A stretch of 33,684 bases of DNA from a virus. Location of the stretch: the IMG/VR virus record IMGVR_UViG_3300010373_000033, positions 1 to 33,684 of that record; one strand, given 5' to 3'. Position numbers and translations under genes: made by a program. A model generated the notes under the pieces. That model ran no database searches, was not told where the DNA came from, and saw only the letters and a list, made by a program, of their open reading frames with translations. Of this stretch, positions 1 through 33,684 are shown piece by piece (within the stretch, counting starts at the first letter, position 1; every line of letters starts with the position of its first letter).

Positions 1-123
1 CAGATCAATGATTCCTACAAGACTCTGACAAACAATGCACGAGCAGCAGGTAGGGAATGGATTAACAATAATTTTAGTTTATATGAATTAGGTAGAACTA
101 TGCACTCGGTTCATACCATAACC
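1..123. repeat. Terminal direct repeat (circular overlap)
   Basis: The first 123 bases are identical to the last 123 bases of the window. The tape-measure reading frame is continuous across the joint. This shows a circular or circularly permuted genome of about 33,561 bp, or an assembly overlap of such a genome. Confidence 0.97.
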
Positions 124-786
124 AGAGATGCTACAAACGCATGGAATACCTACAATCTTATCCAGATACGAAATGAACAGATCACACAAAGCGTAGCAGA
201 TGCACAGGAAAAACTAGCTCAAGCGTATGCAAGTGGTGATCCTTCAAGGATAGCACAGGCTCAAAAAGATGTTGCTACCCAACTAGACAATCAAAAAAAG
301 GCAGCAGAACAAGCCCAAGCCGCATATATTACAATGGCAGTAAATATGGTGTCCGCTTCTGGTACCTTGTTTTCTTCTGTCATTCCTAAATTATTGGGTT
401 TGATTCAAACAATGAAAGAAGTTCAGATAGCCGCAGGTGTTACGGCTGCAATTTCCACGGCCGCAGGCGGCGGAGTAGGTGCCGGAACTCTGGCAGGTGC
501 AGGTTCGGGAGTCGGTGCGGCTCTCTCAAAAGGTGCCGGAATAGCAGCACGAGCAGCAGGTCCGGCAGCCATAGGAGTAGCTTTATTGTCCATGATGGGG
601 CAACAACAAGCAGGCGAAACAGAAGTACCGACAGGAATCGGTGCATTGCAACAGATAGGCGGAGATATTGGCAAGGTAGTATCAAATACGTTTAATATTA
701 TAGTACAAGACGCAGGTGCAGCAGCTAAACAAGTTCAAAACGAATTATCCAAAGTATTATCTTTCGGTGGTCAGCCCGCAAGTTGA
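1..786 (+). CDS. Tail tape measure-like protein, C-terminal part (start wraps from 33475)
   Basis: The frame is open from base 1 and joins the ATG at 33475 through the 123-base overlap, giving a full protein of about 290 residues. It has a helical, Gln/Ala-rich N-terminal half, then hydrophobic and Gly/Ala-rich segments (roughly residues 140-225), then an amphipathic C-terminus. It lies directly after a frameshifted tail chaperone pair and before the hub gene, which is the classic tape-measure position. The role is to set tail length and be ejected with DNA. The protein is very short for a tape measure. The call rests on position and composition, not on a recognised domain. An internal ATG at 100 is not the start. 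Confidence 0.75.
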   Translation, partial: QINDSYKTLTNNARAAGREWINNNFSLYELGRTMHSVHTITRDATNAWNTYNLIQIRNEQITQSVADAQEKLAQAYASGDPSRIAQAQKDVATQLDNQKKAAEQAQAAYITMAVNMVSASGTLFSSVIPKLLGLIQTMKEVQIAAGVTAAISTAAGGGVGAGTLAGAGSGVGAALSKGAGIAARAAGPAAIGVALLSMMGQQQAGETEVPTGIGALQQIGGDIGKVVSNTFNIIVQDAGAAAKQVQNELSKVLSFGGQPAS

Positions 787-2471
787 CCGTAACAAGTGCG
801 TGGACTATTGTAGACGGTGGAGTTACAACAACTTCCAAGGATTCAGGATCTAAGATCACATTACGTGCAAACCATCCGTCCGAGGCAATGATAGTCTTTG
901 ACAATTCCGACAATTCACTGAATACAACATTTAATCCAGAGGATGAAATCGATATCAAAATCGGCTCACAAATAATGATGCATGGATTCATCTATAACGT
1001 CGAGGATGTGTTATACCCAGGCAGAAGAAAAGATATGAACATCTATGTAATGGACTGGGGTTCGTATGTTGCTTCCAAGACAATCTTTGAACGGGATTAC
1101 CAACTGACAAAATATGCAAAAGACATGTTACTCGATGGTGCTGCCAAGATAAACGCCCTATACTCAGGTGCATTATTGACGAGTGGAGTGGATACGACGG
1201 GGTTGTCTACTTCCAACTTTGCAGTAAAAGGCAGAAGGTTTCAGGGTACTTATGTCAAGGATGTATGGTATGCCGCAGCCGATACGGGCGGTTTTGATTA
1301 TTTTGTTGACGAAGTAAAAACATTACAAGCATGGCCCTTTGAAACCAATACCGCACGAAGAATCCAAAAATCGGGAACAAACTATAAAATTGTAGACTAT
1401 CCCCCGACACACAACTATGAACTACTGGCAAGACTGGACAAGTTCAACCAAACATGGTCACAGGATGTCCAGAACAAGTATCGTACAGTCAAAGTAATCA
1501 ATGGAATCGAGGATACTTACCCTGCCGTAGTCGATCAAGGCAGCATGGCGTCATATCCTCAAAAGGATTTCGCATATCCCAAGTCGGCTTTCTGGACTAC
1601 ACAACAACTGGATTCTGCGTATGATCCTGGTCCTGGCGGTGTCCCAGTCCGTCCAATGTTCGGGTTTAATCAGAATGAAATTGCCCTCGGTGTGCCGTCT
1701 ATCTATCTTTACGTCGGTGATGCCTCGACAACTTTTAGACCTCTATTCCAGCCAAGGATAAGGACAACCACAGGGGCAGTACAGGGGATAGACATGAACA
1801 TCACTTGGAACGCATACCAGACGATAGGATTTTTCATAAACCTTGCAAACCTGACGGGGCAGACAATAGACACCGTAACCATCACATTAGTAGACATCAA
1901 TAACCTTGGTGGATTCTCACAAAACTTGTCATCTGCAAACCTTACAGCAGCAAAGGCGGGCTGGACTTGGATTCAGATACTTTTACCTGTCATCAATAAC
2001 GGTTCATCAAACGGTTGGTCACTAATCAATGCTACAAGCCCGCTTGAATACGGTTACTGCAAGTTTGACATCTTACATTCTGGATCTGGCTCTGGTTATA
2101 CGGTAGGTTCTCATGCTGACTTTGCAAACTTTAACTTTTGGAGAATAATGGGAAATACCCAGTCAGCAGCCGGAAGTCCGCCTACGCAAAAAATAGTCGT
2201 AAACCGCAACCTTACAGATCCTACCATGATACAAAACTTTGCAATCCGTGAATTACTGAGAACAAATACTACCAAGCAAGGTCCTACTGTAACCATTGAC
2301 GGAAATACTGACTTCCGTATGCCTGGGTACAAGTGTGATATTGATTTTACTGCATCATTGGGTACTGGAAGATCCGCAACAGATTTACGCATAGACGAGA
2401 TAGAACATACCTTGGAAAAAGGATTCCATTACACAAAACTTACATTCGATAGCTCGTTTTATCGCCCATAG
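783..2471 (+). CDS. Tail hub/baseplate protein with inserted beta-rich domain
   Basis: This is a 562-residue protein starting at TTG, whose last two bases form the TGA stop of the tape-measure gene (TTGA). The N-terminal region (about 1-150) has a pattern seen in phage hub or gpD-like tail proteins: a beta-rich start, a DEIDIKIG stretch, a WGSYVASKTIFERDY stretch, then a helical segment. Residues about 300-450 are rich in Gly, Asn, Thr and aromatic residues and look like a carbohydrate-binding jelly-roll insert. The C-terminal part returns to a hub-like pattern. It probably sits at the tail tip and links tube to fibre. The position after the tape measure is strong support; the domain assignments are inferred from sequence character. 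Confidence 0.65.
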   Translation: MTVTSAWTIVDGGVTTTSKDSGSKITLRANHPSEAMIVFDNSDNSLNTTFNPEDEIDIKIGSQIMMHGFIYNVEDVLYPGRRKDMNIYVMDWGSYVASKTIFERDYQLTKYAKDMLLDGAAKINALYSGALLTSGVDTTGLSTSNFAVKGRRFQGTYVKDVWYAAADTGGFDYFVDEVKTLQAWPFETNTARRIQKSGTNYKIVDYPPTHNYELLARLDKFNQTWSQDVQNKYRTVKVINGIEDTYPAVVDQGSMASYPQKDFAYPKSAFWTTQQLDSAYDPGPGGVPVRPMFGFNQNEIALGVPSIYLYVGDASTTFRPLFQPRIRTTTGAVQGIDMNITWNAYQTIGFFINLANLTGQTIDTVTITLVDINNLGGFSQNLSSANLTAAKAGWTWIQILLPVINNGSSNGWSLINATSPLEYGYCKFDILHSGSGSGYTVGSHADFANFNFWRIMGNTQSAAGSPPTQKIVVNRNLTDPTMIQNFAIRELLRTNTTKQGPTVTIDGNTDFRMPGYKCDIDFTASLGTGRSATDLRIDEIEHTLEKGFHYTKLTFDSSFYRP

Positions 2472-2479
2472 GTGATATC

Positions 2480-2608
2480 ATGGGGCTATTTCAGGCGTTA
2501 CAAAATTCAAGCAAGAATCAGAAAATAGACTTCCTATCCAAGATTCAGAACAAGACACCTGCCGACAGCCTTTTAGTGGATGATGCCCAGAATTACTATA
2601 ATCACTAG
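2480..2608 (+). CDS. 42-residue microprotein between hub and fibre
   Basis: An ATG at 2480 follows a GGTGAT ribosome-binding-like motif (2471-2476) just after the hub stop. The frame ends at TAG 2606-2608, two bases before the fibre ATG. The peptide is polar, rich in Gln/Asn/Lys, with no Cys and no membrane segment. I do not recognise it. Tight packing between two virion genes suggests a small tail component or chaperone. Confidence 0.6.
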   Translation: MGLFQALQNSSKNQKIDFLSKIQNKTPADSLLVDDAQNYYNH

Positions 2609-2610
2609 AC

Positions 2611-3273
2611 ATGGCTAACACATTTTATTATCAACGGGGCGAATCTGCGGGAACAATTGCAGACCTGTCAAGCGTTTTTGGATTTACGGATCAATCTGTG
2701 ATCTTTGAAGATGGAACAAATCTTGGACAGGATAATACGCATTTTAGTTATGATAAAACAAATACACTGCTAAAACTTTTTGGTACATATCGTTCCTACG
2801 GTTCTGCTTATGCAAACAACAAGTATATTGAAATATATAAAAATCCTAGTGGTACTCAAGCTGTCTATAACGTAAACGACTCATCCACCCCTAACGGACA
2901 TTTCTTTGCATCCAATGGAAATCTAAGTGCTGGATTATTGGCGATTGACACCAACGGATTATATTTTGGTGCTACCGAAATCCAAAACCCGATAAATGTT
3001 TCTGCCAACTATACTGCCGGACTGACTTATAGTGTAATATTTTGTGATGCGACAAGCGGTGCGTTTACTGTTACATTACCAGCTATTACAGCACCGACAG
3101 CAGGTTTGCATTATTATATCATAAAAACTGATTCAAGTGCCAACGCAGTAACCATAGCAAGAAGCTCAACAAATACGTTCATTGGTACAGGTACAACATC
3201 CTTGACTCTGGGTTCACAAGGATCTAAGGCTAACTTGATAGCTTCATCAAATGGATTTTGGGGAGTATTTTGA
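2611..3273 (+). CDS. Tail fibre / receptor-binding-like protein
   Basis: This 220-residue protein begins with ATG directly after the preceding microprotein. The last 80 residues have the repeat-like pattern common at the ends of phage fibres: a Y-x-V-I-F-C-D-A-T-S-G start, V-T-L-P, then IIKTDSSANAVTI, LTLGSQG, and a terminal FWGVF. The N-terminal part is Gly/Asn/Thr/Tyr-rich, as in a virion attachment region. It is probably trimeric and at the tail tip, binding the host surface. Its neighbours are the hub upstream and small secreted or membrane proteins downstream. The fibre call is fairly good; the ligand is unknown. Confidence 0.7.
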   Translation: MANTFYYQRGESAGTIADLSSVFGFTDQSVIFEDGTNLGQDNTHFSYDKTNTLLKLFGTYRSYGSAYANNKYIEIYKNPSGTQAVYNVNDSSTPNGHFFASNGNLSAGLLAIDTNGLYFGATEIQNPINVSANYTAGLTYSVIFCDATSGAFTVTLPAITAPTAGLHYYIIKTDSSANAVTIARSSTNTFIGTGTTSLTLGSQGSKANLIASSNGFWGVF

Positions 3274-3551
3274 TTGATCTGCTAGTCTGCGGATTAATGA
3301 TATACTATCATGTAGATTGTATCCAGTTTTATTTTTATGATGGAAATAATGCCTTTCCGATGCCGCATACTCCATACAAATTCCTAGCTGATTCAGAGAA
3401 ATTCGGAAAACTTGGTATTCTTCACATGTATAATACCAATCCAAAACTAAAAGACGCCTGCGGTATGTCCATTTTAGAACATGAACTGCAAAGATTCCAT
3501 CAGGATAGATGGGATTTTGGATTCTGCAACCTGAAAAACGAACACTTTTAA
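3270..3551 (+). CDS. Unknown 93-residue protein with hydrophobic N-terminus
   Basis: The best start is TTG at 3270, which overlaps the TGA of the fibre gene as TTGA, a junction used repeatedly in this genome. A TTG at 3258 in the same frame would add four residues. The first 20 residues are hydrophobic (LLVCGLMIYY). Near the C-terminus there is an EHELQRFHQDRW stretch with several His and Glu, but the His spacing is HExxxxH, not the HExxH of metalloproteases. The position next to the fibre suggests a tail-associated or host-surface role; function unknown. Confidence 0.6.
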   Translation: MIDLLVCGLMIYYHVDCIQFYFYDGNNAFPMPHTPYKFLADSEKFGKLGILHMYNTNPKLKDACGMSILEHELQRFHQDRWDFGFCNLKNEHF

Positions 3552-3552
3552 A
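3546..3552 (+). promoter_or_regulatory. Possible TATA box for the gene at 3574
   Basis: TTTTAAA is centred 25 nt upstream of the ATG at 3574, the spacing expected of an archaeal TATA box feeding a leaderless transcript. It overlaps the stop codon of the previous gene. Weak on its own. Confidence 0.3.
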
Positions 3553-3573
3553 CAACTTTAAAGACGTTTAACT

Positions 3574-3924
3574 ATGCAAAATAAGACGATTATGGCATTG
3601 ATATTGGTGTCAACCGTATCACTCAGCCCAGTATTTGCCACAGATTACGGCAATTACGACCATTCGCAAGGCAATGGCTACCAATGTGCAACAGGTCCAA
3701 GTCAGCAGTTAGAATGTCAGCTAATGAATATCCTAAGCGATCTATTGCCAAAGATACTGACACAGTTACAGATGACAAACTCCAACTTGCAACAGGAGAT
3801 AGAAAACCAGAAAATCATGATCCAGAACCAACAACAGGAGATTAATTTATTGTCTCAAATGATACCACAGAATCATACGGTATCGAACTGTCACAAGTCT
3901 GGAACTGGCATTCTCTGTGGATGA
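3574..3924 (+). CDS. Secreted coiled-coil protein with signal peptide
   Basis: This is a 116-residue protein. Residues 1-22 form a clear signal peptide (Lys, then hydrophobic ALILVSTVSL, then Ser-Pro-Val-Phe-Ala before the likely cleavage site). Residues about 50-95 are a Gln/Asn-rich heptad-like coiled coil. Four Cys lie outside the coil, two before and two after, suggesting disulphides on the outside of the cell. In a virus this could be a spike, an egress protein or a surface-exclusion factor. It is followed by small zinc and membrane proteins in the same direction. No family is recognised. Confidence 0.65.
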   Translation: MQNKTIMALILVSTVSLSPVFATDYGNYDHSQGNGYQCATGPSQQLECQLMNILSDLLPKILTQLQMTNSNLQQEIENQKIMIQNQQQEINLLSQMIPQNHTVSNCHKSGTGILCG

Positions 3925-4139
3925 CCAAACCCTTTTTATCCTTTATTTTGTTTGATGATACCATGGGTTTAGACTATACAGATCCTAAAGAAGAAACCAC
4001 ACCACAAAAGCCATCATGTAACAAGTGCCACAATGAACTCAAGGCAAACAACCAATTTTCAGTAGATGATGACAAAACCCTATGCGGGGACTGCCGAAAA
4101 GAATATCAAAGTTACATAACAAAGTTCTATAATCCATAA
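3921..4139 (+). CDS. Small zinc-ribbon protein
   Basis: A 72-residue frame whose ATG at 3921 overlaps the upstream TGA (ATGA). An internal ATG at 3963, preceded by GATGAT, would give a 58-residue form without the hydrophobic N-terminus. Two CxxC pairs (CNKC and CGDC, about 22 residues apart) mark a zinc ribbon. Function unknown; it may bind nucleic acid or mediate protein contact. Confidence 0.6.
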   Translation: MTKPFLSFILFDDTMGLDYTDPKEETTPQKPSCNKCHNELKANNQFSVDDDKTLCGDCRKEYQSYITKFYNP

Positions 4140-4140
4140 G

Positions 4141-4449
4141 TTGCCAAATTTGGATAACTTGGTGTTAGATTACACACAATTACAGGAAGCTGGTATAATT
4201 CTTGCAATGCTGGCAGCAATTACGACCGCAATAATCGCAGGCGTAAGACGTATTTACTGTAAAGGTAAGAATGATTCCATATTGAATGAGAGGATAACAC
4301 TTTTAGAGACATGGAAGGAAAATCATATCAAGGAATACCAGAAGTTGCAAGATACCAACGATGAAGTAAAAAAGGAATTATTCGAGGTAGGCAAGAAGAT
4401 TGAATATCTTATAGGACTCTATGAAGGAAACGGCACAAAAGAATCATAG
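4141..4449 (+). CDS. Membrane-anchored coiled-coil protein (holin/XhlA-like architecture)
   Basis: This 102-residue protein starts at TTG, two bases after the previous stop. Residues about 18-38 are one membrane segment (IILAMLAAITTAIIAGV), followed by basic residues and then a charged coiled coil (about 50-95). This single-helix-plus-coil layout resembles XhlA-type or holin accessory proteins of phages. It sits next to a three-helix membrane protein. A role in lysis, egress or membrane attachment is inferred only from architecture and position. Confidence 0.6.
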   Translation: MPNLDNLVLDYTQLQEAGIILAMLAAITTAIIAGVRRIYCKGKNDSILNERITLLETWKENHIKEYQKLQDTNDEVKKELFEVGKKIEYLIGLYEGNGTKES

Positions 4450-4459
4450 ATAAATACTG

Positions 4460-4822
4460 ATGATATTTACAAATACCATGACAGGTTCATTGGACGCAGG
4501 CGGATTGTATCTGGCTGTATTCATTGTCGCAGGTGTGTCGTGGTCACTTTCTGGCTATATTAACGGCATAAGATCACATGCAAACTTTGAAAAAGCAAAC
4601 CCAGGTCAAAAAGATCCAGACTGGCAAGGATTCCAACCAAAGGCTATGCGTGACGACATCTTCATAGGTTTAATCCTGGGAGTAGTTGCATTTCTAGTCA
4701 ATGGTTCGGGTAGTCTACCACAAATCAATACCGTGCAGGCTTTTGTTGCAGCGGTCATCGGTTCGTATGGACTTATCGGAATAACTGATAAGATTGCCGT
4801 CGGTGCAATTCTAAACAAATAG
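4460..4822 (+). CDS. Three-segment membrane protein, holin candidate
   Basis: A 120-residue protein starting at ATG 4460, with an alternative ATG six codons later. Hydrophobic segments lie at about 15-34, 68-85 and 92-116, separated by a polar loop (about 35-66) rich in charged residues. Size, number of segments and position next to a membrane-anchored coiled-coil protein at the end of the late unit fit a holin. No conserved holin motif is recognised, so an alternative is a virion or host-membrane protein. Confidence 0.6.
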   Translation: MIFTNTMTGSLDAGGLYLAVFIVAGVSWSLSGYINGIRSHANFEKANPGQKDPDWQGFQPKAMRDDIFIGLILGVVAFLVNGSGSLPQINTVQAFVAAVIGSYGLIGITDKIAVGAILNK

Positions 4823-4824
4823 GG

Positions 4825-4837
4825 TATACTTTTTTAA
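4825..4837 (+). promoter_or_regulatory. Possible TATA box for the gene at 4861
   Basis: TATACTTTTTTAA lies about 28 nt upstream of the ATG at 4861. The 38-base gap is T-rich, so it could equally act as an oligo-T terminator of the upstream genes. Confidence 0.3.
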
Positions 4838-4860
4838 CTACCCAAACTATCTTTTTTCTA

Positions 4861-5172
4861 ATGAAAGTAACAACAAACCTACTTCCAGCGGACGATCAAC
4901 ATGCAACGGCATGGCTTCCACAAGGTGCAGTCCTATTGGTATCTACAACAGATCCAGGGAATACACAGTTTATTGATGTGGAACTCTGGGACAAGGATCA
5001 CAATCCAATAACTTTCGGGCAGACTGATCCAGAATTTGGAATGTCTGATTTTGTTAGGCTGAAACTATTGCGATATGGTAGAGACTTGACAGGCCCAGCA
5101 ACCATGAAGGTAAGGTATGCTGACTCTGGCAATGTAGAATACGGCGAAGATGGCGACTTTTTAATCGCTTAA
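4861..5172 (+). CDS. Unknown 103-residue beta-rich protein
   Basis: The last rightward gene of the late unit, ending 11 bases from a convergent gene. It has no Cys and no membrane segment. Alternating hydrophobic residues and many Asp/Gly turns suggest a small beta-sandwich, perhaps a virion decoration or tail accessory domain. It is preceded by its own TATA-like sequence. No family is recognised. Confidence 0.6.
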   Translation: MKVTTNLLPADDQHATAWLPQGAVLLVSTTDPGNTQFIDVELWDKDHNPITFGQTDPEFGMSDFVRLKLLRYGRDLTGPATMKVRYADSGNVEYGEDGDFLIA

Positions 5173-5186
5173 TTCTTTATTTTTTA
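5173..5186 (+). terminator. Oligo-T terminator candidate for the late unit
   Basis: A T-rich tract begins immediately after the stop of the gene ending at 5172 and runs into the convergent gene's stop codon. Archaeal transcription commonly ends at such tracts. No hairpin is seen. Confidence 0.4.
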
Positions 5187-6332
5187 TACAAAATTTGCAT
5201 GTTTGGGGCGTTCTATTCCCTGCTTCATAGCCTTGTTTCTATCCCTCATCCAGCATGGCGGACAAGTCTTGACGTCTAACTGCGTCATTTTGGAATGAGA
5301 TTTTTGGATTAATTCCTTCAAGGTATTTTCCCTGATATCACCAAGTTCAAAGCCTGGAATGTATTTTTGAATACAGCAAGGATAGATCTTACAGTCTGCA
5401 CCCAAAGCCCAGACGAATCTTTGCATGTAACAGGTATCAAAGTCATCATTTCCATGCGTATAGGATTCTAGTTTGTATAATGCCGGTGTGACTACATAAT
5501 CAGATCGTGAGTGACATTTGACTGCAATATTAAGCATGTCTTGGGCGTGTTTGAGATGCTCTGGTTCTATCTGCCCTATTCCTGTTCCCTCGATATACAT
5601 GAATGAAAACCTGATGTAGTCCACGCCAACCTCTGAAAATAATCTACTCGTATCCAAAATATCATCAAAATTCTGGTCGGTAATCACAAAATTTACACCT
5701 ATTGTAAGTCCCTCATCTTTTGGATTCGGTATCCGTTCGTATAATTTTCTTTTCTCTACAAGTTTCTTGATTGCTTCCAACCTTCTCTCAAAATCAAGGT
5801 TTCCAGTCCTGTGGATCTTTTTATGCGTTTCAGGATTGGAACTATCAATCGATATTCTAACCCACCTGAAATGTCTAGCCATTGTTTCAATTCTTTTTTC
5901 TGTCATCGTACTGCCGTTTGTAATCAAGCCAATTTCCAAGCCATATTTGACACAATTATCGACCATCTCATCATAGGCAGACCATAAAGTGGACTCACCC
6001 CCCCCAGTGAAAGTTATTGAAGGGATACCAGCTTCATAAAACTGCCTTGGTAATTCCTTGGCAAACTCTACGGGAAGGCTTGTGTTTTTTGATGGCTTAC
6101 CTATTGGCTTGAACTCGTCAATCATTGGCAACTTTTTCGGGTTAAGCAAAGGCAACATGTTCTTTGCGTTATGCGATTCTTCTGCACGGTAAGAACAAAA
6201 ACTGCAATTATCATTACAATAAAGTTCAAGATCTACCTGAATGTTAGTCGGTGCAATCGGTTTCCCTTCCTGTAAAAGTTTCAGCCTGTCAAGGTGATAA
6301 TTTGCCTTTGATAACGAGAATGGTGCTTCCAC
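5184..6332 (-). CDS. Radical SAM enzyme with SPASM-like C-terminus
   Basis: This 382-residue protein starts at GTG, whose G is the last base of the upstream TAG. It carries the radical SAM cluster motif CxxxCxxC at C39, C43 and C46, a SAM-binding FTGGGES motif near residue 110, and LITNGS and RISID strand motifs of the TIM barrel. Residues about 300-370 hold more cysteines (DTC, ADC, PCC, CPPC), as in SPASM/Twitch domains that bind extra Fe-S clusters. Such enzymes usually modify peptides or small molecules. The substrate is unknown and no obvious precursor peptide is adjacent. It ends a leftward unit with an adenine methyltransferase and a ParB-like gene. Confidence 0.88.
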   Translation of the reverse strand: MEAPFSLSKANYHLDRLKLLQEGKPIAPTNIQVDLELYCNDNCSFCSYRAEESHNAKNMLPLLNPKKLPMIDEFKPIGKPSKNTSLPVEFAKELPRQFYEAGIPSITFTGGGESTLWSAYDEMVDNCVKYGLEIGLITNGSTMTEKRIETMARHFRWVRISIDSSNPETHKKIHRTGNLDFERRLEAIKKLVEKRKLYERIPNPKDEGLTIGVNFVITDQNFDDILDTSRLFSEVGVDYIRFSFMYIEGTGIGQIEPEHLKHAQDMLNIAVKCHSRSDYVVTPALYKLESYTHGNDDFDTCYMQRFVWALGADCKIYPCCIQKYIPGFELGDIRENTLKELIQKSHSKMTQLDVKTCPPCWMRDRNKAMKQGIERPKHANFV

Positions 6333-6574
6333 TAACCTAGTAAATCGCTTGCCTTTTTAAATATTGGTGGGTGTTTCTCGTTTTTTCGTACACTGATATC
6401 GTAATGTTTCTGGCAGAGGTTTCGTTTTTCTATCCCGATTGATACCGTAATCACTGAACGTTCAGGGCATTTTGATATCGAGCATTTCTTGGAACGATCC
6501 TGACTAGATATCTTTGCTTTCTTGACTGTTTGCCTTTTCTTTCCGTATGCAGATAACGGGATTATGAAACTCAT
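6332..6574 (-). CDS. Small basic zinc-binding protein
   Basis: An 80-residue protein whose ATG at 6574 overlaps the methyltransferase stop (ATGA) and whose TAG shares a base with the GTG of the radical SAM gene. It is Lys/Arg-rich and has C-x4-C and CxxxH (CQKH) elements that could hold one zinc. Tight coupling on both sides suggests it is made with its neighbours. It could be a DNA-binding accessory or partner of either enzyme; not recognised. Confidence 0.6.
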   Translation of the reverse strand: MSFIIPLSAYGKKRQTVKKAKISSQDRSKKCSISKCPERSVITVSIGIEKRNLCQKHYDISVRKNEKHPPIFKKASDLLG

Positions 6575-7029
6575 TTCTTTCGGTAGATAATCCAGACGGA
6601 AGGATACGGTGCTGGATACTTGGTTGGTTTTCCTCTCTCATCATTGAACTTGATTCGACCTTTTATGAAATGAACCTCGGCTTTATTCTCTACGTAATCA
6701 TGCCACCATTTGGTATCCGTCTTGGAATAGGTCAAGATCAATGCGTTTACGTTGTGTTTTAGATGCTGTTCATAGGCGTATCTCATAAAGACTCCGACTT
6801 GAGAATATGGCGGGTTCATGTAGAAATCCATATCCCACTCTTGCTTTAACGTATCAATCTCTTTGGTGAAATAGCATACAAATTTTGCATTGGGACCGTT
6901 TGAACAGACATCCAATATGGGGAAAATCCGATAATCAATACATGCCTTGTCTAACTTGTCTTGTGGCGTTCCGTATTCGTCTTGTACTGTGATTCCTTTC
7001 AAGTGTTGGACTGCTTTTGATTTACTCAT
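6571..7029 (-). CDS. Phage-type DNA N6-adenine methyltransferase
   Basis: A 152-residue protein of the phage Dam-like family (DNA N-6-adenine-methyltransferase). The catalytic motif is NPPYSQ in its middle, followed by a GRIKF stretch and a C-terminal YPSVWIIY strand, all typical of this small family. The true start is probably the ATG at 7029, whose ATGA overlaps the stop of the ParB-like gene; an upstream in-frame ATG at 7056 lies inside that gene. No partner endonuclease is seen, so it may protect viral DNA or regulate expression. Confidence 0.82.
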   Translation of the reverse strand: MSKSKAVQHLKGITVQDEYGTPQDKLDKACIDYRIFPILDVCSNGPNAKFVCYFTKEIDTLKQEWDMDFYMNPPYSQVGVFMRYAYEQHLKHNVNALILTYSKTDTKWWHDYVENKAEVHFIKGRIKFNDERGKPTKYPAPYPSVWIIYRKK

Positions 7030-7979
7030 TCTCCCCACTCGCATTGCGTACAGCATATCCTCTTATGAACGTGGCATAGTTTCCGCTTTCTGCAGACATT
7101 TCCGCATTTCTGGCATAGTTCTTTTGATACGTGCGGGTTGCTATGCGTGTTGAATTCCTTGTTTTTGTAGCGTCTTTTTATTATTTCATAGAAAAGTTTG
7201 TTTACATTTGTCTTTCCAAGTCTTAGATCTTCATTTTCCTTTTCAGTCCCATGCTTGCGGATATAGTTTATCCTTGATACAGTCCCAGCACCGACTCCGA
7301 TTATCTTTCCAACCTTGTAATCTGCCGAGTTCTCTATCTGTTCCTGTCTTGTCAAAGGTTTCCGTATCCCTAATCTTATCTCGGATAGAAACTTTTTCCT
7401 ATTCTCGTTATTTTCATTATGCAAGATATTTTTATAATCATCCATGAGGACGACCATTTCATAATTTGATAACTGCCTTCTTTTCAGGTTGGCAGTTATG
7501 ACGTACATTTTCTCTGCAATCTTGTCGTCAAAGTCCTTTACTACATATCTTACAGTTTTGTCTAACAACGTACAAATCTCATATCTTGTGTGTCCGTCTA
7601 GGATTTTGCCATCCTTTGCAAGTACAATCGGCTCATGCAAGCCCTCTTTTTCGATTGATTCCTTGAGGAAGGCATGCTGATTTTTGCCTAACCTTGGAAC
7701 TGCATGAAGATAGGCAATGTCGATATATGGCACAAGTTTCGGATCTTCCCCATTTCCCGCATACTCTACATTTGGAACCTTGATGTCATTTCGTAGTTTG
7801 GATTTATAGTTTGAATTTCTAGGCTTTTGGCGTAATCTGTATCCACAACATGGACAGTACAAGCCATCATATTGGATGAATATCTCACATACTTGGCAAC
7901 GCTTCTGTCCAATACCATATCTTGATTCACCTGTAATTTTAAATGCCTGAATATTCTTACAGGTACCCTTGCATGCCAT
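7026..7979 (-). CDS. ParB/Srx-like protein with N- and C-terminal zinc modules
   Basis: A 317-residue protein. Residues 1-63 are a Cys-rich module (C-x3-C, KRCQVC, CPCCG, KPRN) that also occurs as a stand-alone gene at 17981. Residues about 85-180 match the ParB N-terminal (sulfiredoxin-like) fold, with IVLAKDGKILDGHTRYE as the phosphate-binding motif. A helical region with an HTH-like segment (about 215-250) follows, then a second Cys cluster (CQKC, C, CHVH, CTQC) at the end. ParB-like viral proteins can partition DNA, act as nucleases or regulate. Probably DNA-binding. Confidence 0.8.
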   Translation of the reverse strand: MACKGTCKNIQAFKITGESRYGIGQKRCQVCEIFIQYDGLYCPCCGYRLRQKPRNSNYKSKLRNDIKVPNVEYAGNGEDPKLVPYIDIAYLHAVPRLGKNQHAFLKESIEKEGLHEPIVLAKDGKILDGHTRYEICTLLDKTVRYVVKDFDDKIAEKMYVITANLKRRQLSNYEMVVLMDDYKNILHNENNENRKKFLSEIRLGIRKPLTRQEQIENSADYKVGKIIGVGAGTVSRINYIRKHGTEKENEDLRLGKTNVNKLFYEIIKRRYKNKEFNTHSNPHVSKELCQKCGNVCRKRKLCHVHKRICCTQCEWGE

Positions 7980-7981
7980 AT

Positions 7982-8128
7982 CTAATGAAAAGTTTTTGGG
8001 TACACTTGCTTCTTGAGATATTCCTGTCTCTCTATGCTCTGGTCTTTGGCTTCCTCTGGTACTTCGAATTCATCCGAGTCGAATTCCTGTTCATCAAACT
8101 CGTCGGTTCTTTCGTCGTCAAAACCCAC
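7982..8128 (-). CDS. Acidic 48-residue microprotein
   Basis: GTG at 8128 shares its first base with the TAG of the upstream HTH gene (TAGTG), the same junction as at the radical SAM gene. It ends at TAG 7984-7982, two bases before the ParB-like ATG. The first half is strongly acidic (many Asp/Glu with Phe), while the end is basic. Such acidic tails can mimic DNA or bind a partner. Function unknown. Confidence 0.6.
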   Translation of the reverse strand: MGFDDERTDEFDEQEFDSDEFEVPEEAKDQSIERQEYLKKQVYPKTFH

Positions 8129-8337
8129 TAGCTAACCACTTCCTCGGTTTCTATCCATTTGAAAGCACCATCCTCGTATATGATATTATCATACCGTGCA
8201 ATCACAAACTTTCTGTAATTGTAGAAAGTTGAGGGGGATAAATCAAGTAGATTACAGAACTTTACTATATCTACTACTTTTTCTTTTTTGACCAATTGAT
8301 AGATCTTGTCTATCGCTTTTGACATGTTACGCTTCAT
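8128..8337 (-). CDS. Small winged/HTH DNA-binding protein
   Basis: A 69-residue protein, first gene of the leftward unit ending in the radical SAM gene. Residues about 22-45 read as a helix-turn-helix (VDIVKFCNLLDLSPSTFYNYRKFV), and the acidic aromatic C-terminus could form a wing. It probably regulates its own promoter in the AT-rich gap upstream, which holds inverted repeats. Confidence 0.65.
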   Translation of the reverse strand: MKRNMSKAIDKIYQLVKKEKVVDIVKFCNLLDLSPSTFYNYRKFVIARYDNIIYEDGAFKWIETEEVVS

Positions 8338-8360
8338 TACTCCACTCTACTTTACTTTCT

Positions 8361-8368
8361 ACTTAAAG
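8361..8368 (-). promoter_or_regulatory. TATA-like box for the leftward gene at 8337
   Basis: Read on the minus strand, a CTTTAAGT-type box is centred about 27 nt upstream of the ATG at 8337, matching leaderless archaeal spacing. Confidence 0.4.
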
Positions 8369-8467
8369 ATTTAGGATAAGTTTGTTTTAGTTTTTTATTT
8401 ATTTATTTTCTCTTTTAAAATTTTTTTATTATAGTGATTTGTAAAAAGTAGAGTAGAGTAAAATAAA

Positions 8468-8490
8468 AGTGAATGGTAAGTTCATTCACT
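8468..8490. repeat. Perfect 8-bp inverted repeat with 7-nt spacer
   Basis: AGTGAATG and CATTCACT flank a 7-base spacer. It lies just past the stop of the nuclease-like gene (minus strand) and upstream of the next leftward promoter. It may be a terminator hairpin or a dimeric operator. Confidence 0.5.
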
Positions 8491-8525
8491 AAATACAGAA
8501 AAATTCGAGCCGTGCCTGCAAACGT

Positions 8526-8972
8526 CTAGGAGTGTTCTGACTCACTAATCTGTCTTTTAGCGTATGTTTTAATTAAAAATTGCTTTAGGGTTTCCTTCCA
8601 TTTCTTGTCGGATTCCCATATCTTGCAGACACCAAACTTTGCCTTGGTGTAGGCCCAATCCCGTTTTAGATCGTGATTATTTCCCTCAAAATGTCCTTTT
8701 CTTCGCTTGCTTCCCTTGTTTGGCTTGGCTTCTTCCTCGTATTCGATTATGATCTTATTGTGAAAATCCAGTACATCAGGGCAGAACATTTCAAAGCCGA
8801 TCAATGGAAGTTTGCCGTTACCGATAAAGCATGTTCCAAGGTCTGAGATGTCTATCCTTGTCTCGTAATTTCCTTGGTCAAACTTGAACCGAAAACCTAG
8901 TCCAAATTCTTCACTGATTCGGTTAGCTTCTTGCCATACTGGATAGATACGATCAAAGTCTCGATGTCCCAA
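8526..8972 (-). CDS. PD-(D/E)XK-like endonuclease candidate
   Basis: A 148-residue protein starting at TTG 8972. A P-D pair at residues 65-66 is followed by the hydrophobic strand IIIEYEE (E77, E79), and then by NNHDLKRDWAYTKAKFGV and a KIWESD strand. This order resembles very-short-patch-repair and other PD-(D/E)XK nucleases (D ... E-x-E/K ... HxxKRD). The first positions are E-x-E, so the metal site is not canonical. It may resolve junctions, cut host DNA or act as a homing-type enzyme. Confidence 0.5.
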   Translation of the reverse strand: MGHRDFDRIYPVWQEANRISEEFGLGFRFKFDQGNYETRIDISDLGTCFIGNGKLPLIGFEMFCPDVLDFHNKIIIEYEEEAKPNKGSKRRKGHFEGNNHDLKRDWAYTKAKFGVCKIWESDKKWKETLKQFLIKTYAKRQISESEHS

Positions 8973-8976
8973 AAAA

Positions 8977-9126
8977 TCACTTGTAGTTGTTTATTATTTT
9001 ATTGACTTTGTTTAAATCTACGGTTTCGCCTACACCACGAAACTCGTAAGGTACTTTCTTGATCTTCTTGGCAATCCTGGAAAGTTTTTCCTTTTCTTCC
9101 CTGATGTATGCAGAAGGACTAGTCAT
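8977..9126 (-). CDS. Basic 49-residue microprotein
   Basis: ATG at 9126 overlaps the upstream stop (ATGA). The peptide is Lys-rich with a helical N-terminal half (REEKEKLSRIAKKIKKV) and no Cys. It ends five bases before the nuclease-like gene. Possibly a small nucleic-acid-binding partner of that enzyme; unknown. Confidence 0.55.
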   Translation of the reverse strand: MTSPSAYIREEKEKLSRIAKKIKKVPYEFRGVGETVDLNKVNKIINNYK

Positions 9127-9296
9127 TTGTACTTGTACTCCTTGTTCAGTTTGTTTCGTATCGTACTATCATCCAGTATGCCGTCAAAGAGTTTGCACAT
9201 GTATTTTGTTACTTCCTTATCTTCCATTTCTACGAATCCCTTTAGGTTTTCTGCCATCTTTGGGATTATTTCTTGAGGATTCAGGAATTTTGGCAC
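9123..9296 (-). CDS. 57-residue helical microprotein
   Basis: GTG at 9296 follows a GGAGTGAT ribosome-binding-like motif, and the stop overlaps the next ATG (ATGA). The sequence is helical and mixed charge with one Cys. No family recognised; the SD and junctions support it. Confidence 0.55.
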   Translation of the reverse strand: MPKFLNPQEIIPKMAENLKGFVEMEDKEVTKYMCKLFDGILDDSTIRNKLNKEYKYK

Positions 9297-9424
9297 TCTA
9301 TCACTCCCTTTTGCAGTTCGATTATTTGTTTGAGTTCTCGAATCTCAACTTCTTTTTCTTCCAATTTTTCTTTCAAGGAAGCGATAAATTCCTCTGGTTC
9401 GCTGGAATATCCTTCTCGACTCAT
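9281..9424 (-). CDS. 47-residue coiled-coil microprotein
   Basis: ATG at 9424 overlaps the stop of the SWIM gene (ATGA). Residues about 10-40 form a clear heptad coiled coil rich in Glu, Lys, Leu and Ile. The end overlaps the next gene by 16 bases. Probably oligomeric; function unknown. Confidence 0.55.
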   Translation of the reverse strand: MSREGYSSEPEEFIASLKEKLEEKEVEIRELKQIIELQKGVIECQNS

Positions 9425-9753
9425 TGGTGTCTCATCCCTTCATAGCCTGCATAACGGATCTCTCTTGCACCGATTATGTGCTTGCATTGGAAAGCAAATC
9501 CATGTGAGCTAATCCATTTCTCTACATTACCATGATAAAACGAAGGACAGTCGCAATCATCCTCAATATGGGGGATATGTGACATTACTTTCCCATGGTA
9601 CTTTACATCATCCTTGTTGGCTACTTGGATGCCTGTTTTCTTGTCGAAACGATCCTCTGGTTCCAAGACCAAGAAATTTTCCGAGTCTGTGAATTTCAAA
9701 ACCACTTCCTTGGAACGTTCGATTCTTCCAATTTCAAATAGCGGGTTTAACAT
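9421..9753 (-). CDS. SWIM zinc-finger protein
   Basis: A 110-residue protein, first gene of its leftward unit. Residues about 66-92 contain CDC followed by a C-x-H (CKH), the CxCx(n)CxH pattern of SWIM zinc fingers, which bind DNA or proteins. The N-terminal half is beta-rich. SWIM proteins of this short kind are common in archaea, which fits the host guess. Probably regulatory or recombination-related. Confidence 0.7.
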   Translation of the reverse strand: MLNPLFEIGRIERSKEVVLKFTDSENFLVLEPEDRFDKKTGIQVANKDDVKYHGKVMSHIPHIEDDCDCPSFYHGNVEKWISSHGFAFQCKHIIGAREIRYAGYEGMRHQ

Positions 9754-9774
9754 TCGTGATTATAGAATATGGTT

Positions 9775-9782
9775 CTATTTAT
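9775..9782 (-). promoter_or_regulatory. TATA-like box for the SWIM gene
   Basis: ATAAATAG on the minus strand is centred about 26 nt upstream of the ATG at 9753, as for a leaderless archaeal transcript. Confidence 0.45.
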
Positions 9783-9812
9783 TCGTTTAAACATAATTAA
9801 ATTATTTTAAAG

Positions 9813-9820
9813 TTTATTAA
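9813..9820 (+). promoter_or_regulatory. TATA-like box for the rightward gene at 9846
   Basis: TTTATTAA is centred about 29 nt upstream of the ATG at 9846 and preceded by TTTTAAAG. Together with the box at 9775 it makes a divergent promoter pair in a 92-base gap. Confidence 0.45.
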
Positions 9821-9845
9821 GGGCATATTTCCTAGTATTGGTATA

Positions 9846-10004
9846 ATGGCAAGACATCTCGTAGTAAAAGACGAAATCGGCTGCGTAGTGGAACAGATAG
9901 CAAACGAGGATAAACGAGACATCGGGATAACTACCGAAATCTTACTCTCTGAAAATCCAAGATTCAAAAAAATAGCAGAAGAAATGAGGAAGTCGAAGAA
10001 ATAA
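9846..10004 (+). CDS. Ribbon-helix-helix-like small regulator
   Basis: A 52-residue protein whose stop overlaps the next ATG (TAATG). The start RHLVVKDEI could be a beta strand, followed by two helices ending in a basic tail, the size and order of ribbon-helix-helix repressors. It is the first gene behind a divergent promoter, a usual place for a regulator. The assignment is by pattern only. Confidence 0.55.
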   Translation: MARHLVVKDEIGCVVEQIANEDKRDIGITTEILLSENPRFKKIAEEMRKSKK

Positions 10005-10471
10005 TGGTAGAAAAGAAAGAAGGTGCAACTATGGAATGTTTGAACTGTGGAAATGACCTTGTCTGCGGTTGGTCCAAACCTTCGGATACTTTCAAACAAA
10101 AACTGCAATGGCAAAACAAGAATGGTAAGGCTCACTACAAGTATGAAAACGGCGAATATCTTTGCATTGGAGAGGATGGTGAAGTAATTGAAACACTACC
10201 AAAAAAAGATACAAAACCGGAAGCAAAAGGGTTACAACCGAATTTAGATAAAGTAATCAAAGATGCAACCGAAGAAACTCCAAAAAGAAGTCCAGAACAA
10301 AAAGTAATAGATGCTATCCAGATGGTAGAGCTACTCTGGTGTCCAGCTCTTGAAAAGGCAAAAGAAGTATACCAGATTTCACCTGATACCAAGGAACCAC
10401 AGACTAACAAGGATGTAATGATACTATCACAAGTATTTTTCAAAGCAATGGTTGAATCTTACCTGAAATGA
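10004..10471 (+). CDS. Unknown protein with N-terminal zinc motif
   Basis: A 155-residue protein; ATG at 10004 overlaps the upstream stop. An internal ATG at 10031 follows a GGTGCAAC stretch and is a possible alternative. Residues 10-25 hold CLNC and another Cys, and a further Cys lies near 54, suggesting a zinc site. The middle is polar and Lys-rich (linker), and the last 60 residues are helical. Unknown; likely nucleic-acid-associated. Confidence 0.6.
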   Translation: MVEKKEGATMECLNCGNDLVCGWSKPSDTFKQKLQWQNKNGKAHYKYENGEYLCIGEDGEVIETLPKKDTKPEAKGLQPNLDKVIKDATEETPKRSPEQKVIDAIQMVELLWCPALEKAKEVYQISPDTKEPQTNKDVMILSQVFFKAMVESYLK

Positions 10472-10692
10472 CAAACAAAACCTTCCAATGTGGATGTGTT
10501 GTTTCTGATACCGAAGTTATAAAATTCTGTAACGATCATTGGATGGATTACATAATCAGTGGAAATGTCATATATCCAAAAGACAATAAAGGTGATATCT
10601 TGTTAATCAGTGTTCAACCAATAGTAAACCCATTTGGTAAGAGTATTTTCACGAACATCAAAACACTAAATCTAACGGTAGATACCAAATGA
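10468..10692 (+). CDS. Small Cys/His protein
   Basis: A 74-residue protein whose ATG overlaps the previous stop (ATGA). Residues 8-24 contain CGC and a CNDH, enough for one zinc. The rest is beta-rich. Not recognised. Confidence 0.6.
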   Translation: MTNKTFQCGCVVSDTEVIKFCNDHWMDYIISGNVIYPKDNKGDILLISVQPIVNPFGKSIFTNIKTLNLTVDTK

Positions 10693-11006
10693 CACAGGTC
10701 GTAACCTACGATAAGAACAAGAATGAAGTTCGTACTCTAATCAAGAAACCCTTTATCATGGCTTCTGAAATGCTGGGATGGAAGAATAGAAAATCCCAAG
10801 GACTGGGATTCAACAAGCAGATCATCAATACTTGTCTTGTAAACCATGCAGATCTTACCGTATACGTGGAATCGAACGAAGCCTGGTATAATATTTCCTT
10901 TGAATCACTAAAATCGTTCATGGATTATTATTTTACAGATTATCAGGTCAAAAGCAACGTAGTCCTAAACGTGATCGCTTTCGATGAGTTCCACTTGATA
11001 TCGTAA
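10689..11006 (+). CDS. Unknown 105-residue protein
   Basis: ATG overlaps the upstream stop (ATGA). A mixed alpha/beta sequence with a single Cys and a basic stretch near residue 30 (GWKNRKSQGLGF). No motif is recognised. The position in a compact rightward unit suggests an early gene. Confidence 0.6.
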   Translation: MTQVVTYDKNKNEVRTLIKKPFIMASEMLGWKNRKSQGLGFNKQIINTCLVNHADLTVYVESNEAWYNISFESLKSFMDYYFTDYQVKSNVVLNVIAFDEFHLIS

Positions 11007-11007
11007 A

Positions 11008-11097
11008 ATGTCTGAAAATTACTCGGATGACAACTGTATTTGTAGGGCAGAAATTATCAATCCTGACTGTCCTAGACATGGAAAGATCCTAAGCTAA
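11008..11097 (+). CDS. 29-residue zinc-knuckle-like microprotein
   Basis: ATG one base after the previous stop and ending in a 4-base overlap with the convergent gene's stop. It has the pattern C-x-C-x8-C-x2-H, enough for one zinc. Very short, so moderate confidence. Confidence 0.5.
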   Translation: MSENYSDDNCICRAEIINPDCPRHGKILS

Positions 11098-11393
11098 CTT
11101 TTATTTCCTTTTGTAATCAAGAGTTTCAAATTAGGAATGAAATATCTTATGTAACTAATCAAGTCATATTCTTCACATCCACAATTAAACGAATAATCAT
11201 TATCTGGATACCATGATATGCAGACTCCTTTAGGATCTGATAGATGATCATAACTCACATGATCATAGAGTCTATGTTCACAGTTGTAGCAGGGAAGCCA
11301 ACCATAGACATACTTCTTTGATTTCTCTAGTACATGGTTAACATCTAAACAGAATCTAGCAAACTTGCTATAAGGTAACTGGAATTGATACAT
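11094..11393 (-). CDS. Cys-rich 99-residue protein, last gene of the leftward zinc cluster
   Basis: It contains CYNC near residue 35 and CGC near 71, with several His between, so probably one zinc site. It is rich in Tyr and Asp. The end meets the convergent rightward unit in a 4-base overlap. Function unknown. Confidence 0.6.
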   Translation of the reverse strand: MYQFQLPYSKFARFCLDVNHVLEKSKKYVYGWLPCYNCEHRLYDHVSYDHLSDPKGVCISWYPDNDYSFNCGCEEYDLISYIRYFIPNLKLLITKGNKS

Positions 11394-11416
11394 CTAGTAA
11401 CACTCCGATTCTTTTG

Positions 11417-11533
11417 TCATTTAGGTACTCCGAATAATGTGATAGACATGGTTATCTTACATCTATTACAAAAGTAATCATCTTTTCCTTTGAAGAATGG
11501 AGTTAACTCTTTTCTACAAAGAGGGCAAAACAT
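11417..11533 (-). CDS. 38-residue zinc-ribbon microprotein
   Basis: ATG at 11533, or TTG at 11539 overlapping the previous TGA as TTGA and adding two residues. Two CxxC pairs (CPLC and CNRC, about 16 apart) form a full minimal zinc ribbon. Unknown role. Confidence 0.6.
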   Translation of the reverse strand: MFCPLCRKELTPFFKGKDDYFCNRCKITMSITLFGVPK

Positions 11534-11535
11534 AC

Positions 11536-11760
11536 TCAAGACGACTTCACCGCAATATCATCAGACTTTTTCATTCCTTGTCCACGAGCATATTTGATTC
11601 CACAATTAATGTAGTTGTGTTCATGAACTTGATCTGCTGGACACGAATTTACCGAACGATAATATCTATCATGTTTGGAATTATGAAGAAAAATGAATCT
11701 GAATGAACCTACATCATAGAATCGATTACAAGTCTTACAAAAATAATATCCATCACTCAT
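11536..11760 (-). CDS. Small Cys/His-rich protein
   Basis: 74 residues; ATG overlaps the Dam stop (ATGA). CKTC at residues 8-11, later single Cys residues and several His make a likely zinc site. The C-terminus is basic. Unknown. Confidence 0.6.
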   Translation of the reverse strand: MSDGYYFCKTCNRFYDVGSFRFIFLHNSKHDRYYRSVNSCPADQVHEHNYINCGIKYARGQGMKKSDDIAVKSS

Positions 11761-12602
11761 GTCTCTAAACCTTCCTTTTGAAATGTAATCGGGAAAGCCT
11801 CTAAAGGATTTTGCTTGATGACAATATCTGGACTTAGAATCAATATTTCTGAGGACTTCTTAGAATCATTACTAATTCCATACTTCCAAGTTAAATTCAT
11901 GATTCTAAATTGGCCATATCTTTCTCTAATGACCTCTGTATCATTGTATGATAAAATCCATCTCTCACGATTCTTGAGTAATTCATAGAGCATATTATGT
12001 TCAAACTCTTCCTTACTTCTCTTTGAATAGGCATAGAGTCTATCATGTTTAACATAAGGTGGATCTAGATATAGAAAGTCCTCCGAGTGTTTTGGTATTG
12101 AGGCTTTGAAATCTGAATAACCAATATGAAACCCACTTACCTTGAAGTTTCTAACTCTATCAATAATGGCCTTATTGAATCTCTGATAGATGTCTGTGTA
12201 TAATCCACCATTAACAGTAGAACCACCAAATGTAGTTCGATTTAAAATAAAAAACATAACTGCACGCATAATAGAGTCTTGTTCAATGAAGATCTTTTTA
12301 CTCCAAGTACGTAAAACATTCTTATCAATATTGAAGTGTTCTTGAATCTTGTCTGCTAATTGCTCTGGATTGTTTACTAGGTGATTCCAGAAATCTACTA
12401 AAGGTTCAAAGTTGTCATAACCATAAACTCTAATTCCTTTGGTTGCACATGATAACTCGAAAGAACCACCGCCTATGAATGGTGAACATATTGTCTTTAG
12501 ATTCTCAGGTAAGTATTGAGTTAATGATTTAATTGCTCTTGTCTTACCCCCTGCATATCTTAAGGGCGATATGGCATGTTGACATTGGTTATCTTTTGTC
12601 AA
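11757..12602 (-). CDS. dam: D12-class DNA adenine methyltransferase (Dam)
   Basis: A 281-residue protein of the D12 class N6-adenine family. It shows the N-terminal PLRYAGGK motif (about 13-20), the SAM-binding FIGGGSFE motif (about 42-49), a helical target-recognition region, and the catalytic DPPY (about 178-181). Start TTG at 12602 overlaps the upstream TGA (TTGA). It is the only large enzyme in the zinc-microprotein cluster and has no adjacent restriction enzyme. It likely modifies GATC-like sites to evade host nucleases or switch transcription; the site is not determinable here. Confidence 0.9.
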   Translation of the reverse strand: MTKDNQCQHAISPLRYAGGKTRAIKSLTQYLPENLKTICSPFIGGGSFELSCATKGIRVYGYDNFEPLVDFWNHLVNNPEQLADKIQEHFNIDKNVLRTWSKKIFIEQDSIMRAVMFFILNRTTFGGSTVNGGLYTDIYQRFNKAIIDRVRNFKVSGFHIGYSDFKASIPKHSEDFLYLDPPYVKHDRLYAYSKRSKEEFEHNMLYELLKNRERWILSYNDTEVIRERYGQFRIMNLTWKYGISNDSKKSSEILILSPDIVIKQNPLEAFPITFQKEGLET

Positions 12603-12697
12603 TCTAATTCATCCTCATATTCTTTACATAATTGATAATCCACATGAAAATAAATCGCTTCTTTAACATGACATTCATCACAAATCCCTTGATTCAT
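12599..12697 (-). CDS. 32-residue zinc microprotein
   Basis: ATG at 12697 overlaps the upstream stop (ATGA), and the stop overlaps the Dam start (TTGA). CDEC near the N-terminus, a following His and a third Cys at residue 24 fit one zinc. Perfect coupling on both sides supports translation. Confidence 0.55.
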   Translation of the reverse strand: MNQGICDECHVKEAIYFHVDYQLCKEYEDELD

Positions 12698-12891
12698 AGT
12701 ATATGCACCATTGGTTCATCAAAACTATACTTACTTGGTAACTTCAAAAGACATTCAGGGCATCTTAACCAATTATACATCCAATTTACAATAACACAAA
12801 GTACGATTTTCTTATGAAGTGGACAATAAGAATAAGTGTTTGTTGTTTTCCATCCCCTACGTGTAAGTGGACAATTTGTTGTTCCTGTCAA
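12694..12891 (-). CDS. 65-residue zinc protein
   Basis: The preferred start is TTG at 12891, which forms TTGA with the upstream stop; a longer in-frame start at TTG 12906 overlaps more. The N-terminus (MTGTTNCPLTRRG) resembles the one at 13818. A CPLH and a CPEC form a zinc site around a hydrophobic middle. Unknown. Confidence 0.6.
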   Translation of the reverse strand: MTGTTNCPLTRRGWKTTNTYSYCPLHKKIVLCVIVNWMYNWLRCPECLLKLPSKYSFDEPMVHIL

Positions 12892-13085
12892 GATGAATCT
12901 CTCCAAAGAATTTCATTAGTAACAACCTCATTTACAATTTCTAATCCACATTCTGAACAAGTAATTTTTCTAGTTCTAAAAAACATGTAAATTGGATAGA
13001 ATCGCTGTTTTTGGCAACTATTACAAAAAACTCTAAAATATGCTACGGCTGTCTTTCTTTCTAGACGGTCTGACGGAACTGTCAT
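12888..13085 (-). CDS. 65-residue zinc-ribbon protein
   Basis: ATG at 13085 overlaps the upstream stop (ATGA), with GGAG upstream. CNSC and CSEC, about 19 residues apart, are a zinc ribbon, flanked by basic residues and aromatic strands. Probably nucleic-acid-binding. Confidence 0.65.
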   Translation of the reverse strand: MTVPSDRLERKTAVAYFRVFCNSCQKQRFYPIYMFFRTRKITCSECGLEIVNEVVTNEILWRDSS

Positions 13086-13249
13086 TTGGATAGTTTCTCC
13101 TTACGTCTTTTAGCCCACATTTCTTCATGAGTTAACCTACCTCGTTTTATTCTTCCCTTAGTCTGATAGTATTTGTTCTGTCTTTCTCTTTGTTTTTTGC
13201 AAGGTAAACAATCACATTTGTAAACTCCACGTTTCTTAAATTCTGCCAT
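13082..13249 (-). CDS. Basic 55-residue Cys-rich protein
   Basis: ATG at 13249 overlaps the upstream TAA (TAATG), and the stop overlaps the next ATG. It has a CDCLPC cluster and is strongly Lys/Arg-rich thereafter (many RQ, KR pairs). Likely binds nucleic acid. Confidence 0.6.
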   Translation of the reverse strand: MAEFKKRGVYKCDCLPCKKQRERQNKYYQTKGRIKRGRLTHEEMWAKRRKEKLSK

Positions 13250-13419
13250 TACGGTTTCTCCATAATGTCATTTGCCTTAACTCTGGACTCACAATCGCAT
13301 TGAATCATCTTCTTAACATGATAGCCACCTTTAGAACATTCATCATCATAATCTATTGAAATACTCATCCAATCACAATCAAGTAAGATACCACAATTAA
13401 AACAAACTAGATGTCTCAT
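13249..13419 (-). CDS. 56-residue zinc protein (start revised)
   Basis: A longer frame is open to 13467. The ATG at 13419 overlaps the stop of the upstream 30-codon gene as ATGA, so it is the better start. CFNC and CDC motifs lie 40 residues apart with further Cys. Unknown. Confidence 0.6.
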   Translation of the reverse strand: MRHLVCFNCGILLDCDWMSISIDYDDECSKGGYHVKKMIQCDCESRVKANDIMEKP

Positions 13420-13508
13420 TCTAAAAGATTCTCCTCTTCCATTAATTCGATGGTGCACATTACACATCGATAACCTTCTCTACAGTCGCATGAATTATTT
13501 ATAGTCAT
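13416..13508 (-). CDS. 30-residue Cys-rich microprotein
   Basis: ATG at 13508 and stop at 13416 both sit in ATGA overlaps with neighbours. CDC followed by a CVMC makes four Cys within 12 residues. It overlaps an alternative longer start of the next gene, which is rejected in its favour. Confidence 0.5.
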   Translation of the reverse strand: MTINNSCDCREGYRCVMCTIELMEEENLLE

Positions 13509-13609
13509 TTCATTTGCCACTCCTCAATAAGTTTCTTAAGTATTGGGCATTGTGTGTCATGATACCCATTTGCTATTTTACAGTCTTTACATTTGTTATC
13601 TACTGTCAA
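13505..13609 (-). CDS. 34-residue zinc microprotein
   Basis: TTG at 13609 forms TTGA with the upstream stop, and the end overlaps the next ATG (ATGA). CKDC, a His and one more Cys give a one-zinc pattern. GAGGGG lies upstream as a possible ribosome-binding site. Confidence 0.55.
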   Translation of the reverse strand: MTVDNKCKDCKIANGYHDTQCPILKKLIEEWQMK

Positions 13610-13818
13610 CAGATTAACCCCTCATGATTAAGTTGTTTGACTGATTGAATTGAGTGATCTAAAAGTATTTTCATAGACGGTAATCGTTTAGATAGTTTTT
13701 CAGCGTCTAGTAAATGATTCATGGCTTGTTGAATTTCAATTAAAAATCTATGATATTCATCAAGTGGATGAGGTGGGTTTATTCCCTTGCATATTGGACA
13801 CTTTGTTGTAGATGTCAA
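13606..13818 (-). CDS. 70-residue protein with N-terminal zinc motif and helix
   Basis: TTG at 13818 forms TTGA with the upstream stop. N-terminal CPIC (residues 7-10) is followed by a long amphipathic helix (about 22-62). The end has one Cys. Helical part suggests dimerisation. Unknown. Confidence 0.6.
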   Translation of the reverse strand: MTSTTKCPICKGINPPHPLDEYHRFLIEIQQAMNHLLDAEKLSKRLPSMKILLDHSIQSVKQLNHEGLIC

Positions 13819-13964
13819 TCTAATTTCTCCATTAATTCAGGATTTTTGGCATAAAGTTCATCTGCAATCTCATTCATTTCTTCTTCTGAACATTCCATAG
13901 TATACCACCAAGTACCTACACTTCTACCTGTTTTCCTGAACCTATCTTGGTCTAAATCAAACAT
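13815..13964 (-). CDS. Acidic 49-residue microprotein
   Basis: ATG at 13964 lies inside the end of the upstream gene (8-base overlap), and the stop forms the TTGA start of the next. The C-terminal half is Glu-rich and helical, with one Cys. Unknown. Confidence 0.55.
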   Translation of the reverse strand: MFDLDQDRFRKTGRSVGTWWYTMECSEEEMNEIADELYAKNPELMEKLD

Positions 13965-14187
13965 CTTTACTTGTACCTCGAAACGTTTGGAAGCAATCTG
14001 CGATATGGTGTACTGCTTGTGTTCTAGACATCATAGTAAAACAAAATATCTTACATATTGGACAATGGTCATACTTGTTTGGTATTTCCCAGACCCCTGC
14101 ACACTTTTCACATATCTCTACGTTTGGATACTGTAATTTTAGTTTAGCAATAAGTTTCTGTTTACTTTCTAACTTCTTTGTTGACAT
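13957..14187 (-). CDS. 76-residue zinc-ribbon protein (start revised)
   Basis: A longer frame runs to 14289 but would overlap the upstream gene by about 100 bases; the ATG at 14187, one base past that gene's stop, is better. It has CEKC, then CPIC about 17 residues later, a zinc ribbon, preceded by a basic helix. A VHH motif and another Cys follow. Confidence 0.6.
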   Translation of the reverse strand: MSTKKLESKQKLIAKLKLQYPNVEICEKCAGVWEIPNKYDHCPICKIFCFTMMSRTQAVHHIADCFQTFRGTSKDV

Positions 14188-14188
14188 G

Positions 14189-14371
14189 TTAGAAATTCTC
14201 CAAGTAGTCTGAAAGATTGTTTTCATTACAGTGAATAACGCAATCACGTTTAACATTGTAAATTGTAATTGTCTTAAGTTCTGTACCAAAATCGTCTATG
14301 TTCTCTTTACCTTTTGCAAGGGCTAACATTCGCTTGCCTCTGTAAGATAGACCATTAGTTGATTGTGTCAT
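14189..14371 (-). CDS. 60-residue protein with C-terminal Cys/His
   Basis: ATG at 14371 overlaps the upstream TAA (TAATG); an in-frame extension to 14383 is less likely. It has a basic N-terminal half (RGKRM) and a CVIHC cluster. Unknown; possibly DNA-binding. Confidence 0.55.
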   Translation of the reverse strand: MTQSTNGLSYRGKRMLALAKGKENIDDFGTELKTITIYNVKRDCVIHCNENNLSDYLENF

Positions 14372-14493
14372 TAAGCAGTACACCTATCATCTAACATATT
14401 ACAATTTGAGTGCCAATACCTTCCATCTCCATCAGTCCAGATATTTTTGTCTTTTATTACTCTCTTACAGTAATAACATTTCTTATGTCTCAT
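14371..14493 (-). CDS. 40-residue zinc-finger microprotein
   Basis: ATG at 14493 overlaps the upstream gene by 11 bases and ends at a TAATG junction. CYYC and, 18 residues later, HSNC form a CxxC ... HxxxC finger resembling half a LIM domain. Further Cys near the end. Confidence 0.6.
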   Translation of the reverse strand: MRHKKCYYCKRVIKDKNIWTDGDGRYWHSNCNMLDDRCTA

Positions 14494-14620
14494 GTAATTT
14501 CTCCAAATCTGAATAAGTCCATGCTTCTAAATTATGAGTATTACATCTAACATAATTTGCTCTGATTACATCATCTCTTTCTTTTGTGATAAAACATTTA
14601 CCTTTAGATGGAAGTGTCAT
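14483..14620 (-). CDS. 45-residue microprotein with two Cys
   Basis: ATG at 14620 overlaps the upstream stop (ATGA), preceded by AGGTGA. Mixed charge, with Cys at 9 and 26 and a His nearby. Unknown. Confidence 0.55.
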   Translation of the reverse strand: MTLPSKGKCFITKERDDVIRANYVRCNTHNLEAWTYSDLEKLHET

Positions 14621-15021
14621 TTGGTGTATTCACCTACAATGGTCATACTATCCAAATCAAAATCAAATGGCTTATCGTTTGGTCGTGACTTTGTTAATTC
14701 TTCATGCCATTTCTTCAATCCATGTTTAGCGATATACATTAGATGATTTACTGTACCATGATATTGAGCACCACTACAACCTTCGTTAACCTTTAGCATT
14801 AGTTCTTTACATTCCTTGAATGATTCAGGTGTATCAATCAATCCAAAGACATTCTCAAAACTTGCAGTACCTTTTAGCAAGTCAGAAGGTTGGTCATACT
14901 TTGCAAGATATTTTATTCCAGTCCATAGCATCTTTTGGCATCCTTCTTCATAACCTCTTGGAAAGCCTGAAATTTCCCAAGTCTTGACAATGTTCTGATT
15001 ACATAATTCCTCTACTGTCAT
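14617..15021 (-). CDS. Unknown 134-residue protein
   Basis: ATG overlaps the upstream stop (ATGA). Mostly helical, with several Cys not in CxxC pairs. Aromatic-rich (FPRGYEEGCQKMLWTGIKY). The largest unknown of this cluster; no motif recognised. Confidence 0.6.
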   Translation of the reverse strand: MTVEELCNQNIVKTWEISGFPRGYEEGCQKMLWTGIKYLAKYDQPSDLLKGTASFENVFGLIDTPESFKECKELMLKVNEGCSGAQYHGTVNHLMYIAKHGLKKWHEELTKSRPNDKPFDFDLDSMTIVGEYTK

Positions 15022-15272
15022 GCTTGTGGCACTCCTAGTTTTACCTTCTTCTTATTAATTAACATTAAAACATATTTGAATAAATCCTCTGGATCTTCGT
15101 TCTGATACTCGCCTGTTAAGATTACAGATTTGTTGTCTGTTTTTCCTTGGTCAGTCCATAGTAGAATATCATAGTAGAATACACCCTTTTCTTTTCTTAG
15201 TTTGCATACCATGCTAGAACCGTAATAGACTTGTCTTATTTTCAGTTCCTTGATTCTGTCTTGTGAATTCAT
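15018..15272 (-). CDS. First gene of the leftward zinc cluster, unknown
   Basis: 84 residues, basic and beta-rich at the N-terminal half (KIRQVYYGSSMVCKL), with a helical end. It is behind a TATA-like box 26 nt upstream, so likely leaderless. No family recognised. Confidence 0.6.
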   Translation of the reverse strand: MNSQDRIKELKIRQVYYGSSMVCKLRKEKGVFYYDILLWTDQGKTDNKSVILTGEYQNEDPEDLFKYVLMLINKKKVKLGVPQA

Positions 15273-15294
15273 ACTAATTAAATAAGTTTAAAAG

Positions 15295-15302
15295 AATTTA
15301 AA
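15295..15302 (-). promoter_or_regulatory. TATA-like box for the leftward zinc cluster
   Basis: TTTAAATT on the minus strand is centred 26 nt upstream of the ATG at 15272. A second TTTAAA lies at 15287-15292. Fits a leaderless archaeal promoter. Confidence 0.5.
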
Positions 15303-15349
15303 TGTATTGATTCGGTAATTTGTGTTAATTTCCGTAAAGTAGATGACTC

Positions 15350-15357
15350 TAAATATC
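15350..15357 (+). promoter_or_regulatory. TATA-like box for the start of the late unit
   Basis: TAAATATC is about 31 nt upstream of the TTG at 15385. It is divergent from the box at 15295. Confidence 0.4.
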
Positions 15358-15384
15358 ACAATTCCCTCATGAAACACGGCTCTC

Positions 15385-16158
15385 TTGCAGGAATCAAGTC
15401 TAATCGATATCAACCAACTACTAAAAGAAGAAGTTTCTCAAGCAAACATGTTCATCAAACGGGCACGGGAAGTATTGGAACCTATCTATTTATCCGCAGC
15501 TAGAAAACTCGTATCCTCCGGTGTAGTGGAATCAGAACAAGACGCATGTGCAAGACTGACAAAGATATTCGGTCCCGACCACGAAAGAAATATCCAAAGA
15601 TGGCTACCTGAACAATACAAGAGATCTTACGTAAAAGACGAATCCAAGGAAGTCCCACGAAACATCCAAGAAGAATCCTTGAAACTTATGCGGGATGTAT
15701 TATCTGACATGCTCGAAGCAATATCCACCATTTACAGAAAGGTAAGAGAAGAACCGCAAGGGACAGAAAAATACAACGGACTGATTCAAATCCTTACAGA
15801 ACAATTCCGCAGTTTGTCGGATATGGAAAAATACGTCACCGAACTCAAAAACATGTCTGTCGAACTTGCATACATGAAAGAATTACAGGACGAGAGGCAA
15901 AAAATAGGTGCATATGAAAAGATGATGCTCAAAGTACAATTATTATTCTTTAACAAAGACCATGTTGCAAAAACTATACAATTTAGTTCAAAATGGATTA
16001 AGAACGGGGTAGAAAAAGACGAGGAATTACAAAAAGCACTAGATACAATACGCAAATGTCCTCAATGCTGTTTCGATATCGCCGACTGGTTCAACAAGGC
16101 AAAGATACGACATGATAAAGGATTGCCGATTCCTGAACCGCCAATCATAAAAAGTTAA
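15385..16158 (+). CDS. Helical protein upstream of terminase, candidate small terminase
   Basis: 257 residues from TTG 15385; a stop is in frame five codons upstream, so no earlier start exists. It is almost all helix, with a possible HTH at about residues 45-75 (SEQDACARLTKIFG), a coiled middle, and CPQCC near 230. It is the first gene of the late unit, one small gene before TerL, where TerS normally lies. The role is inferred from position. Confidence 0.5.
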   Translation: MQESSLIDINQLLKEEVSQANMFIKRAREVLEPIYLSAARKLVSSGVVESEQDACARLTKIFGPDHERNIQRWLPEQYKRSYVKDESKEVPRNIQEESLKLMRDVLSDMLEAISTIYRKVREEPQGTEKYNGLIQILTEQFRSLSDMEKYVTELKNMSVELAYMKELQDERQKIGAYEKMMLKVQLLFFNKDHVAKTIQFSSKWIKNGVEKDEELQKALDTIRKCPQCCFDIADWFNKAKIRHDKGLPIPEPPIIKS

Positions 16159-16189
16159 TAGGCACGTAACCGAACAGAAATCACGACTT

Positions 16190-16429
16190 ATGGCTAAAAC
16201 TGCATGGCATGATCCAGATGTTCACGGCAGATTACTAAACGCATTAATCAAAAGGGCTAACAAGGAATTTTACAAGGCATTGGATGAAAAGAACGTCGAA
16301 CTTGCACAATCATGGCTAGACAGAATCATCAAATCCGAGCATGGTATACGTTCCTACATTGAGATAGTCACAGGTGTCAAAGAGCTAATCCGAGAAGGAA
16401 AGAAACTTGAAGCCGACATCACTAGATGA
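16190..16429 (+). CDS. Small helical protein before TerL
   Basis: 79 residues, all helix and mixed charge, overlapping the TerL start by 23 bases. It could be the small terminase or a packaging accessory. No motif recognised. Confidence 0.6.
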   Translation: MAKTAWHDPDVHGRLLNALIKRANKEFYKALDEKNVELAQSWLDRIIKSEHGIRSYIEIVTGVKELIREGKKLEADITR

Positions 16430-17780
16430 TCTGGAAGTCTTAAGGCAGAAAATCACTAGGGCAAAACAGGAAACAATACAAAAATCATTGCCATTCTGGT
16501 GCGGAGATTACCAAGGCTCGGAATTTTGCTGTTACAACCACCGGATAGGATTGCCAAAAAAAGACGGCACAGAGCATCCAATCTATGCTTACGAGGAAGA
16601 ATTATTCGAGGATATCGAGCAATACAACTATCTTGCAATCGTAAAGGCGACTGGTTTAGGAATCACAGAATTTTTCCTAAGATATGCAGAATGGAAGGCG
16701 TTATTCCACTACAAGAACGCACATATTGTAATCTTCACAGGCCCGAATCTCAACCTTGCAAAGATGCAGATACGAAGAATCCAAGACCATTTGAGAGGCA
16801 AATACAACTATTCGGGGACAGATTACAGGCTAGAAATCAATACAAACGTCATAGAGGCTTTCCCATCCATGAACATAGACGCTGCAAGATCCTTACCCAA
16901 TCCCAAATTCATTATGATAGACGAGGCAGCATTTTTCAAGATGGTAAATGACGAGGAAATACGGGCAATCGCTGAAAGGTACGAACTCAAATCCCAGTCC
17001 AAGGTCGTTATATATTCTACACCTGGATTGCCGTCTGGTATGTTTTATGATCTAATCAAAGAAGAACCTACCAAATATGCCAAAAGATATCTTGACTACC
17101 GAAGAGGATTACAACCACATAAATGCAATCTTGGATTAACTATCTATGATCCTACCAAACTGGATGAGGCAAAGAAATCACCAAGTTTTGAACGTGAATA
17201 CAACCTACAATGGGGTTACGGCACGGGTAACATCTTTCCATATCAATTACTAGACAAGTGTGTCGAGGAATACGACCTTGCACCACAATCAGACGACAGG
17301 GTATTATTCTATGATCCGGCATTTGGCAGTTCAATGTTTGGCATTTTAGGAATGGAAAAGCGTAGTGACGGGTTACTGTATATCTTGGATGCAGAGGAAT
17401 TTGAGAGGTCTAGTTTTCCCGCAATGCTGGAACGGTTAAAATTCCTTACAGAGTCCAAATATCATAGAGTCCTAGGGGATAACTCACGACCTGAGATAGT
17501 CAAGGAACTACAAGACAACGGAATAGATGCAACGGGTGTAATCTTCTCAAAGGAACTTACAGAGATGACCATCACATCAAGCCAAAAGGTAAAGGAATTA
17601 CAGGTTAGAATCCACCCGATATTCAAGGATCTGTTATTACAATTGCGTTCAGTGGAATACAACGACAAGGGACACCCCGACAAGAAGAAGATATCATTTG
17701 ACTTGGGAGATCCTTTCATGATGGGATGTAAGCACTTTGCGACTTCCTTTTATGGTGGCATACTGAGGGATAATTGGTAA
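16407..17780 (+). CDS. terL: Large terminase (DNA packaging ATPase/nuclease)
   Basis: 457 residues from TTG 16407. The ATPase domain has a degenerate Walker A (KATGLGITE), a Walker B with catalytic Glu (FIMIDEAAF), and a coupling motif (YSTPG). The nuclease domain has acidic strands LFYDPAF (Asp) and LGDNS (Asp) and a late FDLGDPF. It cuts and pumps viral DNA into the procapsid through the portal. The family is clear; the unusual P-loop with GLGIT in place of the usual GKS/T is noted. The next gene starts on its stop codon. Confidence 0.92.
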   Translation: MKPTSLDDLEVLRQKITRAKQETIQKSLPFWCGDYQGSEFCCYNHRIGLPKKDGTEHPIYAYEEELFEDIEQYNYLAIVKATGLGITEFFLRYAEWKALFHYKNAHIVIFTGPNLNLAKMQIRRIQDHLRGKYNYSGTDYRLEINTNVIEAFPSMNIDAARSLPNPKFIMIDEAAFFKMVNDEEIRAIAERYELKSQSKVVIYSTPGLPSGMFYDLIKEEPTKYAKRYLDYRRGLQPHKCNLGLTIYDPTKLDEAKKSPSFEREYNLQWGYGTGNIFPYQLLDKCVEEYDLAPQSDDRVLFYDPAFGSSMFGILGMEKRSDGLLYILDAEEFERSSFPAMLERLKFLTESKYHRVLGDNSRPEIVKELQDNGIDATGVIFSKELTEMTITSSQKVKELQVRIHPIFKDLLLQLRSVEYNDKGHPDKKKISFDLGDPFMMGCKHFATSFYGGILRDNW

Positions 17781-17980
17781 TGTCACAAAACATCCACCAA
17801 CCAACCAATACTGAATTAATCACTACGCCAACAGGCGAACCATCAAGAAACCAGATTACATTCAAGATTACGATACAGAGAGGCAGAATAACACAGCGGG
17901 AAATCAACATATTCTCTAAGAAACTCGAAGAAGCCGCTACAATGTTTCAAGGCGGCAATGTAAAGTATGAGGTAGAATAA
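17780..17980 (+). CDS. 66-residue unknown after TerL
   Basis: ATG at 17780 overlaps the TerL stop (TAATG); a TTG at 17774 is less likely. N-terminus is Thr/Asn/Gln-rich and disordered, then a beta-alpha part (ITFKITIQRGRITQREI). No Cys. Unknown. Confidence 0.6.
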   Translation: MSQNIHQPTNTELITTPTGEPSRNQITFKITIQRGRITQREINIFSKKLEEAATMFQGGNVKYEVE

Positions 17981-18196
17981 TTGGGCTGTAATGGCATATG
18001 TCCACGATACAAGGCTAAGAAGCCATTACAAGGATCATACTATACCTTTTCAAAGCGATGCCAAGAGTGTGGTATCTTTGTCTTATGGGAAGGCCTGAAA
18101 TGTCCATGCTGCGGGCAGAAACTACGCACAAAACCAAGAAACAATGAATACCGTGAAAAACTACGAAAAGAACAGGGGATAGACATCAGATGCTAG
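17981..18196 (+). CDS. Stand-alone thaumarchaeal-type zinc module
   Basis: 71 residues from TTG, directly after the previous stop. It carries C-x3-C, then KRCQEC, CPCCG and KPRN, the same module as residues 1-63 of the ParB-like protein at 7026. The Cys arrangement fits two zincs. Probably nucleic-acid-binding. Confidence 0.7.
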   Translation: MGCNGICPRYKAKKPLQGSYYTFSKRCQECGIFVLWEGLKCPCCGQKLRTKPRNNEYREKLRKEQGIDIRC

Positions 18197-18864
18197 CAGT
18201 AGGGTATAATTTCTATGAGAAATCCCTTGCTACCGTACAGCGTGGCATCGAATCTGTTAAATCCCATGTTGACTATATCTTTGCTATCGATGGCAGATAC
18301 ACGGATGAATACGGGGTACCATTATTTCCAGACTCTGAACCTCTATCTCATGAAATTGTACGCAACTATCTCCAAAACATCCCAAACGTTATTCTGGTTG
18401 ATCTTCCCGCTACTGAGATCCAAAAACGACAGCGATACCTTGACATGTGCAAACAATACGACTGTGAATATCTCATTATCCTCGACGGGGACGAATTCGT
18501 TTTACCTGAGTCCGACTGGCAATCATTCAAACATAACTTGGAACAATGTAAACCAGATACCAACATCTACGGGATAAAGTACGAGTATTCATATCCACAA
18601 CACCATGACGCTACAAACTATCCTAGATTATGGTTCAGACCGTGGGAGATGGAGTATTTTCATGCCCATTGCTTATTCAAGAATAAAATCACGGGCAGAG
18701 TGCAGAAATCAAGTTCAGGTGTACCATGTATCGAAGGCATCAGGATGGCAGGTGATGACACACTACGAAACAGGGAATACCAATTGCAGTCTTTTGAATA
18801 CCAGACTTGGCTTATCGAACACGAGCAAGAAATCAGGGAAGAATATCGAGAGAAAGAATATTAA
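18190..18864 (+). CDS. Glycosyltransferase-like (GT-A) protein I
   Basis: 224 residues, ATG overlapping the zinc-module gene's end. It begins with a strand-helix and has an IFAIDGRY stretch, then LIILDGDEF, the DxD motif used by GT-A transferases to hold the metal and sugar nucleotide. The C-terminal part holds several Tyr/His/Trp typical of the acceptor side. It is shorter than most GT2 enzymes. Donor and acceptor are unknown; two more such genes follow. Confidence 0.7.
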   Translation: MLAVGYNFYEKSLATVQRGIESVKSHVDYIFAIDGRYTDEYGVPLFPDSEPLSHEIVRNYLQNIPNVILVDLPATEIQKRQRYLDMCKQYDCEYLIILDGDEFVLPESDWQSFKHNLEQCKPDTNIYGIKYEYSYPQHHDATNYPRLWFRPWEMEYFHAHCLFKNKITGRVQKSSSGVPCIEGIRMAGDDTLRNREYQLQSFEYQTWLIEHEQEIREEYREKEY

Positions 18865-18889
18865 GAACCGTCGTTTAAATGAATTTAAA

Positions 18890-18967
18890 ATGAGTGAAAT
18901 ACACAAGAAAAGAAAATCACCCGTTATCGAAGAAAGAAAACTAATCCAAACGGACTTGTTGCAATAA
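18890..18967 (+). CDS. 25-residue basic peptide
   Basis: ATG 18890 to TAA 18967, overlapping the next ATG (TAATG). Lys/Arg-rich, no Cys. Supported only by the junction and by the following chain of small genes; weak. Confidence 0.35.
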   Translation: MSEIHKKRKSPVIEERKLIQTDLLQ

Positions 18968-19053
18968 TGCTCGAATGTCTTATCTGTCACAAACTGGAAC
19001 AGTTACCCGAAGATATGCAAGATCATTTGTTGATTCACGAGGATAGTTCCTGA
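18967..19053 (+). CDS. 28-residue single C2H2 zinc finger
   Basis: Starts on the previous stop and ends on the next ATG (TGATG). CLIC, then 12 residues, then HLLIH is the spacing of a classical C2H2 finger; there is almost nothing else in the protein. Confidence 0.6.
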   Translation: MLECLICHKLEQLPEDMQDHLLIHEDSS

Positions 19054-19280
19054 TGCCGCCTTCGATCAATTCTGCCAAATGTGACAAATGTGAAAGGTCA
19101 TTTCATCCTGACGATATTGAGAATCACAAGGCATTACACGAAAAGGAAGGCGACATTTGTATCGTCTGCGGTCTTGGTATGATGATTACTTCCGAAGATG
19201 AAATCCATATCACCTGTGACTATTGCAGTACAACGTGGACGAAGCAGGGTCATGAAAAGCCATTGAGTGAGAGAATATGA
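19053..19280 (+). CDS. 75-residue C2H2 finger plus zinc ribbon
   Basis: CDKC ... HKALH (about residues 10-29) is a C2H2 finger, followed by CIVC and CDYC as a zinc ribbon. The stop overlaps the next ATG. Two-zinc protein, probably nucleic-acid-binding. Confidence 0.65.
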   Translation: MPPSINSAKCDKCERSFHPDDIENHKALHEKEGDICIVCGLGMMITSEDEIHITCDYCSTTWTKQGHEKPLSERI

Positions 19281-19480
19281 AAAGTCTCGGTAAATTATGT
19301 CTTGTAAAATACAAGTTAAAATGTTATGATTGTGATATCATCTATGTTACACCAGAGAGAAAGGAATTACAATATGAAAAAGGTCTAACAGTAACAGCCA
19401 AGTGTCAAGAGTGCGGAAAGAAGATTTTTAGTAAACGAATAGTTGGTCCAATTATTGACCTAGGATTAATTTCTATATGA
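19277..19480 (+). CDS. 67-residue zinc-ribbon protein
   Basis: CYDC and CQEC, about 27 apart, within a basic beta-rich chain. ATG and stop both sit in 4-base overlaps with neighbours. Confidence 0.65.
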   Translation: MKSLGKLCLVKYKLKCYDCDIIYVTPERKELQYEKGLTVTAKCQECGKKIFSKRIVGPIIDLGLISI

Positions 19481-19569
19481 AAGCCTTGGACTTTATCAAA
19501 TTACATTTTGACGTAGACGAAGCAGATGCCGAGTTTGATAAGGCATTGATGGAGTTTTTGACACCTTGA
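19477..19569 (+). CDS. 30-residue acidic microprotein
   Basis: ATG overlaps the upstream stop (ATGA), and the end forms the TTGA start of the next. Short amphipathic acidic helix. Unknown. Confidence 0.5.
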   Translation: MKALDFIKLHFDVDEADAEFDKALMEFLTP

Positions 19570-19697
19570 ACTGCCAATGCTCAGACGAACCATTGTTTTG
19601 TAGGCTATGTCATTACGGTGATATCCATATTTCCTTCACAACAGAATCAGATATAGTAAAGCATTTCAAGGATATCCACGGAGTATTGAGATCATGA
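19566..19697 (+). CDS. 43-residue zinc finger
   Basis: TTG at 19566 in a TTGA overlap; stop overlaps the next ATG. CQC, then CRLC and HFKDIH give a C2H2-like finger with an extra Cys pair. Confidence 0.6.
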   Translation: MNCQCSDEPLFCRLCHYGDIHISFTTESDIVKHFKDIHGVLRS

Positions 19698-19891
19698 GTT
19701 TATCCAAACAGCATAAAATCAAACGAAAACTGGTATTGCTTCATATAGAAGATGGAACAATGGTCGAGTGTCAGAATCTTGCAGCACACCTAAAAACTCT
19801 ATACCCAAGTACCATATTCATGATTACCCACAAGAAGATGGATTCAATTTCAAGAGCTGAACTAAAACAGATGGTGAAGATGTTAGAATGA
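19694..19891 (+). CDS. 65-residue basic unknown
   Basis: Basic N-terminus (KQHKIKRKL), then alpha/beta. One Cys. Both ends in 4-base overlaps. Unknown. Confidence 0.55.
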   Translation: MSLSKQHKIKRKLVLLHIEDGTMVECQNLAAHLKTLYPSTIFMITHKKMDSISRAELKQMVKMLE

Positions 19892-20739
19892 TGTCAGCAA
19901 GCGAACACGATGATCTAGTGGAAAAATATCCACTATTCACACCCGAAGAAATAGCAGCAGCAAGAAAAATGTTTGACGATTCAAGCGACAGACAAATCAA
20001 GAAACAACCGCTAGTATCGGTAATAATCCCCGTCTATAACTGCCACAAATACGTCGCACTTGCAATAGAATCGGTACGCATGCAATCTTGGAAGTCATTG
20101 GAACTTATCATAGTAGACGATGGAAGCGATGACGGAACTACGGAATTATTGCAGAAAATCATAGATCCTAGAGTGCCAGAAGTACAGGTAATTTACCAAC
20201 TTCAAAACAAGGGTACGGCATCAGCACTAAACGAGGGAATCAAGCACGCACGAGGCGAATGGATAAGATGGCTTTCAGCAGACGACATGATGTATCCAAA
20301 CAGCGTACAAGATATGATGATATTTGGTGTAGAGGATAACGCCAAACAGTCCAAAAACGCTATATTTTACAGCGACTATGATATCATTGATGAACGTGGC
20401 AGTCTTATCGGCGACTTTATCGAGCCAGATCGCAACCTATCCGACCATGAAACAAAAACAAAGGAGTTATTCAATCATTTCTACGGCAACGGATCAACCA
20501 GCTTAATACACAAAAACGTATTCAAGAAATGCGGATTATTCGATGAATCGCTGAAACATTCCGAGGATTATGAGTTTTGGTTGAGGGCAACAGCATTGTT
20601 CAACGTTGAAATGATACGGGTACCGACGAAAACCATCAAGTACCGCAGATGGTCAGGCCAGATGACAAACAAAGTAGGCGGAAGTCTGGACGAACAGATT
20701 AAAAAGTCTATTAAAGATAAAATGAGTCAACTAGCCTGA
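19888..20739 (+). CDS. Family 2 glycosyltransferase
   Basis: 283 residues. Clear GT2 hallmarks: VSVIIPVYNC start of the Rossmann-like domain at about residue 45, LIIVDDGSDDGT, GEWIRWLSADDM with the DxD-type metal site, and EDYEFWLRA for the acceptor base region. It transfers a sugar from a nucleotide donor. The N-terminal 40 residues are helical. Its place in the late unit suggests glycosylation of virion or envelope proteins; no polymerase or flippase is nearby. ATG overlaps the upstream stop. Confidence 0.92.
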   Translation: MMSASEHDDLVEKYPLFTPEEIAAARKMFDDSSDRQIKKQPLVSVIIPVYNCHKYVALAIESVRMQSWKSLELIIVDDGSDDGTTELLQKIIDPRVPEVQVIYQLQNKGTASALNEGIKHARGEWIRWLSADDMMYPNSVQDMMIFGVEDNAKQSKNAIFYSDYDIIDERGSLIGDFIEPDRNLSDHETKTKELFNHFYGNGSTSLIHKNVFKKCGLFDESLKHSEDYEFWLRATALFNVEMIRVPTKTIKYRRWSGQMTNKVGGSLDEQIKKSIKDKMSQLA

Positions 20740-21230
20740 TGGATGCTTCACAATCTGGCTTATCCTCTGGTTCTTTAGGCGGACCAACTACAACAAACTC
20801 TGGCAATCCGACGTATTCAGATGCATCAGCAGGCCCACAGACAAGCAAAGTTCCAAATGCAAAACCTACCGAAATGCCATTGAAGAAAAAGAAAAAGATG
20901 GGAATGGAGATGTTACCATTCCAGCCAGGAGATCCAGAAATAGATTACGTCGATTCACCAATATCAAAACAATGCGGAACCTGTGAATATTTCAAATATC
21001 CGTCAATCTGTACTCTACCGCTATCAATCCCAGTCGAACCGATAACAGGATGCTGCAATCAATGGGAACCAAAAGATAATTCAATTAACGAGGCACGAAC
21101 CACATTACCCAAGATGAAATATTGTGCGGGATGCAACAAGGGACACGAGGACAAGGTAACGGTATGCGACAAGTGTAGTTCTACCGAATTCACACCAAAT
21201 CCAACAAGCAAATATACCATATCTGGCTAG
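20739..21230 (+). CDS. Cys-rich virion-linked protein (HiPIP-like Cys pattern)
   Basis: 163 residues starting on the upstream stop (TGATG). The first 60 residues are Ser/Gly/Pro/Lys-rich. Then CGTCEYF ... C ... GCCNQWEP, the Cys pattern of small phage proteins likened to high-potential iron-sulphur proteins. A second site CAGC ... CDKC follows. It may bind Fe-S or zinc. Function unknown. Confidence 0.6.
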   Translation: MDASQSGLSSGSLGGPTTTNSGNPTYSDASAGPQTSKVPNAKPTEMPLKKKKKMGMEMLPFQPGDPEIDYVDSPISKQCGTCEYFKYPSICTLPLSIPVEPITGCCNQWEPKDNSINEARTTLPKMKYCAGCNKGHEDKVTVCDKCSSTEFTPNPTSKYTISG

Positions 21231-21237
21231 TGGAAAC

Positions 21238-22038
21238 GTGACGGTCAATCTTTTATTAGCTGTTCCAAGCCCAAGGGATATCCCGCAGGTTTTAGACGAA
21301 CATCCTCTTTTACCATGCGATATCTTTGTGGTAAAATACAAACCAGAATGGCAGGCATACTATGATATCCGAGAGTTTTTTCTAGGACACAAGGAATACA
21401 CACATCTTGCCATTGCCTGCGATGATATTGTCGTAAAACCAAACCACATACGGAGATTGGTAAAAGATCTAGAACTGTTTGATTATGATATTCTATCGGG
21501 CATGATGAACATAGAACAGGACGATTTTGAATGGGTAAACATCACACCCACAAGCAATATACCAAATCCAAGACATGAAGAAAGACATTATCAATGGTAC
21601 AAAAAATCAGAGTTGGTCGGCAAGGGTATAATCGAGTGTGGTTTCTCTGGATTTCCTCTGATGGTACTACGCAGAAATGTAGTGTCAGAGATTCCCTTTG
21701 ATGCAGACGGTTCCGCCAATGGTACGGATAACACTTGCGGTGGTTCCTTGGATGTAATGTTCTGCAAGGCAGCACACGAGAAAGGCTACAATATAATGGT
21801 CGATACAGATGTTGTCCTATTGCACCTAAGACGGGAAGGCAAGTCCCTAGTAGGCGGTGCAGTTCCTGATTGGTATTTCAGACCAAAAGGCAGCCCAGAT
21901 GTCAGAAAGGATTTTGTCAGAAACAAGCAACTATTACGAAAAGAACTAGATGCATTTATAGCATCAGGTGGATTGCATCAGGAACAACCAAACAGATTAC
22001 TTATTGCCATGGCAAATATCTTTTTAGAGTCAAATTGA
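21238..22038 (+). CDS. Glycosyltransferase-like (GT-A) protein III
   Basis: 266 residues from GTG. IACDDIVVKP near residue 60 is a GT-A DxD-like motif, and CKAAHEKGYNIMVDTDVVLLH in the C-terminal half is the usual end of a GT2-like fold. GFSGFPLMVLRR lies between, as in acceptor loops. Third putative sugar transferase of the unit, probably for another linkage. Confidence 0.7.
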   Translation: MTVNLLLAVPSPRDIPQVLDEHPLLPCDIFVVKYKPEWQAYYDIREFFLGHKEYTHLAIACDDIVVKPNHIRRLVKDLELFDYDILSGMMNIEQDDFEWVNITPTSNIPNPRHEERHYQWYKKSELVGKGIIECGFSGFPLMVLRRNVVSEIPFDADGSANGTDNTCGGSLDVMFCKAAHEKGYNIMVDTDVVLLHLRREGKSLVGGAVPDWYFRPKGSPDVRKDFVRNKQLLRKELDAFIASGGLHQEQPNRLLIAMANIFLESN

Positions 22039-22049
22039 CTTGAGATAGC

Positions 22050-22394
22050 ATGGCGTTACGTCTGCTACTAAACACATACGATGTTCCACAATATGATTAC
22101 GGCAGAAACTTTACCTTCAAGATCTATGACGAAACACAGACGGCTTTTGACGCTACTGCATACACTTCGGCAGTTTTCAAGACTTTTGACGTAAATGGAA
22201 ACCAGATGATTCCAGATATCCCAGTCACTTGGACAAGCCAAAGCACAGGAGTCGGAACAGTGGCATATACCATATCCAACAGGCCCGCACAATCCGTATT
22301 CTACTACGTATGTATCCAGATGTGGAATAGTACCACTCAGGTATCTACTGCAAGGCTAAGAATTTTTATAGACGGTCAACCAAGTACAAACTGA
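22050..22394 (+). CDS. BppU-like Ig-fold virion protein A
   Basis: 114 residues, beta-rich, with the N-terminal pattern of phage baseplate-upper (BppU-like) proteins: FTFKIYDE, a VNGN turn, and a terminal TARLRIFIDG. A similar 105-residue gene lies at 30869. Probably virion surface or adaptor. Upstream gene ends 11 bases before. Confidence 0.55.
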   Translation: MALRLLLNTYDVPQYDYGRNFTFKIYDETQTAFDATAYTSAVFKTFDVNGNQMIPDIPVTWTSQSTGVGTVAYTISNRPAQSVFYYVCIQMWNSTTQVSTARLRIFIDGQPSTN

Positions 22395-22471
22395 CAGTAT
22401 CCACCTGTGCAATTGTTGCTTCGGCACTCGATGATTTAGCCAGACCTTTATGAGAGTGCATAATTAGTCCA

Positions 22472-22497
22472 TTTTAACCTCGAAACAAATTAGTTCC
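22472..22497 (+). promoter_or_regulatory. Late promoter of the portal gene with ACAAATTAGTTCC
   Basis: TTTTAA at 22472-22477 is centred 25 nt from the ATG, and ACAAATTAGTTCC at 22485-22497 ends one base before it. The same 13-mer precedes the capsid gene. The preceding 75 bases hold no gene. Confidence 0.55.
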
Positions 22498-22498
22498 T

Positions 22499-23983
22499 AT
22501 GGTAAAGCACTATGAACATATACCTACACCAAACGAGATCCGAACTTCTTACAATAAACAGGCTAACGGTGCAGTCCAGCAGTTTTATGGTTTCATCTCA
22601 CAAGAAGTAACAGGTGCCAAGGATAATTCAGGCAAGCCGTCAAGCCAAGTATCAGACTTTTATGTTCCGTATGTAGTTCCGCCTTTTGGTAGTTTTATCC
22701 AGTGTCAAGAATATTACAGGACAGTTGGAAAGGTCCAGAACGTTATAGATAGTATCGTTGCAAATATCATCAACCGTGAATGGTATTTTGAATCAGACAA
22801 GGATGCCTATGTCAACAAGATGGAAGACTGGGAAGAAAAATTCAATCTTTCAGATGTTATCGAACATATCGTAAGAGACTGGCTGATGTGTGGAAATTCC
22901 ATCATAGGATTTTCAGACTGGCAACCAATGCAGCTAAGCACTATCCTTGGAATGAAACGAGATATTTATGGTATTCCTGAATATTTTGTGCAGACTGTAA
23001 ACGGCAAAGTTGTCGATATACAAGCAAAACCATTCCTGTTTACAAAATTCATAGAAATCAATAGAGACGCATGGGGTATTCCATTATTTGGATCTTTAAT
23101 CGCATCAAACTATACCGATATCGACGGAAAACAACCTCTGCCAATGTTGCAGGTATATCGTCAAATGTTGCTAGATTCTGGAAGAATTTATCACAAGTAT
23201 GCAAGCCCGAGGGCAATATGGTCATTCCCAGGGGCAAACAAGGAAGTATTGGAAAAAGACATCAAGCCATTAATGGATGCAATGCGTCCAGGTGACAGAC
23301 TTGCATTAAACACACTTCCAACGTTAGTCACTGAGCAAGTCGAATTCAGAAACAGATTCGATGTTATTGTCAAAATGATAAACGACGAAACCGAAGCCGG
23401 ATTACAATCATCGACTAACAGACTAATCACCCAGCCCTCAGCAATGGCAGACGCAAAGGAAGCAGGGGCACAGGATGATGATAGGGTTCTAGGTATAATG
23501 GAAAAACTACGAAGGGTTATCAATAAGTTCATCATCCCACGAGTCATCGGTGAAGCTAACGTCTGCTTCTTCAAGTGGGGTGCCAAAGATACTATGGAAC
23601 TCGAATTCCCAGAGGGACTAATGAACGCACTAAACGTATCCCAGAACGGTCAACCGGTAATATCCATTGCAGAGGCTAGAATGATCTTATCGATAAAAGG
23701 CTGGAAACTAGATGATGGATTGTATCAACAAAACCTCAACCAACAGGTATTCCAGTTACAACAATTGGCAATGAAACAGATGCAGAACCAACAGAATCAG
23801 GCTAATCTGCCAGGCAAAGATCCAACACCACAAAAGACAGATGATGACATCAGCAAGGTCGATACAAAAGATTCATCCCAGACAAATACCATACCATTTC
23901 GGGATACTACACTAGCATTGCCCGCAGGTGATCCGGTAGTACCTGCACCAAACAAGACCAAGCCACAGCATACGGGTGCCTAG
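22499..23983 (+). CDS. Portal protein
   Basis: 494 residues. HK97/SPP1-type portal features: a helical N-terminus, a stem region, VEFRNRFDVIVKMINDE near the middle (channel helix), then AKEAGAQDDDRVLGIMEKLRRVINKFIIPRV, and a Gln/Pro-rich disordered tail. It forms the 12-mer ring for packaging and tail attachment. It sits after TerL and before the protease/capsid fusion, as expected. Confidence 0.88.
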   Translation: MVKHYEHIPTPNEIRTSYNKQANGAVQQFYGFISQEVTGAKDNSGKPSSQVSDFYVPYVVPPFGSFIQCQEYYRTVGKVQNVIDSIVANIINREWYFESDKDAYVNKMEDWEEKFNLSDVIEHIVRDWLMCGNSIIGFSDWQPMQLSTILGMKRDIYGIPEYFVQTVNGKVVDIQAKPFLFTKFIEINRDAWGIPLFGSLIASNYTDIDGKQPLPMLQVYRQMLLDSGRIYHKYASPRAIWSFPGANKEVLEKDIKPLMDAMRPGDRLALNTLPTLVTEQVEFRNRFDVIVKMINDETEAGLQSSTNRLITQPSAMADAKEAGAQDDDRVLGIMEKLRRVINKFIIPRVIGEANVCFFKWGAKDTMELEFPEGLMNALNVSQNGQPVISIAEARMILSIKGWKLDDGLYQQNLNQQVFQLQQLAMKQMQNQQNQANLPGKDPTPQKTDDDISKVDTKDSSQTNTIPFRDTTLALPAGDPVVPAPNKTKPQHTGA

Positions 23984-23992
23984 AAAGTTCTC

Positions 23993-24018
23993 TTTATTAA
24001 TAGAGACAAATTAGTTCC
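23993..24018 (+). promoter_or_regulatory. Late promoter of the capsid gene with ACAAATTAGTTCC
   Basis: TTTATTAA at 23993-24000 and ACAAATTAGTTCC at 24006-24018 lie directly before the ATG at 24019. This 13-mer is shared only with the portal gene. Confidence 0.55.
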
Positions 24019-26538
24019 ATGAGTTCAGATTTTAAACTAATCAAAGAGAATCTAGACGGTTCAAAGACATGGAAGATTAAAGCAATTTCAGTCACTACAA
24101 CAGGAAACAATCGAAAATATAACAAGGAAGAAATGACGCTGGGTGCAAGAAGCCTATCATTTAGACCGTTAAACCGTAATCATGCTAGACCATTCTTGCC
24201 ATTCCCAGAGAACCAAACGGGAGTAATGGACTTTGATCCTGTAAAAATGGCAGTAACTGGGGAAATGAGAATCAAAGATCCTCACATAAACCAACTAATC
24301 AAGGAAGGCAAGATAAACAAGCTATCCATCGAGCAATTACCATCTAAAGGCGAGGATTGTAGCCTTGCAACTGGCGTATGCGAACAAAAAGGGGTAATTT
24401 TCACAGGATTGGCACTTTTGGATTCCAATGTCCCCCCAGGAGATCCCACCACTGAAATCAAGGTGGAAATGAAGGATATTCCTATCTTAGAATGTGTGAC
24501 GGATTGCTGCAAGACCGAGATGAAAGGCGAACCGTTTGCCGGATATGATGATTTTGATGCCTGTACTGCTGACGGAAACAGTGACGAATTATGCGGATAT
24601 CTCCAAGCACAATCAGAAAAGTTTGAAACTGCCCCATGGCCCAAAATAGAAAAGAAATCTGACAAACTTACCATGGATGATATCGAACAGACATACGATT
24701 CCATGAACGATTCACAAAAAGCCCACATCATAGATCCAAATGATTTCTACAAGAATACCAAGAAATTCGTAACAAAATCATTCAAGGATCTAAACGACAA
24801 GCAGAAACAGGCACTAATCAAGACATACGGATTCCGACATAGATATAATGATGTAAAACATCTGTTACCAGATTCAGAAGGTCCAACATCACAGCAACCA
24901 TTGTTTGATGATGACTTGCTTGGTCAGGAAATGGATATCAAGAAAGCAACTGATGATTTAATCAAAAAGGGAATAAAAGATCCCAGAGCTCAATCAATGG
25001 CAAATCAAGATCCTGAAAATAACACAGAAAATAATTCTTCTATACCACAATCACAAGACAATGGTATAATGTCCACAATAGCAATCAAAAGCAAAAAATA
25101 TACAAAAGAGCAAATCGACGCCCTTGCAACAAAAATGATTTCAAAGAAAGAAATCAACTCAATGGTATCTGCATTTGTAGGACAGCAAAATTACAAGGCA
25201 CCAATGTCTGACGCACTATCGTCAGTATTGTATAACGCTTCTGACGATGAACTAGACCAATATGCAAGAATCACACAAGACCAAGATCCAAGCGTAATCC
25301 CACAAGGCGGATTACCAGACTACAAGGCATTTACACAAGAAATGATGAAAGGCTTGTCTGAAATCCTTGCAAAGAATACTGAGGAATTGGTAACAAAACT
25401 CATTCCAAAAACAGAGTCCAAAGTCGAACCATCAAGTATAGTCGATGATTCTACCAAGATCAAGACTGAAATGGTCAAGACAATGTATGAATATTATGAC
25501 ATCAAAGGACACAAGGAACTCAACAACCTCAAAGAATTCACTTATACTTTAGACAAAAATGAATACCTCACCAAGTATGGTGCTACCCAGCCAAGCGGTG
25601 CAGGTTCAGTCATTCCAAACCAAAAGGGAACAAAGGAAGAAACAGTAACCGTAACAGCCGGTGACATGGGACAGACCTTTGCAAAACAGGTCATGCTCTT
25701 GCCAGGTGGAAGAATGAGAGTTCCAGTTAGACAATACTGCAACTTTTCAGAGATTCCAAACGGTGCAGACAGAGCCAATTGGTATACCATAGGATCATTT
25801 GTATTCACAACAATCACAGAAGGCACAGAACCAACCAACGTAGCCCAAACAGTAGTCAAGGTACAAGCATTGCCAACTATACGAGGTGCAGTTCAAAGAG
25901 TCGGATACTCACAAGTAGAGAACGCACCATTTGGTCTAGTTGATGCAATCAACAACGCAATGGTACTCGCAGGCTTACATGATGAAGCCTTAGACTTGCT
26001 TGGAAGTGGTGGCTCATACTGGGGAACACCATCAAACGTAACCAACTGGGTAAACGGAAACTCTGGTGCAAACATCACTAGCCAGAACGACGACATTGCT
26101 TCAATGACTCTCACAAGAACCGGACTGATTGCAGCCAAGAGATTGATTGCAGCAGGCGGTTATGATACAAGTCCAGGCAACCTCGTACTATTCTTGCATC
26201 CAAAGGCATACCAAGACTTGATGACTGATACAAACCTGAACACCTACTACCAATATGCCAGACCAGACATCACAGCAACCTACGTTCTAGAACAACTCTA
26301 CGGTGTAGATATAGTGCCGACAACCTCAGTTGCATCAGCAACAAACACCACAAACGCAACATACAGAAACACACTAGCCGTGAAAGGATGGGCTCTAGGA
26401 ATCGCAGCAGCAAGAGAGATTACAATCGAAGTACAACGAAGAAACGAAGTCCAGCAACTTATCATTTCTGGAACCCATAGAGTAAAATCAGCAGTAATCG
26501 ACTACGCTGCATCCTGTGGAATATCTAGTGCACAATAG
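24019..26538 (+). CDS. Fused prohead protease - scaffold - HK97 major capsid protein
   Basis: 839 residues in one frame. Residues 1-150 look like a prohead maturation protease, with RPLNRNH (H55) and KLSIEQ (S103) as candidate catalytic His and Ser. Residues about 150-540 are charged, helical and low in complexity, like a scaffold/delta domain. Residues about 541-839 match an HK97-fold capsid: a PVRQYCNFSEIP stretch, a TTITEG E-loop region, an NAPFGLVDAINNAMVLAGLHDEALDLLG helix region, and a PTTSV/IEVQRR C-terminal part. The protease probably cuts itself and the scaffold away after assembly. Confidence 0.85.
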   Translation: MSSDFKLIKENLDGSKTWKIKAISVTTTGNNRKYNKEEMTLGARSLSFRPLNRNHARPFLPFPENQTGVMDFDPVKMAVTGEMRIKDPHINQLIKEGKINKLSIEQLPSKGEDCSLATGVCEQKGVIFTGLALLDSNVPPGDPTTEIKVEMKDIPILECVTDCCKTEMKGEPFAGYDDFDACTADGNSDELCGYLQAQSEKFETAPWPKIEKKSDKLTMDDIEQTYDSMNDSQKAHIIDPNDFYKNTKKFVTKSFKDLNDKQKQALIKTYGFRHRYNDVKHLLPDSEGPTSQQPLFDDDLLGQEMDIKKATDDLIKKGIKDPRAQSMANQDPENNTENNSSIPQSQDNGIMSTIAIKSKKYTKEQIDALATKMISKKEINSMVSAFVGQQNYKAPMSDALSSVLYNASDDELDQYARITQDQDPSVIPQGGLPDYKAFTQEMMKGLSEILAKNTEELVTKLIPKTESKVEPSSIVDDSTKIKTEMVKTMYEYYDIKGHKELNNLKEFTYTLDKNEYLTKYGATQPSGAGSVIPNQKGTKEETVTVTAGDMGQTFAKQVMLLPGGRMRVPVRQYCNFSEIPNGADRANWYTIGSFVFTTITEGTEPTNVAQTVVKVQALPTIRGAVQRVGYSQVENAPFGLVDAINNAMVLAGLHDEALDLLGSGGSYWGTPSNVTNWVNGNSGANITSQNDDIASMTLTRTGLIAAKRLIAAGGYDTSPGNLVLFLHPKAYQDLMTDTNLNTYYQYARPDITATYVLEQLYGVDIVPTTSVASATNTTNATYRNTLAVKGWALGIAAAREITIEVQRRNEVQQLIISGTHRVKSAVIDYAASCGISSAQ

Positions 26539-26548
26539 GTGTATCTAG

Positions 26549-26701
26549 GTGTCTAAACTTTCTGAAACTTACAAGGGATGGAAAGAATCTGGCATGTCAG
26601 GCCGTGGCAATACTGACGCTATCATACACGCCATAGTCGAAGAATTATTGAAAAACGATAAAGTCGAAGCAGTAACAGAAGAAAAACCAAAGAAAAAGTA
26701 A
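26549..26701 (+). CDS. 50-residue Lys-rich microprotein after the capsid gene
   Basis: GTG at 26549 to TAA 26701. Helical with a Lys/Glu-rich tail ending KPKKK. An AGGTGTATCTAGGTG stretch upstream may bind ribosomes. Possibly a capsid accessory; unknown. Confidence 0.5.
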   Translation: MSKLSETYKGWKESGMSGRGNTDAIIHAIVEELLKNDKVEAVTEEKPKKK

Positions 26702-26733
26702 CTTCTCTTATCTTTTAATGGAATTATACCATC

Positions 26734-27429
26734 ATGGGAGATATAACTGATCTTTTCAATAGTGTAGCCAAGACAAAACAGACGATATTAAAAACACTTA
26801 CCTCAAGTGTTTCAACTTCCGGAACATCATATGTAGATGGTGCTAGTTTATCAGTACCTAATAACTGGTATTATGCGACATTTTTTGATGAAACCAATAA
26901 CAGTGGAACTACACTGACATGGCAATTACTAGAGGGAGCAACCCAAAAAATTACAAAATCATATGCCAGTCAGGGTATATCTTCACCAGTAGATATCCAA
27001 ACAATATATCAAAATACATCAGGTTCAACACAAACGGTGAAATTACAAGTAAAATCAAACGGTGCGGGTGGTTCTCCAACAGTTTCATTAAATAATATGT
27101 CAATAATAGCGTCTCCTAATCCAATTTTATACATACAGCCTACAGAAGTTAGTTCATCTGTATGGAATAGAAATATTTCATTACAGATTAAAGCATATGT
27201 TACAAGCATGGATGTTTTGATTGCTTCTGATCAAATAACAGGAACAGGTACATATGTTCCCGAAGTATTCTATGAAGGATTATTACCAGTTTCAGATAAT
27301 CAAACAACACCACAGACTATAACATTTAGTAGAATGGTTGACAGTTTTAACTTTATAGGAACGCCTGTTGCAACACAAAAGGCTTTATATATAGCCTATG
27401 ATTGGGATGGAAAACAACTTACGTTATAG
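26734..27429 (+). CDS. Beta-rich virion protein
   Basis: 231 residues rich in Ser, Thr, Asn and Gly with alternating strands and no Cys. Probably two beta-sandwich domains. Right after the capsid gene, where decoration proteins lie. TTTTAA lies 19 nt upstream. No family recognised. Confidence 0.55.
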   Translation: MGDITDLFNSVAKTKQTILKTLTSSVSTSGTSYVDGASLSVPNNWYYATFFDETNNSGTTLTWQLLEGATQKITKSYASQGISSPVDIQTIYQNTSGSTQTVKLQVKSNGAGGSPTVSLNNMSIIASPNPILYIQPTEVSSSVWNRNISLQIKAYVTSMDVLIASDQITGTGTYVPEVFYEGLLPVSDNQTTPQTITFSRMVDSFNFIGTPVATQKALYIAYDWDGKQLTL

Positions 27430-27438
27430 TGATATATC

Positions 27439-28968
27439 ATGGTCTTAACAAAATACACTGGCATACAAACCCTGACAGGTTCCGAAGCCGAGATATTCAA
27501 CGTAAACAAAGGTGCATCAACAATTCACTTTGGTGGAACCGTATATCTTGACGAATTAGTTTCAGGCGATACGGTACGGGTACGAGTTTATGATAAAAAG
27601 GATGGCGTTGGATACTGGAAGTTTGACGGTGAAGTAAATGATTATGTCGGAAGTAATAACGGAACTATCACTTACAATACAAACCTCAAGGCATTATACA
27701 AATTTGAACAAAACATAAACGATTCTACAACAGGGGCAAATAATCTAACCCTAGCCGCCGGTACCACATCTTATGTATCAGGACAAGAAGGGAGTGCCAT
27801 ATCACTTAACGGTTCTACATATTATACTGCTAGTAGTTCGGCTGTTATAACTGGAACCGCTGATAGAACTGTATCATTTTGGATGTATATTACATCATTT
27901 GTAGCAAATCAAGGTCCATTTGGTTGGGGGGTGGGTAGTAATAATAACGCCTTTGGGATGTATTTTCCAAATACTAACGGGGTAGCTTATTGTTTTGGAT
28001 ATGCAAATGATGTTCAATTCAATACAACGTTTTCATTAAACACTTGGTATCACATAGCAATAGTAGTATCATCTACGGGGACTGTTAGAACATTATATGT
28101 AAATGGAGTACAGGACAAACAATCTACAACAACAGCATTGAATACTTCATCATCTAGTTTATTCGTAGGTCAGGATTTTCTAAGCAGTGTAGATTTTAAT
28201 GGTTATTTGGACGAGTTCAGAGTTTATTCTTCTGCTTTGTCTGCCTCTCAAGCCTCTGCTCTATACATGGTAGGAAAATATGGTCAGTCGCATACTTTTG
28301 ATGGTGGAGAATACATTTCAGTTGGAAACCCTACTGCCTTACAATTTGAAAGGACAAACTCATTTACATTTGCATACTGGGCAAAATACACATCAAATAC
28401 CAAAGAAAAAATCATCACCAAGAATAACGGAGACGCCACCAAAGGCTATGAGATGGGATTCAATGCCTCTGGATTTCCAATCCTACGATTAATCAATACA
28501 TCCTCTACAAACGAAATCAATGTGGTAGGATCGGCAAGCTATGATGACGGAAACTATCATCATTTTGTATGGACTTATTCGGGTACGAGCCTTGCAAGCG
28601 GGGTAATACTATATGTTGACAATGCCGCCGTTACTTTGACTACAACTACCAACAATCTGAGTGCGACTATCGCCAATTCAAACAATGTAATATTCGGGGC
28701 TGACACGGGAGGAACAAACCCGTTAATAGCACAGATTGACGACCTTAGAATCTATAACCGTGTCCTGTCATCTTCCGAAGTATCCGACCTATACAACAAC
28801 CCGCAAAATCTAAACTCAATAGTCTACGACAAGTCATATTCTGGTCCTTTATCCAGCAAGACGCTTTACATCCCAATCATACAGACAAACAACTATTCAG
28901 TGACATTGCAGCAGTCAGCGGGTAATTACTATAAAACTTTAGATTGGTCAAGAATTGAGATCACGTAA
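27439..28968 (+). CDS. Virion surface protein with nested LamG/ConA-like domains
   Basis: 509 residues. A LamG start (GYWKFDGEVNDYVGSNNGTI, about residues 52-72) is interrupted by a full second LamG domain (about 81-277: LYKFEQNINDSTTG ... SLNG ... TVSFWMYI ... WYHIAIV ... LDEFRVYS). The first domain then resumes at GKYGQSHTFDGGEYISV, and continues through FAYWAK, YHHFVWTY and DDLRIYNR to about 455. LamG folds bind carbohydrates or proteins, so this is a strong candidate for host binding or head decoration. GGTGAT-like TGATAT lies before the ATG. Confidence 0.8.
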   Translation: MVLTKYTGIQTLTGSEAEIFNVNKGASTIHFGGTVYLDELVSGDTVRVRVYDKKDGVGYWKFDGEVNDYVGSNNGTITYNTNLKALYKFEQNINDSTTGANNLTLAAGTTSYVSGQEGSAISLNGSTYYTASSSAVITGTADRTVSFWMYITSFVANQGPFGWGVGSNNNAFGMYFPNTNGVAYCFGYANDVQFNTTFSLNTWYHIAIVVSSTGTVRTLYVNGVQDKQSTTTALNTSSSSLFVGQDFLSSVDFNGYLDEFRVYSSALSASQASALYMVGKYGQSHTFDGGEYISVGNPTALQFERTNSFTFAYWAKYTSNTKEKIITKNNGDATKGYEMGFNASGFPILRLINTSSTNEINVVGSASYDDGNYHHFVWTYSGTSLASGVILYVDNAAVTLTTTTNNLSATIANSNNVIFGADTGGTNPLIAQIDDLRIYNRVLSSSEVSDLYNNPQNLNSIVYDKSYSGPLSSKTLYIPIIQTNNYSVTLQQSAGNYYKTLDWSRIEIT

Positions 28969-29660
28969 TGGGATACCATCGACATGATGTATCATTTACA
29001 GGTCTTGATGCGGCTACAGTCGTACAACAAAACAACCTATACCAACAACTAAAGCCACACTGGACAAAGAAACACTTTCGTAAAGTGCTATCCAAAATAG
29101 CCAAGAAATATGATGACTGGTCCTATGTCACTCTGGTAAAAAATACACCCGTAATCCAGCCTTACATCTACAAGCAATTCAAGCCACACTGGACTAGAAA
29201 GCATTTCAGGCACATCATACCCAAGATTGCCAAAAAGTTTGATGATTGGTCGTATATCGATTATGTCAAAAAAGATGTCACGATACAACCATACTTGCTA
29301 AAACAGTTAATCCCACACTGGAAACACCGAGCCAGAACACACCGATACTTTACAACAAGAAAGGTATCGCCAAAATATGACACCTGGAAAGTCACCACAC
29401 AGATTCCAGTTACGATATACGGATTTGTCTTGCAACCATGGCTCTTGAAACAACTTATCCCCAAATGGAAATTCAGATTCAAGACTCACCGATTCTTCAA
29501 GGCAAGAAGAACCACTTACAAGTATGATGTATGGAGAGCATCGGTAAACATCCCGCCAATCATGCCGACCTTTGCAGTAAACATTTCACCACCAATAACG
29601 CTAAACATTAAGGTAATCAAACAGACACCACAAGGAATATCTGCCAATGTACCTAAATGA
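28968..29660 (+). CDS. Basic aromatic four-repeat protein
   Basis: 230 residues with four diverged tandem repeats beginning near residues 24, 66, 108 and 158. Core: L/Y-x-KQL-x-PHW, basic stretch, then KYD-x-W. Arg/Lys/His/Trp/Tyr-rich; no Cys. ATG overlaps the LamG stop (TAATG). No known family. Position suggests a virion component that binds DNA, glycan or a repeated partner. Confidence 0.6.
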   Translation: MGYHRHDVSFTGLDAATVVQQNNLYQQLKPHWTKKHFRKVLSKIAKKYDDWSYVTLVKNTPVIQPYIYKQFKPHWTRKHFRHIIPKIAKKFDDWSYIDYVKKDVTIQPYLLKQLIPHWKHRARTHRYFTTRKVSPKYDTWKVTTQIPVTIYGFVLQPWLLKQLIPKWKFRFKTHRFFKARRTTYKYDVWRASVNIPPIMPTFAVNISPPITLNIKVIKQTPQGISANVPK

Positions 29661-29681
29661 TACTAGGATGGTATTGATTCC

Positions 29682-30035
29682 ATGACATACTATCAACTGG
29701 AACGGGCAAGGCCAAGGTGTAACATAGACAACGGAGATATCACTTTTGATACCATTCTAAACGACTTTGGACAGTCAGCAGACAATGAAGTAGATGACTT
29801 TCTCTACAAATGGGCTGCAAAGAACCGAGTTTTATCAGCATTGCCCGCAGTTCCCCTTACATCCCCACCACAAAACATCCAAGACGCATCTACACAGCGA
29901 GTAGTGGCAAAATGGTGGCGTAGACAGCAGAATTGGACGGCAGCAAAGGAAGCACAGGACGAAAGTGACAAATTAATCATGCAGTATATCGAACGATTAA
30001 AAGTTGATATTATACGATATGGAGTAATATTCTAA
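29682..30035 (+). CDS. Head-tail connector (gp6-like)
   Basis: 117 residues, helical, with a DNEVDDFLYKWAAKNR helix, a proline-rich loop (PAVPLTSPPQNIQ) and QRVVAKWWRRQQNW plus a long final helix. This resembles gp6/YqbG-type adaptor proteins below the portal. Next gene starts on its stop. Confidence 0.6.
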   Translation: MTYYQLERARPRCNIDNGDITFDTILNDFGQSADNEVDDFLYKWAAKNRVLSALPAVPLTSPPQNIQDASTQRVVAKWWRRQQNWTAAKEAQDESDKLIMQYIERLKVDIIRYGVIF

Positions 30036-30283
30036 TGCCTAGGTTAGAAACTGTTTGGGGAACCAAGGCAGAAGATCGTTATTCTGGCGGCATACCTGAT
30101 AATCTATCCTGTGCTGTTTGCAACGTAGCCGTTCCAAAACAGATCTGCAATGAAACCATCGTATCTATCGATGACGAAACTCTGGAAAACCTCAAAAAGT
30201 CGGGTATCGAAAATCTTACACGGGAATTCAAGTTACACTGTCCAAAATGTACTTCTCAAATATTCGGAATTTTACTAGAGTAA
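30035..30283 (+). CDS. Zinc-ribbon protein among the neck genes
   Basis: 82 residues. CAVC and CPKC pairs about 40 residues apart make a zinc ribbon around an acidic helix. TAATG junction with the connector. Unknown. Confidence 0.6.
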   Translation: MPRLETVWGTKAEDRYSGGIPDNLSCAVCNVAVPKQICNETIVSIDDETLENLKKSGIENLTREFKLHCPKCTSQIFGILLE

Positions 30284-30284
30284 C

Positions 30285-30755
30285 ATGGCAGAATATCAAA
30301 TAAATTTATCAGCGACTTCAAACACTGCCGCTAATACTTTTGACCAATTCGTGGAACTAAAAGCTGCTTCCGGAACTTCGATTACTATCAAAAGAGTCAG
30401 AGTTTCATTTGTTGCAACTACACCCGCAGACAACTTGTGCCAGATAAAAGTTCTAAGAAACTCTGCCGCTGGAACTGCTACATCAGGAAACACACCGACA
30501 CCATTAAAATTAAGACAAAATTCACCTGCTGCAACTGCTACCGTAGTGACAAAGAACGGAACAAATGGGTTTACCTTGGGTGCAAATACTGATACTCCAA
30601 TCTTTGACGGTGTAAACACAAGATCCGTCTATGAATGGATTGCAGCAGATCAAGAAGAATGGGTGGAATCGGTTGTAGCCCAATATGTAGCTGTAGCAAT
30701 TGCAATATCAGCCGCCTCATTTCTTGTCAATGTAACAATCGTGTGGGAAGAATAG
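30285..30755 (+). CDS. Beta-rich virion protein (decoration-like)
   Basis: 156 residues, Ala/Thr/Asn-rich strands and a VTIVWEE end; a similar layout is common in phage head decoration or fibre-adaptor proteins. ATG right after the previous stop. Not firmly assigned. Confidence 0.5.
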   Translation: MAEYQINLSATSNTAANTFDQFVELKAASGTSITIKRVRVSFVATTPADNLCQIKVLRNSAAGTATSGNTPTPLKLRQNSPAATATVVTKNGTNGFTLGANTDTPIFDGVNTRSVYEWIAADQEEWVESVVAQYVAVAIAISAASFLVNVTIVWEE

Positions 30756-30759
30756 TCTC

Positions 30760-30861
30760 ATGTCTGCATTAATTACACTTTCTGTAAATTTACCCAAGAT
30801 AACCACACAATCCGTAAACCTTCCCAAAATCACCACGCAATCGGTGAACCTGTCACGGTGA
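30760..30861 (+). CDS. 33-residue tandem-repeat peptide
   Basis: ATG 30760 to TGA 30861. A ten-residue unit (SVNLPKITTQ) occurs twice, then begins a third time. The copies use different synonymous codons, so the repeat is kept at protein level. The stop region carries GGTGAT, a ribosome-binding-like motif for the next gene. Unknown. Confidence 0.6.
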   Translation: MSALITLSVNLPKITTQSVNLPKITTQSVNLSR

Positions 30862-30868
30862 TTATACT

Positions 30869-31186
30869 ATGGTAACTTATTATATCAACAACTGGGGTTT
30901 TGTGCAACCTTTTCAGGTATTCCAGTCAGACGGAACAACCGTATATGACATCACAGGAACTACGGTAAAATGGTTGTTCAAAAATAATGCCGTAACTCCG
31001 GCAACTACTATGACTATAACCGGTGCGATCACAGACGCACCAAATGGTAAGGTTAGTTTCACAATACCCAACAATTTCTTTACTATTGTTGCAAAATGGG
31101 ACTGCCAAATCCAGATAAGCTCGGCTTCGTTACTAATCCAGACAGATCCGCCCTTTGTCGTAGAAATCATCCAGAGTGAAACCTAG
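30869..31186 (+). CDS. BppU-like Ig-fold virion protein B
   Basis: 105 residues, beta-rich (FQVFQSDGT, VKWLFKNN, VSFTIPNNFF, FVVEIIQSE), like the gene at 22050 and the N-terminal domain of phage baseplate-upper proteins. Stop immediately precedes the next ATG. Confidence 0.55.
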   Translation: MVTYYINNWGFVQPFQVFQSDGTTVYDITGTTVKWLFKNNAVTPATTMTITGAITDAPNGKVSFTIPNNFFTIVAKWDCQIQISSASLLIQTDPPFVVEIIQSET

Positions 31187-31624
31187 ATGTCCGTATCGAT
31201 ACGAGTCGATACATCGGATTATGACAGAAAGATAGGTCTTGTACGTGCTGGAATAGACGAGTTTCTACCAATGATTATAACCGAAGGAACGCCATTAATT
31301 CAACAGGAAATGGCAAACCAAGTCCCAGTGAAAACAGGAAGATTACGGGCATCAATCAGTTCCGAATTGGGACAGAATGAATCAGAAACATCAACAAATA
31401 CGGGATATGGATTATACGTAGACCAACCAACCCAACCGCATATCATTTATCCAAGGATTGCCAAATTCTTGAGATTCCAGATAGACGGTATATGGATTCG
31501 TGCATCAAGTGTCAACCATCCAGGGACAAAAGGAAACTTTTTCATACAAAGGACGGTGGATGTAATCATGCCACAGTTGCACGATCTTGCTAAATCAATC
31601 TGGTCTAGCTTGGTGAACAAGTAA
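31187..31624 (+). CDS. HK97 gp10-like neck/tail-completion protein
   Basis: 145 residues with VPVKTGRLRASI, YGLYVDQPTQPHII, and NHPGTKGNFF motifs of the HK97 gp10-like family, which closes the head-tail joint. The position between connector and tail terminator fits. Confidence 0.82.
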   Translation: MSVSIRVDTSDYDRKIGLVRAGIDEFLPMIITEGTPLIQQEMANQVPVKTGRLRASISSELGQNESETSTNTGYGLYVDQPTQPHIIYPRIAKFLRFQIDGIWIRASSVNHPGTKGNFFIQRTVDVIMPQLHDLAKSIWSSLVNK

Positions 31625-32157
31625 TGGTTTATCCTGATGTCACAAACGAGGTGGATCATAATGCAGTAAAGCAAAGGATAGTCTCAACCCTGAAACTTGA
31701 TACCACACTTTACAATCTGAATAATCTTAAAGGATCACTGGCCCATTCAGTCGATGTCGGACTGCCAGACGGTTATAACTGGAATTCCATACCATTTCCG
31801 TATATTCGAGTAACAAACGATCCCAATTTCGAGGATGACCAGATATTTGGTGCCGCAGTAGCTGGAACGTCGCCTTATGCCCACGTATCGACAAGTAAGC
31901 ATACATGCCGTTATCTTGTTATTTTCATGGCTTCGGACAAGTCAGCTCAAGCATTGGAAAAAACTATCGATTTAGCCCACAAGGAAATCAAGAACGCTTT
32001 AAAATCCAACCTGAAACTTGTAACTGCCGCGGGAACAAACGACCTTGGAGTGATACAATCAAGACCACTAAATTCCAAATTGGTCGATGGTGGAAGGTTT
32101 AAGGGAATGACGGTTAATGGTATTATTATACAGTTTCAGGTGATTATACAGACATGA
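31624..32157 (+). CDS. Tail terminator-like protein
   Basis: 177 residues, ATG on the upstream stop (TAATG). Helix-strand order with a long middle (FPYIRVTNDPNFEDDQI), CRYLVIFMASDKS strand and C-terminal strand IIIQFQVIIQ, as in tail terminator folds. It lies directly before the tube gene. Confidence 0.6.
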   Translation: MVYPDVTNEVDHNAVKQRIVSTLKLDTTLYNLNNLKGSLAHSVDVGLPDGYNWNSIPFPYIRVTNDPNFEDDQIFGAAVAGTSPYAHVSTSKHTCRYLVIFMASDKSAQALEKTIDLAHKEIKNALKSNLKLVTAAGTNDLGVIQSRPLNSKLVDGGRFKGMTVNGIIIQFQVIIQT

Positions 32158-33002
32158 CGCTTACCGCTAATGCACATGGTTATGAGGCTTCGGCATGGTA
32201 CATTCTTGAAGTAACCGAGGGAACAACACCTGCAACACCGGCATATCTTGCACTTGCTAACCATGTTGAAATCAAGGAAAACGAATCTCCAAAACCAAAC
32301 GGAGTACGAAAATCAGGCTCTGTCGATTATGCTTCCTTCCAGAAAGGAGTCGTAAAACCAATGATAACGGTAACATTCAGACCGACACAGGCAAACGGAT
32401 TGAACTTTCTAGTAAACTATCTTTCTACGGATAACGCATTTACACTTGTCACCAAGAACCAGAATACGGGACAATTCCTAAGACGATATGTAGGTTGCAA
32501 AGTAAAATCTGGATCTGTAAAATGCAAACTATACCCCAAGGAAGATGTCACCGAGGTAACTTGTGAAATCTGGGGCTGGTCAATACAATACGCAGACATT
32601 TCAGGTTCAACTTATGAAACAATACCAACAACTGCGATAAATTGGTCAGATGTTACCGTAAAAATCGCAGCATCAACAGTAACCGATTGGTGGGAAGCAA
32701 ACTTTGATGTTACTAACGATCTATACAGAATCGTAGACAATACAGGTGCAACTACCCAAATAAAACGTGGAACTAGGGAAGCCAAAGGTGATATCACTAG
32801 ATCAGTATCATTGACAGACCAAGTCCAGACAGAAATTCAAGCAGTAGAAGCATCAACTGTAACAGCGTTTGAAGTGGACTTGTTAGCCCATACTTTCGTC
32901 TTTTCTGGTGGTGTCTATACTGATGTGGACGTAACAAACCCGATTACCGACATGTCATCAAAGAAATTATCCTTCCAAGGTGCGACATTCACCCAGACCT
33001 AA
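32154..33002 (+). CDS. Major tail tube protein
   Basis: 282 residues, beta-rich with repeated Thr/Val strands. It follows the terminator and precedes the G/GT chaperone. The N-terminal ASAWYILEVTEGTTPATPAY and CKVKSGSVKCKLYP fit tube proteins of siphoviruses. It builds the tail by stacking hexamers. Length is at the upper end of the family. Confidence 0.78.
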   Translation: MTLTANAHGYEASAWYILEVTEGTTPATPAYLALANHVEIKENESPKPNGVRKSGSVDYASFQKGVVKPMITVTFRPTQANGLNFLVNYLSTDNAFTLVTKNQNTGQFLRRYVGCKVKSGSVKCKLYPKEDVTEVTCEIWGWSIQYADISGSTYETIPTTAINWSDVTVKIAASTVTDWWEANFDVTNDLYRIVDNTGATTQIKRGTREAKGDITRSVSLTDQVQTEIQAVEASTVTAFEVDLLAHTFVFSGGVYTDVDVTNPITDMSSKKLSFQGATFTQT

Positions 33003-33006
33003 AACA

Positions 33007-33014
33007 TTTAAAAA
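33007..33014 (+). promoter_or_regulatory. TATA-like box before the tail chaperone
   Basis: TTTAAAAA is centred about 26 nt before the GTG at 33036, spacing of a leaderless archaeal promoter. Confidence 0.4.
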
Positions 33015-33035
33015 GACTGAAATTAATTTAAACCT

Positions 33036-33341
33036 GTGCCGGAATTACAACAAAAGACCTTCACTATACGGGACAAAACCTACGTAATGAAGGAAATGAT
33101 AGGAGAGGAAGATCTGGCATTTCAACAACAGTTTACAAACCCGCAGACTTTTGCAGTAAATATTCGTGACTTGTGGTTCAAAAGATTGTCACGTACTATC
33201 ATAACCCCGCAGATGTCAGAAACCGAACTACGACAACTATCCGCCTATGAATTATCTGCATTGATTACAGAATGGCGTCTATTGAATGAGCCTGATCCGT
33301 CCAGTTTTTTATCGAACTCGGCAAGTACAAGGACTACATAG
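33036..33341 (+). CDS. Tail assembly chaperone, short form (gpG-like)
   Basis: 101 residues from GTG 33036. Helical, with FTNPQTFAVNIRDLWFKRLS and a C-terminal SAYELSALITEWRLLNEPD; position between tube and tape measure is that of lambda gpG. It holds the tape measure during tube assembly. The last 9 codons follow a slippery site. Confidence 0.75.
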   Translation: MPELQQKTFTIRDKTYVMKEMIGEEDLAFQQQFTNPQTFAVNIRDLWFKRLSRTIITPQMSETELRQLSAYELSALITEWRLLNEPDPSSFLSNSASTRTT

Positions 33342-33478
33342 ACCATCCACTTTATGCCTTTTACATTGCCAAAACTAGGCTGAACCTGTCCCATGAAGAT
33401 TTTAAGAGCATTTCCAAGGCAACTTTAAAGAAACTCCTATTACTAGACAAGATGTTAAATCCACAGGGTAGAAAATGA
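33036..33478 (+). CDS. Tail assembly chaperone, -1 frameshift form (gpGT-like)
   Basis: A -1 shift on T TTT TTA (33305-33311) joins the short form to an open frame ending TGA 33476-33478, giving about 147 residues. The extension is helical and basic (KTRLNLSHEDFKSISK, KKLLLLDKML). Its stop overlaps the tape-measure ATG at 33475. This mirrors the lambda G/GT pair in order and size. Frameshifting itself is inferred. Confidence 0.75.
33305..33311 (+). promoter_or_regulatory. -1 ribosomal frameshift heptamer T TTT TTA
   Basis: The heptamer is in the exact phase for slipping (X XXY YYZ) and occurs nine codons before the zero-frame stop. It has the same sequence as the HIV-1 gag-pol site. No strong downstream hairpin is obvious by eye. 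Confidence 0.75.
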
Positions 33479-33684
33479 GTGCAGGAACAACAGAAGCAGA
33501 TGTAAAGATCATCCTATCCGCAGATGATCAAGCTAGCGGACCGATTGATTCGGCAACAAACCAGATCAATGATTCCTACAAGACTCTGACAAACAATGCA
33601 CGAGCAGCAGGTAGGGAATGGATTAACAATAATTTTAGTTTATATGAATTAGGTAGAACTATGCACTCGGTTCATACCATAACC
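33475..33684 (+). CDS. Tail tape measure-like protein, N-terminal part
   Basis: ATG at 33475 overlaps the frameshift-form stop (ATGA). The frame continues through the end of the window into base 1 by the 123-base overlap (phase checked: 29 codons precede the repeat). See the C-terminal part at 1-786. Confidence 0.8.
   Translation, partial: MSAGTTEADVKIILSADDQASGPIDSATNQINDSYKTLTNNARAAGREWINNNFSLYELGRTMHSVHTIT
33562..33684. repeat. Terminal direct repeat (copy of 1-123)
   Basis: Identical to bases 1-123; marks the circular joint. Confidence 0.97.

Follow-up and report, generated by a model that had tools for sequence, protein, structure and literature searches.

The host-takeover module of phage SPO1 groups early genes, most of them small, that act on the host cell. 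The locus described here is likewise a cluster of small genes, although SPO1 is a bacterial phage. Termination-reinitiation has been described in archaea and bacteria where two genes overlap, and the account of those overlaps (Huber et al. 2019, PMC6728339) gives the same ATGA-type arrangement, in which the upstream gene carries an SD motif in its 3' end. That system concerns gene pairs, whereas here the putative coupling would extend along about 19 viral genes, most of which encode microproteins. The Start-Associated Sequences (SAS) of Cluster K mycobacteriophages resemble the joints of this locus (SD, stop and start) in being short and in standing at the starts of non-structural genes, often of different families, and have been proposed as possible recombination targets (PMC3203893). 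As defined there, SAS are one 13-bp consensus located 3-7 bp upstream of starts, predominantly in large intergenic gaps, while the joints are several different sequences that lie in overlaps and extend into the coding start. The chain is thus no SAS system, as most of its junctions overlap and are unlike one another. A further model, in which short conserved boundary sequences are the sites of phage module exchange (PMC3233612), likewise combines conserved gene-boundary sequence with exchanged modules; it is framed for bacteriophages, whereas the present case is an archaeal virus with overlapping microprotein genes and a translation signal inside the joint. The literature matches listed, covering open-access titles and abstract openings, included no chain of this kind. 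Each element of the chain has precedents, of which the combination seen here would be a variant.

Architecture of the gene chain

The window, the whole 33,684-nt stretch of DNA analysed, comes from a thaumarchaeal tailed virus, a virus of ammonia-oxidising archaea. The Nitrososphaera provirus Pro-Nvie1 (FR725450) was the sole match in the phage collection for both its TerL (42.5%) and its portal (47.2%), and by this kinship the virus is a thaumarchaeal member of the Caudoviricetes. The Pro-Nvie1 annotation holds no comparable chain, and strict chains there reach at most four ORFs. As single queries in the viral contig collection, the window methyltransferase, TerL and portal returned no relative, nor did g02 in that collection or TerL in the genome contig collection. 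A TerL alignment retrieved 32 contigs and a second TerL alignment the identical 32. An alignment of g01 found G002 alone, both in the viral contig collection and in 33 records; in 400 genomes of the class it gave four marginal matches, each covering just 27-32 positions, and the ORFs at one of these (L085) showed no chain. No close relative of the window virus was found by these searches, and G002 is the single relative found with the chain's first gene.

The initial annotation had proposed about seventeen coupled microprotein genes. The chain is real, and it consists of 19 consecutive ORFs on the minus strand, running from 15272 to 11094:

g01, 15018..15272, minus: 84 aa, first chain gene; full-length homologue in G002, 57% over 77 aa
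g02, 14617..15021, minus: 134 aa, no family; leader MTVEE common to G002 ORF L067:10326, body not
g03, 14483..14620, minus: 45 aa; leader MTLPS common to L067:10472
g04, 14371..14493, minus: 40 aa, CxxC; LIM-like Pfam match of 19.4 bits, under the cut-off of 22.9
g05, 14189..14371, minus: 60 aa; TAATG joint
g06, 13957..14187, minus: 76 aa; two CxxC
g07, 13815..13964, minus: 49 aa; no CxxC
g08, 13606..13818, minus: 70 aa; TTG start, CxxC, leader MTSTT
g09, 13505..13609, minus: 34 aa; TTG start, CxxC, leader MTVDN
g10, 13416..13508, minus: 30 aa; CxxC
g11, 13249..13419, minus: 56 aa; CxxC
g12, 13082..13249, minus: 55 aa, basic; CxxC; TAATG joint; codon-position model against frame
g13, 12888..13085, minus: 65 aa; CxxC-x18-CxxC; leader resembles L067:11417, body resembles L067:12034
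g14, 12694..12891, minus: 65 aa; TTG start, CxxC, leader MTGTT; codon-position model against frame
g15, 12599..12697, minus: 32 aa; CxxC
g16, 11757..12602, minus: 281 aa; D12-class N6-adenine DNA methyltransferase; leader MTKDN common to a 63-aa G002 ORF
g17, 11536..11760, minus: 74 aa; CxxC
g18, 11417..11539, minus: 40 aa; CxxC-x15-CxxC, zinc-ribbon-like
g19, 11094..11393, minus: 99 aa; CxxC; 23-nt gap after g18; codon-position model against frame

Sixteen of the 19 ORFs encode 30-85 aa, in agreement with the size range first given for nearly all genes; the exceptions are 134, 281 (the methyltransferase) and 99 aa. The ATGA, TTGA and TAATG joints originally reported account for most junctions, with a 4-nt stop/start overlap at 12/18 and a 1-nt overlap (TAATG) at 2/18, and the remaining four are an 11-nt overlap, an 8-nt overlap, a 1-nt gap and a 23-nt gap. 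The Met-Thr starts noted earlier are present at half of the internal starts (9/18 read (A/T)TGAC), and the pattern is in part a mechanical by-product of ATGA, because a 4-nt overlap forces A as the first letter of the second codon. An SD match of at least 4 nt precedes 18/18 internal starts, compared with 76/261 other start codons in the region; the SD of g19 sits within the 23-nt gap and not in the end of the upstream gene. Since g01 is without an SD and follows an AT-rich stretch containing TTTAAA, it is probably the promoter-proximal gene.

Under strict rules (ORFs of 25-150 aa, 4- or 1-nt overlaps only) the longest chain has nine members, while 400 dinucleotide shuffles of the region gave at most four and 60 shuffles of the window at most five. 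On this chain length we reject the idea that the chain as a whole consists of chance ORFs. That some of the short frames are spurious, arising by chance because the accessory region is AT-rich, and the chain in part non-coding, we consider very improbable. A codon-position model prefers the annotated frame in just 11/19 ORFs (not in g04, g09, g12, g13, g14, g17, g18 and g19), with a positive summed score, and a codon-usage gene caller recovered 12/19 chain stop codons and also predicted a single 25-aa ORF on the opposite strand within the region. A curated Pfam cut-off is reached by g16 alone. Set against these observations are the SD motifs at every internal start, the chain length, a CxxC spacing beyond shuffles and a second genome, G002, with the same architecture.

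Joints and gene bodies in related viruses

G002 has an analogous chain that begins with the g01 homologue and comprises about 14 ORFs, which encode different proteins; an SD match is found there at 18/22 starts versus 91/345 in the background. Among the loci compared, g01 and g16 are the only chain proteins with a clear full-length homologue. Disrupted short frames beside persisting flanking genes, which the initial annotation had named as evidence against its chain, were not seen in G002; most of the corresponding stretch there again consists of open frames that overlap, though their contents differ. The first G002 chain is followed by a XerC-like gene (E 5.5e-4, below the cut-off).

Six stop/start junctions are near-identical in DNA between the window and G002, from 14/14 to 27/30 nt:

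g02 leader, 14999..15020, minus: 19/22 nt identical to L067:10326
g02/g03 junction and leader, 14604..14621, minus: 18/18 nt identical to L067:10472
g07/g08 junction and leader, 13804..13823, minus: 19/20 nt identical to L067:11713
g11/g12 junction, 13243..13272, minus: 27/30 nt identical to G002 junction L067:11211
g12/g13 junction and leader, 13071..13088, minus: 16/18 nt identical to L067:11417
g16 leader, 12589..12602, minus: 14/14 nt identical to L067:11850

At g11/g12 the identity covers the upstream gene's end, SD, stop and start, and neither flanking protein is related. Behind the joints of g02, g03, g08, g12 and g13 the bodies look unrelated between the genomes: beyond residue 7, the observed score was reached by 33 (for g03) to 371 of 400 shuffles. 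For the g16 body and its partner the figure was 18/400; this low figure and that of g03 count against our preferred reading.

These joints could belong to an ordinary compact early operon, in which 4-nt overlaps and SD motifs are usual in compact genomes, the leaders are good start sequences found again by selection and the bodies are fast-diverged orthologues; we regard this as unlikely. Overlapping pairs with an internal SD are described as general in archaea and bacteria (PMC6728339), which favors it. The six junction pairs, from a single genome pair (G002 being the sole sharer of g01), score 13-22.5, while none of 3450 null comparisons scored above 10; the null comparisons were taken within gene bodies and carry none of the SD and start grammar of real junctions. 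In a fairer comparison, which left out the g08 junction (17.5) as its G002 partner has no SD match, scores of 13-17 were also reached by 25 other pairs in which both flanks are unrelated; 25 of the 29 such pairs are not between the window and G002. The g16 (14) and g13 (13) junctions are therefore weak individually, and the strongest pairs are those of g12 and g03. In the first of the two comparisons, three further cross pairs (11.5-12.5) break the one-to-one scheme.

The leaders themselves argue against an ordinary operon, as distinct leader words are matched in register in the same two genomes. Residues 2-5 are identical in four pairs (at most two in 20,000 column shuffles), and these pairs keep 15/16 codons where about 6.6 are expected; in g01, 18/42 conserved residues keep their codon. 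The shared codons exceed the Met-Thr that ATGA overlaps alone force. Partner lengths and content are unequal (134 vs 49 aa, and 281 vs 63 aa for the g16 methyltransferase and its counterpart), and these lengths disfavor selection on joints combined with fast body divergence. On the other side, one exact leader motif recurs in seven other viral contigs: the pattern WTGACACTTCCATCTAA was found in eight stretches of the viral contig collection, one of them G002. At L111 and L114 it begins small ORFs that are preceded by an SD but by no long coupled frame, and in the other five the frames are open for 24-403 codons upstream (L110 and L113 are identical at the motif). The leader pattern WTGACATCTACAACANNNTGT gave one match in 300 genomes, a 22-aa frame without SD. 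With eight stretches and one match, neither leader is widespread in the data searched.

A second comparison also speaks against the ordinary-operon alternative. Seven related contigs carry an MCM-type helicase gene, and at the same ATGA they continue with cargo of 28-59 aa that is of six different kinds, five of the six with CxxC; the helicase gene in the other six contigs is 55-95% identical to the G008 copy. The proposal that this thaumarchaeal virus has a modular, overlapping set of microproteins rich in Cys is upheld, and modularity is stronger than could be seen at first: several joints are kept in G002 around different cargo, and the cargos of the MCM slot differ.

Cysteine-pair proteins and the methyltransferase

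Cysteine motifs had been reported in nearly every gene. CxxC is enriched, occurring 16 times where 2000 shuffles averaged 3.5 and never exceeded 9, and is present in 13/19 ORFs only. Without g01, g02 and g16, the chain has Cys at 60/890 residues, compared with 25/3926 in 10 long genes. Most of the cargo consists of cysteine-pair proteins of 30-99 aa, which are probably metal-binding. Zinc-finger u-proteins of Haloferax are likewise archaeal, of similar size and with cysteine pairs; they are cellular, however, and are defined in that account by two C(P)XCG motifs (PMC11241148), whereas g11 and g13 have one each and the other 17 chain ORFs have none. When 14 Cys-pair proteins of Haloferax were purified, five were reported to be zinc-free (PMC11241148), which we counted against metal binding in our preferred explanation.

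The predicted model of g18 (pLDDT 76.5) resembles zinc ribbons. Most of its first ten Foldseek rows (E 0.14-0.44, prob 0.87-0.96) come from RNA polymerases I, II and III, whose zinc-ribbon subunits they represent; the tenth row is archaeal TFS4. The g01 model (pLDDT 68) has four strands and a helix; a Foldseek row for the PC4-like ssDNA-binding fold (4bg7) stood at E 0.08 and prob 0.66, and VIA-align gave PC4 chains Z 3.9-4.0 and its best row, another chain, Z 5.8, values from which we make no PC4 assignment. By sequence, no structure homologue of g01 was convincing (best E 0.68).

The only nameable cargo is g16, by family match an adenine methyltransferase of the D12 class that resembles restriction-modification enzymes of the host. 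It scores 87.9 bits against PF02086 (curated cut-off 22) and 88.2 bits against the Dam family TIGR00571, below the curated cut-off of 114.85. Relatives at E<=1e-12 occur in 34/400 Nitrososphaeria-class genomes, and the three neighbor genes tested beside host relatives were all HaeIII-type endonucleases. The initial annotation saw the chain as built around one Dam methyltransferase, a view we abandon: G002, whose chain is otherwise analogous, has no g16 match at E<=1e-3. Instead, g16 seems to be a further cargo that follows a shared leader. The window also encodes a second adenine methyltransferase, outside the chain at 6571-7056.

The chain might instead be an anti-restriction or anti-defence island, composed mainly of counter-defence factors of which the methyltransferase is the recognizable one. 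We think this somewhat unlikely. It would fit the g16 matches to Type II and orphan methyltransferase models, the HaeIII-type endonuclease genes adjoining some host relatives, and the depletion of GCGC (0 vs 30 expected) and GGCC (15 vs 51 expected) in the virus genome; GATC, at 111 vs 142 expected, says little on the g16 site. Small size and rapid turnover are compatible too, although turnover is expected equally for any host-interaction factors. When ten window proteins were scanned with PADLOC, both methyltransferases matched, but of the eight other proteins, all chain members, only g13 matched up to E 0.01, weakly, to Cas12f (E 0.0083).

A candidate mechanism and its implications

The reading we prefer, and hold to be probable, is that the operon is translated by termination-reinitiation and that its joints are conserved while the microprotein cargo is swapped. 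The DNA itself displays the chain, its SD motifs, the excess of Cys, the joints that one genome pair retains although the bodies are unrelated, and varied cargo behind one helicase gene. A single transcription unit would start from a putative promoter ahead of g01. Most later genes would then be translated by termination-reinitiation, with an SD in the upstream gene's end and an ATGA, TTGA or TAATG overlap. The stop/start joints would persist while the coding cargo between them is exchanged among viruses by some route. The Cys-pair cargo may be accessory factors acting, presumably early, on host targets, and the methyltransferase now in one slot probably shields viral DNA from host restriction.

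More tentatively, and on balance we doubt it, the joints could serve both as a translation relay and as exchange homology for metal-binding microprotein cassettes, without a dedicated integrase. If this cassette-array reading were true, cargo entering between two joints would be expressed at once and in line with its neighbors.

To our knowledge, little work has addressed the early genes of viruses that infect ammonia-oxidising archaea. Annotation easily overlooks microproteins, and the codon-usage caller missed 7/19 here. Should the joints outlast their cargo, they would help to locate genes of this kind in other viruses even where the proteins share no homology. They would also offer a testable case for a long-standing question, namely whether module borders fall at gene borders owing to conserved boundary sequences or to selection alone.

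Virus and chain architecture

The window is 33,684 bases long and begins and ends with identical direct repeats of 123 bp (positions 1-123 and 33562-33684), from which the genome is probably complete, being either circular or terminally redundant. Among 50,697 phage records, TerL and the portal protein each had a sole match, the Nitrososphaera provirus Pro-Nvie1, at 42.5% and 47.2%, respectively. A two-row TerL alignment matched 32 IMG/VR loci, the nearest at 45-46%, and a portal alignment matched one Nitrososphaera MAG. On the strength of these TerL and portal matches, we assign the window to a thaumarchaeal tailed virus.

The chain consists of 19 consecutive ORFs (g01-g19) on the minus strand, running from 15272 down to 11094. 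Neighboring genes overlap by 4 nt at 12 of the 18 junctions and by 1 nt at two more, the remaining four being an 11-nt overlap, an 8-nt overlap, a 1-nt gap, and a 23-nt gap. Under a strict chaining rule, the longest run is nine ORFs, with g07 entered through an internal start, whereas 400 dinucleotide shuffles of the region never exceeded four ORFs and 60 shuffles of the window never exceeded five. A Shine-Dalgarno (SD) match of at least four bases lies 7-12 nt upstream of all 18 internal starts, versus 76 of 261 other same-strand start codons; these internal starts were picked by overlap, but their upstream bases had already been viewed beforehand. The g01 start has no SD match, and an AT-rich stretch upstream of it may be a promoter.

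The chain contains 16 CxxC motifs (shuffle mean 3.5, maximum 9). With g01, g02, and g16 set aside, 60 of its 890 residues are cysteine, versus 25 of 3926 residues across ten long genes. A codon-position model favored the annotated frame in only 11 of the 19 ORFs, going against it for g04, g09, g12, g13, g14, g17, g18, and g19, with the largest failures at g12, g14, and g19; the summed score of the annotated frames exceeded that of both other frames. A codon-usage gene caller recovered 12 of the 19 stop codons. Confidence in single ORFs is accordingly lower than in the whole chain.

Only g16 passed a curated Pfam cut-off, as a D12-class adenine methyltransferase (87.9 bits, cut-off 22). Pfam zinc-ribbon matches to g18 were sub-threshold, and a PHROG match reached E 6.6e-5. 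The g18 model (pLDDT 76.5) best matched zinc ribbons of RNA polymerase subunits at E values of at least 0.14, with archaeal TFS4 at rank 10. The model of g01 has four strands and one helix, and a PC4-like fold is a lead rather than a result. Separately, the plus strand has another run of small coupled ORFs at 18890-19891 (strict chain of seven), several of which are Cys-rich; the 30-aa ORF of this run at 19477-19569 has 50% identity over 30 aa to positions 5510-5599 of L003, a locus of the related virus contig G002.

Junctions shared with a related virus

A tblastn search of the chain against the collected loci gave clear matches for two proteins only: g16 matched a host genome (L036, 23%), and g01 matched G002 (IMGVR_UViG_3300010371_000080; 57% over 77 aa). 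The g01 homologue heads a run of ~14 short ORFs in G002, mostly with 4-nt overlaps and with one 83-nt gap, and a second strict chain of ten ORFs lies downstream of a recombinase-like gene. Across both chains, CxxC occurs in 16 of 24 ORFs, and in 14 of the 24 the annotated frame scores best; SD matches precede 18 of 22 internal starts, compared with 91 of 345 starts in the background. The opening genes of these chains (10072 and 14625 of G002 locus L067) share GTTCACGCA immediately ahead of ATGGCAAGA, perhaps a common promoter-proximal element. Coupled, SD-led CxxC ORFs of 25-100 aa are not specific to the window: they number 15 of 28 in the window and 9 of 26 in G002, and nine other genomes have 1 to 11 each. 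An ORF at L067 16642-17265 carries a long array of NQVRNQV-type repeats.

Starts in the window and G002 were compared in register (396 pairs), with 3450 comparisons within gene bodies as the null. Six junction pairs stood out, with scores of 13 to 22.5 against a null maximum of 10, and five of the six keep their order between the genomes.

Junction pairs shared by the window chain and G002 locus L067
g12 junction, L067:11211: 27 of 30 nt identical
g03 junction, L067:10472: 18 of 18 nt identical
g08 junction, L067:11713: 19 of 20 nt identical
g02 junction, L067:10326: 19 of 22 nt identical
g16 junction, L067:11850: 14 of 14 nt identical
g13 junction, L067:11417: 16 of 18 nt identical

Three extra cross pairs (g05/10472, g09/11850, and g09/10326) scored 11.5-12.5, and leaders also recur within the window, where g08/g14 and g09/g16 each match at 20 of their first 24 nt. 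The two genomes share 36 exact matches of at least 14 nt; four are at chain starts, all four in register. In four pairs, residues 2-5 are all identical; 20,000 column shuffles never gave more than two such pairs, and 16 later offsets gave none. Codons are kept at 15 of 16 of these residues versus ~6.6 expected (sum of computed probabilities); for g01 and its homologue, the codon is kept at only 18 of 42 conserved residues.

Beyond residue 7, the body score was reached by 176 of 400 shuffles for g02, 33 for g03, 309 for g08, 371 for g12, and 227 for g13, so that these partners look unrelated past the leader; the g16 body is nearer the edge (18 of 400). The g13 body matches a different G002 ORF, L067:12034, with a score of 49 (shuffle maximum 48, 0 of 400), a pair chosen from an all-against-all list at E 0.006. 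Since the g13 leader resembles 11417 and its body 12034, the two seem to have separate partners.

As a control, we used 518 SD-led overlapping junctions from virus and provirus loci, among which 368 pairs scored at least 13; both flanks were related in 276, only the upstream flank in 54, only the downstream in 8, and neither in 30. A slightly stricter cut left 29 pairs with neither flank related, four of them window-G002 pairs, including the top two. The other 25 score 13-17, so scores of this size have other sources as well, and the g16 and g13 junctions are weak taken singly. The control list leaves out g08, whose G002 partner lacks an SD match, and the neither-related list leaves out g02, which is preceded by the related g01. 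Searches with two leader patterns found no additional chain.

A comparable arrangement follows an MCM-type helicase gene that, in seven contigs, ends in an ATGA starting a short ORF. The G008 copy, the one on which the Pfam assignment was run, matches MCM at E 4.2e-42, and the six others are 55-95% identical to it. Six distinct cargos of 28-59 aa occupy this slot, five with CxxC; one is common to G008 and L009 only, and the remaining pairs score within the shuffle range. Cargo has been replaced here at a stop/start joint. The joint itself may persist merely as the end of a conserved gene.

g16 and restriction

Of 400 Nitrososphaeria-class genomes, 34 carry relatives of g16 (METHYLTRANSFERASE) at E<=1e-12, the best reaching 47% identity over almost the full length; a search of G002 gave no match to g16. 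Neighbors were viewed at eight loci (L089, L090, L091, L093, L094, L095, L096, and L100). A HaeIII-type endonuclease adjoins the relative in all three loci tested (L090, L093, and L096), and in L089 the neighbor resembles one by eye only; no HaeIII-like neighbor was seen on reading through L091, L094, L095, and L100. A role in protection from restriction would be the natural reading for g16. The pairing in L090, L093, and L096 is with a D12 adenine methyltransferase; the partner of HaeIII itself is a cytosine methyltransferase.

GCGC is absent from the window (0 vs 30 expected), and GGCC (15 vs 51) and AGCT (36 vs 89) are depleted, as if through restriction avoidance; TTAA is also low (126 vs 243). 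Two other minus-strand stretches were noted:

6571-7979, minus strand: second adenine methyltransferase (PF05869, 78.8 bits, cut-off 28.1), overlapping a gene that has four CxxC and weak similarity to ParB
5184-6332, minus strand: radical SAM protein with 49% identity to a G002 protein of this kind; its top NCBIfam match, viperin-like, falls under the cut-off (77 vs 180 bits)

Precedents and a possible mechanism

The genomes directly display the chain architecture, the SD motifs, the cysteine enrichment, joints kept in one genome pair, and different cargo behind one gene. Single elements have known precedents. Passages of the cited reports describe conserved boundary sequences as exchange sites in bacteriophages, an old model (PMC3233612), start-associated sequences in Cluster K phages (PMC3203893), and archaeal zinc µ-proteins (PMC11241148). 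Word-search passages of PMC6563490, PMC8651126, and PMC11849493 describe no such chain. PMC6728339 reports strict coupling for 13 of the 14 overlapping pairs examined in Haloferax and E. coli, with a variable SD contribution.

In the mechanism we propose, the whole chain would be expressed from one promoter and its genes would be translationally coupled. The proteins may bind metal and would act early and on the host, and their cargo could be exchanged through recombination at the joints.

Follow-up and report, generated by a model that had tools for sequence, protein, structure and literature searches.

Does a virus whose capsid maturation protease is fused to its major capsid protein (MCP) place a protease on every subunit of its shell? 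The question is raised by a single long open reading frame (ORF) in a viral IMG/VR record; all 33,684 bp of it were analyzed here and are referred to as the window. A first-pass annotation of this ORF described a protease, a scaffold and a capsid protein in one chain with no alternative start pattern, and proposed that each subunit of the shell would come with a protease of its own. A direct repeat of 123 bp, identical in both copies, bounds the window (positions 1–123 and 33562–33684), and the genome is therefore probably complete, either circular or terminally redundant. The sole annotated phage record that it matches is Nvie-Pro1 (FR725450), a provirus of Nitrososphaera viennensis, so the host is probably an ammonia-oxidizing archaeon. 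Elsewhere in the window, a glycosyltransferase family 2 gene (19888–20739, E 6e-30) and a weak second glycosyltransferase match (18190–18864) lie amid the structural genes. A protein encoded shortly 3′ of the capsid gene (27439–28968) contains two Laminin_G/ConA-like lectin stretches and is possibly a fiber or decoration protein. A Radical SAM/SPASM protein (5184–6332) and a D12-class DNA adenine methyltransferase (11757–12602) are encoded on the minus strand.

The fused ORF opens with ATG and runs through 839 codons with zero internal stops, as initially read (Table 1). A sequencing error masking a stop between the parts is unlikely because the same fusion is found in the GenBank record of Nvie-Pro1 and in two further, distinct metagenomic lineages. 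The arrangement had been described earlier, and the protease-MCP fusion itself is already known in print. Gene 8 of Nvie-Pro1 (FR725450) carries the annotation 'protease/major capsid protein', and fusion of a protease to the MCP in Nvie-Pro1 and NCAV2-Pro1 is described in a survey from 2019 (PMC6563490). The window belongs with the Nvie-Pro1 type of fusion, having a homologous MCP 3′ of the protease and the portal gene upstream, as in gene 8. The products differ in length (576 aa in Nvie-Pro1 versus 839 aa in the window) and in their protease domains, which are too divergent for BLAST. The likeness to NCAV2-Pro1, a Nitrosocaldus provirus with a prohead protease fused to the MCP, is by description only, in the same survey (PMC6563490).

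Table 1 Features of the window that bear on the fused capsid-maturation ORF
Feature	Coordinates	Strand	Basis or remark
Large terminase subunit (TerL)	16407..17780	+	42% identity with Nvie-Pro1 TerL
Portal protein, upstream neighbor of the fused ORF	22499..23983	+	47% identity with Nvie-Pro1 portal
Promoter-like box GAAAGTTCTCTTTATT	23983..23998	+	TTCT 31 nt before ATG 24019; PWM score 14.5 (11.6 without own record)
Fused ORF, protease-linker-scaffold-major capsid protein, 839 aa	24019..26538	+	MCP part (residues 430–839) 56% identical to Nvie-Pro1 gene 8
Predicted assemblin-type capsid maturation protease domain, residues 1–145	24019..24453	+	AlphaFold model, VIA, homology to stand-alone proteases encoded close to MCP genes
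H55 codon, candidate catalytic His	24181..24183	+	Invariant in 18 sequences
S103 codon, candidate catalytic Ser	24325..24327	+	Invariant in 18 sequences
Variable linker, residues 146–350, far longer than that of Nvie-Pro1	24454..25068	+	
Internal promoter-like box AATAATTCTTCTATAC	25030..25045	+	TTCT 34 nt before ATG 25069; PWM score 6.25 (6.48 without own record)
Scaffold (delta-domain-like) region, residues 351–534	25069..25620	+	Helices in low-confidence model; alignment position
Proposed nested gene, protease-free scaffold and capsid, 489 aa	25069..26538	+	In frame, stop shared with the fused ORF
Probable scaffold cut region, residues ~525–541	25591..25641	+	Inference from HK97 alignment
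HK97-fold capsid core, residues 564–839	25708..26535	+	VIA, Foldseek, T5 pb8 profile match
Next promoter-like box GTAACTTCTCTTATCT	26698..26713	+	31 nt before ATG 26734

The N-terminal 145 residues are predicted to form an assemblin-type (clan SH) capsid protease. In an alignment of 18 protease sequences (A5), H55 and S103, the residues proposed in the first-pass annotation as a His/Ser pair, are correctly placed and invariant, as are two cysteines, C114 and C121; no other His, Asp or Glu that might serve as a third catalytic residue is invariant in this alignment. The AlphaFold model of residues 1–165 (pLDDT 73) has a capsid-protease fold by its best VIA match, the T4 gp21 protease (5jbl; Z 8.9, 128 residues aligned), followed by herpesvirus proteases (Z 6.7, 6.3 and 6.2) and then by unrelated MCE-domain proteins (up to 6.1). 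Because the MCE-domain matches score close behind, the assemblin-type assignment draws on the top VIA matches together with sequence and context. Plain Foldseek gave no significant match with the same model, which only VIA matched. The PHROGs category 'head maturation protease' was matched by five relatives, and neither Pfam nor NCBIfam gave a family name for the fused ORF. In Nvie-Pro1, the protease domain (L002:6929–7435) has 37% identity with the free-standing protease of the relative L024 (E 7e-28), and none of the trypsin-type Pfam models matched it. This homology and the missing trypsin-type match suggest that the Nvie-Pro1 protease belongs with the assemblin-type capsid proteases rather than with the chymotrypsin-like enzymes, the label that it bears in the literature (PMC6563490).

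The middle region of the chain is charged, as the first reading had it, and poorly ordered in the model of residues 351–839, whose overall pLDDT is low (49.6). Residues 564–839 matched many HK97-fold capsids in VIA (Z 12–15 over 211–266 residues), and the capsid model and sequence gave an HK97-fold match in Foldseek (E about 1e-11) and a profile match to T5 pb8 (E 3e-6). These comparisons identify the predicted structure of residues ~564–839 as an HK97-fold capsid protein, placed at the C-terminus as expected, and the folds and homologues together support the view of protease, scaffold-like linker and capsid domain in one chain. The alignment with the HK97 chain starts at its residue ~128, opposite window residue 564, and mature HK97 begins at residue 104; judged from this position, the scaffold is probably cut near residues 525–541, which agrees with the cut near residue 530–545 anticipated in the initial reading. 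Phage HK97 shares with the window the HK97 fold and, as predicted here, a scaffold region at the N-terminus that a His/Ser protease cuts off, but its protease (gp4) and its delta domain plus MCP (gp5) are two separate genes. The Pfam model for the S78 peptidases (Peptidase_S78, PF04586) had no match in the window in six frames up to E 10, and none in the Pfam scans.

Relatives were recovered from IMG/VR with TerL and portal profiles, which yielded 34 loci, and an MCP profile added one lineage. Single-sequence IMG/VR searches with the whole fused ORF or its MCP part returned no matches, nor did a search with a two-sequence MCP alignment, although the TerL and portal alignments did match; no additional fused relative emerged when IMG/VR was scanned with the window-type protease. 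Fused ORFs are present in the window, Nvie-Pro1 (L002), L004 and L035/L036 (one ORF in two records), whereas protease and MCP are separate genes in at least ten relatives (L003, L007, L013, L014, L015, L017, L022, L023, L027, L032, L033, L034 and L037). The fused and separate states thus vary within one virus group. In L003, the protease-MCP pair is flanked by two homologues of the window ORF 21238–22038 (at 11529–12326 and 15302–15967). A single clade of the four fused proteases was rejected (p-AU 0.0003), and this non-monophyly would fit more than one fusion or an exchange of modules at the boundary. A formal conflict between the protease and MCP trees was considered and dropped, the protease grouping not being rejected by the MCP tree. 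Pairwise identities in the two domains run opposite ways: Nvie-Pro1 and L036 share 67% in the protease and 37% in the MCP, whereas Nvie-Pro1 and the window share 56–69% in the MCP and have proteases whose similarity is undetectable by BLAST (best E 0.18).

A TTCTCTT element is shared upstream of MCP start codons in this group, including those of several separate MCP genes. With up to two mismatches, TARTTCTCTTA was found before 74 of the 787 plus-strand genes in all records, with a peak 31–35 nt before the start codon, against 6–9 genes at shifted control offsets; TARTTCTCTT is a real element. At all loci, a box at this distance precedes many late-gene start codons. In Nvie-Pro1, TTCTCTT occurs nine times on the plus strand (0.5 expected), each time 31–35 nt before a start. 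The TAG or TAA of the Nvie-Pro1 box is often also the stop codon of the preceding gene (L002:4397, 8802, 11327 and 13209, boxes that abut stops ending at 4396, 8801, 11326 and 13208). A spacing of 31–35 nt fits the position of an archaeal TATA box on a leaderless or near-leaderless mRNA, and we infer that the box is a promoter with TATA-box-like spacing and that such mRNAs are made here. No TFB (TFIIB)-like factor that might read the box was found in 11 records, comprising the window and relatives.

Within the fused ORF of the window, a weaker form of the box (TAATTCTTCTATA, TAATTCTTCTA), with TTCTTCT in place of the consensus TTCTCTT, precedes the in-frame ATG 25069 (M351) by exactly 34 nt. 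This ATG is the top scorer among the 24 interior ATGs of the ORF and coincides in the alignment with the points at which relatives start their separate MCP genes, and the 489-aa frame that it opens is similar in length to those genes (mostly open frames of 482–498 aa). An equivalent ATG is present at the protease/scaffold boundary in all four fused lineages. In Nvie-Pro1, the box TAGTTCTCTTA at 7405 lies inside the fused ORF at the same 34-nt spacing from ATG 7439, which opens the scaffold-capsid part; the TAG of this box is not read as a stop in the fused-ORF frame. The box directly follows a CxxC motif, and separate proteases end near a similar CxxC. The L036 box, TAATTCTCTTA, lies 37 nt before the in-frame boundary ATG 11980, and L004 has a weaker form, TACTTCTCAAA, which is followed by an in-frame ATG at a distance of exactly 34 nt. 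A nested start in Nvie-Pro1 gene 8 is not mentioned in the available portion of the 2019 survey (PMC6563490).

Visual inspection, before any statistics, first singled out the internal ATGs. When the matrix was built without a record's own sites, the best interior ATG was the boundary one in all four fused ORFs. Among 1876 control ATGs, drawn partly from related records, none scored at or above the boundary ATG of Nvie-Pro1 or L036, and one did so for each of L004 and the window. Synonymous recoding with the protein fixed gave P values of 0.0004 (Nvie-Pro1), 0.0001 (L036), 0.017 (L004) and 0.015 (window). Genome-wide, the score of the window's internal box is not rare, about 60 sites on the two strands of the window scoring at least 5, and it exceeds the scores of the presumably working MCP promoters of some relatives (−4.7 to 3.0). 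The sequence evidence for an internal start is strong for two relatives and moderate for the window, and the case for a nested start lies in the four lineages taken together. The earlier statement that the ORF has no alternative start pattern is probably wrong. A fifth related capsid gene, that of L037, accompanies a separate protease and has a box variant, TTCTTCTA, 40 nt 5′ of the matching ATG, with a poor score. The L037 MCP ORF (7152–8885) has 160 open codons ahead of its probable initiator Met, and TAGTTCTTCTA boxes precede both the ORF and this Met.

We consider it fairly likely that this fused capsid-maturation gene, from a tailed virus related to Nvie-Pro1, acts as a pair of overlapping genes in the same frame. 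The box before position 24019 would give the full protease-scaffold-capsid chain, and the second box with ATG 25069 would give a scaffold-capsid protein lacking the protease and ending at the same stop. The short form would be the common one and would build most of the shell, and the long form would be carried into it through its own capsid domain, which would bring the protease inside without placing one on each subunit. Once the shell has assembled, the protease would release itself and cut off the scaffold near residues 525–541. The frame, the folds, the homologues and the box with its position were observed; from these we propose the promoter role of the box, the two products, their ratio and the cuts. 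The internal start and box sit at the point expected for the beginning of a separate capsid gene, so the majority of capsid subunits probably lack a protease from the outset; the proposal that every subunit brings its own assumes a single product, whereas the four fused lineages share the internal start and its box.

Such a nested gene has a counterpart in herpesviruses, in which UL26 and UL26.5 are in-frame genes with a common 3′ end and the shorter one encodes the protease-free part (PMC4498786). The window resembles UL26/UL26.5 and the HCMV UL80 family in that a long ORF begins with a protease domain, here one of predicted assemblin fold, and UL26/UL26.5 in an in-frame internal start that parts the protease from the downstream region, recognized here on sequence grounds. 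The nested herpesvirus product is scaffold only, with the MCP encoded by a separate gene, whereas the nested product of the window would include the MCP domain; the window gene would therefore work like UL26.5 yet not be a member of that family. In phage lambda, the protease gene C likewise contains an in-frame nested scaffold gene, Nu3, but gpC belongs to an unrelated protease type and the MCP has a gene of its own.

Three other accounts of the boundary were weighed. The ORF may yield only the 839-residue chain, with a protease on every subunit that is freed by self-cleavage. Consistent with this, the strongest box near the ORF precedes 24019, the frame is uninterrupted and the internal box of the window is imperfect. 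We nevertheless regard a single product as unlikely, as the boundary ATG and box recur at 34–37 nt in all four fused lineages, the box is near-perfect in Nvie-Pro1 and L036, and hundreds of arms of ~350 residues, each a protease plus linker, would probably fit tightly into a procapsid. Somewhat less credible still is an internal box that persists as an unused remnant of the separate promoter that preceded fusion. The full match of the Nvie-Pro1 box despite the divergence of the surrounding linker, and the recoding P values for Nvie-Pro1 (0.0004) and L036 (0.0001), argue against a remnant, even though the window and L004 have weaker boxes than Nvie-Pro1 and L036, and fused and separate states coexist in the group.

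The conserved boundary might also be a cut site of the protease itself, for instance near GIM-S, rather than a start codon: GGTAT(A/C)ATGTC is common to the window and Nvie-Pro1 in an otherwise dissimilar linker, and GIM-S is present in both. The corresponding stretches of L004 (NDKMAEE) and L036 (NNTMSAT), however, have the Met in common and different flanks, and a cut site leaves the upstream DNA box and its near-fixed spacing unexplained, which makes this account highly improbable.

For the tailed viruses of ammonia-oxidizing archaea as a group, we see a slightly better than even chance that the ORF of an assemblin-type protease holds a promoter-driven, in-frame scaffold-capsid gene, the protease being a minor, covalently carried capsid subunit. 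If so, this organization, with its shared protease fold, parallels the overlap of protease and scaffold in herpesviruses and would carry the UL26/UL26.5 logic over to the capsid protein. How the virus avoids a protease on every capsid subunit would be explained by a nested promoter and start, and the idea is testable in Nvie-Pro1, which is carried by a cultured host, Nitrososphaera viennensis. The poorly studied virus group gains a putative promoter motif, and the overlap of a stop codon with a promoter would show how neighboring genes can fuse yet keep separate expression.
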